Below are positions 1 to 64,000 of a DNA stretch of 64,000 nt, piece after piece. This DNA comes from Gemmatimonadaceae bacterium. Lineage in GTDB: Bacteria; Gemmatimonadota; Gemmatimonadetes; Gemmatimonadales; Gemmatimonadaceae. Every line of letters starts with the position of its first letter. Position 1 is the first letter of the stretch. The stretch covers positions 1-64,000 of the forward strand of contig JADZAN010000023.1 of NCBI GenBank assembly GCA_020852815.1. Reading direction: 5' to 3'. The notes beneath the pieces were generated by a model that was not told the origin of the DNA, searched no databases, and was given only the letters and a program-made list of their open reading frames with translations. Position numbers and translations under genes: made by a program.

Positions 1-355
1 GCTGGGATCCATTTGTCCGTGCACCGCGCGCCGAGCGGTCGTGGTGGCGCGCGGGCGCGCGGGCGCGGGGAACATCGCGCTCACGCGAAGCCGCGAAGAC
101 AGAGTGGCGACATGCTTTCGTGCTATCAGCGCGAATTCGCTCCGCGCCCCCGTCCACCTTCCCAGCGAACGCTGGGATCCGTTTGTCCGTGCACCGCGCG
201 CCGAGCGGTCGTGGTGGCGCGCGGGCGATCTGACTCACGCGAGCTCGCGAAAGCGGCGTGCAGGGCGTGGCGGCTCCGGGGGTCTCGATCGCGCAGTTCT
301 CGAGGAAATCGACGTTGCCCTCGGGCACCCCACGGGTTCGTCGAGATGTTGAGCG
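1..355. repeat. Intergenic region with two direct copies of a REP-like repeat
   Basis: I see no convincing gene here. Positions 1-57 and 171-227 are near-identical direct copies (one mismatch at 11/181), each running from GCTGGGATCC through a GTGCACCGCGCG core to GGCGCGCGGGCG. The second copy also shows the left arm of a small palindrome, CCCAGC-GAAC-GCTGGG, at 161-174. Related copies in the opposite orientation lie near 761-872 and 1022-1136, and the palindrome alone recurs at 9721-9738. This looks like a dispersed extragenic palindromic family. Function is unknown. Confidence 0.7.
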
Positions 356-613
356 TCATAATGAACACCCAACCGTCATCGTGGAACCGCCAGTGGTGAG
401 CTGCACCCCATTGGCAATGACGTGGCAGGCGCCGAACGCCAGGTACTTGCTGCAGGTGAACGCTGCAGAGGAAGTGTAGTCCGTCTGGTATATCCAGTTC
501 CCATTCGGCAGCTGCACCCACCCCACCGCACGCGCGGTCGACGGTGTCGCGACTGATGTTCCCGCGAAGACAAGCGCGACCACGAGCGCTCGCCGAACCC
601 AGTTCCTCCCCAT
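356..613 (-). CDS. Small secreted protein of unknown function
   Basis: I do not recognise this 85-residue protein. It begins with a short basic stretch (MGRNWVRR) and a hydrophobic segment ending in an Ala-rich cleavage region near residue 28 (TARA), a normal Sec signal peptide. The mature part, about 55 residues, starts GWVQLPNGNWIY and holds three cysteines, so an extracytoplasmic disulfide is possible. The frame stays open further upstream, but I chose this ATG because a strong AGGAGGAG ribosome-binding site lies just before it and a signal peptide follows at once. The gene stands alone between inverted copies of the REP-like repeat. Confidence 0.65.
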   Translation of the reverse strand: MGRNWVRRALVVALVFAGTSVATPSTARAVGWVQLPNGNWIYQTDYTSSAAFTCSKYLAFGACHVIANGVQLTTGGSTMTVGCSL

Positions 614-1222
614 GTCGTCTCCTCCTGGACTGATCGTCACTCCGCGGACCGATCGCGGGAGGATCGCGTGGACACGGATGGTAACAACTCCCGCTGACAC
701 CAACTCTGCGTTGCCCCGTCCCCAGATTCGGCGGCTCCGCGAGCGCCGATCTACTTCGCGCCGACGCGACCGCCCAGCGCGCGGTGCACGGAGAAATGGA
801 TCCCAGCTTTCGCTGGGAAGGGGGGTGGGGGCGCCGGGTGTTGCGCGCATAGCGTGCAATCACCTCGCCACGCCGCCTTCGCCGCCTTCGCCGCCTTCGC
901 CGATTCGCAGCTTCGCGGCTTCGCCGATTCGCAGCTTCGCGGCCTAGCGGCTTCGCGGCCTAGCGGCTTCGCGGCGTCTCGGCTTCGTGCCTTCGTGTCT
1001 TCGTGTGAGCCCGATCATTCCCGCGCCCCCACGACCGCCCAGCGCGCGGTGCACCGACAAATGGGTCCCAGCTTTCGCTGGGAAAATGGGCGGGGGCGCC
1101 GGGCGTGGCGCGCGCAGCGTGCAATCACCTCGCCACAACGCCTTCGTGCCTTCGTGCCTTCGTGCCTTCGTGTCTTCGCGTCAGCCTCACAATCCCGTCC
1201 CCCGTCCCCCGTCCTCCCCGCC
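614..1222. repeat. Gene-free region of REP-like copies and CTTCG-type tandem repeats
   Basis: No gene is visible. Two further copies of the REP-like element lie at about 761-872 and 1022-1136, inverted relative to those at the window start, each with the palindrome CCCAGC-TTTC-GCTGGG (802-817 and 1067-1082) and a shared tail (AGCGTGCAATCACCTCGCCA). Between and after them are low-complexity runs built from CTTCG units: GCCTTCGCC repeats from about 876, CTTCGCGGCCTAG repeats around 935-975, and CTTCGTGC repeats at 984-1010 and 1140-1180. The last, read on the other strand, is the GCACGAAG motif that recurs as CACGAAG/CACGGAG elsewhere in the window. Confidence 0.7.
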
Positions 1223-1828
1223 CTACGGCGCCACCGCGCAGTACTTCCCCCCACGACAATACTCGGGCACGAACGTCTCGCTCTCCACGAACCACGTCCC
1301 GTCGATCCGTCGCCATTTGGCGTAGTAGCTGCCGCCGATCGCAATCGCGCCGTCGCTGTCGCGCCACGAACCGGTCCACGTCCCCGACTCGGCGGCCATT
1401 TCCCATGGGGCAAAGACGCGGATGTCGCGCGGCGAGCGGCGGTAGGTAACGTCGGGGCGCGAGGCGAACTGCTCCGCGAAGCGGTCGAGCATGGCCTGTC
1501 GACCGATGCTCTGCGACGAGTTGGAGGAGACGACGACCAGGTGAGGCGCGAGGATGGCGCCGATGCCGGCGGTGTCGTGCCGGGCGATCGCCTCGTTGGA
1601 GCGCGCGCGCGCAGCGCGGATCTCGGCGGCCGCGCGCGCCGCTGCCTTCGGCGTTGCCGCTGGGTGGGGCGCGGTGCCTTGCGCCTGTGCCCCAACTGCG
1701 AGCAGCAGCGGCGCTACGAAGAGGAGGACCGCAGCAACGCCGCCCGCACGGCCCGTCGCTCGCGCCGGTAGCGGGACGCGTGAGGCGACTCCGGCGGGTT
1801 CGCGCGCGCAGTCACGCCCAGACCTCAT
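1223..1828 (-). CDS. Secreted DUF4440 / SnoaL-like (NTF2 fold) protein
   Basis: A protein of about 201 residues with a hydrophobic leader around residues 27-48 ending AVGAQAQG, so probably exported. The mature part has the pattern of DUF4440/SnoaL-like NTF2-fold proteins: a first helix with EAIARHDTAGIGAILAPHLVVVSS, then IGRQAMLDRFAEQF, and a C-terminal sheet with SGTWTGSW, GGSYYAKWRRIDGTWFVESE and a terminal CRGGKYC pair of cysteines. Such domains act as small-ligand enzymes or binding proteins; no substrate can be read from the sequence. The ATG used overlaps the stop of the HAM1-like gene by four bases (ATGA). However, it gives an unusually long leader, so a later start would be plausible and would weaken the argument for coupling. 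Confidence 0.7.
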   Translation of the reverse strand: MRSGRDCAREPAGVASRVPLPARATGRAGGVAAVLLFVAPLLLAVGAQAQGTAPHPAATPKAAARAAAEIRAARARSNEAIARHDTAGIGAILAPHLVVVSSNSSQSIGRQAMLDRFAEQFASRPDVTYRRSPRDIRVFAPWEMAAESGTWTGSWRDSDGAIAIGGSYYAKWRRIDGTWFVESETFVPEYCRGGKYCAVAP

Positions 1829-2421
1829 GTCTCGCGCCCGCGGTCCCGCGCGGTGGCGGCGTCCAACTCGGTCAGGAACAACTCCCACGCCTTGATGAGC
1901 GGCGATGTGGAGCGCTTCTCGGCCATTCCCATCTCTCCGTAGGTTGTCGTGCTCCCGCGCGGAATGAAGATGGGATCCCAGCTGTTGCGGTTGTATTCGC
2001 CGCGCGCGGCCTGGGCTACCTCGCCGGTAGTCTCGCCGCGGAAGATGTGGATGCGGCGTCCATCGCAGTATCCCAGATAGGCGCGGGCAACCGCCTGGCG
2101 CGAGTCGCCGTCCCGCAGGAAGGCGGTCATGCGGTCCTGTAGCGACCGCCATACGATGCGCCCGAAAACGCCGGGAAAGTCCTTGGCGTGATCGAAGAAG
2201 AGCCCGCCATGCTCCACGACGCACGGATGGTGCACGAGCCGGTAGGCCTCGTACGCCTTGAGGCGCACGACGTCCTCGAGGGCGGGCGAGAGGATCTCCT
2301 GCACGTTCTCGCGCACGGGCATCAGCTCGATGTCCAGCGGGGCCTTGGCGGCCCGCAGCTGCAACATGTCCGTGATCTCCTCGATCTTGGATTCGTTGCG
2401 GCTGACAAAGTAGAGCTTCAT
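1825..2421 (-). CDS. Divergent HAM1/ITPase-family nucleoside-triphosphate pyrophosphatase-like protein
   Basis: The 198-residue length and layout fit the ITPase/RdgB/HAM1 family, which hydrolyses non-canonical purine NTPs (ITP, dITP, XTP) to monophosphates. The N-terminal phosphate-binding motif is intact (FVSRNESKIEEI, residues 5-16), as is the late SWDPIFIP...TYGEM block (147-164). Two core motifs are altered. The usual D-D-[ST]-G-L metal/base motif reads E70-H71-G-G-L, so the second acid is His. The usual K-N-x-x-S-H-R base-recognition motif reads K-R-S-T-S-P-L (169-175). This suggests a changed substrate or lost activity. Start and stop overlap the upstream SIR2 gene and the downstream gene by four bases each (ATGA), so it is translationally coupled, most meaningfully to the SIR2 protein. 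Confidence 0.8.
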   Translation of the reverse strand: MKLYFVSRNESKIEEITDMLQLRAAKAPLDIELMPVRENVQEILSPALEDVVRLKAYEAYRLVHHPCVVEHGGLFFDHAKDFPGVFGRIVWRSLQDRMTAFLRDGDSRQAVARAYLGYCDGRRIHIFRGETTGEVAQAARGEYNRNSWDPIFIPRGSTTTYGEMGMAEKRSTSPLIKAWELFLTELDAATARDRGRET

Positions 2422-3236
2422 GTCAACGCCTCCAGGAACTGGGCGGTGCTCCCCGACTTGTCCACGGTGTCGAGCTCGATGACGGCCACGCCCCACTGCG
2501 CGAGGATGGTGCGCTGGATCTCCCCGGTGCCGAACGTCGTCAGGAACGCGGCCGGGACATCGCGCCGCCCGGTGCGCCGAGCCGCACGCCGTAGTTTGTT
2601 CAGCTTGTACATCAGGTAGCGGATGTTGATGTCGCTGAACGAGTAGCCGAGGAAGAGGAGCGACCCGCGCAACGTGTCGCCGCGCAGCTTGATGTCCAGC
2701 GCGGACTCGAACTCCAGGCGCTCGAAGTAGGACGACTCCGTCAGCACCAACGACGCGTCGTCGCTGAAGGTCCCGTGGAACTTGACGACGTGCGTCGCGT
2801 CGGCGGGGGCGCGGGCGATGTCGTCGATCCCGGCAATGGCATGGCAGCGCGACCCGTGCAATCCAAAGGCGCGCTCGATGATCTCGTCGTAGTTGGTCGT
2901 ATAGATGAGCGGGAGCTTCATGTCGACGAGCGCCCGGTGCGAGCGCGAATCCCGGATGGTGTCGTCGGCCGGGTTGAAGGCGCGGTCCATGAGGCTGCGC
3001 AACGGCCCGATGCTCCCCTTCGAGGCTACGTAGTACTCCGCCAACTGCAAGTCGGTGCCGTTCAACTTGAAGACGTCGGGATCGTAGCCGAGCTGTTCGC
3101 CCACGAGCCCGATCAGGTTTCCCCAGTCGGGAAGGCCGAGCGGCCTGGACAGCCCCGAGCCCACGAAGGGAATCAGCCTGCCCGCGGCGCGCAGGTCGCG
3201 CAGCACATCGAGATGTTCTTCCGGTACGTGACTCAT
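2418..3236 (-). CDS. SIR2-like (SIR2_2) NAD-binding domain protein
   Basis: A protein of 272 residues that is essentially one SIR2-type domain. Visible signatures are the glycine-rich NAD loop FVGSGLSRPLGLPDW (24-38), TTNYDEIIERA with the conserved Asn and Asp (113-123), KFHG with the family's catalytic-type His (152-155), and the closing FLGYSFSDINIRYL (195-208). In bacteria, stand-alone SIR2_2 proteins are often NADases or NAD sensors of anti-phage systems (Thoeris ThsA, DSR, SIR2-HerA, short prokaryotic Argonaute partners); this one has no extra sensor domain. It is the first gene of an operon and its stop overlaps the HAM1-like ATG. The divergent sigma-factor gene begins within about 75 bp. 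No clear ribosome-binding site settles the start; an upstream ATG at 3254 would add six residues. Confidence 0.85.
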   Translation of the reverse strand: MSHVPEEHLDVLRDLRAAGRLIPFVGSGLSRPLGLPDWGNLIGLVGEQLGYDPDVFKLNGTDLQLAEYYVASKGSIGPLRSLMDRAFNPADDTIRDSRSHRALVDMKLPLIYTTNYDEIIERAFGLHGSRCHAIAGIDDIARAPADATHVVKFHGTFSDDASLVLTESSYFERLEFESALDIKLRGDTLRGSLLFLGYSFSDINIRYLMYKLNKLRRAARRTGRRDVPAAFLTTFGTGEIQRTILAQWGVAVIELDTVDKSGSTAQFLEALT

Positions 3237-3309
3237 GAGGGTGCAGGGAGACATGAGGGGCGCGACGCGCCAACTTGGCACCTTGCCGAACAGTCGGCAA
3301 CGCTGTCCT

Positions 3310-3876
3310 ATGGCGCGCCCGTCCCGATCCACACACTGTCGAAGCCGTTCACGCCCACTGCGGAGCACGCCACTGTCCACGACCGACCTGCGAGAGGCGT
3401 TGGCCCAGGCGCACCCCACGGCCCATGCCTGGGCGCTGCGCTGCTGCCAGGGGAATCGCGGCGACGCAGAGGATGTGCTGCACACGACATACTGCAAGGT
3501 GCTGGACGGCAAGGCACGATTTGAGGGGAGGTCGAGCTTCAACACCTGGTTGTTTGGGGTGATTCGGCGCACGGCGCAGGAACAAGCACGCTGGCAATGG
3601 CTGAGCATGGCTCGCCTGGAGCGTTGGTGGCGCGACGCCCAGGGAGACGACGGCGCGGACATGTCGCCGGCGGAGGACCAGCGTATCGCCGGGTTGCAGG
3701 CGGCACTGGTCCGACTGTCCCGTCGGCAGCAGGAGGTGCTGCACCTGGTCTTCTACCAGGGGCTCACGATCCAGGAATCGGCCGACGTGATGGGGCTCCC
3801 GGTGGGGACGGCGCGCACGCACTACGAACGAGGGAAGGCGCGGTTGCGCCTCCTGTTGCAGAGAGAGGATGCATGA
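3310..3876 (+). CDS. ECF-type RNA polymerase sigma factor
   Basis: About 188 residues with the two-domain layout of extracytoplasmic-function sigma factors. Region 2 contains HAWALRCCQGNRGDAEDVLHTTYCKVLDGKARFEGRSSFNTWLFGVIRRTAQE, the usual helix with A-E-D-x-x-Q/H and S-F-x-x-W-L motifs. Region 4 contains ALVRLSRRQQEVLHLVFYQGLTIQESADVMGLPVGTARTHYERGKARLR, the promoter-recognition helix-turn-helix. The N-terminus is uncertain: the frame is open to 3235, but that would leave no room for promoters between it and the divergent SIR2 gene, so I placed the start at the ATG at 3310. Its stop overlaps the next gene (ATGA), as is usual for a sigma/anti-sigma pair. Confidence 0.88.
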   Translation: MARPSRSTHCRSRSRPLRSTPLSTTDLREALAQAHPTAHAWALRCCQGNRGDAEDVLHTTYCKVLDGKARFEGRSSFNTWLFGVIRRTAQEQARWQWLSMARLERWWRDAQGDDGADMSPAEDQRIAGLQAALVRLSRRQQEVLHLVFYQGLTIQESADVMGLPVGTARTHYERGKARLRLLLQREDA

Positions 3877-4403
3877 CGCACGAGAAGAACCACCACGACC
3901 GCCAGGGACAGCAGCCGCGCGCTGCCGACGAGTTGCACCTGCGGGAGACGTTCGCCGCGATGCGCGAGCGGGATGCCGCCCGGGCGCCAGCGTTCCAGCG
4001 CGTCCTTCGCGGCGAAGTGCGGCGCGGTACCAACACGCCCCGACGCATCACCAGCCGCTGGATCCCGGCGTTGGCGTTAGGCGCGGCGGCCGTAGTCGCG
4101 GTGGCGATGGCGCTCTCGACCTGGCGCGGCACCAATGCCACCGCGACCATCGCAACGGCCGAGGCGCCCACCGTTATGCCCTCGCTCGCCTTCGTGCCCG
4201 GCTCGATGCGCGTCCCCACCGACTACTTCCTCGACCTCATCGTGGCGTCCGCGACCGACGAGATTCCCTCGATCGGCGAAATCGACTGGTACCCGCTGGT
4301 GCCGGCAGACGGCGGCAGCAGCGCCGAGCAACTAGATGGCAAGGCGCCCACCGCGCACGACTCGATGACCCACGGGGTCCCCAACGCTCGCAGGAGGAAC
4401 TGA
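3873..4403 (+). CDS. Single-pass membrane protein, probable anti-sigma factor
   Basis: This 176-residue protein has a hydrophilic, charged N-terminal half (about 60 residues, cytoplasmic if the orientation is N-in), one transmembrane segment near residues 65-82 (WIPALALGAAAVVAVAMAL) and a periplasmic tail of about 90 residues containing SMRVPTDYFLDLIVASATDEIPSIGEIDWYPLVP. There is no zinc-binding HxxxCxxC motif, so it is not a ZAS-type anti-sigma factor and I assign the role from position: it overlaps the ECF sigma stop by four bases. Together with the LTxxQ periplasmic protein two bases downstream, the arrangement matches CnrY-type membrane anti-sigma factors working with a periplasmic sensor. 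Confidence 0.6.
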   Translation: MTHEKNHHDRQGQQPRAADELHLRETFAAMRERDAARAPAFQRVLRGEVRRGTNTPRRITSRWIPALALGAAAVVAVAMALSTWRGTNATATIATAEAPTVMPSLAFVPGSMRVPTDYFLDLIVASATDEIPSIGEIDWYPLVPADGGSSAEQLDGKAPTAHDSMTHGVPNARRRN

Positions 4404-4404
4404 C

Positions 4405-4902
4405 ATGCCCCGCCGTGTGCCCACGCGTCTCATGCTCGCCGCCAGCATGGCGTTGCTCCTGGCGGCGGTGCTCGCCACGTCCGCGAGCGCGCAAGCCAAG
4501 TCCGACGACGCCTTCGCCAAGGCCTTCTTCGACCCGCAACTCGTGCTCAAGCACGCCAACGCGATCGGGCTCACTGCGCAGCAGCGCAAGGCGATCCTGG
4601 ACGAGATGAAGGCGACGCAGGTTGCGCTCGTCCCGCTGCAGGTCGACATGGCCGATCCCGCGCTCGAACTGCAGGGGATCATCGAGGCGACGCGCGTCGA
4701 CGAGGCCAAGGCGCTGGCCAGGATCGACCAGGTGCTCAAGATCGAGAACGAGGTCAAGAAGCGTCAGGCCATGTTCGTGATCCGGGTGAAGAACCTCCTC
4801 ACGCCGGAGCAGCAGGCCCGGCTGCGCGCCATCCGCGAGGGTGGCGGCGAGGAAGACAACGATGGCGGCGACACCTTGCGCGCCCCGCTCCCCAACGACT
4901 GA
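4405..4902 (+). CDS. LTxxQ-family periplasmic protein (Spy/CpxP/CnrX-like)
   Basis: A protein of 165 residues with a Sec signal peptide (residues 1-30, ending TSASAQA). The mature part is almost entirely helical and carries two LTxxQ-type motifs, IGLTAQQRKAILDEM near residue 52 and NLLTPEQQARLRAI near residue 133, joined by a charged helix (DEAKALARIDQVLKIENEVKKRQ). This is the pattern of Spy, CpxP and heavy-metal sensors such as CnrX. Known members bind unfolded proteins or metal ions in the periplasm and report to an envelope stress regulator. Position directly after the sigma/anti-sigma pair supports a sensor or feedback role. The C-terminus is acidic (GGGEEDNDGGD). Confidence 0.78.
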   Translation: MPRRVPTRLMLAASMALLLAAVLATSASAQAKSDDAFAKAFFDPQLVLKHANAIGLTAQQRKAILDEMKATQVALVPLQVDMADPALELQGIIEATRVDEAKALARIDQVLKIENEVKKRQAMFVIRVKNLLTPEQQARLRAIREGGGEEDNDGGDTLRAPLPND

Positions 4903-4920
4903 CAGCCAACGGAGACGACC

Positions 4921-6009
4921 ATGTCCATGTCATCACGCCGCCGGCATGCGGCGCTCGCGACCGCGGCGCTCCTCCTCACCGCGTGCCAGGATGCAACGTC
5001 ACCCGCCAACGGCGCCTTCGATGCCCCGCGACTGGTCGCCGGCGTCACCGCGGTCGAGAAGGTCGCCGCCTCGAGCGCCATCGGCTCGCTGACGCAGCTC
5101 GCGCGCTACGGCGGCGGCTCCGCGGTGGGTGCCTCCGTCGCCGCGGCGCGCGTTGCGTCTGGCGGTGACGCCCGATGGAGCGTCGGGCTCGCCGACGCCG
5201 TGTCGCGCCTGGCGACGCGCGCGCTCGATGCAGGGAGCGCCCTCATCCCCGTCATGCGCAGCAACGCGCTGGGCAAGGTCTACGTCTACGATGCCACTCT
5301 CGGGCGCTACGTGGCCTCGGCGCGCAGCGGGGCGCCGTCCAACGGGGCGCGCTTCATCCTCTACGCCGAATCGTCGAGCGGCGTGCCGATCACCGGACAG
5401 GAAACCGGCTACGCCGACCTCACCGACGAGAAGCGCGCGAGCGCCGGCGTTGCGGGGGTGAAGCTGGTCGTGGTCCTGGGCGGCGTGACCCGCGTGTCGT
5501 ACGCCTTCGACCTGGCGATCGCCGGCGGGACGCCAAACTTCTCGCTGCAGGGGTTCCTCGTGGACGGCGCCGACCGTCTCGACTTCACGGTGGACGCCAC
5601 CAGCGCACTGCTGGGGAACGGGACGGCCACCGTGAAGGCGCGGCTCGCGGCGCCGCAGCAGGGGTTCACCGTCAACGCCACGATCAAGGGGCGCCCGGAT
5701 AGCCGGGACGGCGAGATCGACCTCACGATCGCCTCTGCCTCGGACGAGGTCGTCGTCGATGCCGCTACCGTCAACAATACCCTCGTCGCGACGTTCACGG
5801 TGAACGGGACGCTCCTGGCCAATGCCAAGGGGAACCCCGAGTCGCCGGAGATCACCGGCGCGAACGGTCGCACACTCAACGCCGACGAGCTGCGCGCGCT
5901 GCAGAAGATCGTCGAGATGGCGGGTGCGGTCTTCGACCTCGTGCAGAAGCTGGTCGAGCCAGCGGGGGCGATCCTCCTCGTCGCCCTCGGGCTGGGGCTG
6001 GGCGCCTAG
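4921..6009 (+). CDS. Lipoprotein of unknown function
   Basis: This 362-residue protein has a lipoprotein signal (ALLLTAC, lipid-modified Cys at residue 22). The mature protein has a helical N-terminal region (residues 40-110) and then a beta-rich region with alternating hydrophobic residues (YVYDATLGRYVAS; FTVNATIKGRPDSRDGEIDLTIAS), followed by a helical, hydrophobic C-terminus (IVEMAGAVFDLVQKLVEPAGAILLVALGLGLGA) that could contact a membrane. I do not recognise a family. It follows the LTxxQ gene by 18 bp and reads as the last gene of the sigma-factor operon, so it may be a regulated envelope component. A hairpin overlaps its stop codon. Confidence 0.7.
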   Translation: MSMSSRRRHAALATAALLLTACQDATSPANGAFDAPRLVAGVTAVEKVAASSAIGSLTQLARYGGGSAVGASVAAARVASGGDARWSVGLADAVSRLATRALDAGSALIPVMRSNALGKVYVYDATLGRYVASARSGAPSNGARFILYAESSSGVPITGQETGYADLTDEKRASAGVAGVKLVVVLGGVTRVSYAFDLAIAGGTPNFSLQGFLVDGADRLDFTVDATSALLGNGTATVKARLAAPQQGFTVNATIKGRPDSRDGEIDLTIASASDEVVVDAATVNNTLVATFTVNGTLLANAKGNPESPEITGANGRTLNADELRALQKIVEMAGAVFDLVQKLVEPAGAILLVALGLGLGA

Positions 6010-6024
6010 CGAGATCGTTAGGCG
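6003..6024 (+). terminator. Hairpin terminator between convergent genes
   Basis: CGCCTAGCG (6003-6011) pairs with CGTTAGGCG (6016-6024) around an AGAT tetraloop, nine pairs with one G-T. It begins on the last codons of the lipoprotein gene and lies between two convergent genes. There is no clear T-tract. The right arm is a copy of the CGTTAGGC word that recurs through the window. Confidence 0.6.
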
Positions 6025-6045
6025 AGGGGCGGTGCCTTCTTCGTT

Positions 6046-8046
6046 CTACCACCCACCGCCCCCGCCCCCGCCAGAACTCCCGCCGCCGCCGGAACTCCCG
6101 CCTCCCGAGCTGCTCGACGCCTTCGAGACCCCCGCGGCGACCGAGGAGGCGGCCGCGACCCACATCCCGCTCGACCCGCCGCCGGCGAAGCCGCCACCCC
6201 CGCCAAAGCCCGACCACGACGAGCCGCCTGACGAGCCCGTGCCTGACGAGCCGTCGCTCGACGTCCACGACGAGCCTGACGTTGCTCGACTCATCGAGCT
6301 CGAGTTCGCGGCGCCAAACGCCTTGAACCAGCCGTCCATCTGCGAGGCCAGCCCGAGCCCGATGAGCCACGGGAACCAGTCGTCGTCGAGGCGCGGCTCC
6401 GGCTTCCGCAACTCAGCGGCGAGGTAGCGCCGCGCGCGCGTCATCTCGCGGCGCAGGCGCATCCAGCGCGTCCCGCGACGCCACATCGCCATGCGCAACG
6501 TCCCGTACGTGACGGCGATCCCGAGGAGTGCCAGCGCCACGAGCACCACGATCCCTACACGATTGAAGCCGGAGAGCGTGATGAAGAGGAAGGCCGTCGA
6601 GAGCACCGCGAGCGGGACGAGGAACGAGGCGGCACCGCGCCCGGCCCCATCCACGCGACTTCGCCATGCATACGCCACCGGGAGTAGGATGGGGAGGAAG
6701 AGAACAAACGACACGAAGAGCCCCGGGATGCCCACCACCACGTCGTAGCTGCCATCGGCGGCGTTGGCGATGATGGCCACCGCACTAACGATGAACAGCA
6801 CAAGTATCGGCCACCACGGCGGGACCGGCGTCGGCTCGTCGTCGGGGATGAGCGCCTGCACCATCTCCTTGAGTCGCGGCTCGATCTTCCCCGCCGGGTT
6901 GAAGCCGGAATTGTTGTAGTGCTTTCGGATGTCGTCCGACGTGACCTCCTTGCGCCCGCCAAAGAAGAGACCGTTCACGAGATCGCGCTCGTAGTCGCGC
7001 AGGTCGTTGCGGTCGGCGAGGAGCTCCATGTGCAGCGTGTTGCTGCTGAAGATCCAGAACTTCGTCGTCTCCACGCGACTCTTGATCTTCCTCTCCGACT
7101 CGAGCCGCGCCAGCACCGCTGTCACCTCGGCGGCGCCGGTGTTCTCGTCCCACGCGGCCCCCACCACCTCGGGGGCGTGTTGGAAGATCACGCGATCGAG
7201 CCACGCCTCGTCGATCGCTGTCCCGTCATCGAGTGAGGCGAAGCGCCCCAGCCTCGACTCGCGACGAAAGAACCAGGTGAGGAGGAGGAGAATCGCCGCC
7301 ACATAGGCGCCGGCGAGCGCGTAGCGTTGTGACGCCGGCGCGCCGGTGACGACGCCTGAGGGGCGGCCCTCGCCGGTGAACGTGAGGGGGATGTTGACGA
7401 CATAGCCGATCCAGGCGTCGAGCGGGAGCGGGCCAAACTCTCCCGTGAAACCGTCAGGCGCTTTCCACACCGGGTCGAGCGTCAGCTTGAGCGTGAACTC
7501 CTGGATGGGTCCCTGATGCTCGGTGAAGGCGAAGTCGTGATCGAGGCGGAACGCCTTCCCCGATTCTCCTTCCTCCAACAGGATGTGGCTGTAGCGAAAG
7601 TCGAGGCGGTATGTACGCTCATCGGCGTTGAACGGCGGATCGCCCTCCAGGCGCGCTCGCCAGCGAAGGGCGCCTGACCCAGCGAAGTCGTAGCCGTCCA
7701 CGACGTCGGTGTTCCCTTCCTCCATTGGGAGTTCGCGGCCGGTCAACGTGTCGAGGCGCACCATCCGTTCGAAGGTGAAGCGCTGCGGCACCGAGTGTGT
7801 GAAGCTGCGCTCGCCGCCGTTCCAATCGCCGGTGAAGACGATCGTCTGCGTCTCCTTGACGTGCAGTACCGCGGCGCTGTCGAGATGCGCCTCGACGTGC
7901 ATGCGCCGCCAGTGCAGCTCGCGACTCTGCGAGCGAAGCGGCGACGCGACGAAGACGAGCGACAACGACAGCGACACGGCGATGCCGGCCAGCCACCGCT
8001 GGCGGTCCACCCATCGCCCCAACCAGCCATCGTTTCGAACGCCCAT
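6046..8046 (-). CDS. DUF2207 family membrane protein
   Basis: This 666-residue protein has the DUF2207 layout. An N-terminal signal/transmembrane helix is followed by an extracytoplasmic beta-rich domain starting RELHWRRMHVEAHLDSAAVLHVKETQTIVFTGDWNGGERSF (roughly residues 40-240), a transmembrane helix near 243-260, a cytoplasmic helical region with LDRVIFQHAPEVVGAAWDENTG, then four more predicted transmembrane helices around 405-515. The last 80 or so residues are almost only Ser and Gly and end in Gly-Gly-Trp, the usual tail of this family. Function is not established. The ATG chosen precedes the signal sequence directly; upstream in-frame extension overlaps the divergent promoter region. 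Confidence 0.8.
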   Translation of the reverse strand: MGVRNDGWLGRWVDRQRWLAGIAVSLSLSLVFVASPLRSQSRELHWRRMHVEAHLDSAAVLHVKETQTIVFTGDWNGGERSFTHSVPQRFTFERMVRLDTLTGRELPMEEGNTDVVDGYDFAGSGALRWRARLEGDPPFNADERTYRLDFRYSHILLEEGESGKAFRLDHDFAFTEHQGPIQEFTLKLTLDPVWKAPDGFTGEFGPLPLDAWIGYVVNIPLTFTGEGRPSGVVTGAPASQRYALAGAYVAAILLLLTWFFRRESRLGRFASLDDGTAIDEAWLDRVIFQHAPEVVGAAWDENTGAAEVTAVLARLESERKIKSRVETTKFWIFSSNTLHMELLADRNDLRDYERDLVNGLFFGGRKEVTSDDIRKHYNNSGFNPAGKIEPRLKEMVQALIPDDEPTPVPPWWPILVLFIVSAVAIIANAADGSYDVVVGIPGLFVSFVLFLPILLPVAYAWRSRVDGAGRGAASFLVPLAVLSTAFLFITLSGFNRVGIVVLVALALLGIAVTYGTLRMAMWRRGTRWMRLRREMTRARRYLAAELRKPEPRLDDDWFPWLIGLGLASQMDGWFKAFGAANSSSMSRATSGSSWTSSDGSSGTGSSGGSSWSGFGGGGGFAGGGSSGMWVAAASSVAAGVSKASSSSGGGSSGGGGSSGGGGGGGW

Positions 8047-8267
8047 GGTCGCCAAGAGTGAGGGAAGTTCCGCCGTACGCGCCTCGCGCGCCGAAGCTAC
8101 CACCCCCCACTGCGCCCGCCACCCCCGCCGGTGTCGCCGCACGCCCTCCCACACCCCAGATTCCCCCCACGATCCCACCGTCTCTTCCCTTCCCTCCAAA
8201 CACCAAAGCCTCCAACTCTCGCCGCTCCCTTCGCGCCTTCGCGCCCACCATATCCCCGCCCTCCGCC

Positions 8268-9674
8268 ATGACCACCCGCCGCACCTTTGTCACCCAACTC
8301 GGCGCCTCCCTCGCCGCCGCGAGTGCCGCCGCCCAGTCCCTTGCCGCCGAGCCTAGCGACGGACAGCCGCGCGGCTCCGAACGCCTCCTGGTGGAGAATC
8401 CGCTGCATCCCACGCCCGCCCCCGTTGGCGTCGACCGGCTCCCGTTGGAATGGTACCAGGCACAGTCGCGCCGCCTGCGCGAGCGCGCGCGCGAGCGCGG
8501 CGTCGACGCGATCCTCCTGCAGAGCGACACCAACCTGGTCTACTTCACCGGCTGCTTTCGCGGGAGCGGCGAGCGTACCACGTGGGCGCTGCTGCCGACC
8601 AACGAAGCGGACACCGTCTACTGGTACTCCCCCGCCATCGACCGCGACCTCATCACGTCGTGGTGGTGCACCGAGAACGACTACTACTTCTGCTATCCGC
8701 ACGCCGAGGGTGGTTTCCCACACCGCGGGGAGCTCTCGCGCGGCAAGCGAGTCGACCTGTGGGCGTGGGTGCTGGAGAAGCTTGCCGCTCGCGGGCTGGG
8801 GGAGAAGGTGATCGGGCTCGACCGCGAGCTCACGCCGTCGGCGCAGCGCACCTTTAGTCGCGTGCTCCCCAAGGCGCGCAACGTGGAGATCGACGACATC
8901 TGCCTCGACATGCAGGTCATCAAGACGCCGGCGGAGATTGCGCTCACGCAGCGAGCGTATCGCTACTTCGACCGCATCCACGCCTTTGCGCGCGACTACA
9001 TCCTCGAGCACGGGACGAGCACGACCGACTACCAGATTGGCCAGGCGCTGGCGTCGTACGGGATCAACCTGATGATGCGCGACGTGAAGCGCGACGGGAA
9101 ACCGCACAGCGCCGTGGGGATGGACGTGACCGGCAACTACGTGCGCACCGGCGTCGCCACCGCGTACCCGCACCCCAACCAGTTCTTCCACGCGCAGGTG
9201 CAACGCGCTCAGCCGCTCTACGTCAACTGCGACATCCTGCTGGGCGGCTACGGCGGCGAGGGGTATCGCAACTACATCCTCCTCCCCTCCACGCCGCAGC
9301 ACGACCGCATGTGGAACGTGGTGCGCGACACCGTGCAGATGATCGTGGAGGAAACCAAGCCGGGCGCCGTCTGCTCGGAGATCGCCTACAAGGTGCACCA
9401 GTACCAGGTGAAGTCGGGGATGCAGGACTTCATCTATCACCGCCCGGGGCACGGACAGGGGCAGAACTTCGTGGGGCACCAGCCGCCGTTCCTCGCGTTA
9501 GGCGACGACACCGTGGTGCGCGCGGGAATGACGTTCTCGGTCGAGCCCGGGCTCTACGACGAGAAGAGCGGGATCGGGATCAACCCCAGCGATCGCCTGG
9601 TGGTGCTGGAGGATCGTGCCGTGCTGATGTCGCGAATACCCTTCTCGCGGGAGTGGAGCTATCTCGACGTCTGA
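8268..9674 (+). CDS. M24-fold (creatinase/prolidase-like) protein with Tat-type leader
   Basis: About 468 residues. The N-terminus (TTRRTFVTQLGASLAAASAAAQS) looks like a twin-arginine leader, so the protein is probably exported folded. The rest is a creatinase N-terminal domain followed by an M24 'pita-bread' domain, as in Xaa-Pro aminopeptidases. Compared with the five metal ligands of PepP, I find the first Asp (NCDILLGGYGG), the His (RPGHGQG) and the first Glu (SVEPGLY). The second Asp is not obvious (GYRNY where D-x-T-R is expected), and the final Glu is replaced (GIGINPSD where G-x-R-x-E-D is expected). It may therefore be a metal-independent, creatinase-like hydrolase or inactive. The start is the ATG directly before the RR motif. 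Confidence 0.8.
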   Translation: MTTRRTFVTQLGASLAAASAAAQSLAAEPSDGQPRGSERLLVENPLHPTPAPVGVDRLPLEWYQAQSRRLRERARERGVDAILLQSDTNLVYFTGCFRGSGERTTWALLPTNEADTVYWYSPAIDRDLITSWWCTENDYYFCYPHAEGGFPHRGELSRGKRVDLWAWVLEKLAARGLGEKVIGLDRELTPSAQRTFSRVLPKARNVEIDDICLDMQVIKTPAEIALTQRAYRYFDRIHAFARDYILEHGTSTTDYQIGQALASYGINLMMRDVKRDGKPHSAVGMDVTGNYVRTGVATAYPHPNQFFHAQVQRAQPLYVNCDILLGGYGGEGYRNYILLPSTPQHDRMWNVVRDTVQMIVEETKPGAVCSEIAYKVHQYQVKSGMQDFIYHRPGHGQGQNFVGHQPPFLALGDDTVVRAGMTFSVEPGLYDEKSGIGINPSDRLVVLEDRAVLMSRIPFSREWSYLDV

Positions 9675-9680
9675 TACTGA

Positions 9681-9738
9681 GAGGACGAGAGGACGAGAGG
9701 ACGAGAGGACGAGAAGCCTGTCCCAGCGAAGGCTGGGA
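9681..9738 (+). repeat. 8-nt tandem repeat followed by REP-type palindrome (possible terminator)
   Basis: Four exact copies of GAGGACGA (9681-9712) follow the M24 gene stop. Just after lies TCCCAGC-GAAG-GCTGGGA (9721-9738), a perfect seven-pair hairpin identical in its arms to the palindromes at 161-174, 802-817 and 1067-1082. It could act as a terminator for the M24 gene. Confidence 0.6.
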
Positions 9739-9806
9739 ACGAGAGGTTGACCGGGCGAGCGGGGGGAACGAGGGCGTGCAGGGGGATGGTACCTTGATGA
9801 CCTGAA

Positions 9807-9825
9807 ACATATGTGCGCGGCGCAC
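9807..9825 (+). promoter_or_regulatory. Palindromic site upstream of the PadR gene, possible autoregulatory operator
   Basis: ACATATGT (9807-9814) is a perfect palindrome overlapping a second one, GTGCGC-G-GCGCAC (9813-9825), 12 bases before the PadR ATG. PadR proteins commonly bind palindromes with ATGT/ACAT halves in their own promoters, so this is a candidate operator. Assignment rests on position and symmetry only. Confidence 0.4.
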
Positions 9826-9836
9826 GTAGTCGGGGC

Positions 9837-10211
9837 ATGACGCCTGAATCGCCGACACACGGACAACCCGGCGCGCTCCCACTGCGACCGGTCGAGTTCG
9901 AGATCCTGCTCGCCCTCGCACTGGGAGAACGGCACGGCTACGCCATCATCCGCGAGGTGGAGCGGCGGAGCGAGGGGGGCGTTCGACTGGAGACGGGGAC
10001 GCTGTATCGGGCGCTCCAGCGGCTGGTGCAGGGAGGAATGGTCACTCCCGTCGAGCGCCGGACCACCGAGCCGTCGGAAGACGAGCGGCGGCGCTACTAC
10101 GCACTGACGCCGCACGGGCGCGGAGTCGCGGCTGCGGAGGCGGCACGCATGGCTCGCCTCGTAGCCGCGGCGCAGGCGGCGCAGCTCATCCCGGGTGCGG
10201 GGCTGCCGTGA
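9837..10211 (+). CDS. PadR family transcriptional regulator
   Basis: A protein of 124 residues with the PadR winged-helix pattern: PVEFEILLALALGERHGYAIIREVERRSEGGVRLETGTLYRALQRLVQGGMVTPVE, then RRRYYALTPHGRGVAAAEAARM in the wing and dimerisation helix. Such regulators usually repress a neighbouring transporter operon and respond to small lipophilic compounds. The stop overlaps the GTG of the permease gene (GTGA), so the two are co-translated. A GTG 24 bases upstream is also in frame, but it lies inside the palindromic site, so I prefer the ATG. Confidence 0.88.
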   Translation: MTPESPTHGQPGALPLRPVEFEILLALALGERHGYAIIREVERRSEGGVRLETGTLYRALQRLVQGGMVTPVERRTTEPSEDERRRYYALTPHGRGVAAAEAARMARLVAAAQAAQLIPGAGLP

Positions 10212-12946
10212 GCACCGCCGGCGACAATCCCAATGACCGCCCGCTGGGTCGGGGTGCCCCGGACCGCATCGAGCGCACGGCCCGCGCCTTCCACCGCGCG
10301 CTGTTGCGTGCCTATCCGCGCGACTTCCGCGAGGAGTTCGGGCTCGACATGGACGAGACGTTCGCCGATCGCTGGCGCGACGCACGGTCACGGGGCGAAT
10401 GGGCAATCGCGCGACTCCTCATCGGCTCCACGGTCGACGCGGCGCGCACCGCCGTCGCGACGCATCTCCGCGCCATCTCCCCCCCTCGTGACATGCTGCA
10501 CCTCCAGGACCTTCGTCATGCCGTCCGCCTGCTGCGGCGCACCCCCGCCTTTACGCTGCTCACGCTCTTCGTGCTCGCCGGCGGGATGGGGGTGAGCATC
10601 TTCACCTTCTCCTTCCTTTATACAGCGATCGTGCGCCCCATTCCGCTCAGCGACGGCGCTCGAATGGTGCGCGTGCAGCAACGCGTGGGTGGTTCGGTGC
10701 GGGGGATCGACGCCGTGGACCTCGCCACGATCCGTCCACAGCTCACGATGCTGTCGGCAGTTGGGGGTTGGATGGCGCGCGACGCGATCCTCGGCGATGA
10801 CAACGGCACGAGCGCGCGCCGCGTGATCGAGGCGACGGCGGTGGAGTGGAGCACCTTCGATCTCACGCGAACGCCCCCCGCCATGGGGCGCGCCTTCCGC
10901 GCCGACGACGAGCGGCCCGGCGCCGCGCCGGTGATCGTGCTGGGGCATCGGCTGTGGCAGGTGGCGTTTGGCGGCGACCGCGGCATCATCGGGCGTCGCA
11001 TCGTGCTGGACGGCACCGCGACGGAGGTGATTGGGGTGATGCCGAGCGGCTTTGCCTTCCCGGTGGCCGCCGAGTCGTGGGTCCCGTTAGGCGCCGCCGT
11101 TCGCACCGTGACGGAACGGGGACACTACACTGTGAATGTCTTCGCTCGCCTGGCCAGCGGGGCAACGCGTGCCGACGCGGAGCGGGAAGTGGAGGTGCTC
11201 CTGCAGCGTGCATGGCGCGACCGCCCCGTTTCTGCCGACTCCGCCGAGACATCGGCCGGCGGTGCGCCGCGCGCGCTGGTGCGCACCTTCCCCATGGCGC
11301 AGATGGGGGATGAAGGGCCGGTCGTCTTCACGCTGCTCAACCTGATGGCGGCGCTCATCCTGCTGCTGGCGTGCGTGAACGTGGCCAACCTGCTGTTGGC
11401 GCGCGCCAACGAGCGTGCGCGCGAGATGGCGGTGCGGCTGGCGTTAGGCGCGTCGCGCGCCCGGCTGGCGGTGCAGGCGCTGTGGGAGCCCGTCATCCTC
11501 GTCGCGGTGGGTGGAACGATGGCGACGGCGCTGGCCGCCTGGGGGCTGGACGTCGTGAACGCCTGGGCGCAGCACCACCTGGAGGGGAACCTCGCCTTCT
11601 GGTGGGTCTGGCGGATGGACGGGACGACGCTGCTTGCGGCTGGCGGCTTCATGACGGCCACGCTCGCCGCGCTGGGAGGGGTGATGGCCGTGCGGGCGAC
11701 GGGGACGCGATACACGGCGGTGTTACGCGATGGCGCACGCTCGGGCCTCCGCGGCGCCGGGCGCGCGGCGCGCCTCCTCGTCGCCACACAAGTCGCCACC
11801 GTCACCGTGCTGATGTTCTTCGGCGTGCTCTCGGCGGTCGCGGCACGGACGCTCGAGCGCATGAACCCCGGCTACGACACCCGCAACCTGCTCGCCAGCG
11901 GCATCGACAGCGACGCCGATCGACAGGGCACACCAGCGCAGCGGCGCGCCCTGTGGTCGCGCCTCTACGACGGGCTGGGGGCGCGACCGGAGATCGAGGA
12001 CCGCGTGCTGCGCGCGCGAATCGGCGCGCTCGATTCCGAGAGCGGCGCGCTGGAGTTCGGCGACGGGCGAACGCATGGCGCCGATGCCCGTCCGCGCGCG
12101 TGGGTATATGCCTCGCTCGGAGCGCTCGACGCGTTAGGCATCGCCACCGTCGAGGGACGGCAGCTGCTGGACAGCGACCGCGACGGGCAGCCGCTCGTGG
12201 CCCTCGTGAGCCGCTCGCTGGCACGAAGCGCCTGGCCCGGTCGATCTGCGATTGGCGAGCGGTTGCGGCTCCCGGGGACCGGGGAGCGCGCCGAGGATGC
12301 ATGGCGCACCGTGGTGGGCGTGGCGGAGGACGTGCAATACGGCGAGGAGTTCTCCCGAAACCGCGGCGCGGAGGCGGTGTACGTCCCGCTCGCCCAGCAC
12401 GACGCACCCGCGGTCTCGATCGCCTTTCGCCACCGCGGCGACGCGACCGCCGCGCAGGCCGCGCTGCACGCCACCTTCGCCGCCATCGACCCGCGCCTCG
12501 CCCCCTCGCGCGTGACGACGTATGACGAGGTGCTGGAGAAGTCAGCGCTCATCGCGAACTCTGTCACGCGCCTCTTCGCGCTCTGCTTCGGCTTCGCCTT
12601 GCTGCTGGCGGTGAGCGGGACGTACGGCGTCATGTCGCGCGCGATGGCGCTCCGTGTGCGCGAGATCGGCATCCGCCGCGCGCTCGGTGCGCCGGACGCC
12701 AGCATCCGGCGCCTCCTCCTGGGCCAGGGCGCTCGCCAGCTCGGCGTCGGCGCGATCGTCGCCCTCCCCCTCATGCTCATGGTGGGGCTCGCCTTCTCCC
12801 GCTTCTTCCCGCTCTCCCCGTGGATCGCGTCGGCGAGCGGCTTTGCCGTGTCGTCAGCCATCGTCGCCGTGGTCCTGGCCGCCAGCTGGATTCCGGCGCG
12901 ACGGGCCCTGGGTGTGCCCCCGCAGGCGGCGCTGGCGAGCGAGTAG
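10208..12946 (+). CDS. ADOP-type (duplicated MacB/FtsX) ABC transporter permease
   Basis: The 912-residue protein starts with a cytoplasmic segment typical of ADOP (Acidobacterial Duplicated Orphan Permease) proteins (HRALLRAYPRDFREEFGLDMDETFADRWRDAR, residues 29-60). It then has two MacB periplasmic-core plus FtsX permease units. Transmembrane segments appear near residues 113-145, 374-398, 430, 478, 521-545, 788-811, 848-866 and 878-896. Two copies of the FtsX signature are visible: R-E-M-A-V-R-L-A-L-G-A-S after the second segment and REIGIRRALGAPDASIRRLL near residue 815. No ATPase subunit is encoded nearby, which fits the 'orphan' habit. Substrate is unknown; PadR-linked members are thought to be efflux or extrusion systems. 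The GTG start overlaps the PadR stop. Confidence 0.88.
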   Translation: MSTAGDNPNDRPLGRGAPDRIERTARAFHRALLRAYPRDFREEFGLDMDETFADRWRDARSRGEWAIARLLIGSTVDAARTAVATHLRAISPPRDMLHLQDLRHAVRLLRRTPAFTLLTLFVLAGGMGVSIFTFSFLYTAIVRPIPLSDGARMVRVQQRVGGSVRGIDAVDLATIRPQLTMLSAVGGWMARDAILGDDNGTSARRVIEATAVEWSTFDLTRTPPAMGRAFRADDERPGAAPVIVLGHRLWQVAFGGDRGIIGRRIVLDGTATEVIGVMPSGFAFPVAAESWVPLGAAVRTVTERGHYTVNVFARLASGATRADAEREVEVLLQRAWRDRPVSADSAETSAGGAPRALVRTFPMAQMGDEGPVVFTLLNLMAALILLLACVNVANLLLARANERAREMAVRLALGASRARLAVQALWEPVILVAVGGTMATALAAWGLDVVNAWAQHHLEGNLAFWWVWRMDGTTLLAAGGFMTATLAALGGVMAVRATGTRYTAVLRDGARSGLRGAGRAARLLVATQVATVTVLMFFGVLSAVAARTLERMNPGYDTRNLLASGIDSDADRQGTPAQRRALWSRLYDGLGARPEIEDRVLRARIGALDSESGALEFGDGRTHGADARPRAWVYASLGALDALGIATVEGRQLLDSDRDGQPLVALVSRSLARSAWPGRSAIGERLRLPGTGERAEDAWRTVVGVAEDVQYGEEFSRNRGAEAVYVPLAQHDAPAVSIAFRHRGDATAAQAALHATFAAIDPRLAPSRVTTYDEVLEKSALIANSVTRLFALCFGFALLLAVSGTYGVMSRAMALRVREIGIRRALGAPDASIRRLLLGQGARQLGVGAIVALPLMLMVGLAFSRFFPLSPWIASASGFAVSSAIVAVVLAASWIPARRALGVPPQAALASE

Positions 12947-13006
12947 GCGGGGGGCGACCGGGTATAGCCACCGGCGTTCGCTTCCGGTAGAATCCCGCCA
13001 GCTTTC

Positions 13007-13035
13007 ACGGCGCAAAAACGTTTCCACTGCGCCGT
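13007..13035 (+). promoter_or_regulatory. Candidate LacI-type operator inside an inverted repeat upstream of malQ
   Basis: ACGGCGCA (13007-13014) and TGCGCCGT (13028-13035) are perfect inverted arms enclosing AAAACGTTTCC. The core AAAAACGTTTCC (13014-13025) matches 10 of 12 positions of the perfect palindrome GGAAACGTTTCC in front of susC. A central CG flanked by A/T runs is the hallmark of LacI/GalR-family operators. It lies about 80 bp before the malQ ATG. Confidence 0.45.
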
Positions 13036-13111
13036 CTGGGCGGATCGCCCTGATCTGTCAGCTTGGCGAGCGCGCACGCCCGTTCTCCTCTCGATCACGC
13101 CGCATCGCACC

Positions 13112-14578
13112 ATGACGTTTCCGCGAAACGCCGGCCTGCTCCTTCACCCGACGTCGCTTCCCGGCCCGCACGGCATTGGCGACCTGGGCCCCGAGGCCCA
13201 TCGCTTTCTCGACTTCCTGTCGCAGGCCGGGCTCAAGATCTGGCAGGTCCTCCCCCTTGGCCCCACCGGCTACGGCGACTCGCCGTATCAGTGCTTCTCG
13301 GCGTTCGCCGGCAATCCGGCGCTCATCCACGCGCCCGGTGAGGGGGGCGACTTTCCGCTCCACACGGTCGACTTTGCGCGCGTGGTCCCGCACAAGCAAG
13401 CGCTCCTGCGCGCGGCGATCGATCGCTTCACGCCGGACGCCGCTTATATCGCCTTCGTGGCGCGCGAGATCGACTGGCTGGACGACTTCTCGCTCTTCAT
13501 GGCGCTCAAGCAGGCGCATGGCGGGGTTGCCTGGACCGACTGGGAGCCGGGCGCAGCGCAGCGCGACGCGGCGGCGCTGGCCGAGTGGCGCGTGACGCTC
13601 GCCGACTCCATCGAGCGTATCCGCCGCGAGCAGTACTTCTTCTTCGCGCAATTTCTGGCGCTCAAGGCGGCGGCGGCCGCGCGCGGCATCCAGCTCATGG
13701 GCGACCTTCCCATCTACGTTGCCCACGACTCGGCAGACGTGTGGGCCAATCGCGAGCTGTTCAAGCTCAAACCCGACGGGCGGTTGCTCACGCAGGCCGG
13801 CGTCCCGCCCGATTACTTCAGCGCCACCGGCCAGTTGTGGGGGAACCCGATCTACGACTGGGATGCCTTGGCCAAGACGGGGTATGCCTGGTGGATCCGT
13901 CGCATGCGCGCCGCCTTTCAGCTGTTCGACCTGGTGCGCATCGACCATTTCCGCGGCTTCGAGGCGTACTGGGAGGTGCCGGGCGACGAGGTGACGGCGA
14001 TCAACGGGTCGTGGACGCCGGGGCCCGGCGCCGCGCTGTTCGAGGCGATCGAGGGGGCGTTAGGCAAGCTCCCCATCGTGGCCGAGAACCTGGGGCTCAT
14101 CACGCCGGCCGTGGAGGCGCTGCGCGAGCGCTTCGGCTTCCCGGGAATGAGCATTCTGCAGTTCGCCTTTGGGGGAGACGGGCAGGCGAGCGAGTTCAAG
14201 CCGCACAACTTCCCGCGCGACCGCGTGGTGTACACGGGGACGCACGACAACGACACGACGATGGGGTGGTGGAACTCGACCGGCGCCGGCGACTCGACGC
14301 GTTCGGCGGAAGACGTGGCGCGCGAGAAGTCGTACGCGATGCGCTACCTCAATACCGACGGGCGCGAGATGCACTGGGTGCTGATGCGCGCCGCGCTGGC
14401 CTCGGTGGCGAACACCGTGCTCGTCCCCATGCAGGATGTGCTGGGGCTGGGGAGCGAGGCGCGGATGAACCTCCCGGGGCGCCAGGGGGGCAACTGGGGG
14501 TTCCGCTACTCGTGGGACCAGGTGACGCCGGAGATTGCCGCTCGCCTGCGCGAGCTGGTGACGCTGTATGACCGTTAG
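13112..14578 (+). CDS. malQ: 4-alpha-glucanotransferase (amylomaltase)
   Basis: At 488 residues this is close to the normal length of GH77 amylomaltases, which transfer maltosyl or longer glucan chains between malto-oligosaccharides and release glucose in the cytoplasm. The N-terminal GH77 signature RNAGLLLHPTSLPGPHGIGDLG is clear, as are GYGDSPYQCFSAFAGNP, the nucleophile region LVRIDHFRGFEAYWEVP (Asp near residue 278), the acid/base region IVAENLG (Glu near 323) and the third carboxylate in YTGTHDNDTTMGWW (Asp near 379). The stop codon is the TAG inside a CGTTAGGC word. It is followed 36 bp on by a sugar permease and then a GH13 hydrolase, so it belongs to a maltodextrin block. A LacI-type site lies upstream. 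Confidence 0.95.
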   Translation: MTFPRNAGLLLHPTSLPGPHGIGDLGPEAHRFLDFLSQAGLKIWQVLPLGPTGYGDSPYQCFSAFAGNPALIHAPGEGGDFPLHTVDFARVVPHKQALLRAAIDRFTPDAAYIAFVAREIDWLDDFSLFMALKQAHGGVAWTDWEPGAAQRDAAALAEWRVTLADSIERIRREQYFFFAQFLALKAAAAARGIQLMGDLPIYVAHDSADVWANRELFKLKPDGRLLTQAGVPPDYFSATGQLWGNPIYDWDALAKTGYAWWIRRMRAAFQLFDLVRIDHFRGFEAYWEVPGDEVTAINGSWTPGPGAALFEAIEGALGKLPIVAENLGLITPAVEALRERFGFPGMSILQFAFGGDGQASEFKPHNFPRDRVVYTGTHDNDTTMGWWNSTGAGDSTRSAEDVAREKSYAMRYLNTDGREMHWVLMRAALASVANTVLVPMQDVLGLGSEARMNLPGRQGGNWGFRYSWDQVTPEIAARLRELVTLYDR

Positions 14579-14614
14579 GCAGCGCGTGACTTCCTGCAGC
14601 GAGGCACAGGAGCG

Positions 14615-15976
14615 ATGAGCGACGCAACGCACGCCGGCGGCGCGGCGGCCGCGGCTGGTCCCACCAGCGCGCCGGCGCGGACGCCGTTCGCGAGCATCTG
14701 GAACATGTCGTTCGGCTTCCTCGGCATCCAGTTCGGCTGGGGGCTGCAGATGGCGAACATGAGCGCCATCTACGAGTACCTGGGCGCCAGGCCCGACGAG
14801 ATCCCGATGTTGTGGCTGGCGGCGCCGCTCACGGGGCTCATCGTGCAACCCATCATCGGGCACTTGAGCGACCACACCTGGCATCCGGTGCTGGGGCGTC
14901 GGCGCCCGTTCTTCCTGGTGGGGGCGATTCTCAGTTCGTGCGCGCTCATCCTGATGCCGCAGTCGAGTGCGCTCTGGATGGCGGCCGGGCTGCTGTGGAT
15001 CCTCGACGCGAGCATCAACATCTCGATGGAGCCGTTCCGCGCCTTTGTGGCCGACCTCCTCCCGCAGCATGAGCGGACGCGCGGCTTTGCCATGCAGTCG
15101 TTCTTCATTGGCGTGGGGGCGGTGCTCGCCTCGGCGATGCCGTGGATGCTGACCAACTGGCTCGGCGTGGGGGCGTCGGCGCCCGGGACCATCCCGACGA
15201 CGGTGCGGCTGTCGTTCTACATCGGGTCGGCGGCGTTCTTCGGCGCGGTGCTGTATACCATTGTCACGACCAGGGAGCACCCGCCGGCCGACATGGAGGC
15301 GTTCCGTCGCGCCAAGTCACAGAGTGCGGGGGTCGCGGCGACGGTGCGTGAGGTGGTGGCCGCGTTCAGGGCGATGCCGGTGACGATGAAGCAGCTGGCG
15401 CCGGTGCAGCTGTGCACCTGGCTCGGGCTGTTCTGCATGTGGCTGTACTTCCCGGTGGCGGTGGCGCGCAACGTTTTTGGCGCGCCCGACACCAACTCGC
15501 CGCTGTATCAGGCGGGGCAGGAATGGGCCGGCGTCTGCTTCGGTGCGTACTCGGCGGTCTGCTTCCTCTTCGCCTTCTGGCTCCCCGTGCTGGCGCGGAA
15601 GGTGGGGCGCAAGGCGACGCACGGGATCTGCCTGATGTGCGGGGCGGCGGGTTTGGCGTCGGTGGCGGTGATCCACGAGCCCAGACTGCTCCTGCTGTCG
15701 ATGGTTGGAGTGGGGATTGCCTGGGCGAGCACGCTGTCGATGCCGTACGCGATGCTGGCCGGCGCGCTTCCGCCGGCCAGGACGGGCGTATACATGGGGA
15801 TCTTCAACTTCTTCATCGTGATCCCCGAGATCGTGGCGTCGTTGGGGTTCGGGTGGGTGATGAACCACGTGCTCGACAACAACCGTCTGGCGGCGGTGGT
15901 GCTGGGCGGGGTGTTCATGGCGCTGGCGGCGCTGCTGGTGATGCGGGTGGACGATCGGGGGGAGGCGGCGGCGTAG
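14615..15976 (+). CDS. MFS sugar permease (SLC45/maltose-permease-like)
   Basis: This 453-residue protein shows about twelve hydrophobic segments. The N-terminus matches the sucrose/maltose H+-symporter (SLC45/GPH-like) group of the [32 protein letters not shown], then [27 protein letters not shown] between helices 2 and 3. A charged central loop ([16 protein letters not shown]) separates the halves. It probably imports maltose or short maltodextrins across the inner membrane. A good AGGAG precedes the ATG. It sits between malQ and the GH13 gene on the same strand. It is clearly paralogous to the permease at 27593-28954, which lies beside another glycosidase-like gene. Confidence 0.85.
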
Positions 15977-16039
15977 CGGTTTCGGGGGCCTCCGGGAGAG
16001 GCGCGGCACGCTCGATACGGAGCGGCGCGACAAGCGCGA

Positions 16040-16080
16040 CACGGAGGTTCACGGAGGGGGCACGGAGGTACACGGAGGAG
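16040..16080 (+). repeat. Four CACGGAGG repeats ending in the ribosome-binding site of the GH13 gene
   Basis: CACGGAGG occurs four times with about 10-nt spacing (16040, 16050, 16061, 16071). The last reads CACGGAGGAG and supplies a strong Shine-Dalgarno (GGAGGAGG) just before the ATG at 16086. The same unit appears in non-coding DNA at 18371-18395 and 19141-19163. Confidence 0.65.
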
Positions 16081-16085
16081 GTTAC

Positions 16086-17939
16086 ATGAGAGTTCGTGAG
16101 TCGATGCGGGGTTCTATCCGCCGCTCTGTGTTTGTTGTGGGTGCGTTGCTGCTGACGGTTGGCGCGGGTGCGCAGGCGCCGACGGTTTCGAAGGTGGAGC
16201 CGCCCAACTGGTGGGCGAATTCGTCGGTGAATCCGGTGCGCGTCCTGGTGCGGGGGACCAACCTCGGAGGGGCGCGCCTCGAGTGCGGACGCCTGGCGTG
16301 CGACAACGTGACGGTGAGCGCGCGCGGCACGTATGCCTTCGTGGACGTCGTGATCCCGCGCGATGCAGCGCCGGGGAGCTATCCACTCACGTTGCGCACG
16401 AATGGCGGCTCCGTCGCGGTGCCGTTCAGCGTCGCGCCGAGGCTGGGGGGGCACGGGCGCTTCCAGGGCTTCGGGACGGAGGACGTGGTATACCTCCTCA
16501 TGCCGGATCGCTTCGCCAACGGCGACGCGTCCAACGACGATCCGGCCGTATCGCGCGGGCTCCTCGATCGCGCCAAGGGGCGCTACTACCACGGCGGTGA
16601 CCTGGCGGGGGTGCGGCAGAAGCTCCCCTATCTCAGGTCGTTAGGCGTGACCGCCATCTGGATGAACCCGCTGTACGACAACAACAACGGGCTCAATCGC
16701 AAGGAGACGTACGACAACCTCCCCATCACCGACTACCACGGCTACGGCGCCACCGACTTCTACGCGGTCGACGAGCACCTGGGCGACGTTGCCACCTTCC
16801 GGCAGCTGGTGGACGATGCGCACGCGCAGGGCATCCGCATCATCCTCGACATGGTGGCCAACCATACGGGGCCGTACCACCCGTGGGTGCAGGACTCGCC
16901 GACGCCCACCTGGTTCCACGGGACCGAGGCCAGCCACCCCAACAACACCTGGCAGACGTGGACGCTGGCCGACCCGTACTCCAACGCGGGAATGCGCAAG
17001 GCGACGCTCGACGGCTGGTTCATCAACATCCTCCCCGACCTCAACCAGGACGATCCCGAGGTGGCGCGCTACATCATCCAGAACACGCTGTGGTGGATTG
17101 GCGTGAGCGGGATGGACGGGATTCGCCAGGATACGTGGCCCTATGTGCCGCGCTGGTTCTGGCGTGACTGGATGACGGCAATCAAGCGCGAGTATCCCGC
17201 GGTGCGCGTGGTGGGCGAGGTGTTCGACGGCGACCCGTCGATGATTGCGTTCTTCGAGGGGGGGCGGCAGCAGTGGGACGGCGTCGACGACAAGGTCGAC
17301 GTCCTCTTCGACTTCCCGCTCTTCTACGCCATTCGAGGGGCCTTTGCGCGCGGCGAACCGGTGCGGCAGGTGGCGCAGATGCTGTCGCGCGACCACGTCT
17401 ATCGCGACCCGCAGAACTTGATGACGTTCCTGGGGCTGCACGACGTGCAGCGCTTCATGCACGAGCCTGGGGCCACGCCCGACGGGCTCAAGCTCGCCTT
17501 CACCTTTCTCCTCACGGCGCGCGGGACGCCGCTCGTGTACTACGGCGACGAGGTCGCGCTCCCCGGCGGGAACGATCCCGACAACCGGCGCGACTTTCCC
17601 GGTGGGTGGGCGAGCGACGCACACAACGCGTTCGAGGCGAGCGGGCGCACGGCGACCGAGCAGGACGTATGGCGTCACGTGCAACGCGTGGCGCAGCTGC
17701 GCGCCCAACGACAGGAGTTGCGTGGCGGGGCCACGGAGCATCTCGTCGTCACCGACCAGGTATACGTCTACCGGCGCGGAGCGACGGTCGTGGCGATCAA
17801 CAACGGAAAGGAGGCGGTGGAGGTGGCGATCCCGGTGGCGTCGCTCCCGGCCGACGCGTTAGGCGCCTGCCCGGCGGGCAGCTCGGCCAACGGCACGACG
17901 ACGGTGCGCCTTCCGGCGCGCGGCAGCTGCATCTTCTAG
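16086..17939 (+). CDS. Secreted GH13 alpha-amylase family enzyme (cyclomaltodextrinase/neopullulanase, SusA-like)
   Basis: A 617-residue protein with a signal peptide (to about residue 30, TVGAGAQA), an N-terminal Ig-like domain typical of cyclomaltodextrinases (VSKVEPPNWWANSSVNPVRVLVRGTNLGGA), then a GH13 barrel. All family motifs are visible: DMVANH; GMDGIRQDTWPY with the nucleophile Asp near residue 349; VVGEVFDGD with the acid Glu near 378; and FLGLHDVQRF with the stabilising Asp near 453. A short beta C-domain ends CPAGSS...GSCIF. It should cut alpha-1,4-glucans or cyclodextrins outside the inner membrane for uptake by the permease upstream. Start choice is fixed by a strong GGAGGAGG and the signal peptide. 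Confidence 0.92.
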   Translation: MRVRESMRGSIRRSVFVVGALLLTVGAGAQAPTVSKVEPPNWWANSSVNPVRVLVRGTNLGGARLECGRLACDNVTVSARGTYAFVDVVIPRDAAPGSYPLTLRTNGGSVAVPFSVAPRLGGHGRFQGFGTEDVVYLLMPDRFANGDASNDDPAVSRGLLDRAKGRYYHGGDLAGVRQKLPYLRSLGVTAIWMNPLYDNNNGLNRKETYDNLPITDYHGYGATDFYAVDEHLGDVATFRQLVDDAHAQGIRIILDMVANHTGPYHPWVQDSPTPTWFHGTEASHPNNTWQTWTLADPYSNAGMRKATLDGWFINILPDLNQDDPEVARYIIQNTLWWIGVSGMDGIRQDTWPYVPRWFWRDWMTAIKREYPAVRVVGEVFDGDPSMIAFFEGGRQQWDGVDDKVDVLFDFPLFYAIRGAFARGEPVRQVAQMLSRDHVYRDPQNLMTFLGLHDVQRFMHEPGATPDGLKLAFTFLLTARGTPLVYYGDEVALPGGNDPDNRRDFPGGWASDAHNAFEASGRTATEQDVWRHVQRVAQLRAQRQELRGGATEHLVVTDQVYVYRRGATVVAINNGKEAVEVAIPVASLPADALGACPAGSSANGTTTVRLPARGSCIF

Positions 17940-17943
17940 GGCG

Positions 17944-18330
17944 ATGAAGATCGAACACGTGGCGCTGTGGACGCACGACCTCGAGCAGTCGCGCGCCTTC
18001 TACCAGACGTTGTTCGGTGCGGTCGCCAACGAGCGGTACGAATCGGCGCGCGTGCGAGGCTTCGCGTCGTACTTCCTGACTATTCCAGGCGGCGAGACTC
18101 GGCTCGAGCTCATGCAACTGCCGCAGCTCTCGCCCATGGCGTTGCCGCCGGCACTCGGCTACGCGCACCTCGCCATCTCGGTGGGGTCGCGCGAGAAGGT
18201 CGATGCGCTCGTCGAGCTGGCGCGCTCGGCGGGGGTGCCGATTCGCTCGGAGGCGCGGGTGACGGGGGATGGGTATTACGAGGCGGTGTTGGAGGATCCG
18301 GATGGGAATCCGGTGGAGGTGACGGCGTAG
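17944..18330 (+). CDS. VOC (glyoxalase/bleomycin-resistance fold) protein
   Basis: A 128-residue single-module VOC protein. The four metal-ligand positions of glyoxalase I-type enzymes are all filled: His near residue 5 (KIEHVALW), Glu in TRLELMQLP, His in GYAHLAISV and Glu in NPVEVTA. The sequence EDPDGNPVEV is the usual last strand. Such proteins act as lactoylglutathione lyases, epimerases or dioxygenases; the sequence alone does not decide. The ATG is only four bases after the GH13 stop, so it is probably co-transcribed with the maltodextrin genes, although a link in function is not obvious. Confidence 0.85.
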   Translation: MKIEHVALWTHDLEQSRAFYQTLFGAVANERYESARVRGFASYFLTIPGGETRLELMQLPQLSPMALPPALGYAHLAISVGSREKVDALVELARSAGVPIRSEARVTGDGYYEAVLEDPDGNPVEVTA

Positions 18331-18469
18331 CGTGGCCGGCGGCCGCGGGGGCGCAAGGGAGTTCGTTTCACACGAAGACACGGAGACACGAAGGGAGCGC
18401 GCGGTGGTTGGGGGGCTTCGCGGCTTCTCTTGATGGAACTGACGGTCAAACGGTACAAGAGGGACTCGT

Positions 18470-19087
18470 ATGCATCCGATGTACTTGCAGGAGGTTGAGC
18501 GGGGGGCGGGGGCGGGGACGTATGCGGATCGGATTGCGCTCATGCGCGCGCAGGGGAAGCCGATGCCGCAGATCTGGCACCTGTTCGCCTACAAGCCCGA
18601 TCGCACCGACTTCCTGGCGCACTTCACGCAAGGGGTGATGCGTGGGGCGTCGCCGTTGTCGGCGGGGCTGCGCGAGTTGATCGCGGCGCTCACCTCCAGG
18701 CGCAACGACTGCGACTTCTGAACGGGGTCGCACGCCGCGGTCGCGGCGACGTTGCTGGGGAACCGGGCGCTGGTGGACGCGGTGCTGGCCGACTATCGCA
18801 CGGCGCCGATCGACGAGTCATGGAAGGTGCTTTTCGCCTTTCTCGACACGGTGAACGCCCGCTGCGCCGAGTTGGGGCCTGCGGACATCGAGACGTGCAA
18901 GGCGGCGGGGTGGAGCGAGGAGGCGATCTATGACGCCATCACGGTCTGCGCGCTCTTCAACTTCTACAACCGCTGGATCGACGCCACGGGTGTCAGCGAC
19001 CTGGGCGAGGCGATGTACGCGCAGTCAGGGGAGCGGATGAAGGCGCACGGCTACGCGCCGCCGGGGCGCATCGTCCTCGAGAAGTAG
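18470..19087 (+). CDS. AhpD-like / carboxymuconolactone decarboxylase family protein, probable selenoprotein (in-frame UGA = Sec84)
   Basis: Two open stretches in the same frame, separated only by TGA at 18719-18721, together encode one complete 205-residue peroxidase-related CMD/AhpD-like protein. The N-terminal part ends RRNDCDF and the C-terminal part begins TGSHAAVAATLLGNRAL. Family members carry C-x-x-C-x-x-x-H; here it reads C81-D-F-UGA-T-G-S-H88, so the UGA sits exactly on the second redox cysteine. Both halves are well conserved (for instance GWSEEAIYDAITVCALFNFYNRWIDATGV), with no other lesion. A compact hairpin with a GGTC loop lies 17 nt after the UGA, as expected for a bacterial SECIS. 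AhpD-like selenoproteins with C-x-x-U are known. The alternative, a nonsense mutation, would have to hit precisely this codon. The start ATG has AGAGGGA upstream. Confidence 0.82.
18733..18748 (+). promoter_or_regulatory. Candidate bacterial SECIS hairpin
   Basis: CGCCGC (18733-18738) pairs perfectly with GCGGCG (18743-18748) around a GGTC loop (18739-18742). The loop starts 17 nt after the in-frame TGA. The E. coli fdhF SECIS, which binds SelB, also has GGUC in its apical loop at nearly the same distance. The stem is short and the region is GC-rich, so a chance hairpin cannot be excluded. Confidence 0.6.
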
Positions 19088-19141
19088 CGAGCGCTGGCGC
19101 CGGGCACGCGCGGAGACATAGCTGTTGAAAGAGCTTTCACC

Positions 19142-19196
19142 ACGGAGGCACGGAGGACACGGAGTAGTACGCCCTCCGGGTTCTCCGTGCCTCCGT
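19142..19196. terminator. Large inverted repeat between convergent genes
   Basis: ACGGAGGCACGGAG (19142-19155) is perfectly inverted as CTCCGTGCCTCCGT (19183-19196), giving a 14-pair stem. A small palindrome TGAAAG-AG-CTTTCA lies just before it (about 19125-19139). It is placed between the convergent selenoprotein-like gene and the DUF3179 gene, so it probably works as a bidirectional terminator built from the CACGGAG repeat unit. Confidence 0.6.
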
Positions 19197-19236
19197 CTTG
19201 AAAATCGTTGATCTTCGTTAGGCGCGGGTGTCGGCC

Positions 19237-20466
19237 TCAGTACCGCGACGTCCCCGGCTGGAACGTCCGCCATGAGTGCCAGAATTCCTGGCTGGCCGGA
19301 ATGCGCGGCGGGCGCAACGCGCTGCCACCGCCATTCACCGGGAAGGAGAAGCGTGCCGACACCAGCGTGTCCCCGCGAATGGTGAAGGTCAGCGCGCTAT
19401 CCGGCCGGATGTAGGCGTAATAGGAGGCGGTATCGGTGGCGAGCGCGAGGACGATGGGGACGCGCCCCACTACCGCGTTGATCACGCGCTCGCGCTTGAG
19501 ACGGTTCCAGTCGAAGGCGACGGCGTGCGAGTCCATGAGGATCCCCACCACCCATGACTTCTCGCCCCACGACGTCGTATCGGTCCCCGTCAGCGCCTTG
19601 CGGCTGGTTCCCTTCTCGAACGCATAGTCCTTGGCGTACTCCTTCGTGAAGTCGGGATCGCCCTGCATGACGAGGCTCGTCGGGTGCAACGCGAGCCACT
19701 CGGCCAGCGTCACCTGCAGCGACGTGACTTCCGTGAGCGTATACCCCTTGAGCGCCCCGGCCACCGCCTCGCCATTGGCCTGCCGCCACCAGCTCTTCGT
19801 CGTCGCATCCTCCAGCATGGCGTTCCAGTGGTCCATTCCCACCAGGCGGAACGACTCGGCGCGCCCATTCACCATGGGAGAGAAGACGCGCCCCGTGCGG
19901 CAGACGGTGCAATAGGTGACGAGCACCGGCTCGCCACCCACCATGTCGGGGACCTGATGGTGATAGCCGATGAACATCAGCGGGTAGGCGCGCGCCTCGC
20001 CCCGCACCTCGATCCCCACCACGAGCCGATCGAGCGGGACCAGGTTCTCCGCCACGCCGCGCATCGAGAGCACGGTGGGGACCTTGAACATCGCGTCGGC
20101 CGCCATCACGAAGTTTGTCACGTAGGCAGTGGCACCAGCAGCGGCGAGGCCGGCAGCCGCAGCGAGACGGCGACGACCGGGTCGCCGCAGTTCGTGGTAG
20201 GCGCCGGTGAAGACGATTGCCCACAGCAGCGTGCGCAGGCGCCAGCGTTGGCGGTGGAACACGTAGGCCCACTCGAGCGACGCCATGCGCTGGCTCCCCG
20301 GGAGCGGCATGATCAGCCAGACGAGCGCGAGCTCGAAGGCGATCGCCAGGGCGAGGAAGAGCCAGAAGAGCCAGCTGGGCGGTTCGGTCGCCGCCGATCG
20401 CTGGGGAACGAAGCGCAGGCCGAACCGTCGCGGCGAGTCGGAATCCATGGCGAACATGAGCAGCAT
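19237..20466 (-). CDS. DUF3179 domain membrane-anchored protein
   Basis: A 409-residue protein with a hydrophobic N-terminal region (a transmembrane helix near residues 32-52, others near 85-120) and a DUF3179 domain. The domain is recognised by RAYPLMFIGYHHQVPDMVGGEPVLVTYCTVCRTGRVF, with its conserved C-x-x-C, followed by FRLVGMDHWNAMLEDATTKSWWRQANGEAVAG. DUF3179 proteins are of unknown role; the conserved cysteines and histidines suggest a redox or metal site facing the periplasm. Three start codons lie close together (20466, 20457, 20448) and none has a strong ribosome-binding site, so the first residues are uncertain. A CGTTAGGC word lies 14 bases past the stop. Confidence 0.82.
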   Translation of the reverse strand: MLLMFAMDSDSPRRFGLRFVPQRSAATEPPSWLFWLFLALAIAFELALVWLIMPLPGSQRMASLEWAYVFHRQRWRLRTLLWAIVFTGAYHELRRPGRRRLAAAAGLAAAGATAYVTNFVMAADAMFKVPTVLSMRGVAENLVPLDRLVVGIEVRGEARAYPLMFIGYHHQVPDMVGGEPVLVTYCTVCRTGRVFSPMVNGRAESFRLVGMDHWNAMLEDATTKSWWRQANGEAVAGALKGYTLTEVTSLQVTLAEWLALHPTSLVMQGDPDFTKEYAKDYAFEKGTSRKALTGTDTTSWGEKSWVVGILMDSHAVAFDWNRLKRERVINAVVGRVPIVLALATDTASYYAYIRPDSALTFTIRGDTLVSARFSFPVNGGGSALRPPRIPASQEFWHSWRTFQPGTSRY

Positions 20467-20510
20467 TCTACCGCTTGCTCACGACACGACGCCACCTAGA
20501 ATTGCGAGGC

Positions 20511-21752
20511 ATGGCGCCGGTCGCAGGAGGGGCGCCGTCCTTCACCTTCAGCGCACACGGGACGCGGATGCCGCTCAATCGCAAGCTTCGCTACGGGATG
20601 GTTGGCGGAGGCCCCGGGGCCTTCATCGGCGCGGTGCATCGGCGCGCCGCCGAACTGGACGGGTTGGCCGAGATCGTGGCCGGCGCCTTTTCCAGCGATC
20701 CCGCGAAGTCGAAGGCCCAGGGCGAGGCGCTGCACCTGGAAGCCTCGCGCGTCTATGGCTCCTATGAGGAGATGGCGACCGCCGAGGCATCGCGTCCCCC
20801 TGGCGACCGCATCGACGTCGCGGTGATCGTGACACCGAACCACGTGCACTTTCCGGCGGCGAAGGCGTTCGTCGAGCGCGGCTTCCATGTCATCTGCGAC
20901 AAGCCGATGACGACCACGCTGGACGACGCCGAGGCGCTGTGCCACCTGGTGAAGGCGCAGGGAGTGGTGTTCGCGCTGACGCACAACTACTCCGGTTACC
21001 CGCTCATCAAGCAGGCGCGGGCCATGGTGGCCAGTGGCGCGTTAGGCGACCTGCGGAAGGTGGTGGTGGAGTATTCGCAAGGGTGGCTCGGGTCGCTTCT
21101 GGAGGCGAGCGGGCAGAAGCAGGCCGACTGGCGCACCGACCCGGCGCGCGCCGGTGCCGGCGCGTTAGGCGACATCGGCTCGCACGCCGAGCAACTGGCG
21201 CGCTACGTCACCGGCCGCCGCATCGAGCGGCTGCTGGCCGACGTGGGGACGGTAGTCCCCGGCCGCAAGATCGACGACGACGCCAACCTCCTACTGCGCT
21301 ACGAGGGCGGCTCGCGCGGGATCCTGCACTGCTCGCAGATCGCGACGGGGGAAGAGAACCGCCTCACATTGCGCGTGTACGGGAGCAAGGCATCGTTGGA
21401 GTGGGCGCAGGAGGAGCCAAACTTCCTCACCGTGCGCCACGCCGACGGGCCTGCGCAGCTGCTCAAGCCGGGGAACGCGTACCTGGCGCCGGCCGCGCAA
21501 CGCGCCGGCCGACTCCCCTCGGGGCACCCGGAGGCGTTCTTCGAGGCCTTCGCCAATGTGTACGCCAACGCGCTGCGCACGATCGCGGCACGTGTGGCGG
21601 GCGAGTCGCCCGATCCCGCCGACCTCGACTTTCCCACCGTGCAGGACGGGGCCACCGGCGTGCACTTCATCGAGACGGCCCTTCGCAGCGCCCGCGAAGG
21701 GGCGCAGGGCGCCGGTCACTGGGTCGACGCGACCTACACCCCGCCGTCGTGA
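20511..21752 (+). CDS. Gfo/Idh/MocA family NAD(P)-dependent oxidoreductase
   Basis: About 413 residues. The dinucleotide-binding Rossmann motif is [20 protein letters not shown], followed by [37 protein letters not shown], which contains the family's conserved D/E-K-P motif (CDKP). The C-terminal domain contains [25 protein letters not shown], with the His equivalent to the catalytic/substrate-binding residue. Family members oxidise hydroxyls on sugars, inositols or glycosides. The next gene, 91 bp on, is a TIM-barrel epimerase/isomerase, a pairing common in sugar or inositol catabolism. An in-frame ATG at 20568 is an alternative start; the ATG used has only a weak GAGG in front. Confidence 0.9.
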
Positions 21753-21843
21753 GCGTCCGCCAGTAGCAACAACCAACCGAACGGCGATCCCCAGCATCGG
21801 CCGGGGTGCTCGCTTCCCTCGCATCTACACGTCCTACTCCATC

Positions 21844-22851
21844 ATGCCGCGTCCCGTCACCCTGTTCACCGGCCAGTGGGCCGACCTCCCGCTCGAGACC
21901 CTGGCCGCCAAGGCGCATAGCTGGGGCTTCGACGGCCTGGAACTCGCCTGCTGGGGCGATCACTTCGACGTGGAGCGCGCCGTCAACGACGACGGCTACT
22001 GCGCCAGGCAGCGCGACATCCTCGCGCGGCACGGGCTCTCGGTCTACGCGATCAGCAATCACCTTGTAGGGCAGGCGGTATGCGATCGCATCGATGAGCG
22101 CCACCGGGCCATCCTCCCGCCGCGGGTATGGGGCGACGGGAAGCCGGACGGCGTGCAGGCGCGCGCCGCCGAGGAGATGAAGCTCACCGCGCGCGCCGCG
22201 GCGCGACTCGGCGTGGGCGTGGTGCCCGGCTTCACGGGATCGAGCATCTGGCCCCTGCTCTACTCGTTCCCGCCGGTGCCGTCCGAGTGGATCGACGCCG
22301 GCTTTCGCGATTTTGCCGACCGCTGGAACCCCATCCTGGACACATTCGACGAGGTCGGGGTCAGGTTCGCGCTCGAGGTGCACCCGACGGAGATCGCCTT
22401 CGACATCTCATCGGCGCAGCGCGCACTCGAGGCGATCCGTTTCCGTCCCGCCTTCGGGTTCAACTTCGATCCATCGCACTTTGCCTACCAGGGCGTCGAC
22501 TACGTCGCCTTCATCGAGACGTTCGGGCACCGCATCTACCACGTGCACCTGAAGGATGTGTGGTGGAGCGAGCGCCCGACACGCGCCGGTGTGTTTGGCG
22601 GTCATACCGAGTTCGGGAGTCGCGATCGCTACTGGGACTTCCGATCGATCGGGCGTGGGCGTGTGCAGTTCGAGGAGATCATTCGCGGGCTCAACCGCAT
22701 CGGCTACAAGGGGCCGCTCTCGATCGAGTGGGAGGACATCGGGATGGATCGCGAGTTCGGCGCACGCGAGGCGTGTGCGACGGTGAAGGCGATGAACTTC
22801 AGGCCGAGCACGGTGCGGTTCGACGCGGCCTTCGAGCGCGACGGAGGGTAG
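21844..22851 (+). CDS. Sugar phosphate isomerase/epimerase family TIM-barrel protein
   Basis: A 335-residue AP-endonuclease-2/xylose-isomerase-like TIM barrel. Motifs include [15 protein letters not shown] near residue 27, the metal-binding Glu in [31 protein letters not shown] with Asp and His ligands, [13 protein letters not shown] with further His and Asp ligands, and the final Glu in PLSIEWED. All four metal-ligand blocks are present, so it is likely active on a ketose or inositol derivative, though the substrate cannot be named. It lies between the Gfo/Idh/MocA gene and a beta-barrel gene, both on the same strand; the three look like one operon. Confidence 0.88.
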
Positions 22852-22855
22852 CACG

Positions 22856-23503
22856 ATGCACTCTCGCCAGATGCAACGCGCGCGGCGCGCGGGCGTGTCG
22901 CTCGCCATGTCGCTCGCCGCGTCGATCGCCGTGGCGCTTCTGGCGATGTCCGCGCCGGCGCTCGCGCAGCAACCCACGCGCGCCACGCGCTGGCTGTACG
23001 CCGCCGAGTTGGGGGTGCTCCATTCGAATCATCCGTACGATGACGGCATTCCCGCATACGGGCTCTCGTTCGGTGTGGAGCGCGGCTGGACGGAACGACT
23101 GGCCGTGCGCACGGTGCTGGCGTGGGCGGAAAGCCTGGATGCGGGCGACGACGTCTCCATCTGCCATCCCACGAGCACGGGCGCGTGCTATCCCGCGGCG
23201 TTGTTTCCGCTACGCACCTGGACGCTCGAACTGGACGGCGTGTACACGCCCGACGGCAGCGTTCCGCTCAAGCTGGTGGCGGGCGGCGGGTTGGCCTATC
23301 CCATCGGCATCCGCCAGAAGACAAGCGTGAGCGACCATCAGGAACACGACCGCACACTCAAGGGGCTGGCCCGCGTTGGCGCGTCGCTGGGACTCGGCAC
23401 GAGCGTGCGCGCGCCGCGGCTGCAATACACGCGCGGCTGGCTGTCCGGTGCCTACGAGTCATTCGATCGGATCGACCAGCTGTCGTTTGTTGTCGTCTTC
23501 TGA
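22856..23503 (+). CDS. Predicted outer-membrane beta-barrel protein
   Basis: I recognise no named family in these 215 residues. There is a long signal peptide (cleavage after about residue 38, PALAQQ), then alternating hydrophobic/polar strands (RWLYAAELGVLHS; GLSFGVERGWTERLAVRTVLAWAESL; LRTWTLELDGVYT; LKGLARVGASLGLGTSV) and a C-terminal strand ending QLSFVVVF. The terminal Phe and strand pattern are typical of outer-membrane barrels of 8-10 strands. Two cysteines (ICHPTSTGACYP) could form a loop disulfide. The gene starts four bases after the epimerase stop, with GGAGGG upstream, so it is probably co-translated with it. Confidence 0.7.
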   Translation: MHSRQMQRARRAGVSLAMSLAASIAVALLAMSAPALAQQPTRATRWLYAAELGVLHSNHPYDDGIPAYGLSFGVERGWTERLAVRTVLAWAESLDAGDDVSICHPTSTGACYPAALFPLRTWTLELDGVYTPDGSVPLKLVAGGGLAYPIGIRQKTSVSDHQEHDRTLKGLARVGASLGLGTSVRAPRLQYTRGWLSGAYESFDRIDQLSFVVVF

Positions 23504-23795
23504 CTCGCAGTTGGTGGTGCCCGAAGCGGTCGATGTGGGCGTGGACGCTGTGAAGGGCAAGTTCTTTCACCGCGGAGAACGCAGGGTCTCGCAGAGGATC
23601 GAAGTGCGCGATCAAGGTCCATCGCGATCGTCACTCCACTCCTAGAAACCCCGTGTTCCCTGTGGTAGAAGATCTTGCCCTTCGTTCATCGCGCGCTCCA
23701 CCCACCCGAGCCGGTGCGCAGCGTCCGCCCCCTCCCATGCGTACCTTTGTGCCTTCCTTGTCCGTCCCCGACAACTGGACCCCCGGAGCGCCCCG

Positions 23796-24785
23796 ATGCT
23801 CAACCGTCGCGCATGGCTTCGAACCGCCGCAGGCAGCGGCGCCGCACTCGCCTTGAGCCCGACTCTCGCCAAGGCGCTCGAATCGCTCCACGCCGGCCTC
23901 GGGGTTCAGGGCTCGATTCTCAAGAAGGCGATCCCAGCCACCGGCGAACTTCTTCCCGTCATCGGGCTCGGCAGTTCGGCAACCTTTGCCACCGTCGCCC
24001 GCAGCGAGGAGGTCTCCGCGCTCAAGGAGGTCTTCCAGGCGATGGCAGATCGCGGGGCGACGCTCTTCGACACGGCGCCGAGCTATGGCGCATCTGAGCA
24101 GGTCGCGGGGCAGATCGTCAACGAACTCGGGATTGCCGGGAAGATGTTCTGGGCCACGAAGCTCAACGCCGCGGGGCGCGGCGGGGGAACCACCGACCCG
24201 GCCGCCGCGCGCGCCCAGGTGGAGCAGTCGTTCGAGCGCCTCAAGCGCCCCAGGATCGACCTGATCCAGGTGCACAACATGTCCGACGTCCCCACCCAGC
24301 TCGGCGTCCTCAAGGACTACAAGAAGGAGGGGCGCGTGCGCTACATCGGCGTCACCACGACGTTCGAACCGCAGTATCCCGGGCTGGTCGAGGTGATGAA
24401 GAACGAGCCGCTCGACTTCATCGGGATCGACTACGCGGCCGACAACCGCCAGGTGGAAGAGGCGATCCTCCCGCTGGCGCAGGAACGCAAGATCGCGGTG
24501 CTGGCGTACGCGCCGTTCGGCCGCACCTCGCTCTTTCGCCGCATCGGCGACCGTCCGCTCCCCGACTGGGCCCGCGAGGTCGACGCGACAACCTGGGCGC
24601 AGCTCCTCCTCAAGTGGGTGGTCTCGCACCCGGCCATCACCGCGGTCACGCCGGCCACGTCGCAAGCCAAGCACATGCTCGACAACATCGGCGGGGGCGT
24701 TGGCCGGTTGCCGACGCCGGCGCAGCGGCAGCGCCTCATCGAGTTCGTGGACGCGCTGCCGCCGGCCCCCCCGCGCGGGCGTTAG
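23796..24785 (+). CDS. Aldo/keto reductase with Tat-type leader
   Basis: A 329-residue protein with an N-terminus (LNRRAWLRTAAGSGAALALSPTLA) resembling a twin-arginine signal. The AKR barrel follows: LPVIGLGSSATF, ATLFDTAPSYGASEQV with catalytic Asp and Tyr, MFWATKL with catalytic Lys, DLIQVHNM with the catalytic-position His, and AVLAYAPFGRTSLF plus ITAVTPATSQAKHMLDNI in the cofactor-binding end. Export is unusual for an NADPH enzyme, but Tat-exported AKR paralogues are frequent in soil bacteria. The gene stands alone; the upstream 290 bp contain a CACCGCGGAGAACGCAG stretch of the repeat type but no gene. It ends at a TAG inside a CGTTAGGC word. Confidence 0.88.
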   Translation: MLNRRAWLRTAAGSGAALALSPTLAKALESLHAGLGVQGSILKKAIPATGELLPVIGLGSSATFATVARSEEVSALKEVFQAMADRGATLFDTAPSYGASEQVAGQIVNELGIAGKMFWATKLNAAGRGGGTTDPAAARAQVEQSFERLKRPRIDLIQVHNMSDVPTQLGVLKDYKKEGRVRYIGVTTTFEPQYPGLVEVMKNEPLDFIGIDYAADNRQVEEAILPLAQERKIAVLAYAPFGRTSLFRRIGDRPLPDWAREVDATTWAQLLLKWVVSHPAITAVTPATSQAKHMLDNIGGGVGRLPTPAQRQRLIEFVDALPPAPPRGR

Positions 24786-24831
24786 GCACGGCGACGCCGT
24801 GCGCCGATCGGGTGCCCAGTCACGGGCACCC
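24786..24831. terminator. Pair of hairpins between convergent genes
   Basis: GCACGG-CGACG-CCGTGC (24786-24802) forms a six-pair stem directly after the aldo/keto reductase stop. A second one, GGGTGCCC-AGTCAC-GGGCACCC (24810-24831), overlaps the end of the DksA-like gene on the other strand. They probably terminate the two convergent transcripts. Confidence 0.6.
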
Positions 24832-25104
24832 GACGCAGTGGGTGGTCTCGGGCATGACGAGGAGCCGCCCGAGGGGAATAGGAGCCCCGCACCGGGTGCA
24901 CCAGCCATACCGGTCGTCCCGCATGCGAGCCAGCGCGCCGAGGGTCTCGTCCATCTCGCGATCGACGTCGATCCCCGCGGCGCGCGCGCGCTCCAGGCGG
25001 CGCTGCGCGCGCAGGAGCTGCTCGTGCAGGTCGCGACGCTGTTCGGCGGTGAGCGCGCCGCCCTGCTCCGGCAACGCGTCGCGCCGGAAGGCGCGCGCCG
25101 TCAT
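24820..25104 (-). CDS. Small DksA/TraR-type C4 zinc-finger protein
   Basis: A 94-residue protein with a helical region (LTAEQRRDLHEQLLRAQRRLERARAAGIDVDREMDETLGALARMRD) resembling the DksA coiled coil, then a C4 finger WCTRCGAPIP...THCVGC with spacing C-X2-C-X17-C-X2-C, as in DksA/TraR. The coil part is much shorter than in DksA (about 150 residues), closer to TraR, which also acts on RNA polymerase without ppGpp. Whether it binds polymerase here is inference. The ATG overlaps the stop of the 146-residue gene upstream (ATGA), so the two are coupled. An upstream in-frame extension exists but lacks conserved features. Confidence 0.78.
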   Translation of the reverse strand: MTARAFRRDALPEQGGALTAEQRRDLHEQLLRAQRRLERARAAGIDVDREMDETLGALARMRDDRYGWCTRCGAPIPLGRLLVMPETTHCVGCP

Positions 25105-25541
25105 GCGGCCCCCTGCGGTGTCCCGTCGGCCAGTGCCGTGGGTCGCCACTCCATGGTCGCGCCATGCGCCTTCTGCGCGACTTCGAGCATCACCGACAGC
25201 CACATGTCGTTAGGCACGGCGATCTCGAAGGCAAACCCCTCCACCGCGAACCGGGCCGCGTCACGCGGCGAAACGAGACGCGCGACGACCCGGTCGTCCA
25301 GGCGCACGCGCTCGTCGGCCGACACCGGGTGCGGAAAGGGAACGGGGACGAGCTGCTCGCGCCCCGCCGACCAGGTCACGAGGAGCGAGGCCGCGGCGTC
25401 GGCGGCAAAGTAGGAGTCCACCCGCGTGGGGAAACCACCGATGCCGACAATCCCCGGCCGAATCCAGCCGATCGTTGCCGAACCTTCCGTCACGACGTAG
25501 CCCACGCCAGGGCGTCGCACCAGCTGCAGTTGCGTTTGCAC
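25101..25541 (-). CDS. Conserved-looking hypothetical protein coupled to a DksA-type finger
   Basis: These 146 residues belong to no family I recognise. The sequence starts MQTQLQLVRRPGVGYVVTEGSATIGWIRPGIVGIGGFPTRVDSYFAADAAASLLVTWSAGRE. It contains short beta-like stretches and no signal peptide or transmembrane helix, so it is probably cytoplasmic. Later segments (RVRLDDRVVARLVSPRDAARFAVEGFAFEIAVPNDMWLSVMLEVAQKAHG) look like a mixed alpha/beta fold. The stop overlaps the start of the DksA-type finger gene by four bases, so the two products are likely to act together. An antisense CGTTAGGC word falls on its Pro-Asn codons. Confidence 0.6.
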   Translation of the reverse strand: MQTQLQLVRRPGVGYVVTEGSATIGWIRPGIVGIGGFPTRVDSYFAADAAASLLVTWSAGREQLVPVPFPHPVSADERVRLDDRVVARLVSPRDAARFAVEGFAFEIAVPNDMWLSVMLEVAQKAHGATMEWRPTALADGTPQGAA

Positions 25542-26261
25542 GAGAGTGTCCCTCCGAGCGAAGTAGTGATTCGCGAGTCTCCGTGACGGCGACCCGCCAA
25601 GTCGCGGGGCCCGCCGCGGGCGCCCGCCAATGCACGACGCCCCACCGGCGGCATGTGCGCAGGTGGGGCGGACGGTCGGCGACGAGCGTCACCGACGAGG
25701 CCGAAGTCGAGTTGGGCTAGCCGCCTTCGCGCGCGCTCGCCGAACCCACCCTGCAATGCCAGCTGGGGAGGCCCCCGGCCGCGCCGCGCTCCGATGCGGA
25801 GCGGCGCGCGACGCGGGGGTGGGAGGAGCGCATCTCCGATACGCGCGTCTTGCGCGCGCCAGCGGTCGCGAATCGCGACAGTGGGGTCTCGGTCACCCCG
25901 AGCATCGCCGAACGCCCGGTCCACGCGCACACCATGGACTCGACCACGCATGTGACGGCGCGTGTCGAGAGCGAAGGCGTTTGGCGATGAAGCGGCGACG
26001 TTGCGAGCATCGGCGAGGGCAAATGCGTACGGAATCCGGTGGGTGCTGGAACTCGTACGAAAGCTAGGCTGCGGGCGCGGGAACGCCAATCGGGGGAATC
26101 CTCCTCGCGCGGCACCTCCTCCGCCCGCTACAGCCGAGCGCTACTTTCGCGCTCGTCGCGTTGCGGCGGTTTGTTCGCCGTTCATTCGCCGGTTGTTCGC
26201 CGTTCGTTCGCCGGTTGTTCGCCGGTTGTTCGCCCCTTACCCCGAGAAGACGGGACCATTC
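25542..26261. other. Gene-poor region with an 11-nt tandem repeat
   Basis: I find no confident gene in these 720 bases. One plus-strand frame from 25721 to 25988 is open and reads fairly naturally (...ERISDTRVLRAPAVANRDSG...), but it has no start codon near its beginning and follows an in-frame TAG; it may be a remnant or chance. At 26170-26235 six 11-nt units of the type GTTGTTCGCCG stand head to tail, ending 26 bases before the ATG of the transporter gene. Confidence 0.6.
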
Positions 26262-27596
26262 ATGACCAGTTCCAATGGGCTGTCGGCCCGGCTACGCGCG
26301 GCGGTCGGTGCGCGGGAAGGTGAAGGCGCCGTTCTCCTCTGGTCCACCGCGTACTACTTCCTGGTCCTGTGCGCCTACTACGTCATCCGCCCCATCCGCG
26401 ATGACATCGGCGCGGCGAGCGGGGCGGAGAAGCTGGCGTGGCTCTTCACCGGGACGCTGGCCGGGATGCTCGCCGTCCACCCGCTCTACACCAGCATCGT
26501 CACCCGCCTAACGCGGCGGCGTTTCGTGTCCTGGGCGTATCGCTTCTTCGCGCTCAATCTGGTCGCCTTCTACCTCTATTTCCGGAATGCCGACCCGGCG
26601 CAGGCGGTCTGGGCGGGGCGCGTCTTCTTCATCTGGACGAGCGTCTTCAACCTCTTCGTCGTCTCGGTCTTCTGGTCGCTCACCACCGACCTCTTCAGGC
26701 CGGGACAGGGAAAGCGCCTCTTCGGCTTCGTCGCCGTGGGGGGAACGTTAGGCGCGATGCTCGGCGCCACGATCACGTCGACACTCGTGGGCGTGGTGGG
26801 GAGCGTGGGACTGATGCTCGTCTCGGCGGTGATCCTCGAACTCGCGGTGCAGGCGGCACTGGTCATCGACCGGCACGAAGGACGGATGCGGGAGGCGGCG
26901 GTGGCCGAGGGCGAGCCGGCGTCCGAGGCCACGCGCGACGCCTCGAAGGAGGTGATCGGCGGCGGGATCCTCGACGGGATCAAGCACACCTTCTCGTCGC
27001 CATACCTCTTTGGCATCGCCACGCTGATCCTCTTCTACACCATCTCGTCGACCTTCCTGTACTTCCAGCAGGCCGACATCGTGAAGGTCGCCTTCGGCGA
27101 CGACCGCGAGGCACGCACGCGTGTGTTTGCCAACATGGACCTCGTCACCAACGGGCTGACCCTCATCGCGCAGCTCTTCCTCACGGGGCGCGTGATGAAG
27201 TGGCTCGGCGTCGGCGCGGCGCTCGCCTTTCTCCCGGTCCTGACGATGGTCGGCTTCGGGATCCTCGGAATTGCCCCGGTGCTCTCGGTGCTCATCGTCT
27301 TCCAGGTGCTGCGCCGCGCCGGCAACTTCGCCATCCAGCGCCCCGGGCGCGAGGCGCTGTTCACCGTCCTCGCGCGCACCGACAAGTACAAGGCGAAGAA
27401 CTTCAGCGACACCTTCGTCTACCGGCTGGGTGACCAGGTGGGTGCCTGGTCGTACACGTGGATGGCGGTCTTCGGCCTTGGCGCCTCGGGGCTGGCCTTC
27501 ACCATGGTTCCCTTCTCGGCGCTGTGGTTGCTGCTGACAGTTTGGCTCGGTCGGCAGTATGCACAGCGGGAGGCGGCGCGCACGGCCGGGCGCTAG
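26262..27596 (+). CDS. MFS-type transporter resembling ATP/ADP translocases (Npt/Tlc-like)
   Basis: This 444-residue protein has 10-12 hydrophobic segments. The N-terminal stretch (AVLLWSTAYYFLVLCAYYVIRPIRDDIGAASGAEKLAWLFTGTLAGMLAVHPLYTSIVTRLTRRRFVSWAYRFF) and the later SPYLFGIATLILFYTISSTFLYFQQADIVKVAF and RAGNFAIQRPGREALFTVLARTDKYKAKNFSDTFVYRLGDQVGAW are characteristic of MFS proteins annotated as nucleotide (NTP/ATP-ADP) transporters in free-living bacteria. True substrates of these free-living homologues are not established, so nucleotide transport is tentative. The gene stands alone, with six 11-nt repeats upstream. Its stop overlaps that of the convergent permease gene on the shared CTAG. 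Confidence 0.75.
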   Translation: MTSSNGLSARLRAAVGAREGEGAVLLWSTAYYFLVLCAYYVIRPIRDDIGAASGAEKLAWLFTGTLAGMLAVHPLYTSIVTRLTRRRFVSWAYRFFALNLVAFYLYFRNADPAQAVWAGRVFFIWTSVFNLFVVSVFWSLTTDLFRPGQGKRLFGFVAVGGTLGAMLGATITSTLVGVVGSVGLMLVSAVILELAVQAALVIDRHEGRMREAAVAEGEPASEATRDASKEVIGGGILDGIKHTFSSPYLFGIATLILFYTISSTFLYFQQADIVKVAFGDDREARTRVFANMDLVTNGLTLIAQLFLTGRVMKWLGVGAALAFLPVLTMVGFGILGIAPVLSVLIVFQVLRRAGNFAIQRPGREALFTVLARTDKYKAKNFSDTFVYRLGDQVGAWSYTWMAVFGLGASGLAFTMVPFSALWLLLTVWLGRQYAQREAARTAGR

Positions 27597-28954
27597 CCGA
27601 CGCCCTCCGTGCGCGGTGCCAGCTTCACGAACAGCACCGCCACCGCCGCGCAGATCAGCAACGCTCCCGCCAGCCGGATCACGTTCTCCGGGTTGCCGCC
27701 TAACAGCGACCGGTAGAACAGCGGGAGCGTGAAGATCTGGATCATCATCGGGATCACGATGAACATGTTGAAGATCCCCATGTAGACGCCCACGCGCTCC
27801 TGCGGGATGCTCCCGGCGAGCATCACGTACGGGTTCCCCATGATGCTCGCCCAGGCCAGCCCCACTCCAATCATGGGGAGAAAGAGCAGTGCCCGGTCGT
27901 GGATGGCGGGAATGGACAGCATCGCGATCCCGGCCAGCGTCAGGCAGATGGCGTGCACCACCCTGGGGCCAAAGCGCCTGGTGAACGGCACCATCGCGAA
28001 CGCGGCGACAAAGGCGATGAAGTTGTAGAAGCCGCCAATGCGCCCGTTGATGAGCCCCGCCTCGCGAAAGCCGTGCGTGTTGGCGTCCGACGAGCCAAAC
28101 AATGTCACGGCGAGCGACAGGACGATGTACTGCCAGTAGCAGAACATCGCGTACCACTGGAAGAGCTTCATCACCGCCAGCTGCTTCATGGCCGTCGGCA
28201 TCTCGCGGAACGCCTCTGCCACCTCGGACAGCGCGGCACCGAAGCCGCGCGGGAGCTGTTCGATGCGACGCCGCTCCTCGTCGGAGAGCGGAAGCTCCGG
28301 CGTGGTGCGCACGGTGACGAGGATCGACGAGATCGAGAAGACGGCGCCGATGAGGAAGGCCCAGACGGTGATCCACGGAATGCCGCGACCGTTCACCGCA
28401 TCGCCGTTCATCCCCACGGCCACGAGGAGCGACGGCGTGAGATAGGAGAGCGTCTGCCCCAGCCCGGTAAAGGCGCTCTGCGTCAGGAAGCCGATGGAAT
28501 GCTGCGAGGCGTCGAGGCGATCGCTCACGAAGGCGCGGTACGGCTCCATCGTGATGTTGTTGGCCGCGTCGAGCACCCACAGGAGACCGGCCGCCATCCA
28601 CAGCGTGCGCGAGAACGGCATGGCAAAGAGCGCCAGGGAGCAGAGCACCGCCCCCACGAGGAAGTACGGCGTGCGCCGCCCGCGCGGCGAGAGCGTGCGG
28701 TCGCTCATGGCCCCCACGATGGGCTGCACGAGGAGCCCAGTCATGGGCCCCGCCAGCCACAGGAGTGGGAGCGACGCCTCGTCGGCGCCCAGGTACTTGT
28801 AGATCGGGCTCATGTTCCCCTGCTGCAGCCCGAAGCTGTACTGGATGCCGAAGAAGCCGACGTTCATGTTCACGATCTGCCAGAACGAGAGCCTCGGCCT
28901 GGCCACACCGCCGCTTGCGGGAACGTCGCCGATGCTCGATGCTGCTCCTGCCAC
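27593..28954 (-). CDS. Second MFS sugar permease (SLC45/maltose-permease-like)
   Basis: A 453-residue, roughly 12-helix permease closely related to the one at 14615-15976. Compare NMNVGFFGIQYSFGLQQGNMSPIYKYLGA and GLLVQPIVGAMSDRTLSPRGRRTPYF here with [29 protein letters not shown] and [27 protein letters not shown] there. The central loop (TPELPLSDEERRRIEQLPRG) and the cytoplasmic R-x-G-R-R signature are also conserved. A likely role is proton-driven uptake of a disaccharide. It is divergent from a glycoside-hydrolase-like gene and a P-loop kinase, which suggests a sugar other than maltodextrin, perhaps sucrose. The Leu-Leu-Gly near the C-terminus uses TTA in a GTTAGGC word. Confidence 0.85.
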   Translation of the reverse strand: MAGAASSIGDVPASGGVARPRLSFWQIVNMNVGFFGIQYSFGLQQGNMSPIYKYLGADEASLPLLWLAGPMTGLLVQPIVGAMSDRTLSPRGRRTPYFLVGAVLCSLALFAMPFSRTLWMAAGLLWVLDAANNITMEPYRAFVSDRLDASQHSIGFLTQSAFTGLGQTLSYLTPSLLVAVGMNGDAVNGRGIPWITVWAFLIGAVFSISSILVTVRTTPELPLSDEERRRIEQLPRGFGAALSEVAEAFREMPTAMKQLAVMKLFQWYAMFCYWQYIVLSLAVTLFGSSDANTHGFREAGLINGRIGGFYNFIAFVAAFAMVPFTRRFGPRVVHAICLTLAGIAMLSIPAIHDRALLFLPMIGVGLAWASIMGNPYVMLAGSIPQERVGVYMGIFNMFIVIPMMIQIFTLPLFYRSLLGGNPENVIRLAGALLICAAVAVLFVKLAPRTEGVG

Positions 28955-29022
28955 TGGTGTATCCTCCTACCGCCTGTGGTCCTTTCCGTGGTTGGTCCCG
29001 CCCTGATACCGTCGACACCCTC

Positions 29023-30165
29023 GTGACATCGCTCCCCTCACTGGAGGCCGAGTCGCTGGCGCTGCTGCGCGACTTGTGTGGCCCGCACGGCATTCTCGCG
29101 TCGCGCGCCGCGACCGCCAACTACCGTGCCGTCTTTGCCCGCGACGCCGTGATGGCGGGCGTGGCCGGCCTCCTGCTGCGTGACCCGGTGGTGACCGCTG
29201 GGCTCGTGCGCACGCTCGAGCATCTCCGCCAGCTGCAGGGTGCCGAGGGGCAGGTGCCGTCCAACTACGAGATGCGGGATGCGGGGGCGCACGTCTCGTT
29301 CGGCACGCTGGCGCCCCGCCTCGATGCGGCCACCTGGTACCTCATGGGCATCGCGCTCGCCGCACGCGCCGGCGCCATAAACGCCGCCGCCTGGCGCGAG
29401 AGCGCCGAGCGGGCGGTGCACTGCCTGCAGGCCATCGAGTACAACGGGCGGCACCTGATGTACGTCCCCACCGGCGGCAACTGGGCCGACGAGTACATCT
29501 TCGAGGGATACATCCTGTACGACCAGGTGCTGCGCGCCTGGGCGTTGCGGCTGCTGGCGGCGACCTATGACGTCCCGGCCTGGCGCGCCAAGGCGGGACA
29601 CATTGCCGACACCATCTCCGAACGCTTCTTCGCCAGCGAGAAGGCTGGTGCGCAGCAACCCATTGCCGCCTTCACGCCGGTGCGCCGCTTCGAGATGTTC
29701 GACCTCGCGGCGTGCGCGCTCCTCGCCGCGTCGGGCATTGCCCCGCAGCGCGCGCAACAGGCGCTGGCCTGGATCGACGAGGCCTTCCTGGCGCAGGGAA
29801 AGCTCCCACCGGCCTTCGACCCGGTCATCGAGGAGGGGGACGCCGAGTGGCCGGCGCTGAGGCGCTACCACCTGCACGGCTTCCGCAACCGCCCGTACGA
29901 GTACCACAATGGCGGCATCTGGCCCATCTGGCTGGGGTGGCTCGCGCTGGGGCAGGTGCAAGGCGGGCATCACGACGCGCTCGCCCGCCTGCGCCAGACC
30001 GCCCATCGCGCGTTAGGCTCGGCGAACGGCTTTGCCTTCGAGGAGTACCTGCATGGGCGCACCGGCGTCGCGCTCGGCACCCCGCACATGGCGTACACCG
30101 CCACCGGGATCCTCTTCCTCCACCTCGCGGGCTCCAGCGCCCAGCGCGAACTCCTTGGCACATGA
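29023..30165 (+). CDS. (alpha/alpha)6-barrel glycoside hydrolase-like protein (GH100/amylo-1,6-glucosidase type)
   Basis: About 380 residues, cytoplasmic (no signal). The motif pattern is that of a six-helical-hairpin glycosidase barrel: LASRAATANYRAVFARDAVMAGVAG with an Arg-Asp pair, LRQLQGAEGQVPSNYEMRD, MYVPTGGNWADEYIFEGYILYDQVLRAWAL, and RPYEYHNGGIWPIWLGWLALG. GNWADEY and the E-Y-H-N-G-G-I-W-P block resemble neutral/alkaline invertases (GH100) and glycogen-debranching glucosidases; I cannot choose between them. It starts next to the divergent sugar permease and overlaps the kinase gene (ATGA) at its end, so the set may import and split a disaccharide. Start uncertain: the GTG at 29023 avoids overlap with the divergent gene; an ATG at 28939 would not. 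Confidence 0.72.
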   Translation: MTSLPSLEAESLALLRDLCGPHGILASRAATANYRAVFARDAVMAGVAGLLLRDPVVTAGLVRTLEHLRQLQGAEGQVPSNYEMRDAGAHVSFGTLAPRLDAATWYLMGIALAARAGAINAAAWRESAERAVHCLQAIEYNGRHLMYVPTGGNWADEYIFEGYILYDQVLRAWALRLLAATYDVPAWRAKAGHIADTISERFFASEKAGAQQPIAAFTPVRRFEMFDLAACALLAASGIAPQRAQQALAWIDEAFLAQGKLPPAFDPVIEEGDAEWPALRRYHLHGFRNRPYEYHNGGIWPIWLGWLALGQVQGGHHDALARLRQTAHRALGSANGFAFEEYLHGRTGVALGTPHMAYTATGILFLHLAGSSAQRELLGT

Positions 30166-30815
30166 CCAACGCCGATCGCTACAACCTGTCTCCCGACTCG
30201 CTCCAGCGCGCCACACGCATCATCGGGATACTGCGCGCCGACTTCGCGCTCGCCCCAGGGCGGAAGCTCGTCATTGGCGTGGCCGGCGAATCGGGGAGCG
30301 GCAAGTCGGTCGCTGCCTCGTCGCTGGCGCAAGCGCTGGGGGAGGCGGGGTTCCGCGCCGCAGTGCTGTACCAGGATGACTACTTCGTGCGCCCGCCCCG
30401 CACCAACCACGACTTCCGGCTCCTCGACATCCACGCCAACGTGGGGCCGCAGGAGGTGCAACTCGACCTCATCGCCCAGCACATCGCCGCCTTTCGGGAT
30501 GGGCGCGACGTTGTCGGGCCGCTCGTCGACTATGCGGGCAACCGATTCGTGACGCAGCCGCTCGCATTGTCCAACGCCGGCGTGCTGGTGGTGGAGGGGA
30601 CCTACGTGCTTGGCCTGCGCGACCTCGACGTGCGCCTGTTCTGCTCCGCCACGCACGCCGAGACGCGCGAGCGGCGCAAGGCACGGGCGCGCGACGCCGA
30701 CGACCCGATCATCGAGCGCATCCTCGATATCGAACACCGCCTCATTGCCCCGCAGGGCGACACGGCCGACCTGGTCATCGACGCCCGGTTCGAGCTGCAC
30801 CGGCGCGAGCAGTAG
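30162..30815 (+). CDS. Uridine kinase / phosphoribulokinase-like P-loop kinase
   Basis: This 217-residue P-loop NTPase carries its Walker A at GESGSGKS (residues 42-49), preceded by the basic strand RKLVIGVA. AAVLYQDDYFVRPPRTNHDF is the uridine-kinase/PRK substrate-binding signature with conserved D-D-Y-F; GVLVVEGTYVLGL is the second motif, and ATHAETRERRKARARDADDPIIERILDIEH gives the Arg-rich lid. The family phosphorylates uridine/cytidine or phosphorylated sugars. Because its ATG overlaps the stop of the glycosidase-like gene, a sugar-derived substrate is as likely as a nucleoside. Confidence 0.82.
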   Translation: MTNADRYNLSPDSLQRATRIIGILRADFALAPGRKLVIGVAGESGSGKSVAASSLAQALGEAGFRAAVLYQDDYFVRPPRTNHDFRLLDIHANVGPQEVQLDLIAQHIAAFRDGRDVVGPLVDYAGNRFVTQPLALSNAGVLVVEGTYVLGLRDLDVRLFCSATHAETRERRKARARDADDPIIERILDIEHRLIAPQGDTADLVIDARFELHRREQ

Positions 30816-30919
30816 CGCCGCACGCGCGCGCGTTGCGACTGACGGCACGGCGCGTGGCGCCTAGCGCTCCAGCCCCAGCCGCCGCTCCCGCTCTTCCGTC
30901 TCGCGCCCCTCGCGGTCGC

Positions 30920-31162
30920 TCATCGCCGGGCGCGACGTCCCCGCCCCCCTGTCCGCCCCGACCACCACGCCAGCGCGACGAACAGGAGCCCGAACACCAG
31001 CATCACCACTCCCCACAGGAGGTTGATGTTCAGGTTCCCCGCCGGGGCATACAGGTTCGTGTTTCCCCTCGTCGCCAGGCCGAAGCCCGCCAGCAGCACC
31101 CCCAGCACGGTGAACAACTCGCCAATGGGATACCTGAGGTCCAACGATGCGGAACCGCTCAT
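30920..31162 (-). CDS. Small two-helix membrane protein
   Basis: An 80-residue protein with two hydrophobic segments: GELFTVLGVLLAGFGLATRG (about residues 14-33) and NLLWGVVMLVFGLLFVALAWW (about 47-67), and a very basic tail (SGRTGGRGRRARR) that should stay in the cytoplasm. A CGGAG lies a suitable distance before the ATG. It begins 20 bases after the stop of the sodium:solute symporter gene on the same strand, so it may be an accessory of that transporter, but I recognise no family. Confidence 0.65.
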   Translation of the reverse strand: MSGSASLDLRYPIGELFTVLGVLLAGFGLATRGNTNLYAPAGNLNINLLWGVVMLVFGLLFVALAWWSGRTGGRGRRARR

Positions 31163-31181
31163 GATGGCGCTCCGGTAAGGG

Positions 31182-32948
31182 TCAGAAGAAGACGATGTTG
31201 AGGAGCACCGTCATGGCCAGCACGCCGATCGCGAAGGTGGCCGGACGCTGGATCCACGTCAGGTGCTCCTCCGTTGGCTTGGGGGTGAGCGAGTACACCA
31301 ACCCCTTGAGCTCCGCATCGGGGCGAGGGCGCGTCATCAGCGACACGATGATCGTCACCACGAAGCAGGTCGAGAAGGCGACGATGGCGGTCCAGAACGT
31401 CTGCGCCATCTCGCTGGGGTAGGTGAGGATGGTCCCGAAGTACCCCCCCTTGATGCCGGGAACGGCGCCACGCGCCAGCGAGATGCCGTGATGCACCGCG
31501 GCGCCCAAGGTCCCCATCACCAGCCCGAGGAAGGCGCCGTGCCCCGTGCTGCGCTTCCAGAACATGCCTAACGCAAATGTCGCGAAAAGCGGGGCGTTCA
31601 CGAAGGCAAAGACGAGTTGCAGGAACTCCATGATGTTGTTGAAGGCACTCGCCGCGTAGGCCGCCGCCACCGACAGCATGATCCCGCCCACCGTCGCCGC
31701 ACGCCCCATCCACAGGTAGTGCTCGTCGCTTGCCCCCCGGCGGATGTGCGCCTGGTAGATGTCGTAGGTCCAGACGGTGTTGAACGCCGTTACGTTGCCG
31801 GCCATCCCCGACATGAACGACGCCATCAACGCCGTGAGCCCCAGTCCCAGCATCCCCGTGGGGAAGAGCGTCACCAGCATCATCGGCGTTGCGAGGTCGT
31901 AGTCGAGCACGGTGCGTCCGGTCGCATCGACCATCGCGGCCCCATTGGCCGCCAGCTTGGCCGGGATGATCCCCTGCCCGATCCCGCCCACCGCGGTCGC
32001 CCCTTCACCACCGCCCAGCACCAGCGCAATCATCCCCGGCAGGATCACCAGGAAGGGGAAGAGCATCTTGGGTACGGCCGCAATCAGCGGCGTGCGCCGC
32101 GCCGCCGTCATGGAATCGGCCGCCATGGCGCGCTGCACCACGAGAAAGTCGGTGCACCAGTAGCCGAACGAGAGGACGAAGCCGAGCCCCATCAGGAGCC
32201 CGAACGATTCCACGCCAATCGAGTTGGTCGCCGCATCGCCCATCCCCTTCCAGGCATGCGTGTAGGCGGTGGGCGTCATCTGCGCGTTGATGGCCGCCTG
32301 CGTCAGCCGCTCCTGCAGAAGGTTCCACCCGCCCACGGCGCGCAGCCCGAGAAAGACAAGCGGGGCAAAGCCGAAGACGATCATGAAGAACTGCAGCACC
32401 TCGTTGTAGATCGCGCTCGTCAGCCCGCCAAAGAGCACGTAGGCCAGGACGATCGCCGCCGAGACGATGACGCTGACGTCGAAATCCCACCCCAGCAGGA
32501 GGTTGAGGAGCTTCCCCATTGCATACATCGACACGCCTGACGAGAAGATCGTCATGAAGGCGAACGACACCGCGTTCAGCGTGCGTGTCTTCTCGTCGAA
32601 GCGAAGCTTGAGGTACTCGGGGACCGAGCGCGCGCGCGAACCGTAGTAGAACGGCATCATGAAGAGCCCGACGAAGACCATCGCCGGGATGGCGCCCACC
32701 CAGTAGAAGTGCGAGGTGGCAATGCCGTACTTCGCCCCCGACGCCCCCATCCCGATCACCTCCTGCGCCCCGAGGTTGGCCGAGAGAAAGGCGAGCCCCG
32801 TGACCCACGGCGGAAGCGAGCGCCCGGAGAGGAAGAAGTCGGTGGACGTGCGCATCATCCGTCGCAGCGCCCAGCCAATGCCGAGCACCACCGCGAAGTA
32901 GATGGCCATCACCACATAGTCGAGCGTGGTCAGCGTCGTGACGTGCAT
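31182..32948 (-). CDS. Sodium:solute symporter (SSS family)
   Basis: A 588-residue protein with 13-14 hydrophobic segments. The SSS hallmarks are visible: DYVVMAIYFAVVLGIGWALRRMMRTSTDFFLSGRSLPPWVTGLAFLSANLGAQEVIGMGASGAKYGI near the N-terminus, including the first sodium-site helix (SANLGAQE), then YGSRARSVPEYLKLRFDEKTRTLNAVSF and AYVLFGGLTSAIYNEVLQFFMI, and late FMSGMAGNVTAFNTVWTYDIYQ. The closest familiar relatives are the sodium/sugar symporters (SglT group), which fits the carbohydrate surroundings, but the substrate is not fixed. It is downstream of the ASPIC/VCBS operon with a 114-bp gap and upstream of the small membrane protein. Confidence 0.88.
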   Translation of the reverse strand: MHVTTLTTLDYVVMAIYFAVVLGIGWALRRMMRTSTDFFLSGRSLPPWVTGLAFLSANLGAQEVIGMGASGAKYGIATSHFYWVGAIPAMVFVGLFMMPFYYGSRARSVPEYLKLRFDEKTRTLNAVSFAFMTIFSSGVSMYAMGKLLNLLLGWDFDVSVIVSAAIVLAYVLFGGLTSAIYNEVLQFFMIVFGFAPLVFLGLRAVGGWNLLQERLTQAAINAQMTPTAYTHAWKGMGDAATNSIGVESFGLLMGLGFVLSFGYWCTDFLVVQRAMAADSMTAARRTPLIAAVPKMLFPFLVILPGMIALVLGGGEGATAVGGIGQGIIPAKLAANGAAMVDATGRTVLDYDLATPMMLVTLFPTGMLGLGLTALMASFMSGMAGNVTAFNTVWTYDIYQAHIRRGASDEHYLWMGRAATVGGIMLSVAAAYAASAFNNIMEFLQLVFAFVNAPLFATFALGMFWKRSTGHGAFLGLVMGTLGAAVHHGISLARGAVPGIKGGYFGTILTYPSEMAQTFWTAIVAFSTCFVVTIIVSLMTRPRPDAELKGLVYSLTPKPTEEHLTWIQRPATFAIGVLAMTVLLNIVFF

Positions 32949-33062
32949 CGAGACCTCAGGCGAGGGGCGGTGGATCGGACAGGACGGGACGTGAAGCCGA
33001 ACGAGTCAGGCAGCGTACGACGAGCGACAGCAGAACCGCAGGACAGCAGCGTGCCTAACGTG

Positions 33063-36000
33063 TCATCGGGACTGGACGGCACGGGGCGCCCTTGCAGCCG
33101 CCGCCACGGCGGCCTCCTTCGAGCGCAGGAGGAGCACGGTGTCGTTGTTGCGCGCCACCGCGACCGAGCTTCGCCCCCCGGGGCCTCGCACCAGCTTGAG
33201 GTCTCGCACCTCACCGTCGATCGCCACGCCGCTCTGCGCCATGTCGACCGGGGTGAACGTGCCGCCGCCATCGCCGCGCAGGAAGAGCCCGTAACCGGCG
33301 TCGTAGCGCCCGTACACCGGCGTCACGCCGTTGAAGTTTCCCCCCAGCAGGAGGTCGACCGTCCCGTCGCCGTCAAAGTCGCGCGCCACGGCGCCGTACA
33401 CGGGGAAGAACTGCGCCTCGGCCGGAAGCGTCGTCACCGCAAATCCCTTCCCATTGGCGATGGCCACCGCCGAGGCCAGCATGCGCGCCTCGAGCACCGT
33501 CGCCTTCGACAGTTCGGCCGGGGGAAAGATCTGCTCGATCGTTGCAGCTCCGAACGACGTGAACGACGGGTACTTCTGCCGCAGCGCCGGCATCAGCTTC
33601 ACCAGGTCGTCGCGCCCGGCCACGGGGTAGCTCGTCCCGTGCTTGTAGAAGGTGAGGAGCTGCTTGAGCGACCCGGTGTTGAAGAAGTCGCCCACGTAGA
33701 GTCGCGCCGGTTCGCTGGGCGACGCATGCACGTAGGAGTTGAGCCCAAGGTTGCCTAACACGAGGTCCGGTCGCGCGTCGCCGTTGAGGTCGGCGACTGT
33801 CACGCTGTTCCACCACCCTTCCGTCGACGCCAGCCCCGCCTCGGTGCTGCGCTCCACGAAGTGCCCCCCTTCCTGGCGAAAGAGGCGCACCGCCATCCAC
33901 TCGCCGGCCACGACGAGATCGAGCTTCCCGTCGCCATCGTAGTCGAGCCAGGCGCCTGACGAGACCATCCCCGCGTGCACGAGCGCCGGGGCCAGCGTTG
34001 CCGTGACGTCGGCAAAGCGCCCGCTGCCGTCGTTCTGCAGCAGGTGACTGGTGGGGATGCGACCGTACTCGCGCGACACCACGCGCGCACCGAGAAACAA
34101 GTCGGGATCGCCATCGCCGTCGAAGTCGCCAACCAGGACGCACCCGCCGTTCTCGCGAATCGAGGGGAGTGCATTCACGTCGCGCGTGAACGTTCCCTTC
34201 CCGTCGTTGCGATACAGCCGGCTCTCCAGCGCCTCGGCGTCGCCCCAGAACTCGTTGCCGCCGCTCACCACCACCAGGTCCTGGTCGCCATCGCCGTCGG
34301 CGTCGAGGAAGGCCGCGTCCACGTCCTCGTCGAGCGAGTCGGCGGCAATCGCCGGTTGGGGACGCGCGCGGAAGCTCCCGTCGGGGCGCTGCACCAGGAG
34401 CGTCCCCGCCTGCCACTTGGCTCCGCCCACGTACACATCATCGAGCCCGTCGCCATCGACGTCGGCAACCGCGAGCGCCGGCCCCTCGGTCGAGAGGCGG
34501 TGCGGCATCAACGGTTCGCGGTTGTAGTCGAGGAAGTCGTTCTCCACATGGCGCACCGGTGGCCCGAGTTCGCTCGAGACGTCGGCAAAGAGCGGCGACG
34601 ACGGCGGCGCGGCCGGCGCCCAGCGAAGCGTGGCATCCCGCTGGTGGAGCGTGAGGTGGCGGTCGAGCGGGAGCGGCTTCACCACTTGCATCCGGCGGTC
34701 GGGCCAGATCACGACCAGCGAGTCGCCCTGTTCCGTGTCACCAAAGCCGAAGTGCAGGCGCGGGTCCATCGAGGAAAGCCAGCCGCGCGTGGGCACCTGC
34801 TCCACGAGCTGCGTGGTTCCGCCGGCGGTGGCAAGGACCTTGGCGCCGACACCCGCCGTGTTCTTCCCCTCGCCGTGCAACGTGACCGCGAGCCAGTGGT
34901 GCTTCGTCAGCTCTCGCGCGCGGTTGCGGTAGATCGACGCCGGGGCGGCGATGTTGTTCACCACCAGGTCGAGCGCCCCGTCGTTGTCCAGGTCGACGTA
35001 GGCGGCCCCGTTCGAGAAGCCGGGCTGCGACAGTCCCCAGCGGTCGGCCACATCGGTGAAGCGATATCGCCCTTCGTTGCGGAAGAGGTAGTTCGAGAGC
35101 GCAATGCGCGGCATGCTGTCCAGAAGGGCGAGGTTCTCCTTGGAGATCCCGCGCGCCAGCGACGCCTGCATGGCCTGGTTGCCGACGTAGTTGATGTAGT
35201 CCAGGTCGTTCGGGCGACGGTAGATCCCGTTGGTGATGAACAGGTCCTTGCGCCCGTCGTCATCGAAGTCGGCGAGGAGGGCAGACCAGCTCCAGTCGGT
35301 GGCCTGCACGCCGGCCAGATAGCCGATCTCGGAAAAGCGCCCACCGCCGCGGTTCAGCTGCAACGTGTTGCGCGCGTACTGCGGCCAGTAGCCGGCGCGC
35401 ACGCGCAGGTCGAAGAGATTGAACCCTTCGCTCGACGCCGACGTCTTGAGCACGTCCTCGCGCTCGGGGAGCATGTCGAGCACGGCGAGGTCGGGGCGCG
35501 CGTCGTTGTCGATGTCGCCCGCATCGACCCCCATCGAGAATCGCGACGTGTGCCTGGTGGCGCGCGCGATGGACTCGGTGAAGGTCCCGTTGCAGTTGTT
35601 GAGGTAGAGGTAGTCGTTCTCCTGGAAGTCGTTGGCGATATACAGGTCGGGACATCCGTCCATGTTCACGTCGCTCGCGACAACGCCCAGCCCGAACCCT
35701 TCCACCCCCTGGTAGATCCCCGCCTTGGCGCTCACATCGGTGAAGCGCCCGCCATCGTTGCGAAACAACCGGTCGCCGGCGGTGGGGTGCGGGATGGTGC
35801 GCAACGCGGGCGACCCGACCGCGCGCTCGGTCTGCGTGGAGTGGTTGAGGAGGTACAGGTCCAGGTCACCGTCCATGTCGTAGTCCAGGAAGGCGGCCTG
35901 CGTGGAGTATCCCTCATGCCCTACCCCAAACTCTGCCGTGCGGTCGGTGAAGTGCCCAGCGCCGTCGTTGATGTACAGGATGTTGCGCCCCGCCATCGAC

Positions 36001-36449
36001 AGGTAGCGGACGGCGGAGACGTAGAGGTCCAGGTCCCCGTCACCATCCACATCGGCCATCGCCACCCCCGTCTTCCACCCCGGCGGCCCCGACACGCCAG
36101 CCGACTCGGTGGCATCCTCGAAACGGAAGCTCCCCTTGTTGAGGTAGAGCCGGTTGGGCTCGAGGTTGGATGAGAAGTAGAGATCGGGGAGCGAGTCGCC
36201 GTTCACGTCGCCGACCGCGACGCCGCCCCCGTTGTAGTAGTACAGGTAGTTCAGGATGTTGAAGTCCGGCGACTCGGGGAGCGTGTTCTGGAACGAGACG
36301 CCGGTGGCCGCAGGTGCAAGGAGTTCGAAGAGCGGTGGTTGGGACGGTGCCGCATCCGCCGGCGAGCGGCCGCACCCCACGGCACTGGCGAGCGCACCCG
36401 TCAGCAGCAATGCGCGCGCAAACCGGCCGGGAGTGCCTCGCCCCTTCAC
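33063..36449 (-). CDS. ASPIC/UnbV-domain VCBS (FG-GAP) repeat lipoprotein, copy 2
   Basis: About 1128 residues. The lipoprotein-type signal ends ALASAVGC. The body is a series of FG-GAP/VCBS blades with Ca-binding D-x-D/N-x-D-G loops (GDVNGDSLPDLY; ADVDGDGDLDLYV; DYDMDGDLDLYLL; ADVDGDGLDDVYVGG; DADGDGDQDLVVV; DFDGDGDPDLFLG; DFDGDGTVDLLLGG). An ASPIC/UnbV region lies in the middle (HHWLAVTLHGEGKNTAGVGAKVLATAGGTTQLVEQV). These are large extracellular propeller proteins, usually next to SusC/SusD in Bacteroidota-like loci, with no proven function. The GTG start overlaps the haloperoxidase-like stop (GTGA). It is homologous over its full length to copy 1 at 37862-41359. Confidence 0.85.
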   Translation of the reverse strand: MKGRGTPGRFARALLLTGALASAVGCGRSPADAAPSQPPLFELLAPAATGVSFQNTLPESPDFNILNYLYYYNGGGVAVGDVNGDSLPDLYFSSNLEPNRLYLNKGSFRFEDATESAGVSGPPGWKTGVAMADVDGDGDLDLYVSAVRYLSMAGRNILYINDGAGHFTDRTAEFGVGHEGYSTQAAFLDYDMDGDLDLYLLNHSTQTERAVGSPALRTIPHPTAGDRLFRNDGGRFTDVSAKAGIYQGVEGFGLGVVASDVNMDGCPDLYIANDFQENDYLYLNNCNGTFTESIARATRHTSRFSMGVDAGDIDNDARPDLAVLDMLPEREDVLKTSASSEGFNLFDLRVRAGYWPQYARNTLQLNRGGGRFSEIGYLAGVQATDWSWSALLADFDDDGRKDLFITNGIYRRPNDLDYINYVGNQAMQASLARGISKENLALLDSMPRIALSNYLFRNEGRYRFTDVADRWGLSQPGFSNGAAYVDLDNDGALDLVVNNIAAPASIYRNRARELTKHHWLAVTLHGEGKNTAGVGAKVLATAGGTTQLVEQVPTRGWLSSMDPRLHFGFGDTEQGDSLVVIWPDRRMQVVKPLPLDRHLTLHQRDATLRWAPAAPPSSPLFADVSSELGPPVRHVENDFLDYNREPLMPHRLSTEGPALAVADVDGDGLDDVYVGGAKWQAGTLLVQRPDGSFRARPQPAIAADSLDEDVDAAFLDADGDGDQDLVVVSGGNEFWGDAEALESRLYRNDGKGTFTRDVNALPSIRENGGCVLVGDFDGDGDPDLFLGARVVSREYGRIPTSHLLQNDGSGRFADVTATLAPALVHAGMVSSGAWLDYDGDGKLDLVVAGEWMAVRLFRQEGGHFVERSTEAGLASTEGWWNSVTVADLNGDARPDLVLGNLGLNSYVHASPSEPARLYVGDFFNTGSLKQLLTFYKHGTSYPVAGRDDLVKLMPALRQKYPSFTSFGAATIEQIFPPAELSKATVLEARMLASAVAIANGKGFAVTTLPAEAQFFPVYGAVARDFDGDGTVDLLLGGNFNGVTPVYGRYDAGYGLFLRGDGGGTFTPVDMAQSGVAIDGEVRDLKLVRGPGGRSSVAVARNNDTVLLLRSKEAAVAAAARAPRAVQSR

Positions 36450-37858
36450 GGCGTGCTGCCCGACGCGGCCGAAGTCGCAGGCGTCACCGTGCGCGTACGC
36501 ACCTTCGACACGACGTACTGCCCGACCTTCTGCCCCTGCAGCATCCCCTGCTCGATGGCGCGGCGGTAATGAATCCCGCCATACAGGCGCGAGATCGCCG
36601 CCTCCGCGGCCGCCTGGCGGAACGAGGTGAACGAGCGAATCGGGAGGCCGAACTCCAGCTCGGTCGAATCGGTGAAGGCGAAGTTGTCGCCGAACACGTC
36701 GGTCAGGACCTCGGCCGCCGACCCCGATGCCACGCTGTGCCCGCTCGTGTACTCCGGGAACGGGGGCGTCTGCAGCATCGGCGTCCACTGCTCGTCGATG
36801 TAGCGATTGATGACCGTCTCGGGGCGAATGAGGTTGCTGCGGTACTTCTCATCCCACGATGAAACGAAGGCATCGGCCAACCCGATCGCTGTGCGCGCGT
36901 AGGCATCGGCGGCACGCAGCGGGTCGGCGCCGGCCTTCCGCGCTGCCCCACCCACGATCCCCATCCAGTGCCCCCCGGGGGTGATCTTCTTCGTGGCGAA
37001 CATCGTGTGACCCTGCACGTTCATCACGTACGGGTTGCAGTCCCAGAAGGCGAGGATCTCCTTCTGGTCGTCGGTGAGCCTGGCCTTGGTCTCGTAGACC
37101 TCCATCGCCTCCTTCATGAACGGCGAACCCTTGGCCGAGTCGAAGGGGAGCGGCGGGAGCGGCTTGAACTGCGACCCCGTGTCGAGCACGAAGGGGCGGA
37201 GTGCACCCCAGTGCGGCTCCACGGCGTCCATGTAGGCCGGCGGCGTCGGGACCCAGCGCCCGCGCGCCTTGGTCACCGAGTACTTGGGCCAGCCGCGCGA
37301 CTGCTTGTAGCGATCGCCCCCCGCCCAGGCGAGGATGTGCCCGGCCACCGTGTCGCCGAAGGCAATCGAGGCGCGGTACACGTCAGCCGCAACGCTCGCT
37401 TCGTAGCGCTTGTCCATCGCCGTGCGCAGCGAATCGATGCGCTCGCGCGAGAACGTCAGCGCCTGTGCCACCGTCATGAAGGCGTGCACCCCGGCCAGCG
37501 GATAGTCCACCGCTCCCCCCGCCGGCGGCGCGGGCACCGCAGTCAACCCCGTCAGCTGCCCGGCAAGCGAATGGTAGGTCGTGTCGCCCGGGCGCATGGC
37601 CTCGTAGGCGGCAATGCTCGCGTAGGCGTACGTCCGGCTCGCCTGTGGCGGCGAGAAGATGTCGTACACCATGACCATCGAGAGCGCATGCATGGCGTCG
37701 TGCAGCGGCATCGCATCCGACGCCGTCACCGCGCGCGTTGCGGCTGAAGCGCCCCCGCCCGTCGCGTCGCTGCTCGTGCACGCGGAGACCAGAGCGACGA
37801 TGGTCAGCATCGCCGCCAATGCGGCGCCTCGAAGGCGATTGGACAAGTCGTGATGCAT
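36446..37858 (-). CDS. Vanadium-dependent haloperoxidase-like (PAP2 superfamily) lipoprotein
   Basis: This 470-residue protein begins with a lipoprotein signal (IVALVSAC). All three vanadate/phosphate-binding motifs of the PAP2/vanadium haloperoxidase fold are recognisable: K-x6-R-P in KYRSNLIRPE near residue 340, a (P)SGH-type motif in FPEYTSGHSVASGSAAEVL near 370, and S-R-x5-H in SRLYGGIHYRRAIEQG near 425. The Asp expected four residues after the last His is Ala here, as in many bacterial homologues annotated as VHPO-like. It could be a haloperoxidase or an acid phosphatase; the sequence does not decide. It is sandwiched between two ASPIC/VCBS genes with a three-base gap on one side and a GTGA overlap on the other. 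Confidence 0.85.
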   Translation of the reverse strand: MHHDLSNRLRGAALAAMLTIVALVSACTSSDATGGGASAATRAVTASDAMPLHDAMHALSMVMVYDIFSPPQASRTYAYASIAAYEAMRPGDTTYHSLAGQLTGLTAVPAPPAGGAVDYPLAGVHAFMTVAQALTFSRERIDSLRTAMDKRYEASVAADVYRASIAFGDTVAGHILAWAGGDRYKQSRGWPKYSVTKARGRWVPTPPAYMDAVEPHWGALRPFVLDTGSQFKPLPPLPFDSAKGSPFMKEAMEVYETKARLTDDQKEILAFWDCNPYVMNVQGHTMFATKKITPGGHWMGIVGGAARKAGADPLRAADAYARTAIGLADAFVSSWDEKYRSNLIRPETVINRYIDEQWTPMLQTPPFPEYTSGHSVASGSAAEVLTDVFGDNFAFTDSTELEFGLPIRSFTSFRQAAAEAAISRLYGGIHYRRAIEQGMLQGQKVGQYVVSKVRTRTVTPATSAASGSTP

Positions 37859-37861
37859 GAG

Positions 37862-40800
37862 TCAGTTCCTCGAACCGCCAGCCGTGGGGCCAGTGAGTGC
37901 CGCGGGCATGTCGCGCTGTGCCACGCGACGCGGCGCCGGCCGGAAGACCAGTGGCGTGTCATTGTTGCGTGCGACGGCGATCACCTCGCCGCCCCTGGTG
38001 CGGATGCGCGCAATGTCGCGCGACTCGCCAGGAACAAGGAAGCCGCTCGCCCACGGCGCCAGCGCGGTGAACGCACCCCGTCCATCGCCGCGCAGCACCA
38101 GGCCGCGGCTCTCCGCGGCGCGCCCGATCTCCGGCTTGAAGCCGTCCAGGTTCCCCGCCAGCAGCACGTCCAGCGCGCCATCACCATCCACGTCGCGCGC
38201 AAGGATGCCATACACGGGGGCCAGCTGCGCCTCGGCAGGAAGCGGGACGACGGTGAAGCTCCCGTTGCCATCGTTGCGCACCATGACGGTCGCGAAGGTC
38301 TGTGCGATGCGCTCGATTGCCCCCTCCCGGTCCCTGGGCGGGAAGATGTCGGCCATCGTCGCCGTCGCGTAGTCGATGTAGTTGAGGTAGCGCGCCTTGA
38401 GCGGGGGGATCGCCTTGATGAGGTCATCGCGCAGCACGAGCGGGTAGCTCTTCCCCTGTCCGTAGCACGCCACCACCTGCTCGGCGAAGCCGTTCCCGTC
38501 GAAGTCCTTCACCAGCATCGTCGTCGGCTCGCTGGGCGAGGCCCTGAGGCGCGTGTTGAGCCCCAGGTTGCCAACGATGAAGTCCATGCGCCCATCGCCA
38601 TTGAAGTCGCCGGCCACGATGCGATTCCACCACCCGCTGCTCTGCTCCAGCCCCTTGGCCGCCATCGGCGCCAGGCGTCCACCTCCCGCGTTGCCGAAGA
38701 CGGTGATCGGCATCCAGTCGCCCACCACGATCAGGTCGGGGCGCTTGTCGCCATCGACATCCTGCCAGACGGCGTCGGTGACCATCCCCACGCGTTGCAG
38801 CTGGGGGGCGAGCTGCGCCGTCACGTCGGTAAAGCGCCCGCGACCGTCGTTGCGCAAGAGCGTGCTCTGCGGCGTCTCGCCGTACTTCCACGGGATCGAC
38901 CGCCCACCCACGAAGAGGTCGATGTCGCCATCGCCGTCGTAGTCGATGGCCGCGGGGCGCGACCCCGAAATGAACTCGGGTGGGATGGCGTCGGCGCTGC
39001 GGGTGAACTTCCCGCGCCCATCGTTGAGGTACAGGCGATCCTGCAGCGCCGGCGCCAGGTCAGAGTACTCGTTGCCACCGCTGACGACGTACAGGTCCTT
39101 GTCGCCATCGCCATCGGCGTCGAAGAAGGTCGCCCCCACGTCCTCGGAGATCGCGTCGGCGGCAAAGGTGGCCGCGCTCGCCGAGTTGAATCGCCCGTCG
39201 CCTTGCTGGATGAAGAGCGAGCCCGCCTGTTCCTTGGAGCCGCCTACGTAGACGTCGTCGAGCCCATCGCCATTCACGTCGCCCACCGCCATTGCCGGCC
39301 CCTCGGTGGAGAGCATGCGCGGAATGAGGCGCTCACGGTCGAAGTCGATGAAGTCGCTTTCCTTGTGCGTGAACGGGATGGCGTCGATCGCCGCCACCCG
39401 CGCCATGAGCGCCGGGGTGGCCGCCGCGCCGCCGTCAGGCGCAATGTCCGGAGCCGGCGCTGCGGCGGCGGTTGCCTGGCGCACCACGACCTGCTGCCCG
39501 GCCGCCGTTGCCCCCAGCGCGCTCTCGCGGGCGTCGGGCCACTGCACCCGCACCGCGCTCGCACTGTCGTGCGCGCCAAGGCCGAAGGTGAGCACGTAGT
39601 CCACCGACGACTGGAAGCCACGCGCCGGGTTCAGCTCCTGCACCAGCGTGTCGCCGCCTGCCACCACCGTCACCCGCGCCCCGATCGCGAACCGGTTCTT
39701 CCCCTCCCCCTCCAGGCGCAGCTGCAGCCAACGGTTTGCCTTGCCCACCGTGTGCGCGTTGTTGCGGTACACGAACGACTCGGCGTTCACGTTGTTCACC
39801 ACCAGGTCCGGCGCCCCGTCGCCATCCAGGTCGCCGTAGGCGGCGCCGCTGGAGAACGACGGCGAGTCCAGCCCCCATGCCTTGGCCTCGTTCACGAACG
39901 AGAGCGACCCGAGGTTGCGGAACGCATAGTCGGGAATCGGCGTCGACTTCATCGCGTTGATCAGCTTCATGAAGTCGACCTGGCCGTCCTTCTTCATCGC
40001 CCCTTCCATCGTCTCCTCATTGGCGAGGAAGGCGATGTAGTCCTGCGACGTCACGTCCTTCACCAGCCCGTTGGTGACGTAGATGTCCTTGCGGCCATCC
40101 AGGTCGAGGTCGGCGATGAGCGCGCTCCAGCTCCAGTCGGTTCGCGACACGTTCGCCATCTGCCCCACGTCGGTGAACGTCCCGTCGCGGTTGTTGCGCT
40201 GCAGCATGTTGCGCATGAACTGGTGCCCGTACCCGTTGGACACCTTGGTCATGTACACGTCCCACCCCTCGAACGACGCCATGGTGCGCAGGCGATACTC
40301 GTCCTCGGGGAGCATGTCGGTGGTGTAGATGTCGGGCCACCCGTCGTTGTCGACGTCGCCCATGTCCATCCCCATCGAGAAGTACGAGTCGGCCGTCAGC
40401 TGCTTCTCCAGCACCTCGGCAAAGGTCCCGTTGCGCTGGTTGATGTACAGGTAGTCGCGCTCGAAGAAGTCGTTCGAGATGTACACGTCGGGCCAGCCGT
40501 CGCGATTCACGTCGGCCACACCGAGGCCGAGCCCAAAACCGATCTCGCTTCCGTAGAAGCCAACCTTCTCGCTCACGTCGACGAAGTGCCCGTCGTCATT
40601 GCGGTAGAACTTGTGCCCGCCATACGGGTCGCGCTCGCGGCGCGTGTTCCGCTGCCCGAACGACGACACGGGGCGCGGCGAGTTGTTGATGAGCGCGAGA
40701 TCGAGGTCGCCGTCGCGATCATAGTCGAGGAAGGCCGCGTGCGTGGTATAGCCCTCGTCGGCCACGCCGTACGCCTCGCCTTCCTCCTTGAACGTGGGAA

Positions 40801-41359
40801 CGCTGTCCGCTCCCGCCCCCTGGTTGATCCAGAGCGTGTTGCGGCGCTTGGACGGCTCCACCTGTCCGGCATGCGACAGGTAGATGTCGAGCTTTCCGTC
40901 CCCGTTCACGTCGGCAATCGTGACGCCGGTGGTCCAGGCGCGCTTGGGCTCGAGCCCCGCGCGTGCCGTCACGTCGCGAAAGCGGAACTTCCCCTCGTTG
41001 AGGTAGAGGTGCGCCCCGCCCTGGTTGGAGGTGAGGACGAGTTCCGGCAGTCCATCGCCCGTGAGGTCGCCGATCCCCACGCCGCCGCCGTTGTAGAAGT
41101 TGCGGTACGTGAAAACGTTGACGTCGCTGCTCTCCTTGAGGTCGTTGGAGAAGCGGACGCCGGTGTACGACGAGGGGAGGAGGGTAAAGAGCTTCCCGTC
41201 ACTCGCGGGCGGCGCCGCCCCCCGATCGTAGCCGGCGGTGGCCTCGGGCGCCGTCTTCGCGCAGGCGGCCGCGAGCAGCGTCGCGGCCAGGGCCACCGTT
41301 GCGGCGCCCCCCCGTGCAATCGAGCGATGGTGCGCGCAACCCCAGCGCATCCCCTGCAT
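37862..41359 (-). CDS. ASPIC/UnbV-domain VCBS (FG-GAP) repeat lipoprotein, copy 1
   Basis: About 1165 residues. A lipoprotein signal with TLLAAAC follows a basic N-terminus. The first module opens KLFTLLPSSYTGVRFSNDLKESSDVNVFTYRNFYNGGGVGIGDLTGDGLPELVLTSN. It has at least ten FG-GAP/VCBS calcium loops (for example ADVNGDGKLDIYLSH, DYDRDGDLDLALIN, GDVNGDGLDDVYVGG, DYDGDGDIDLFVGG) and an ASPIC/UnbV segment (RWLQLRLEGEGKNRFAIGARVTVVAGGDTLVQELNPARGFQSS). It is probably displayed at the cell surface. The start is uncertain: ATGs at 41425, 41359 and 41350 are all in frame and none has a clear ribosome-binding site. It is the first of three closely packed genes, followed by the haloperoxidase-like gene and copy 2. 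Confidence 0.84.
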   Translation of the reverse strand: MQGMRWGCAHHRSIARGGAATVALAATLLAAACAKTAPEATAGYDRGAAPPASDGKLFTLLPSSYTGVRFSNDLKESSDVNVFTYRNFYNGGGVGIGDLTGDGLPELVLTSNQGGAHLYLNEGKFRFRDVTARAGLEPKRAWTTGVTIADVNGDGKLDIYLSHAGQVEPSKRRNTLWINQGAGADSVPTFKEEGEAYGVADEGYTTHAAFLDYDRDGDLDLALINNSPRPVSSFGQRNTRRERDPYGGHKFYRNDDGHFVDVSEKVGFYGSEIGFGLGLGVADVNRDGWPDVYISNDFFERDYLYINQRNGTFAEVLEKQLTADSYFSMGMDMGDVDNDGWPDIYTTDMLPEDEYRLRTMASFEGWDVYMTKVSNGYGHQFMRNMLQRNNRDGTFTDVGQMANVSRTDWSWSALIADLDLDGRKDIYVTNGLVKDVTSQDYIAFLANEETMEGAMKKDGQVDFMKLINAMKSTPIPDYAFRNLGSLSFVNEAKAWGLDSPSFSSGAAYGDLDGDGAPDLVVNNVNAESFVYRNNAHTVGKANRWLQLRLEGEGKNRFAIGARVTVVAGGDTLVQELNPARGFQSSVDYVLTFGLGAHDSASAVRVQWPDARESALGATAAGQQVVVRQATAAAAPAPDIAPDGGAAATPALMARVAAIDAIPFTHKESDFIDFDRERLIPRMLSTEGPAMAVGDVNGDGLDDVYVGGSKEQAGSLFIQQGDGRFNSASAATFAADAISEDVGATFFDADGDGDKDLYVVSGGNEYSDLAPALQDRLYLNDGRGKFTRSADAIPPEFISGSRPAAIDYDGDGDIDLFVGGRSIPWKYGETPQSTLLRNDGRGRFTDVTAQLAPQLQRVGMVTDAVWQDVDGDKRPDLIVVGDWMPITVFGNAGGGRLAPMAAKGLEQSSGWWNRIVAGDFNGDGRMDFIVGNLGLNTRLRASPSEPTTMLVKDFDGNGFAEQVVACYGQGKSYPLVLRDDLIKAIPPLKARYLNYIDYATATMADIFPPRDREGAIERIAQTFATVMVRNDGNGSFTVVPLPAEAQLAPVYGILARDVDGDGALDVLLAGNLDGFKPEIGRAAESRGLVLRGDGRGAFTALAPWASGFLVPGESRDIARIRTRGGEVIAVARNNDTPLVFRPAPRRVAQRDMPAALTGPTAGGSRN

Positions 41360-41460
41360 TGTGTCGTCCAGTCGTGAGGTGTTGGTGGCGCGCGTGGGTG
41401 GGACCGCGAACAAACCTGCGTGCACCTGCGACGATTCGCGCGCTCCAGGGCTCCCGGTAG

Positions 41461-41500
41461 CGCCATAGCCTGCCCCCGGATCTGGGAGCAGGCTATGGCG
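41461..41500 (-). terminator. Strong hairpin between susD and the ASPIC/VCBS operon
   Basis: CGCCATAGCCTGC (41461-41473) pairs perfectly with GCAGGCTATGGCG (41488-41500), a 13-pair stem with a 14-base loop that can extend through CCC/GGG. It lies 43 bases after the susD stop. No T-tract follows. It probably ends or attenuates the susC-susD transcript. Confidence 0.75.
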
Positions 41501-41542
41501 GTCGTTCGGAAGCGTACTGCGATTCCTTCCTGCTACAAAATC

Positions 41543-43099
41543 CTAGTAGCCTGCGTTCTGCGTGAGGAGCGGGTTGTTCTGGATTTGCGTGATCGGGATC
41601 GGCATCAGCACGCGATAGCCGGCCGACGCCGCCTTGAACTGGCGGGCATCGAGGTAGCCACCAAGGCGGATGAGGTCCTGGCGACGCTTGGCCTCACCGG
41701 CAAACTCGAACAGCCGCTCGTCGCGCACCACATCCAGCGCCGCCGCCTGTGACAGCGTCGTCGAGCGCGGCTTGGCCGGGTTGAAGACGCGCGCGCGCAG
41801 CTGGTTGATGATCGCCATGCCGCCCGCCACGTTCCCCTGCTGGATCAGCGCCTCGGCCTTGATCATGTACATCTCGGTGAGGCGGAAGTACGGGAACTTG
41901 TGCGGGTGCGAGTCGCCGTTAGGCGCGGTCACCAGGGGCGGGAACTTGTTGATACGCGGTCCCTCACCCTCGGTGGCGGCCGTGATGTCGTTGATCGTCT
42001 CGGTGAAGACGAGCGGGTTCCCCGAGCGATCGTTGACGTTCTGACCAGTCACGAAGCTCTTCTGCTGCCCGGCGAGCCACACCGCCCGGCGCTGGTCGGC
42101 CGGATCGTACTTGCGATACGTCTCGGCGATCGTGGCAAAGCCGTTCCACGGCCCGCCCTGCACGCCATGCTGCGCATAGTGCAGTGAACGCTGCGGGAAC
42201 GAGTTGCCGATGCCGGGCGGGTTGCTCGTGTTGTTGATGACGAAAATCAGCTCCGGCGAGCTGGCGTTGTCGGTGTCGAAGTTCGACTGCCAGTTCGACG
42301 CGAGGCTGTACACGCCCGAGTTGATGACCGCGTCGGCGTACTGGATCGCCTCGGCGTAGCGCGCCGCGGCGCGCGTGATGCCGGCCGACGTGACCGTGCC
42401 CTGGAAGACCGGGGCGTTGAGGTACATGTTGGCCAGGATCGCGTTGGCCACATGCTTGTTCACGCGACCGAACGAGAGCGGGCGCTCCGGAAGGTTGGGC
42501 AGCGCGGCCTTGAGCTCGGTCTCGATGAACTTGAAGACCTCGTCGCGCGTGTTCTTCGCCGCTGGCTTCACTTCCGTGGTGGTCACGATCGGCACGCCGC
42601 CGAACATGTCCATCAGCACGTAGTAGAACCAGGCGCGAAGCACCTGCAGCTCGGCCTTGTTTGCCGCCTTGGTCGGGCTCGAGCTCTTGTCGACCACGTC
42701 GATCATCAGGTTCGCCTTGGCCACGCCGGCGAACATGTTGTTCCACAGGCCGTTCATGTCGTCCAGCGCGGAGCCCGAGTTGGCCGTCCAGGTCTGCTTG
42801 TAGATCTCGATCCAGCGGCCGTTGTCGAACCAGTCGTTGCCACGCGTCGGGACGATCTGCTCGTCCGTCGTGATCTCCGACAGGTTGTAGTACGCCCACT
42901 GCGTCTGGCGCAGCTGGGCATATACCGAGGCGGCACCGGCGAGGATTTCCGCGTCGTTCTTGAACGCGTTCGCCGGCGTGAGCGCATCGAGCGGGGTCTC
43001 GGTGAGATCCGTGCATCCCGCCAGCGCACTCAGCGCACCCGCCAGCGCCACGGCACTGAAGCCGGTGCGGCGGATGGAGAGCGAAGAGAAGATGTGCAT
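41543..43099 (-). CDS. SusD/RagB-family outer-membrane nutrient-binding lipoprotein
   Basis: A 518-residue protein of normal SusD length. The lipoprotein signal ends SALAGC, followed at once by the typical TDLTETPLDALTPANAFKNDAEILAGAASVYAQLR. TPR-like helices include LWNNMFAGVAKANLMIDVVD and LQVLRAWFYYVLMDMFGGVPIVTT, and the C-terminal part has KFPYFRLTEMYMIKAEALIQQGNV and VRDERLFEFAGEAKRRQDLIRLG, both standard SusD signatures. It caps the TonB-dependent SusC channel and captures oligosaccharide. The gene follows susC by 106 bases on the same strand. The ATG is preceded only by a weak ribosome-binding site. An antisense CGTTAGGC word covers its Pro-Asn codons. Confidence 0.93.
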   Translation of the reverse strand: MHIFSSLSIRRTGFSAVALAGALSALAGCTDLTETPLDALTPANAFKNDAEILAGAASVYAQLRQTQWAYYNLSEITTDEQIVPTRGNDWFDNGRWIEIYKQTWTANSGSALDDMNGLWNNMFAGVAKANLMIDVVDKSSSPTKAANKAELQVLRAWFYYVLMDMFGGVPIVTTTEVKPAAKNTRDEVFKFIETELKAALPNLPERPLSFGRVNKHVANAILANMYLNAPVFQGTVTSAGITRAAARYAEAIQYADAVINSGVYSLASNWQSNFDTDNASSPELIFVINNTSNPPGIGNSFPQRSLHYAQHGVQGGPWNGFATIAETYRKYDPADQRRAVWLAGQQKSFVTGQNVNDRSGNPLVFTETINDITAATEGEGPRINKFPPLVTAPNGDSHPHKFPYFRLTEMYMIKAEALIQQGNVAGGMAIINQLRARVFNPAKPRSTTLSQAAALDVVRDERLFEFAGEAKRRQDLIRLGGYLDARQFKAASAGYRVLMPIPITQIQNNPLLTQNAGY

Positions 43100-43205
43100 A
43101 TGAGTCCGAGGGTACCTGATCAGGTGAGTCGTCCGTGAGTCGCTTCGAGTCGCTGCGGCGCGGGCGAGGCGAGGGCCGCCATCGCCGCGCCGCAACTGTC
43201 CGTCG

Positions 43206-46200
43206 TTAGAACTGGATCCGCAGCCCGGTCGTGAACGTGCGGGCGCGCGGGTAGATCAGGTAATCGATGCCGCGGTCGACACCGTTGCCGGTGAAGACCT
43301 CGGGGTCGTAGCCGGAGTACGGCGTGAACAGCAGGAGGTTGTCGCCCGACACGTACAGTCGGGTGTCGCGGTTGGACAGCGCCGGAATGCGGAAGGTGTA
43401 GCCCACGGTCGCGTTCTGCAGGCGCACGAACGACCCGTCCTCGATCCAGCGCGACGAGTAGATCGACGGCTGCCCGATGGCATCCTTCGCCTTGAGCGCC
43501 GAGCGCATGAAGTTGCGCGCCTGGTTCACGTTGGACGTGCTGCTGTAGATGAGCGCCGTGTTGTTGAACACGTCGCGCCCCATCTCGGCGCGCCACAACC
43601 AGCTGAAGTCGAAGCGGTTCCACGTGCCGTTGCTGCGAATGCCCAGGCTGAACGCCGGGTTCGCGTTGCCGATGATGACTTCGTCGTCACCGCCCGGCGA
43701 CGTCGTCGTCCCGTCCTCGACACGCGAGGTTTCACGGCCGGCCGCATCACGCGTGACCTTGTACTTCACGAAGAGCTGCTCACCCGCGCTGTTGTAGCCG
43801 GCGAACCGCGCGCCCCAGAAGGTGCCAATCGGCTGGCCCGGGATCAGGCGCTGCGAGTTCTTCCCCGACTGCCCCTGCCCGTTCACCGCACCAGCGGTGA
43901 TGAACTGGCGGTTGAGCCCCAGTTCGTCCACCTGGTTGCGCTCGACGGAAAGGACGAGCCCCGACGTGAGCGACAGGCGCGAGTTGCTGATGAGTTGCGC
44001 GTCGAGCGAGGCCTCGAGCCCCTTGGTGCTCAGGCTCCCGACGTTTTCCAGGCGCGTCGACACGACCGCGGGCTGCGCAACCGGCACGTCGAAGAGGAGG
44101 TCCTTGGTCTTCTTCTGGTAGAACTCGATGGTGCCGGTGAACGTGTTGTCCTTGAACCCGTAGTCGATGCCGATGTTGGTCTGCGTCGACGTCTCCCACT
44201 TGAGGTCGGGGTTGGCGACCTGCGAAGCGGCGAAGCCGGTGATGACCGTGCTGCCGAAGGGGTACTTGGCGCTGTTGTCGGTGCGGAGAAGGAGCTGCGT
44301 GCCGTACGGACGCACCGACTGGTTCCCCTGCAGGCCGTACCCGACGCGAAGATTCAGGTTGGAGAAGAAGCCATCCTTCAGGAACGACTCCTCGCTCAGG
44401 CGCCACGAGGCCGACACGGCCGGGAAGATCGCCCACTTGTTCCCCGGCGCCAGGCGCGACGATCCGTCGTTCCGCAGCACGCCGGTGATGAAGTACTTGT
44501 TCTTGAAGCCGTAATTGGCCCGCGCGAAGAACGAGGCCAGCTTCGACTGCTCGATGTACGAGAGCGGCGTCGGCGATCCTTCGGGGTTACCGGCACCCAG
44601 GTTGTTCCAGGTAAAGGCGTCGGTGAGGAAGCCACGCATTTCCGACTCGAAGCCACGGTTGTCGAAGCGCGTGAACTCGTAGCCGCCGAGCACTTCCAGC
44701 TCCTGGTCGTCACCAAACCTCGGCGCCCAGGTGAGCAGCGACTGGAAGTTGAGGTTGGAGAGCGAGCGCTCGGCCTGACGGGCACGCCCGCTGGTCTCGG
44801 CGCCCACGGGGCTGGTGCGCGGGTAGTACGTCTGGCGGACCGAGTTGGCGATATCGGCGCCAACCGTCGTGCGGAACGTCAGGTTCGGGAGGAGTCCGTA
44901 CGAGGCGGAGAAGTTCCCCAGCGTGCGATTCTCCGGCGCCTGGTCGATGAGCTGGCGCGACATGGCGACCGGGTTGCGCAGCGACTGCGCGCCGGCGCCA
45001 ATCTCGTAGAAGGTGCCATCGGCGTTGCGCACCGGCTGTGTGGGGTCGAACGACACCATGTTCGTGAACACACCCCCGGAGAAGCCGGCGGTGTTGTCGA
45101 ACGGCAGGTAGTCGTTGTTCACGCGCGACACGGTGATGTTCAGCGAGCTTTGGAGCTTGTCCTTGAACGCCGAGTTGTTGGCGTTCACGCGCCCCTGATA
45201 CCGCTGCAGCCCGTTGGAGATGATGATCCCCTGCTGCTCGAAGTAGTTGAGGGTGGCGCGATAGCGCGTGCTCTGCGTCCCGCCGGAGAGCGAGATGTTG
45301 TGGTTCTGCGTGTACGCCACGCGCTCGATTTCCTTCTCCCAATCCGTATTGGCCGTGCCGAGCGTGTTGGCGCGCGAGGCCGGGAGCTTCCCCTTCGCGA
45401 TCTGGTCCTTCACGAAGGTGGTATACTCGCTCCCCGTGAGCATGTCGTAGCTGTTGGCCGCGCTGGACGCTGCCACGTAGCCGTCGTACTCGAAGAGCGA
45501 CTGCCCGGCCGAACCGCGCTTGGTCTCGATGAGGACCACGCCATTGGCGCCGCGCGACCCGTAGATGGCCGTTGCCGACGCATCCTTGAGAACGGTGATC
45601 GAGGCGACATCCGACGGGTTGAGCGTGTTGAGCGGCGAGCGGCTGATGGGCGACGACGCGACGCCCAGGCCGGCGGCGACGGCGTTGTCGTTCTGCAGCG
45701 GCACGCCGTCGATCACGTAGAGCGGCTCGTTGGACGCCGAGATCGACGTTCCGCCGCGCACGCGAATCTGCGCGTTGGCGCCAGGCTCGCCGTTGTTCGA
45801 GACCAGGTTGACGCCGGTCACGCGTGCGGTGAGCAACTGGTTCGCGTTGCTCACGACGCCGACGTTGGCGTCGCTGGCATCGATGGTGGCCACGGCGCCG
45901 GTAATTGCCTCACGGCGCTGCGAGCCGTACCCCGTCACGACGACGGCCTGCAGCGAGATGGCCGAGGCGCCGAGCGCGAAGTCGGCGGTGACGGTCTGGC
46001 CGTCGCTCACCGTCACGTTCTGCGTCTGCGGGTTGTAGCCGATGCGCGCCGCACGCACGGTGTGCGCGCCGGCGGGAACACCGGGAATGGTGTAGCCACC
46101 ATCCGCACGTGTCAGCGCGCCGCGCGTCGTGCCGACCACCTGAATCTGGATATTCGCGAGCGGTTGGGTACTCGTCGAGTCCACAACCTTGCCCGAGATC

Positions 46201-46286
46201 GTGCCGCCGGTGCCCTGCGCGGGGAGTTGAGACACCGTCAGCAGGCCGCCCACCAATGCGGCCAACAGACAACGTGTGACTGCCAT
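43206..46286 (-). CDS. SusC/RagA-family TonB-dependent outer-membrane transporter
   Basis: A 1026-residue protein with a signal peptide (ending QLPAQG), an N-terminal carboxypeptidase-regulatory-like domain (GTISGKVVDSTSTQPLANIQIQVVGTTRGALTRADGGYTIPGVPAGAHTVRAARIGY, residues 27-85), and the SusC linker with VVVTGYGSQRREAITGAV. The plug domain has LTARVTGVNLVSNNGEPGANAQIRVRGGTSISASNEPLYVIDGVPL and ITVLKDASATAIYGSRGANGVVLIETKRG. The beta-barrel ends in TFTTGLRIQF with the C-terminal Phe. It imports a glycan with SusD using TonB energy. The ATG has GGAGAG upstream. A perfect LacI-type palindrome lies 115 bases before the start, and malto-oligosaccharide is the best-supported substrate because malQ has a related site. 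Confidence 0.94.
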   Translation of the reverse strand: MAVTRCLLAALVGGLLTVSQLPAQGTGGTISGKVVDSTSTQPLANIQIQVVGTTRGALTRADGGYTIPGVPAGAHTVRAARIGYNPQTQNVTVSDGQTVTADFALGASAISLQAVVVTGYGSQRREAITGAVATIDASDANVGVVSNANQLLTARVTGVNLVSNNGEPGANAQIRVRGGTSISASNEPLYVIDGVPLQNDNAVAAGLGVASSPISRSPLNTLNPSDVASITVLKDASATAIYGSRGANGVVLIETKRGSAGQSLFEYDGYVAASSAANSYDMLTGSEYTTFVKDQIAKGKLPASRANTLGTANTDWEKEIERVAYTQNHNISLSGGTQSTRYRATLNYFEQQGIIISNGLQRYQGRVNANNSAFKDKLQSSLNITVSRVNNDYLPFDNTAGFSGGVFTNMVSFDPTQPVRNADGTFYEIGAGAQSLRNPVAMSRQLIDQAPENRTLGNFSASYGLLPNLTFRTTVGADIANSVRQTYYPRTSPVGAETSGRARQAERSLSNLNFQSLLTWAPRFGDDQELEVLGGYEFTRFDNRGFESEMRGFLTDAFTWNNLGAGNPEGSPTPLSYIEQSKLASFFARANYGFKNKYFITGVLRNDGSSRLAPGNKWAIFPAVSASWRLSEESFLKDGFFSNLNLRVGYGLQGNQSVRPYGTQLLLRTDNSAKYPFGSTVITGFAASQVANPDLKWETSTQTNIGIDYGFKDNTFTGTIEFYQKKTKDLLFDVPVAQPAVVSTRLENVGSLSTKGLEASLDAQLISNSRLSLTSGLVLSVERNQVDELGLNRQFITAGAVNGQGQSGKNSQRLIPGQPIGTFWGARFAGYNSAGEQLFVKYKVTRDAAGRETSRVEDGTTTSPGGDDEVIIGNANPAFSLGIRSNGTWNRFDFSWLWRAEMGRDVFNNTALIYSSTSNVNQARNFMRSALKAKDAIGQPSIYSSRWIEDGSFVRLQNATVGYTFRIPALSNRDTRLYVSGDNLLLFTPYSGYDPEVFTGNGVDRGIDYLIYPRARTFTTGLRIQF

Positions 46287-46634
46287 TCGTTTGCTCTCCA
46301 AGTGTTGGCGTGGCGGGATAACGCGATCGTGCAACGTGCGGGACTTCAGCGAGCATTCACTGCGAACACGAACATTGAAAACGATACCGCTCTTGCGCCG
46401 GGAAACGTTTCCTCCCGGGAATTGACCGCATAACATACGGGCGTCCAGAATCGGGTCAAGATCATGTAAATCGGCTCGGCCCTTCCCGTGGGCGGGTCGA
46501 AGGCCTTCTCGCCTCACCGACGATACCGGACATTCGGTTCGCCTAATTCAAATGGCGCAAATCCCGATACCGTTTCCATCTATAGTTGCTGGTCCGTTTC
46601 TGGTCGCTGCCTCACCCGTCGCAACGCCCCTCCA
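46287..46634. other. Divergent intergenic region between susC and the 807-residue protein gene
   Basis: This 348-base region carries promoters for both directions. It is less GC-rich than its surroundings around 46360-46460 and 46540-46600. Besides the palindrome at 46401-46412 it has two partial matches, GAAAACGATACC at about 46376 and GATACCGTTTCC at about 46566, so regulator sites may control both genes. No small gene is visible. Confidence 0.6.
46401..46412. promoter_or_regulatory. LacI-type operator palindrome upstream of susC
   Basis: GGAAACGTTTCC is a perfect 12-base palindrome with the central CG typical of LacI/GalR-family operators, 115 bases before the susC ATG. A 10/12 match (AAAAACGTTTCC) lies before malQ, suggesting a shared maltodextrin regulator. 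No lacI-like gene is in the window. Confidence 0.6.
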
Positions 46635-49058
46635 ATGCTGCTGAGCTCGTTCCTGCTGGCCGCCCAACTCGCCGCGCCCGCCCGCGCCGTTGCCCCCGTC
46701 CTTGCCTTTCCCGAGCCCGGGCTCGACGACAGCGCCGCTTACCAGGGCTACCAGACCCGGATCTTCCGCGACGCAACGGGGAACACGCTGCAGGTCTATC
46801 TCGACCAGCGGCAAGGGCGCGTGGTGCACCTCCTGGCCGACGCCGAGAATGCCAGCGTCGGGTTGAGCGCGCGCAACGCGGATGGCTCACCCGCCGCGCT
46901 GCACTGGGGGGGCGAACGCGCCCAGGTCTCGCGGCGCGCGCGCCAGCGCGTCTTCTCCCACGACGTCACGACCAGCAGCGCCTCGCTCACGCTTGGCTGG
47001 TTCGTGCTGGGGACGATGCGCGTCGAGCGCGACTTCCAGTACGAAGGGCGCCATCGCGCGCCGTTCGGGAATGCACCGTTCGTCGTCCCCGAAACCCAGC
47101 GCTTGGTCGATGCCCTCGCCTCGCTACCTGACTCCGTGCAGCGTCAGCACCTGGCGGCGCTGCGGGCTTCGTCGGTGGACGTTGTGCGCGGTCGGCTGCG
47201 CCCCAGCATGCAGCAAAGGCGTTGGGCGAACGGATGGGAAGTGCGCGTGACGCAGCCCTCGCTGGATGGGCGCGACACGATGGCGGTGGCGCTTCGTGGC
47301 GACGCGCGTAGCACGCGGGGGGAGATACGGGGCGACTCCGTGATCGTCGCCGCCACCGGGGGAGGGGGCGTGCGCCTCACGCTCGAGGTGGTGACGACCG
47401 GAGCCTCGCTCACGCCGCTGGCGCGCACCGAGATCTTCACGGCGGGGTTCCTGGCGTTTGTGGATTCGGTGCGGCAGACGGGCGAGCGCGACGCGGGGGC
47501 GCGCACGCAGGCGCGCTGGATGGAGCGGCAGGTGCGCGGCGTGGAGCTGCTGTCGTCGCGGGAGAAGCTCATGGCGGGGCTTCCGACGTACGCGACCTAC
47601 TTCGGGCGCGATATGCTGGTCACGGCGCTGATGATGCGCGACATCTGGCGCAGCGACATGTCGGCGTTCGCGGTGGCGGCGGCGCTGCGCAAGCTGTCGC
47701 CGCGCGGCGAGGTGTCGCACGAGGAGGCGCTAGGCGGCCAGGCGGTGCGCGAGGCAGCGGGCGAGTACGCCGCGCTGGTGCAGGCGCAGCGTGCCGCGCG
47801 CGCGCGGGGGGAGGGGCGCGTGGCCGACTCGCTCCTGGCGCGCGCGCTCGTGGTGCTGCGCGCTCACCGGCGCGTGCGCGAGAACTACCACATGATCGAC
47901 GACGAGTTGCACCTCCCCATCCTGCTGGCGCGGTGGCTGGGTGACCCGTCGGTATCCGCCAGCCGCAAGCGGGCCTTCCTGCGCGAGGGGAGCGATGGCC
48001 CCGGGTCGGAGTCGCGGCTGGCGCGCGTGCTGCGGGAGCTGGCGCTCGTGGCCCGGATGACGGCGCCGTACGCGGCGGCCCCCTCGGCGGCGACGCTCAT
48101 CTCGTTCGCGCGCCGAGACGATGGCGGCTGGGCCGCGACGAGCTGGCGCGACAGCGGCGTGGGGTACGCCGGCGGGCGCTACGCCATGGACGTGAACGCC
48201 ATCTGGGCCCCGCACGCCCTGCAGGCCATGCGCACCATCCTTGCCTCGCTCCGGGCGCTGGGCTTCCCTACAGATTCGCTGCAGCGCGCGCTGCCGCAGG
48301 CGCTGGGCGACACGCCGCTGGGGGCCTGGGTGCGCGACAGCGCACAGCTCGCTCGAGCCATCGACACCTGGCTGGGGGCGGGGCGGCACTTCATGGTGCG
48401 CCTGTCGCCCAACGAGGTGCAGCAGCACGTGACCGCGCGCCTGGCCGCCCTCCCGGCCGTGGAGCGTGGTTACTGGGAAGGGGTGCTCGCGCAGAGCGGC
48501 GCCGACCGCGACTCGCTGACCTTCCTTGCCCTCTCGCTCGACAGCGCCGGCGCCCCCATCGGCGTGGTCAACTCCGACGTGGCCACGCGCCTCTTCCTCG
48601 GCGACCCCCTGCGGCGGGCGATGGATCACGCGGTGGTCCGCCGCGACACTCGGCAGTTTGTCAGGGAGTTCCCGGTGGGGCTCTTCATCGCCGGCGTGGG
48701 GCCCGTGGTGGCAAACGACGCGTATGCGACGCCAAAGGTCTGGAGCGATTTCGAGCGCGACCGGTATCATGCGCCGCGCGTGGCGTGGGGGCGTGAAGTG
48801 AACCTCTTCCTGTTGGGGGTTGCCTACCAGGCGCGCATGGGCGGTGCGGGCGACGCCGGTTACGACCGTGAGCTGCACGACGCGGCCACCAAGGTACTCG
48901 CGGCCGTGGAAGCGTCGGGCTTCAAGAGCGAGCTGTGGAGCTACGACTTCGTGAACGGCGTTCCGCGCGCCGTGCGATACGGCTCCGGCGGCGACGTGCA
49001 GCTGTGGAGCACGACCGACCTCGCCGTGCAGTACGCGCTGGCGCGCTGGCGGCGCTAG
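46635..49058 (+). CDS. Secreted protein of unknown function, probable alpha/alpha-barrel enzyme
   Basis: About 807 residues with a signal peptide (LLSSFLLAAQLAAPARA). I cannot name the family. The first 250 residues are beta-rich (GNTLQVYLDQRQGRVVHLLADAENASVGLSARNADGSP; LTLGWFVLGTMRVERDFQYEG). From about residue 290 helices dominate, with YATYFGRDMLVTALMMRDIW, ENYHMIDDELHLPILLARWL, GRYAMDVNAIWAPHALQAM and, late, VAWGREVNLFLLGVAYQARM and ELWSYDFVNGVPRAVRYGSGGDVQLWSTTDLAVQYAL. The GRDM...DD..H..P pattern and two-domain layout recall glycoside hydrolases with (alpha/alpha)6 barrels, like the gene at 29023-30165. It is divergent from susC and shares its control region, so a role in extracellular glycan breakdown is a reasonable guess. 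Confidence 0.7.
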   Translation: MLLSSFLLAAQLAAPARAVAPVLAFPEPGLDDSAAYQGYQTRIFRDATGNTLQVYLDQRQGRVVHLLADAENASVGLSARNADGSPAALHWGGERAQVSRRARQRVFSHDVTTSSASLTLGWFVLGTMRVERDFQYEGRHRAPFGNAPFVVPETQRLVDALASLPDSVQRQHLAALRASSVDVVRGRLRPSMQQRRWANGWEVRVTQPSLDGRDTMAVALRGDARSTRGEIRGDSVIVAATGGGGVRLTLEVVTTGASLTPLARTEIFTAGFLAFVDSVRQTGERDAGARTQARWMERQVRGVELLSSREKLMAGLPTYATYFGRDMLVTALMMRDIWRSDMSAFAVAAALRKLSPRGEVSHEEALGGQAVREAAGEYAALVQAQRAARARGEGRVADSLLARALVVLRAHRRVRENYHMIDDELHLPILLARWLGDPSVSASRKRAFLREGSDGPGSESRLARVLRELALVARMTAPYAAAPSAATLISFARRDDGGWAATSWRDSGVGYAGGRYAMDVNAIWAPHALQAMRTILASLRALGFPTDSLQRALPQALGDTPLGAWVRDSAQLARAIDTWLGAGRHFMVRLSPNEVQQHVTARLAALPAVERGYWEGVLAQSGADRDSLTFLALSLDSAGAPIGVVNSDVATRLFLGDPLRRAMDHAVVRRDTRQFVREFPVGLFIAGVGPVVANDAYATPKVWSDFERDRYHAPRVAWGREVNLFLLGVAYQARMGGAGDAGYDRELHDAATKVLAAVEASGFKSELWSYDFVNGVPRAVRYGSGGDVQLWSTTDLAVQYALARWRR

Positions 49059-49094
49059 AGCCGCGGCGCCCGGTCATGTGCGCGCTGCGGGGGC

Positions 49095-49892
49095 TTAGCG
49101 CTTCGCCTTGAGCCTCACGGAGTACATCCGCGGCCAGAGCTTCCCCGTCAGGAGCAACTGGCCGGGGGCCGGCGCCCGCGCCACGCCGTTCATGACATCC
49201 GCACCGTACGGACGCTGCGCGCGCGGCCAGAGCGTGGCAAAGTCGAGCATCTCCTTGACCACACCGGTCTGCGGGTCGATGCGCGCCACCCAGTCCGACT
49301 CGTACACGTTGGCAAACAGCTCCCCGTCGATGAACTCGAGTTCATTGAGCTTGGTGAGCGGAGAGTCCTGGTAGCGCACCTTGAGCACACGCGTCGTGGC
49401 GAATGTCCCAGGCGCGAGGTAGCGCAGCGAATCGGAACCGTCGCTCATGATGAGCGACGTGCCATCGGTGGCCAGCCCCCACCCCTCACCAGCGTAGGTG
49501 AACGAGTCCACGCGCGCGAGCGACTTCGCGTCGTATACGTATCCGACCTTGGACTCCCACGTGAGTTGGTAGAGCCTTCCCGCCAACAGGGCGAGCCCCT
49601 CGCCGAATCGATCCTCCGACAGCCGAGTCGAGGCGAGAACGGCGCCCGACTCGAGGTCCACGCGTCGCACCTCGGAGTCGCCGTATCGCCCCGTGCTTTC
49701 GTACAAGGTGCTGTCCTGCCAGAGGAGCCCCTGCGTGTACGCGCCGGTGTCGTGCGGGAACTCGGCGACAACCTCGAAGGGCGCGTCCTCGTCCACGGGC
49801 GCGCTCTGCGCGCGATCGCACGACGAGAGCGGCGCCACGGCGGCCAGAAGGGCGATGCCGAGCGGGGCGAGACGGGCGAGGGATGTCAACAT
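49095..49892 (-). CDS. Glutaminyl-peptide cyclotransferase (plant/papaya-type) lipoprotein
   Basis: About 265 residues. The lipoprotein-type signal ends APLSSC. The mature protein is a five-bladed-propeller-like glutaminyl cyclase: FEVVAEFPHDTGAYTQGLLWQDSTLYESTGRYGDSEVRRVDLESG is diagnostic, with TKLNELEFIDGELFANVYESDWVARIDPQTG in a later blade and RPYGADVMNGVARAPAPGQLLLTGKLWPRMYSV at the end. The enzyme converts N-terminal Gln of exported peptides to pyroglutamate. Two starts are possible (GTG at 49907 or this ATG), neither with a strong ribosome-binding site. It is convergent with the 807-residue protein gene and divergent from the ROK kinase gene. Confidence 0.9.
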   Translation of the reverse strand: MLTSLARLAPLGIALLAAVAPLSSCDRAQSAPVDEDAPFEVVAEFPHDTGAYTQGLLWQDSTLYESTGRYGDSEVRRVDLESGAVLASTRLSEDRFGEGLALLAGRLYQLTWESKVGYVYDAKSLARVDSFTYAGEGWGLATDGTSLIMSDGSDSLRYLAPGTFATTRVLKVRYQDSPLTKLNELEFIDGELFANVYESDWVARIDPQTGVVKEMLDFATLWPRAQRPYGADVMNGVARAPAPGQLLLTGKLWPRMYSVRLKAKR

Positions 49893-50078
49893 GGGAGTCT
49901 GGCGCACGCCGTGATCGAGATGGACTCAAGGTAGCGCGGCGCAGCACGGTCGCGCCCCCGCTGGGGGTGAACTACGCGTGAAGGCGCACTCGCTCGGTGG
50001 CGTGCTGCTGCGCGTCTCGCCACGTTGTACCAGCCAGCAGGCAGTCGTACTGCCGCGTCCAAGGTATCCGTTCACCCC

Positions 50079-50975
50079 ATGCGCATCGGCATCGACCTCG
50101 GCGGGACCAAGATCGAAGGGATCGCACTTTCCAACGCCGGCGAGGTGCTCGTCAGGCAGCGCGTGTCGACGCCGCGCGCCTACCGGGCGACGATCGACGC
50201 GGTGGTGACGCTGGTACGCGCGATCGAGGAGGAGACCGGCGAGCGGGGGACGGTGGGGATGGGGATTCCCGGGACCATTGTCCCTGCAACGGGGCTGGTG
50301 AAGAACGCGAACTCCACCTGGCTGATTGGCGAGGCGCTGGGTCGGGACCTGTCGGAGGCGTTGGCGCGCGAGGTTCGGATCATGAACGACGCCAACTGTT
50401 TTGCGCTGTCGGAGGCGACCGACGGTGCGGGGGCCGGCGCCGATGTGGTCTTTGGGGTGATCCTCGGCACCGGGGTGGGTGGTGGAATCGTGATTCGTGG
50501 CGAGTGCCTGATTGGCGCCAACCTCATTGCCGGCGAGTGGGGGCACAACGCGCTGCCGCGCGTTGCGGCTGACGAGGTGCCCGGGCCGGCGTGTTACTGC
50601 GGGCGCAACGGCTGCATCGAGACCTGGGTGTCGGGGCCGGGCTTTGCGCGGGATCACGCGCGGGCGACGGGGCAATCGCTTACCGGCCCCGAGATCGCGC
50701 ACCGTGCGGCGCTGGGCGACGAGGGGGCGCAGGGCTCGCTGGCGCGCTACCACGATCGCCTGGCGCGCGCGCTGGGGTCGGTGGTGAACGTGCTCGACCC
50801 CGACGTCATCGTGCTGGGCGGGGGGATGTCGAACCTGCCAGGGCTGGTGGAGGCGGTCACCGCACAGTTGCCGCAGCACGTCTTTTCCGACAGCTGCAAC
50901 ACGCGCGTCGCCCGCCACATGCACGGCGACTCGAGCGGGGTGCGCGGCGCCGCCTGGCTCTGGCCGGCGCCCTGA
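50079..50975 (+). CDS. ROK-family sugar kinase
   Basis: This 298-residue ROK kinase opens with the ATP-binding motif [15 protein letters not shown]. The catalytic Asp lies in [12 protein letters not shown], the phosphate-binding loop is [14 protein letters not shown], and the zinc-binding ROK signature is GEWGHN...[17 protein letters not shown], with all Cys and the His present. [13 protein letters not shown] is the adenosine motif. Substrates of close relatives are fructose, glucose, mannose or N-acetylglucosamine; I cannot choose, but glucose from MalQ or GH13 action would fit this window. The stop is five bases from that of the convergent acylase gene. Confidence 0.92.
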
Positions 50976-50980
50976 CCCGG

Positions 50981-53086
50981 TCAGCGCAGCGCCACCTTCG
51001 ATTCCAGGTGCGCCTCCACCTCGGCGCGCGTGCGCCAGGCGTCGCGCATCTGCTGCTTGGCAAAGAGCTCGAGCTGGTCACCCATGTGCTTGGACCCCGG
51101 CTGCGTGGCGTTGCCGTACGCGGTGAGCACCTTGGCCTTCACGGGGTTCGCGAACTCGACGACCTGGTAGTAGGTGTCGCCGGCGACGATCGACGCGGTG
51201 CCGTCCTTGTCGGGGCTGTAGTACGCCACGCGGAAGATCCCGAACGGGTCGCCGGCGCCGCCGTTCCCCGGGAGGTCCTTGCCGCCGTAGCGCAGGCGGT
51301 TCACGTCGCCGTAGGGGACGTCGAGCGCGCCATGCTCCTTGACCGTGGCGCGCGCCGCCGTGCCTAACGCGCGCGCCGCCACCCTGGCGTTGGCGAGCCC
51401 GTTGGGGGTGGAGAGCGCCGAGTCCAGGCGCCAGTGGTGGGCGAAGGGCGCGCCCCTGGAGTCCTTGTACCACTGCGAGACCCACGCGGCGAAGAGGACG
51501 GCACCGCGCGAGTCGGCGTTGGTGGAGCGGTCCCACGCCTCGAGCACGTCGGCCGCCTTGCGCGCATCGGCGTCGCCATTGGCGCGCGCCGTCGCGACCA
51601 GGTCGGGGAGGACGCGATCGGCGAGCGCCATGCGCGTCGAGTGCTTGTACTCCACCAGCTCGTCGAAGGTGATGCTGGAATCCGCCAGCTGCATCAACGC
51701 CGAGCGTTGTGGCCGGAACTGCATCTCGCGCGGCGCGACGTAGGGAGCAAACGAGTCGGGGCTGAAGGTGAGAGGCCACGTCACCGTCCACGGGGGGTCA
51801 TTCGCGTTCTGCAGCCACCCGCTGGCCGGGTCCATCACGTGCGGGAGTTCGTCGTACTTGAGGTAGTCGTTCCAGATGAGCGCCGAGCTGTCGCCGGGAA
51901 CGGGGGCGGTCCACGCCTCGAAGTCGCCGCGGGCGCGGCGCGGCGTCTTGCCGCCAAAGAAGTAGTAGGTGTGCCCATCGCCGCTGGCGGCGATGATGTT
52001 GAAGAACGGGATGTGCACCTGCTTCACGATCGCCTCGAAGTCGGCCATGGTCCGGGCGCCCCCCATCTGCCACCACTGCTCCATGGAGTTAGGGTCCTCG
52101 AGGCCGGCCACGCGCACGGCATAGGTCCCCGTGCTGTCATCGCGAAAGACCGGGCCGTGCGCCGACTCTCGAATCACCAGCGTGTCGACGCGCGCGCCGC
52201 TGCCCCCCTTCACCGTCACCAGCTCGGTGCGCGTCACATACGCCTTCTCCTCGCCGTCGAGCAGGTAGCCGCTCCCGCGGGGGACGAGCTTGTACACGTC
52301 GGCACCGTCCTGCGTGTTCACCGTGTGCGACCATCCCACGTGGTCGTTGAAGCCGATGGCCGGCGTGGGCATGCCGACCAGCGTGACGCCGTAGAAGTTG
52401 CGGTCGGGCGTGACGACGTTGGCCTCGTAGAAGAGATAGAGGTCGCCCCACATGAGGTGCGGGTTCCCCAGCAGCATCGGCTTCCCCGACGCCGATCGCT
52501 GCGCCGAGACCGCCCACATGTTGGAGCCCGGGCGCACGTCGTTGCTCATCGTCTGCGGGAGTTGCACCTGGCCGAAGAACATGAAGAGGAAGTTGATGAT
52601 CTTCTGCCCGTGCGCGAGGACGTCCTGCGGCGTCACGGGGAGGACCACTTCCATCGAGTCGGTGATCGCCTCGGGGTGCTCCTTCGCATAGCGATTCACG
52701 CCATCGGCGAAGGCATCGAGGTTGGCGCGCATGGCAGGCGACAGCGCCTTGTACCACGCCTCGGCGCGCGCCGGAATCCCCATGGTGCGCACGAAGCGAT
52801 CGGTGCGCAGGTGCGACTCGCCCCAGTACTCGGCCGAGCGCCCGCGCGCCTCGCCATACAGCTTGAGGACGAGGTCCCCGTGCGAGGCCATCTGCGCATA
52901 GCCAAAGCCGCGAAAGGCTTCGGCATCGCTGGCGGCGTAGATGTGCGGCACCCCCCACGTGTCCCAGAGGATCTCCGAGCCCTTGGACGGAATGGACGAC
53001 GCAGCGGTGCAGCTGGCGAGGAGTGCGGCGAGCGCGGGAGCAAGCGCGAGCGCGGGAGCAAGCGCGAGGCGAGTGATGGGGCGCAT
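50981..53086 (-). CDS. Penicillin-acylase-family N-terminal nucleophile hydrolase
   Basis: A 701-residue secreted protein with a lipoprotein-type signal (ALLASC). It is a penicillin amidase/acyl-homoserine-lactone acylase-like precursor: ILWDTWGVPHIYAASDAEAFRGFGYAQMASHGDLVLKLYGEARGRSAEYWG belongs to the alpha chain, and RPGSNMWAVSAQRSASGKPMLLGNPHL gives the nucleophile Ser at residue 188 after the autoprocessing Gly. Later GMPTPAIGFNDHVGWSHTVNTQDGADVYKL is the conserved beta-chain block. It should self-cleave into two chains in the periplasm and hydrolyse amide-linked acyl groups such as quorum signals or antibiotics. The signal peptide is encoded by a GC-rich near-repeat (LALAPALALAPALA). 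It uses one TTA in a CGTTAGGC word. Confidence 0.92.
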   Translation of the reverse strand: MRPITRLALAPALALAPALAALLASCTAASSIPSKGSEILWDTWGVPHIYAASDAEAFRGFGYAQMASHGDLVLKLYGEARGRSAEYWGESHLRTDRFVRTMGIPARAEAWYKALSPAMRANLDAFADGVNRYAKEHPEAITDSMEVVLPVTPQDVLAHGQKIINFLFMFFGQVQLPQTMSNDVRPGSNMWAVSAQRSASGKPMLLGNPHLMWGDLYLFYEANVVTPDRNFYGVTLVGMPTPAIGFNDHVGWSHTVNTQDGADVYKLVPRGSGYLLDGEEKAYVTRTELVTVKGGSGARVDTLVIRESAHGPVFRDDSTGTYAVRVAGLEDPNSMEQWWQMGGARTMADFEAIVKQVHIPFFNIIAASGDGHTYYFFGGKTPRRARGDFEAWTAPVPGDSSALIWNDYLKYDELPHVMDPASGWLQNANDPPWTVTWPLTFSPDSFAPYVAPREMQFRPQRSALMQLADSSITFDELVEYKHSTRMALADRVLPDLVATARANGDADARKAADVLEAWDRSTNADSRGAVLFAAWVSQWYKDSRGAPFAHHWRLDSALSTPNGLANARVAARALGTAARATVKEHGALDVPYGDVNRLRYGGKDLPGNGGAGDPFGIFRVAYYSPDKDGTASIVAGDTYYQVVEFANPVKAKVLTAYGNATQPGSKHMGDQLELFAKQQMRDAWRTRAEVEAHLESKVALR

Positions 53087-53165
53087 GGCGGGATATGGGG
53101 TGATGCGGCGGCCATGACACTATGGAAGACGGCGCGTCGCCGACAGGGGGAGCGACCGCAGCATC

Positions 53166-53240
53166 GACCTGTCGCGCATCGACGCGACCCGTTGCGCATT
53201 GACGCGACCCGTCGCGCATTGACGCGGCCCGATACGCGGC
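53166..53240. repeat. 20-nt tandem repeat in a divergent promoter region
   Basis: A 20-nt unit of the form GACGCGACCCGTCGCGCATT is repeated: one short, degenerate copy (53166-53180), two near-exact copies (53181-53200 and 53201-53220) and a diverged one (53221-53240). The unit holds an inverted CGCGAC/GTCGCG. It lies between the divergent acylase and beta-lactamase-fold hydrolase genes. Confidence 0.75.
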
Positions 53241-53294
53241 GGATCGTTGGCGCGTCGCGCGTTCCGCTCACGTTGCCTCCCCACCCTCCCAGGC

Positions 53295-54887
53295 ATGTCC
53301 CGCCTCCCGCTTCGCCTCTTCCCGCTCGCCGCCGTGCTGGCGCTCACCCCGACCACCGCGGTGGCGCAGGGGCGCGACGACGCCAAGGCGCCGCCCCCCG
53401 CCTTCACCGACCCGCAGCGCGCCGCCAAGCTCGCCGCCGCGTTCCCCGCCATCGACCGACTGATGCGCGACTTCGCCGAGCGATCGCACGTGCCCGGCAT
53501 CGCCTACGGCGTGGTGATCGACGGGCGCGTGGCGCATGTGGGCGTCTCCGGGCTGCGTGACGTGGTGGCCAACGCCCCGGTGGACACAGCGTCGGTCTTC
53601 CGCATCGCGTCGATGACGAAGAGCTTCACCGCGGCCGCCATACTCCAACTGCGCGATGCAGGACGCCTGGCGCTGGACGACCCCGCCGAGCGCTACATCC
53701 CCGAGCTGCGCGGGCTGCGCTACCCCAGCAGCGACGCCCCCCGCGTCACCATCCGCCACCTGCTGTCGCACTCCGAGGGCTTTCCCGAGGACAACCCTTG
53801 GGGCGACCAGCAGCTCTCGGCCACCGACGCGGCGATGTCGCGCATGATGAAGGAGGGAATCCCCTTCTCCACCGCCCCCGGGACGGCGTACGAATACTCC
53901 AACTTCGGCTTCGCCATCCTGGGGCGCATCGTCACCCGCGTCTCGGGCATCCCCTACACACGCTATGTGCGCGAGCGAATCCTCCTCCCGCTGGGGATGA
54001 CGGTGACCACGCTCGAGGCGCGCAACGTCCCCGCCTCGCGGCTGGCGCACGGCTATCGGCGCCAGGATGAGCGCTGGCTGGAGGAGGCGCAACTCCCCGA
54101 TGGCTCGTTCGGCTCGATGGGCGGGATGCTGACTTCGGTGGCCGACCTGTCGCGCTGGGTTGCCTTTCTCCTCGATGCCTGGCCGCCGCGCGATGGCGAC
54201 GAGGGGCGCGTCCTGTCGCGCGCGTCGCGCCGCGAGATGCAGCAGGTGTGGCGCTACAACGGGGCCAGCGCCGCGCGCGACCCGTCGGGGCGCACGACGC
54301 TCAGCGCCGGCGGCTACGGCTACGGGCTGGGGGTGCGCACCACCTGCCGCTTCCGGATCTCGGTGGCGCACTCCGGCGGACTCCCGGGCTTTGGGTCGCA
54401 GATGCGCTGGCTCCCCGAGCACGGGGTGGGGATCGTGGCGATGGGGAACCTGACGTACACGGGGTGGGGCGGGGTCATCGAGCAGGCGTTCGACGCATTG
54501 GCCGAGAGCGGGGGGATGGAACCCCGTCAGCCGCAACCGGCCCCCGTCCTGGCCAGGCTGCGCGACGACGTCACACGGCTCGTGGTGTCGTGGAATGACG
54601 CCCTGGCCGACAGCGTGGCGGCGATGAACCTCTACCGCGACGAATCCAAGGAGCGGCGGCGCGCCCAGATCGAACGGGTTCGGCTCGCGGCCGGCGACCG
54701 TTGCGCCGCGCAGGGGGCGTTTGTCGCCGAGAACGCGCTGCGGGGGAGGTGGCGGCTGCGCTGCGCCAGCGGCGACCTGCGCGTGGACATCACGCTCGCC
54801 CCAACCACGCCGGCGCGCGTGCAGTTCCTGCAGGTTGCCCCGCTGGCGCGCGACGAAAGCCTGGAGGCGCCGGCGGCGTGCCGGTGA
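53295..54887 (+). CDS. Serine hydrolase of the beta-lactamase/esterase (class C-like) family
   Basis: A 530-residue secreted protein (signal ending TTAVAQG). The class C beta-lactamase fold is shown by the S-x-x-K motif FRIASMTKSFTAAAILQL (Ser near residue 106), the Y-x-N motif TAYEYSNFGFAILGRIV (near 201) and the third motif SVAHSGGLPGF (HSG near 359). Around these are PGIAYGVVIDGRVAHVGVSGLRD and LLSHSEGFPEDNPW, common in the esterase/D-aminopeptidase branch. A C-terminal extension of about 140 residues with paired cysteines (RCAAQG...RLRCAS) has no counterpart in beta-lactamases. A peptidase or esterase acting in the periplasm is more likely than a resistance enzyme. Confidence 0.9.
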   Translation: MSRLPLRLFPLAAVLALTPTTAVAQGRDDAKAPPPAFTDPQRAAKLAAAFPAIDRLMRDFAERSHVPGIAYGVVIDGRVAHVGVSGLRDVVANAPVDTASVFRIASMTKSFTAAAILQLRDAGRLALDDPAERYIPELRGLRYPSSDAPRVTIRHLLSHSEGFPEDNPWGDQQLSATDAAMSRMMKEGIPFSTAPGTAYEYSNFGFAILGRIVTRVSGIPYTRYVRERILLPLGMTVTTLEARNVPASRLAHGYRRQDERWLEEAQLPDGSFGSMGGMLTSVADLSRWVAFLLDAWPPRDGDEGRVLSRASRREMQQVWRYNGASAARDPSGRTTLSAGGYGYGLGVRTTCRFRISVAHSGGLPGFGSQMRWLPEHGVGIVAMGNLTYTGWGGVIEQAFDALAESGGMEPRQPQPAPVLARLRDDVTRLVVSWNDALADSVAAMNLYRDESKERRRAQIERVRLAAGDRCAAQGAFVAENALRGRWRLRCASGDLRVDITLAPTTPARVQFLQVAPLARDESLEAPAACR

Positions 54888-54958
54888 CGGGGGAGCGGGG
54901 ATGAGAGAGTGACGGAATGAGGGGGTGACGTCGCGTCCACGGCGGGGCCCGCGCAGCT

Positions 54959-57900
54959 GTGGCGCGGGCTCCGTTTGGATCGTCCCTGACATGTCGCTCC
55001 CTCCTCGCGGGATCCCCTCGCGCCCGTACCCGCCCCCCGGTGTCTTCGACGTCGGCCGACGCCCCCGAAACCGCCTCCACCGAAACGCTCCGCGCGCTGA
55101 TCGATCGCGCGCACGCGTCGGAGCGCCAGTCGCGACGCGACGAGGCGCGAGCGTTGTACGAGTCGGTACTGCAGCGCATGCGGCAGCCGCTGCCGGGCTT
55201 GAGCCTCACGGCGGTGGTGCGCTGGATTGCGCGCACCTACCTCGCCGACGCGATGTACGAGGAGGCACGAGACACGCTCGAGCTGTCGTTGGCGCTGGCC
55301 GAGCTGGCGGGCGACGTGGCCGGGATCGGGCACTCGATCAACCAGATGGCCGTCCTCCAGTGGCAGCTGGGCGACCTGGACTCGGCCAGGCGCATGTACC
55401 TGACGGCGCGCGAGTACGCCGTGCGCTCGGACGAGGCGTCGCTGGTTGCGATGACGTCGACCAACCTGGGGGTGATTGCGTCGGTGCGCGGCGACACGGA
55501 GCGGGCGCTGCGCTACTTCGAGAGTTCGCTGCGTGAGTACCGGATGCTGGGGATGACGCGCGACGTGTGCATCGCGCTCAACAACGTCGGGTTGGTGCAC
55601 ACCCGGCTCAAGGCATGGGCAGAGGCCGAGGGGGCGTTCCGGCAGGCGCTGGACGTGGCCCAGACGCTCAAGGACGTCGAGATCGCCACGCAGCTGGAGA
55701 TCAACCTGGCGCAAGTGGCGCTGCACCGCGGCGACCACGACACGGCGCGCCGCCTGGTGGACCGGGCGCTGCTCACCGCGCAGGCGCACCGGCTGGGCGA
55801 CTCGTTAGGTAGCGCCTACAAGCTGGCGGCGGAGATTGCGCGAACGCAGGGCGAACTGGACTCGGCGCTCGCCTCGCTGGGGCGCGCCGCCGACGTGGCC
55901 AACCAGCGCGGCAACATGCTCCTGCTGGCCGAGGTCGAGCGCAAGCGATCGCGGGTGCACCGGCAGCTGGGGCGCAACCGCGACGCCCTGCAGAGCCTGA
56001 ACATCTCGCATCGCCTGTTCACCCGGTTGCAGGCGCGGCAGGACGCGGCGGCCATCGCGCAGGAGACGCGCGCGCTGGAGGGCGACTTCCTCGAGCTGGC
56101 GCGCCGGTGGGGGGAATCGACGGAATCGAAGGATCGCTACACGCAGGGCCATTGCGAGCGCGTGGCCGACCTGTCGTGTCGCATTGCCGCGGCGGCAGGA
56201 CTCGACGAGAAGGAGCTGCTCTGGTTCCGCATCGGCGCGCTCCTCCACGACGTGGGAAAGCTCATCGTCCCGTCGGAGGTGCTGAACAAGCCAGGGCGCC
56301 TGACGAAGGAGGAGTGGGAGCTGATGAAGCGGCACCCGATTGCCGGTGTCGAGCTCCTGTCGCAGGTGGAGTTCCCGTGGGACATCCTCCCGATCGTGCG
56401 GTCGCACCACGAATGCTGGGATGGCACGGGCTATCCCGACGGGCTGGTGGGTGAGGAGACGCCGCTGGTGGCGCGCATCGTGTGCCTGGCCGACGTCTAC
56501 GACGCGCTCACCACGGAGCGGAGCTACAAGCGGGCGCTGTCGCATAACGACGCGTTGGACGTGATGAAGCGCGACGCGGGGCGCCAGTTCGACCCGGCGC
56601 TCTTTGCCTTGTTCGAGCGGCTGGTGCGCGACCCATCGAGCGCCGCCTCGGCCGAGTCGCCGACGGGAGACGCTGGGCGCGAGCGGCGCGGGCGCCCGGC
56701 GCTGGACGAGCTGACGGGGCTTCCCACCCGCCGGACGTTCGTCGATGCGGCCCGCGTGCAGCTGGCGGCAGCGACCGAGGGCGCACCGCTGGCGCTCGCC
56801 GTCATCGACGTCGACCACTTCAAGGGGGTCAACGACTCCTTCGGGCACCTCACCGGCGACAACGTCCTAGAAGTCGTGGCGCAGGTGCTGGGCGAGGTGG
56901 TCCGCGCGCGTGACGTGGCCGGTCGCTACGCGGGCGACGAGTTCGTGATCCTCCTCCCCGACACCGATGCGCTCGAGGCGCAGCGCGTCGGCGAGCGCCT
57001 GCGCGAGGCGGTGGCGGCGCGCCGCATTCCGGTGCGCGGCGCCGAGGAGCGATGGGTCTCCGTTTCGCTGTCGATCGGGATTGCCGTCGCACCGCGCCAC
57101 GGCGCCGCGTTCGAGGAGCTCTTTGCCTCGGCCGACCATGCGCTGTACGAGGCCAAGCGGCGCGGGCGCAACGCGGTCGCCGTCGCCTCGCACGAGGGCG
57201 ACCAGGGCAAGCCGCGCCTCAACATCCAGCACTTCGTGGGGCGCCAGCAGGAAACGGCGCGCCTGCGCTCGCACATCGAGGGGTGCGTGCGCGGTGCGCC
57301 GGCGCTGGTCGCCGTCATCGGCGAGGCGGGGGTCGGGAAGACGACGCTGGTGCAGCGCCTCTCGTCCGAGATCCGGCGGCGCACGGGGACGATCCTCACG
57401 GCGCGTGCCCTCGAACCCGACGTGCGCCCGCCGTTCGGCGTGTGGGTCGACCTCGTCACGCAGTTGCACCAGCTGCACTTCGTTCCCGAGCGCGCGTGGC
57501 CGCGGCTGGCGCGCCTGGTCCCGGCGCTGGCGGGCGGCGGCGCCCACCCCGACGACGACGAAGGTGTGGGATCGTCCAAGTACGCGTTGCTGGACGAACT
57601 CGTGGCCTACATACGCGCAGCGGCCACGACACGCCCGCTGATGCTCGTGCTGGACGACGTGCAGTGGGCCGACCACGCGTCGTGGGATGCGCTGGAGGCC
57701 CTGGCCAGCGCGATCGACCACGACCGCCTCCTCGTCTGCCTCACGGTGCGCCGCGAGGACGCGCAGCAATTCGAGGCGTCGCGCCGCCGCCTGTCGCGCC
57801 ACGCGATGTACCACGAGATGCGCCTGGAGCGCCTCACAGCGTCGGAGGTGGGCGAGTGGCTGGCCGACGTCTTGCAGCAGGCGGAACGCGAGGGTGAACT

Positions 57901-59755
57901 GGCGGGGTTTCTCTACCGCTACACCGAGGGGAACCCGCTGTTCGTGGTGCAGGTGCTGCAGACACTCGTTGACGAAGGGGTGCTGTGGTACGATGGCAAG
58001 CGATGGGAATGGTCCACGGTGCACGCGTTGCAGCTGCCACCCGCGGTCGACGACCTCATCGCCCGGCGCCTGGCGCGCCTCGCCCCGTCCACGACGCAGG
58101 TCATGACCACGGCCGCCGTCATCGGACGCGCCTTCGAGTTCGACCTCCTGCGCCGCGTGACGGAACTGGACGAGACCGCCCTCATCGACGCCATCGACGA
58201 GGCCATCGAGGTGGGGGTGCTGGACGGTGCGCGCGACCGCGAACCCGACCGCTTCCAGTTCGCGCACACCCTCCTCGCCGACGCGCTCATCCGGCAGGCC
58301 AACCCGCGCCGCGTGCGCCGCCTGCACGCGCGCGCCGCCGAGGTCCTGGCCGCCGAACGCCCCAACGCCATTACCGAGATCGCCGTCCACTTCGACGCCG
58401 CGGGCGATGACGGACACGCCTTCGACTACGCGATGCGCTCCGGCAACGCTGCCGCCGAGATCTATGCCCTCGAGGATGCCATTGCCTCGTACCAGATCGC
58501 CGTGCGCCGCGCCCCCGCCGCCAGCGAGCGCCTCGAGGCACGGCTTCGCCTCATCGATGTGGCCCGCATCGCGGGAAAGCTGGAGACGGCAACGGCGGAG
58601 TGTGACGCGGCCCGTGCCGCGGTCGACCCCGACGACCGACTGGGCTACGTGCGCGTGTCGCGGCGCGCCTTGCAGCTGCAACTCCTCCAGGCCCGCAACA
58701 TCGCCGGCGTCGTGGCCGACGGGCAGGCGCTGCTGGCGGTCGCGCGCGAAGCAGGGGCGCACGAGGACGCGGTACTCATCCTCGCCAGCATCGCCGACGC
58801 GTACACGCGACTGAGCCGGCGCACCGACGCCGAGCGTGAGGCGCGCGCCGCAACGGCGGAGGCCGAGCGACTGGGTGACGACGGGCTCATCGCCGACGCG
58901 CGCCTGCGCCTGGGGGCGGCACTCCTCGAATCGGCGCCGCACGAGTCGCTGCAAGAGTTCGAGTCGGCGCGCCGCCGCTTTGCCGCGCGCAACGACCGCT
59001 ACGGCGTGATTCGCTGCCTGGTCAACAGCGGGATTGCGCACGCGCGGCGCGGCATGGGAGGGGCGGCCCAGCTCAGCTACGAGGAGGCGCAGCGCGCCGC
59101 CGGCGAGGCGAACATCCCCGACCTTGGCGGGCTGGCCGCCCTCAACCTCGGCGTGCTGTTCCAGAAGACGGGTAACTTCGACCGCGCCCACGCCGCGTAC
59201 GCCCACGCCGAGCGGATGTTCGCCAAGGTGCATAACGAGGCGCGCCGGCTGGCGGCGATGTACAACAGCGCCAACCTCTCCCTGGAGCAGGGCGACGCCG
59301 TGGCGGCGCACGAGATGTACGAGCGCGTGCACGCCATCGCGATCGAACTCGACATCCTCGACATCGAGGTGGGGGCGCTGGCCGGTTCGGGGCTCGCCGC
59401 GCTCGCCCTGGGCTACGTGGACCAGGCGCTCCTCGCCCGCCGGCGCGCCACCGAGCGCAGCGCGGCGCTGGGCGAGATGTGGTTCCAGGGACGCGAACTG
59501 CTCGAGGCGCTCGACGTGCGCTACCTGGTCGCGACCGACCGGCACGAGAAGGCGGCGCGGGCCTTTGACCGCGCTCGCGCGCTCGCCGCCACTATCGATG
59601 AAGGGGCCGCGCTGTGGCTGGTGGCCGAATGCGCCCCCGCCCTCACGAGACTGGGTGGTGCCCGCTACGACGCCCTGATTGCCGAGGCGCACCAGCGGGC
59701 GACGGAGTTCGGCCTGCGCCCGCTCGCATCGCGCCTGGCCGCGTTCACCCGCTGA
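54959..59755 (+). CDS. Giant TPR / HD-GYP / GGDEF / STAND-type ATPase / TPR signalling protein
   Basis: About 1598 residues with no signal or transmembrane helix. Domains in order: TPR-like repeats (about residues 50-370); an HD-GYP c-di-GMP phosphodiesterase domain with GHCERV, LLHDVGK, KRHP, HHECWDGTGYPDGL and DVYDALTTER (about 390-560); a GGDEF domain with VDHFKGVNDSFGH, AGDEF near 658 and an RxxD inhibitory site five residues before it (580-740); then FVGRQQETARLRSHIEG, Walker A GEAGVGKTTL near 787 and Walker B LMLVLDDVQWAD near 897, the AAA_16/STAND type; finally TPR-like helices to the end. All catalytic motifs for making and breaking c-di-GMP look intact. The start is uncertain: GTG here, another in-frame GTG at 55040. 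Confidence 0.88.
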   Translation: MARAPFGSSLTCRSLLAGSPRARTRPPVSSTSADAPETASTETLRALIDRAHASERQSRRDEARALYESVLQRMRQPLPGLSLTAVVRWIARTYLADAMYEEARDTLELSLALAELAGDVAGIGHSINQMAVLQWQLGDLDSARRMYLTAREYAVRSDEASLVAMTSTNLGVIASVRGDTERALRYFESSLREYRMLGMTRDVCIALNNVGLVHTRLKAWAEAEGAFRQALDVAQTLKDVEIATQLEINLAQVALHRGDHDTARRLVDRALLTAQAHRLGDSLGSAYKLAAEIARTQGELDSALASLGRAADVANQRGNMLLLAEVERKRSRVHRQLGRNRDALQSLNISHRLFTRLQARQDAAAIAQETRALEGDFLELARRWGESTESKDRYTQGHCERVADLSCRIAAAAGLDEKELLWFRIGALLHDVGKLIVPSEVLNKPGRLTKEEWELMKRHPIAGVELLSQVEFPWDILPIVRSHHECWDGTGYPDGLVGEETPLVARIVCLADVYDALTTERSYKRALSHNDALDVMKRDAGRQFDPALFALFERLVRDPSSAASAESPTGDAGRERRGRPALDELTGLPTRRTFVDAARVQLAAATEGAPLALAVIDVDHFKGVNDSFGHLTGDNVLEVVAQVLGEVVRARDVAGRYAGDEFVILLPDTDALEAQRVGERLREAVAARRIPVRGAEERWVSVSLSIGIAVAPRHGAAFEELFASADHALYEAKRRGRNAVAVASHEGDQGKPRLNIQHFVGRQQETARLRSHIEGCVRGAPALVAVIGEAGVGKTTLVQRLSSEIRRRTGTILTARALEPDVRPPFGVWVDLVTQLHQLHFVPERAWPRLARLVPALAGGGAHPDDDEGVGSSKYALLDELVAYIRAAATTRPLMLVLDDVQWADHASWDALEALASAIDHDRLLVCLTVRREDAQQFEASRRRLSRHAMYHEMRLERLTASEVGEWLADVLQQAEREGELAGFLYRYTEGNPLFVVQVLQTLVDEGVLWYDGKRWEWSTVHALQLPPAVDDLIARRLARLAPSTTQVMTTAAVIGRAFEFDLLRRVTELDETALIDAIDEAIEVGVLDGARDREPDRFQFAHTLLADALIRQANPRRVRRLHARAAEVLAAERPNAITEIAVHFDAAGDDGHAFDYAMRSGNAAAEIYALEDAIASYQIAVRRAPAASERLEARLRLIDVARIAGKLETATAECDAARAAVDPDDRLGYVRVSRRALQLQLLQARNIAGVVADGQALLAVAREAGAHEDAVLILASIADAYTRLSRRTDAEREARAATAEAERLGDDGLIADARLRLGAALLESAPHESLQEFESARRRFAARNDRYGVIRCLVNSGIAHARRGMGGAAQLSYEEAQRAAGEANIPDLGGLAALNLGVLFQKTGNFDRAHAAYAHAERMFAKVHNEARRLAAMYNSANLSLEQGDAVAAHEMYERVHAIAIELDILDIEVGALAGSGLAALALGYVDQALLARRRATERSAALGEMWFQGRELLEALDVRYLVATDRHEKAARAFDRARALAATIDEGAALWLVAECAPALTRLGGARYDALIAEAHQRATEFGLRPLASRLAAFTR

Positions 59756-60055
59756 CGCGACGTCGCCGCCATCGCTCGCTGGCGCCGCCATTCGCACGAT
59801 TGTGTCGCGGCGCACCAACGTGTGTTCGCGCTCATCACACACCCATGCGCGAATGGCCGGTCGACGGGAGAGAGCGCTCTTCGGACTGGATGTCCGGAAC
59901 AGGCCGGCGGGGGCGGACAGACTGACCGAAAGCCCGTCAGAACGCCCGAATAGCCAATCTCATAAGTCATTGTATTTCAGGTATTTAACGTGGCATGCAC
60001 TGTGCTTGATGTCGGGGCAGCCCCAAGTAGCCGAACACCCTGACTCTCTCCTGAC
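59756..60055. other. Intergenic region with an AT-rich island
   Basis: No gene is visible in these 300 bases. Around 59945-60010 the sequence is markedly AT-richer than the rest of the window (CATAAGTCATTGTATTTCAG, then GTATTTAACG) and likely holds the promoter of the downstream lipoprotein gene. I cannot define -35 and -10 boxes with confidence. Confidence 0.5.
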
Positions 60056-60751
60056 ATGACCATGCACTACATCACCAAGCGCATCCCGAAGCTCGCCGGA
60101 CTCGTCTTCGTCGCCATTCTCGCCGCGTGCTCTGCCGACAGCAGCACCAGCCCGGTGACGCAGAAGCTCGACGCGTCGATGAACGTCGCGGCGCCCGAGG
60201 CGCCGAGCGTGGTGTTGAAGAGTGCGGTGGCGGCACAGGAGATCACGGCACCGGCCGGGTCGGTCGATCCGCGCCACAGCACGATGGCGGCGGTCAATTC
60301 GTCCAACGCGTCGACGTATGAAGTCACGATCGATCCGCGCACCTCGACGAAGGTGATCTTCGGGACGCACATCGTCGCCTTCCCGGCGCTGACCATCTGC
60401 GACCCGGCCCAGAGCGGCTACGGTCCGGAGATGTGGTACAAGGCCTGTCCCAAGCTCACGACGCCAATCAAGATCACGGCGACGTTGTGGACCGACTCCC
60501 AGGGGCGCCCGCAGATCGACTTCGCCAACTCGATCCGCTTCTATCCCAACTCGTCCAACCAGCTCCCGGCCATCTACCTGCGTGACCCGTGGGCGGCGAT
60601 GAGCAGCTGGGGTCGCATCGACTACTGCGGCGCCGAAGAGTGCGTGAACGAAGCGGCAAACGACCCGACGCTCGAGACGCAGCGCGACTGGAGCACCGGA
60701 TACCTGTTCCGCCTCATCCGTCACTTCTCCGGCTACAACGTCTGGGCCTGA
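60056..60751 (+). CDS. Lipoprotein of unknown function
   Basis: I do not recognise this 231-residue protein. The lipoprotein signal ends VAILAAC, with the lipid-modified Cys at residue 25. After a Ser/Thr/Pro-rich linker the protein has beta-like stretches (ASTYEVTIDPRTSTKVIFGTHIVAFPALTICDP; IKITATLWTDSQGRPQIDFANSIRFYPNSSNQLPAIYLRDPWAA) and four mature-part cysteines (TICDP, KACPK, DYCGAEECVN), which could form two disulfides. It ends RLIRHFSGYNVWA. Single gene with an AT-rich upstream region and a strong hairpin after its stop. Confidence 0.7.
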   Translation: MTMHYITKRIPKLAGLVFVAILAACSADSSTSPVTQKLDASMNVAAPEAPSVVLKSAVAAQEITAPAGSVDPRHSTMAAVNSSNASTYEVTIDPRTSTKVIFGTHIVAFPALTICDPAQSGYGPEMWYKACPKLTTPIKITATLWTDSQGRPQIDFANSIRFYPNSSNQLPAIYLRDPWAAMSSWGRIDYCGAEECVNEAANDPTLETQRDWSTGYLFRLIRHFSGYNVWA

Positions 60752-60760
60752 TTCTTCAAT

Positions 60761-60793
60761 CGCCGGCGCCCCTCACCTGAGGGCGCGCCGGCG
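60761..60793. terminator. Hairpin terminator between convergent genes
   Basis: CGCCGGCG (60761-60768) pairs with CGCCGGCG (60786-60793), and CCCTC pairs with GAGGG inside, around an ACCT loop. It lies 10 bases after the lipoprotein stop and 69 bases from the convergent PIG-L gene's end; probably bidirectional. Confidence 0.75.
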
Positions 60794-60861
60794 AGACCGT
60801 TGCCTTGCAGCTGCCGGTGGCCGGCGCCCCGCCCTTGCGGCGATAGCGCACGGCCACCGGT

Positions 60862-63624
60862 TCACGGTTGGAGGGTGGCGCGCGCCGAGAGGAGGTTGAT
60901 CATCAGGCGGGCAGCGCCGGGGACGCCGCTGGGGAGCTGTCGGAAGAAGGCAAGAGTCGTGTAGACGAAGGTCCCCTTGCCGTACGGCGCGACCAGGATC
61001 GCCCCCTGGTTCGGCGCTTCGCCCGGGTCGTTCATCTCGAGCACGCTCTTGAACGCGGGATCGAACGTTCTCGGCATGTAGAGCGTGCGGTCCTGGATCC
61101 AGCCGTCGAAGTCCCTTGCACCGATGGCGTTGGGCGAGACGAGGACCGGCGCCGACGGGTCGAGGATGCGGACCGGCGAGCCTTCCACCGTGACGCGATC
61201 GGCCGGGCGGGCGAGGGTGATGGGGAACGGGAGGATGCCCGGTTGCGTCATCTCGTACTGACCGTACTGCACCACCAGCGTCCCGCCGTCGCGCGCGTAG
61301 TCGAGGAGGCGCGCGTTGTTGGCGACGAGTGCCTCGCTGGCCTCGTAGGCGCGCGTCCCCACCACCACTGCGCCGAACTTCGACAGGTCGGTGCGGGGAA
61401 GGAGCGCGGGGTCGAGGACGGTGACGTTGACCCCCAGCTGCTCGAGCATGGGGGCGACGTTGTCGCCCACGCCGGCGATGTAGCCAATGGCCAGCGCGCG
61501 GGGGAGCGTCACGTCGACCGCCTCGATGCCTAACGTGGCGGGGCGATAGAGGCGCTGCGGGCGAATGTGGTCGTAGGCAACGGCGGTGTAGCCGGTGGTG
61601 AATGCCTGGCCGTTCGACGTTGCAACTGCCGAGACCAGGTGGCGGCCGGCGGGGAGGCGTCCGCGCACGTTGAAGGTCACCACGCGGACCACCTCGGGGG
61701 GCGGCCCGCCGCCAATGCCGAAGGCCGCCGCGGGGCCGGTCGCGGCGGCGGGGCGCGTGACGGCGGGGAACGCGACGCGGCGCTCGGCGCTATCGGCCAC
61801 GAGCCCCGCCGGCAGCCGCAACGCGACCGTCACCTGGCGCGCCTCGGAGGCGTGCGAGCGCACATAGACGCGGATGGCGCGTTCCAGCGGGGCATTGGCG
61901 CGCGCGTACGCCACCGCGGCGTCGAGCGTCAGCGTGACCGCGGGGGCGCCGACCACCGGGCGCTGCACCTCGCCCTTGATGGCGTCGGCGAAGCGCAGCA
62001 CCACGGGCGCCTCCACCAGCACCGCCACCGAGTCCACCTTGAGCGTGACCCACGCGGCGACGGGCGGGCGGCGCGCCGTCTCGGAGGTGCCAAGGACGCG
62101 CGGGGTGAACATCGCCCCCACGCGCGGCGTCCGCAGCCACCACGGCTCCCCCACACCGCTGAGCGTGATGGCGAGCGAGTCGGTCCACGTGCTGTCGGGG
62201 GCGAGCGGCGCGTTGACCGCCTTGCCGCCACTGCCAGTCCCCACCGACTCGAGGATCGCGACGTCGGAGACGGTGAAGGGGCGTTCACCGCGGTTGAAGA
62301 CGCGCACGCTGACGGGGACGCGTTCCCCGGTCGCCCACAGCTCGCGGCTCGCGGTCGCCTCGACGGCGGCGCCCAGCGCCAGCGTGAGGGCGCGCGCGAC
62401 GCGCTGCGTGGCGACCGACCAGGCGCTGGCGAGGTCGCCGTCACCGGCCGTGGACTGGATGATGTCCGGGGCGGCCCGGACTTCCAGCTGCAACTCGGCG
62501 TTGGAGAGTCCGGGCGGCGGTGACGTCATCGCGCGCAGGCAGGGCGTTGCCTCCACCAGCGGACAAATGGCGCGCAGCAGGCGGTGGGTACGCAGCAGCG
62601 CGGGGACGAGCGCGCCAGGGTGCGTGAGGTCGAGCGAGCGTCGCGCCGCCGCGAACGCGGCGGGGAGCGAATCCAGGGCGGCGCGTTGCGCCGGGGACTT
62701 CATGGCCCGGGCAAAGCGCGCCCACGTCGTGTCGACGCCGTCCAGCAGCGAGCGTTCCTGCCTGGCGTCGGCGGGGGCGCCGGCGGCGCGCGAGGCTTCG
62801 CGAACCACGAGGTCCCATCGCACCCCCTTCTGCTGCAGCGAGCCCATGGCCTGCGACTTGTGCTGCGACCGCGAGTCGGCGGCGATCTCGTTGAACGAGC
62901 GCCCCAGCACCGGCTCGTACTCCCCCACGTTGATGCGAAGCGTGGCCCGCTCCTGCATCCGGAAGTTTGCCGACCGGTAGAACTTGGAAACCGTCCACGG
63001 TCCGTAGCCGGCGGTGGCGGCGCGCGGGAAGCGCACCGTGTCGGCCGCGGCGTCGTAGGCCTCGCGGGCAAAGATCCCCGACACCTGATGGTGGCCATGA
63101 CCATCGGCCGGAGTGCCGCTGAAGACCGCAACGATCACATGCGGGCGGAACTGTCGAACCACCGTGATGACGTCGCGCAAGATCGAGTCGCGCGACCATT
63201 GCGTGAGCGTTTCCTCGGCGTTCTTGGAGAAGCCGAAGTCATAGGCGCGGGTGAAGTACTGACGTCCGCCGTCGAGTCGCCGTGCGGCAAGCAGCTCCTC
63301 GGTGCGGATGGCGCCCAGCGCCTCGCCGAGTTCGTTGCCGATGAGGTTCTGCCCGCCGTCGCCGCGGGTGAGGGCGAGGTAGGCGGTCTCGACGTGCCGC
63401 CCCTTGGCGAGCCAGGTAATGAGCTGCGTGTCCTCGTCATCGGGGTGAGCGGCGAGGACGAGGACGCGGGCGGAGGTGCCGAGCCCTTCGACGAGGGGGG
63501 CGAGCGCGGCGGCGCCGCGGTCCTGGGCGGGGAGGGGGGCACCACCCACCCCGAGGGCGGCGAACGAATTGGCGATGGCTGACATGGACCAACGCAGGAG
63601 CCATCGACGGTGTACGAACATCAT
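60862..63624 (-). CDS. Large secreted PIG-L/LmbE-family deacetylase-like protein
   Basis: This 920-residue protein has a signal-like N-terminus, then a PIG-L domain: RVLVLAAHPDDEDTQLITWLAKG with the zinc motif A-H-P-D-D-E at residues 59-64, LTRGDGGQNLIGNELGEALGAIRTEELLAARRLDG, and the second zinc His in GTPADGHGHHQVSG near 178. PIG-L enzymes deacetylate N-acetylglucosamine conjugates. The remaining 650 residues include a beta-rich region with NEW3-like features (ERVPVSVRVFNRGERPFTVSDV) and a C-terminal alpha/beta region (KFGAVVVGTRAYEASEALVANNARLLDYARDGGTLVVQYGQYE) that resembles a ThuA/glutamine-amidotransferase-like fold. This long architecture recurs in Bacteroidota-type genomes; its substrate is unknown. 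Two adjacent Met codons start it. Confidence 0.87.
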   Translation of the reverse strand: MMFVHRRWLLRWSMSAIANSFAALGVGGAPLPAQDRGAAALAPLVEGLGTSARVLVLAAHPDDEDTQLITWLAKGRHVETAYLALTRGDGGQNLIGNELGEALGAIRTEELLAARRLDGGRQYFTRAYDFGFSKNAEETLTQWSRDSILRDVITVVRQFRPHVIVAVFSGTPADGHGHHQVSGIFAREAYDAAADTVRFPRAATAGYGPWTVSKFYRSANFRMQERATLRINVGEYEPVLGRSFNEIAADSRSQHKSQAMGSLQQKGVRWDLVVREASRAAGAPADARQERSLLDGVDTTWARFARAMKSPAQRAALDSLPAAFAAARRSLDLTHPGALVPALLRTHRLLRAICPLVEATPCLRAMTSPPPGLSNAELQLEVRAAPDIIQSTAGDGDLASAWSVATQRVARALTLALGAAVEATASRELWATGERVPVSVRVFNRGERPFTVSDVAILESVGTGSGGKAVNAPLAPDSTWTDSLAITLSGVGEPWWLRTPRVGAMFTPRVLGTSETARRPPVAAWVTLKVDSVAVLVEAPVVLRFADAIKGEVQRPVVGAPAVTLTLDAAVAYARANAPLERAIRVYVRSHASEARQVTVALRLPAGLVADSAERRVAFPAVTRPAAATGPAAAFGIGGGPPPEVVRVVTFNVRGRLPAGRHLVSAVATSNGQAFTTGYTAVAYDHIRPQRLYRPATLGIEAVDVTLPRALAIGYIAGVGDNVAPMLEQLGVNVTVLDPALLPRTDLSKFGAVVVGTRAYEASEALVANNARLLDYARDGGTLVVQYGQYEMTQPGILPFPITLARPADRVTVEGSPVRILDPSAPVLVSPNAIGARDFDGWIQDRTLYMPRTFDPAFKSVLEMNDPGEAPNQGAILVAPYGKGTFVYTTLAFFRQLPSGVPGAARLMINLLSARATLQP

Positions 63625-63744
63625 GCTTGCGTCTCGCGGCGGGTGCGACGCGAGAATCTACAGACCGTCTCACCGGTGGTCGACGTCACCTGGCTGGCGC
63701 AGGGTGTCGGCGCGCCGACGGCACTTTGTGAGATGATGTGGGGT

Positions 63745-63775
63745 GTCCCGCCGCGTCGGCTTCTCGCGGCGGGAC
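63745..63775. terminator. Hairpin after the partial gene at the window end
   Basis: GTCCCGCCGCG (63745-63755) pairs perfectly with CGCGGCGGGAC (63765-63775) around a nine-base loop. It is 10 bases beyond the stop of the minus-strand partial gene and so probably terminates it. Confidence 0.7.
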
Positions 63776-63785
63776 CATAGTCAGC

Positions 63786-64000
63786 TCAGCGCAGGCCGGA
63801 CAACGGTTGGTCGATTCGCAACCACCGTCCTTGACCCAGGTCTCCGATACGAGTCATTGGTCGTCGCTCCGCTCGTTCGATCAGCGACTGCAAGGGCGCG
63901 CGCGCAGAGGCCGGGAGTGCGCGCGTCCTCGCACTCGCGGAGATGGGAACGATGGCCGAACGCGCATCGCCAGCGTGCGCGCGTTCCAGGCGGCGCACGA
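63786..64000 (-). CDS. Partial gene, C-terminal end of an unidentified protein
   Basis: The minus-strand frame is open from its stop at 63786 to the window end, so only the last 71 or so codons are visible. The segment reads ...LERAHAGDARSAIVPISASARTRALPASARAPLQSLIERAERRPMTRIGDLGQGRWLRIDQPLSGLR. I do not recognise it. A strong hairpin directly after the stop supports a real 3' end; the composition (Ala/Arg-rich) alone would not. Confidence 0.4.
   Translation of the reverse strand, partial: VRRLERAHAGDARSAIVPISASARTRALPASARAPLQSLIERAERRPMTRIGDLGQGRWLRIDQPLSGLR

Follow-up and report, generated by a model that had tools for sequence, protein, structure and literature searches.

A selenocysteine (Sec)-containing AhpD-like enzyme, which would obtain its Sec through SelB-dependent insertion and act as a selenol/thiol peroxidase, is very probably encoded in the 64,000-nucleotide stretch of Gemmatimonadaceae DNA analyzed here (the window); we put the probability of this reading at about 0.93. 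The sequence comparisons described below give strong support to Sec decoding at UGA 84, and peroxide reduction by a Sec84/Cys81 pair would be the most likely activity, judging from the family and the residues involved. One frame runs on the forward strand from the ATG at 18470 to a TAG at 19085-19087, with a TGA at codon 84 as the sole internal stop, and the read-through product has 205 residues with 121 codons 3' of the UGA. A preliminary description of this DNA had already proposed an otherwise intact CMD/AhpD-family frame of this length, continuing past a UGA that falls on the second cysteine of a C-x-x-C-x3-H motif (C81-D-F-U84-T-G-S-H88 in this gene), and all of these readings were confirmed. 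It had also expected automated annotation to split the gene; indeed, ORF calling with Table 11 cuts the frame into ORFs of 83 and 111 codons. The features are collected in Table 1.

Table 1. Features of the predicted selenoprotein gene and its upstream neighbor (positions in the window)
Feature	Position	Strand	Remarks
AhpD-like (peroxidase-related, TIGR01926) selenoprotein gene	18470..19087	+	205 codons, UGA predicted to be read as Sec
In-frame UGA, codon 84, predicted Sec	18719..18721	+	TGA in 105/111 and Cys in 6/111 distinct sequences
Cys81, partner of Sec84 in CxxU	18710..18712	+	Cys in 105/105 TGA sequences (TGC 79, TGT 26)
Glu69, AhpD Glu118 position in the proton relay	18674..18676	+	Invariant in alignment; Glu69-Cys81 spacing equals Glu118-Cys130 of M. 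tuberculosis AhpD (PMC3141380)
His88, AhpD His137 position	18731..18733	+	Invariant in alignment
bSECIS hairpin CGCCGC[GGUC]GCGGCG, 6-bp stem, +12..+27 after the UGA	18733..18748	+	Folding and comparative tests
SECIS apical loop GGUC, +18..+21	18739..18742	+	+18/+21 covariation in 105 sequences
Shine-Dalgarno-like AGAGGG, 6 nt 5' of the ATG	18458..18463	+	Putative, read from the sequence
Glyoxalase/VOC-family gene, upstream neighbor	17944..18330	+	Profile match; beside the AhpD-like gene in one relative among the loci fetched

The read-through protein matches the Pfam CMD model (PF02627) with 37.5 bits, which is above the cut-off, and the NCBIfam model TIGR01926 ("peroxidase-related enzyme") with 96.6 bits (cut-off 81.8). 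Its AlphaFold2 model has a mean pLDDT of 93.7, and the solved structures that it resembles most are AhpD/peroxidase-related proteins, namely 6k40 from D. radiodurans (Z 21.2, rmsd 3.2 over 184 residues), 2prr (Z 20.8), 2oyo (20.6), 3c1l (20.4), and 2pfx (19.7). Pneumococcal AhpD and the debrominase Bmp8 (6ohi) form a second tier at Z 16.4, and M. tuberculosis AhpD follows at Z 10.3. In the alignment of relatives, E69, residue 84, and H88 do not vary and C81 hardly does, and the pattern E-x11-C-x-x-[C/U]-x3-H that characterizes AhpD-like proteins is located in a two-helix hairpin. The fold and the active-site layout are thus predicted to be AhpD-like. The fifth residue of the AhpD relay, a His or Tyr before the second redox residue, is replaced by Phe83 (18716-18718), and Phe was found at this position in 104 of the 105 TGA sequences. 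As a result, the proton relay would not be identical to that of AhpD. The His/Tyr residue is a feature of the relay studied in AhpD and is not demanded by TIGR01926; a selenol, being acidic, may have less need of a base for its deprotonation.

The in-frame UGA is conserved far beyond the source genome. In a first set of 80 relatives' loci on genome contigs, codon 84 is TGA in 77. When the relatives' loci were pooled with those of a phylum survey (see below) and duplicates were removed, 111 distinct sequences from Gemmatimonadota, Acidobacteriota, Myxococcota, and other phyla remained, all of which have either TGA or a cysteine codon (TGC or TGT) at this position in the proportions given in Table 1. 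Other stops within the aligned span occur in only two sequences of the set, at alignment positions 197-198, where the gene ends. As is expected of a selenoprotein gene, the coding sequence is conserved on both sides of the UGA, and homologs with Cys in place of Sec exist, both among the 111 sequences and among the solved structures. The closest relative is a Gemmatimonadetes MAG (84% identity), and a genome of the same genus (G040) has the TGA as well. The named relatives comprise 64 rows from Acidobacteriota, 13 from Myxococcota (including a Myxococcus xanthus strain), further Gemmatimonadota, and single rows of other phyla. Two close homologs of a Bryobacteraceae MAG (HOG28) have Thr81 and Cys84 (TPFC) and hence no partner cysteine (L027 3001-3588 and L029 1738-2325). 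More distant TIGR01926-type homologs (about 39-45% identity; for example, L117-L133) also have one internal TGA followed by a similar hairpin, such as CGGCGC[GGTC]GCGTCG or CTCCGC[GGTC]GCGGAG, and there seem to be several AhpD-like Sec subfamilies in Gemmatimonadota.

The preliminary description had made its selenoprotein reading depend on the Sec machinery of the genome and on relatives having TGA or Cys in this place rather than a decaying gene. The 5.4-Mb assembly (47 contigs) was found to encode SelA (E 1.5e-138 in the genome search), SelB (304 bits, cut-off 242), SelD (385 bits, over its cut-off), and a tRNA-Sec with the anticodon TCA (UCA) that scores 68.5 bits in Rfam and was also called by ARAGORN; this is the combination that is asked of a genome for a bacterial selenoprotein. 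The relatives' frames are, as outlined above, otherwise intact, and the selenoprotein reading is supported on both counts. The selD gene (L011 4602-5616), which is located directly 5' of the tRNA-Sec gene (L011 5669-5765), has an in-frame UGA of its own in the motif CAGUAAK. Together with the UGA of the AhpD-like gene, this makes at least two UGA-containing selenoprotein genes in the genome.

The survey of the phylum covered 249 genomes of Gemmatimonadota, among which 62 have a close homolog: 60 with the internal-TGA form and two (G116 and G140) with a stop-free form only. SelA was detected in 55 of the 60 TGA genomes, and over all 249 genomes the TGA form is associated with SelA (Fisher p 8e-4). 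SelB scored over the cut-off in four of the five TGA genomes without SelA (G169, G113, G130, and G146; most are fragmented drafts), so that SelA or SelB is present in 59 of the 60. The exception, with neither SelA nor an over-cut-off SelB, is G211, which is 88% complete and split into 830 contigs. G116 and G140 gave no match to SelA or SelB. Cys forms are not limited to Sec-free genomes, as a stop-free paralog also occurs in some genomes with the Sec machinery, such as G244. In two loci, the UGA-containing AhpD-like gene is followed directly by selA-selB in the same orientation, and selD is nearby (L134 3496-6650 in G244 and L136 4935-8787 in G080). A second AhpD-like homolog (836-1417) immediately precedes selD in L134.

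The hairpin 3' of the UGA, which the preliminary description had placed 12 nt after the UGA with its GGTC loop 17 nt away, was recovered at +12 to +27 with the loop at +18 to +21. It fits the published bSECIS model, which allows loops of 3-9 nt, stems of 4-16 bp, and spacings of 16-37 nt and asks for G among the first two nucleotides of the loop and for an MFE of at most -7.5 (PMC13188914). Here, the GGUC loop of 4 nt is closed by a 6-bp stem at a spacing of 17 nt, and the hairpin alone has -10.8 kcal/mol. The preliminary description had suggested folding the 40 nt after the UGA as a check: positions +1 to +40 form a structure that includes the hairpin at -15.9 kcal/mol. With stretches of at least 45 nt, the MFE fold of the window moves to other structures. 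Since the single-sequence fold depends on length in this way, the hairpin rests on comparative evidence, and since it lies within the codons for H-A-A-V-A-A, constraint on the RNA had to be told apart from constraint on the protein.

Codons 89-93 occupy ranks 1 to 5 of synonymous bias among 95 mostly fourfold-degenerate columns; their bias is 0.85-1.24 bits per codon, and the median is 0.15. The complete seven-pair hairpin can form in 100 of the 105 TGA sequences, whereas a null in which synonymous codons were redrawn from each gene's own usage (500 runs) gave a mean of 9.1 and a maximum of 19. Pairs that link two third codon positions covary, including compensatory wobble-wobble changes. At the loop-closing positions +18/+21, the 105 sequences have G-C in 74, A-T in 27, G-T in three, C-T in one, and A-C in none; the two positions are concordant in 101 sequences, against a maximum of 78 after shuffling. 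Each of these sites changed 12-13 times on the tree, and the best tree has 12 independent pairs. When only well-supported branches are counted, five independent pairs remain, too few to reach p < 0.05; on average 4.7 of them go in the same direction, and none ever goes in the opposite one. Independent changes of +12/+27 are few, and one of four occurred together. Positions +19/+20 are GU in 96 sequences and GG in nine, in agreement with the published loop pattern N1-G-[G/U], in which N1 is paired to N2 (PMC13188914). When single genes were resampled synonymously, the free-energy z-scores were weak (mean z -0.52 over 78 TGA sequences; +0.1 for the window), probably owing to the high GC content of the entire coding sequence. 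Rfam has nothing relevant in the region. In place of the z-scores, it was the position-specific pair test that proved decisive. Both the constraint at synonymous sites and the compensatory changes bear out the SECIS-like hairpin of the preliminary description.

These data also bear on two other explanations of the interrupted frame. If the TGA were a nonsense mutation or a sequencing error in a CMD/AhpD gene, the split of the frame by Table-11 calling would be accounted for. However, a chance mutation, which the preliminary description had likewise thought improbable, would hardly recur at the identical codon in 105 of 111 sequences that come from several phyla and whose frames are intact before and after it, in a same-genus genome as well, and next to a hairpin that is constrained at synonymous sites. 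The recurrence of the TGA led us to reject this explanation, whose chance of being correct is negligible. Decoding of the UGA as Cys or Trp, either by near-cognate read-through or in a reassigned code, would agree with the Cys found at codon 84 of the non-TGA homologs. Against it stand the tRNA-Sec(UCA), SelA, SelB, and SelD of the genome, the tracking of SelA by the TGA form across the phylum (with SelB in four of the five exceptions), and a conserved SECIS that would be superfluous if Cys or Trp were inserted. It was rejected on these grounds as very improbable.

With Sec as the preferred reading of the UGA, the following mechanism can be proposed. SelB carrying Sec-tRNA(Sec) would bind the hairpin just 3' of UGA 84, upon which the UGA would be decoded as Sec; without the SelB-bound hairpin, the ribosome would halt after 83 residues. 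The protein would adopt an all-helical AhpD-like fold with Sec84 in the place of AhpD Cys133 and Cys81 in that of its partner Cys130. The Sec84 selenolate would then likely attack a peroxide or another oxidized substrate, Cys81 would resolve the resulting selenenic acid by forming a selenenylsulfide, and a cellular thiol, presumably, would reset the enzyme. It is also conceivable, but rather unlikely, that Sec is inserted into an enzyme that is not chiefly a peroxidase and serves, for example, as a thiol-disulfide/selenenylsulfide adaptor or as a reductive dehalogenase like Bmp8. In the AhpC/AhpD system, AhpD itself has an adaptor role (PMC3141380), the AhpD-fold debrominase Bmp8 aligns with the model, the relay residue is replaced by Phe83, and there is no peroxiredoxin among the window neighbors examined. 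On the other hand, it is AhpD/peroxidase-related proteins that match best in sequence and in structure, and Bmp8 is clearly weaker.

The neighboring genes in the window (alpha-amylase, glyoxalase/VOC, DUF3179, and sugar-metabolism genes) give no clue to the function. Among the loci fetched, the glyoxalase/VOC gene was found beside the AhpD-like gene in one relative only (the closest one, L012), and no operon function is therefore claimed. Dispersed CACGGAG/CACGAAG repeats were observed at 19135-19203, 18370-18393, and 983-1173 (eight matches in the window, 2.7 expected). The first of these regions is a 30-nt inverted repeat directly 3' of the AhpD-like gene; it might serve as a terminator or be a mobile repeat.

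A selenium-dependent AhpD-like enzyme would be present in many bacteria of the Acidobacteriota, Myxococcota (including Myxococcus xanthus), and Gemmatimonadota, where ordinary gene calling would halve it. As a natural record of a bacterial SECIS, the family is unusually clean, with compensatory changes at third codon positions that include the loop-closing pair. As both Sec and Cys forms exist, the functional difference between them is directly testable.

The gene belongs to a kind that is already described. AhpD-like CxxU selenoproteins are known from the Sargasso Sea (27 sequences; PMC1088965), from the GOS survey, where AhpD-like 1 (COG2128) and AhpD-like 2 were listed (PMC2398784), and from bacterial genomes (PMC1794560), and a 2026 catalog files one under TIGR01926 (PMC13188914). 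The window protein shares with the catalogued proteins (PMC1088965, PMC2398784, PMC13188914) the TIGR01926 model, the CxxU motif, and a SECIS directly 3' of the UGA; the subfamily to which it belongs has the consensus RN-x-CPFU-x-x-SHAAVA with Phe before Sec. NF041238 (AhpD_rel_CFYUT) and NF041047 (distant AhpD homolog selenoproteins) likewise represent AhpD-type CxxU selenoproteins (PMC13188914), but the window protein scores 44.3 bits against a cut-off of 175 for the former and has no match up to E 0.1 to the latter. No description of the subfamily in Gemmatimonadota, Acidobacteriota, and Myxococcota was found in the open-licence papers searched, which is weak evidence of novelty. With the peroxidase-related structures 6k40, 2oyo, 2prr, 2pfx, and 3c1l, the protein has the fold (Z 19.7-21.2) and the E-x11-C-x2-C-x3-H layout in common, whereas these homologs have Cys instead of Sec at 21-26% identity, and 2pfx, 6k40, and 2oyo have Tyr where the window protein has Phe. 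PA0269 also has Tyr at this fifth relay position. In M. tuberculosis AhpD (1gu9/1knc), Glu118, Cys130, Cys133, and His137 correspond to E69, C81, U84, and H88 (PMC3141380), but the chain topology differs (Z about 10), Cys replaces Sec, and His132 is found in the place of Phe83. We tentatively suggest, as an idea that may well prove wrong, that the gene belongs to a subfamily of its own within TIGR01926, which occurs in soil-associated phyla and in which Sec is nearly obligate. This subfamily would have a near-fixed 16-nt SECIS, Phe in place of the relay His/Tyr, and sometimes a location next to selAB; its selenolate may have rendered the classic proton relay dispensable, and the gene may be one of the main reasons why some of these bacteria retain the Sec system.
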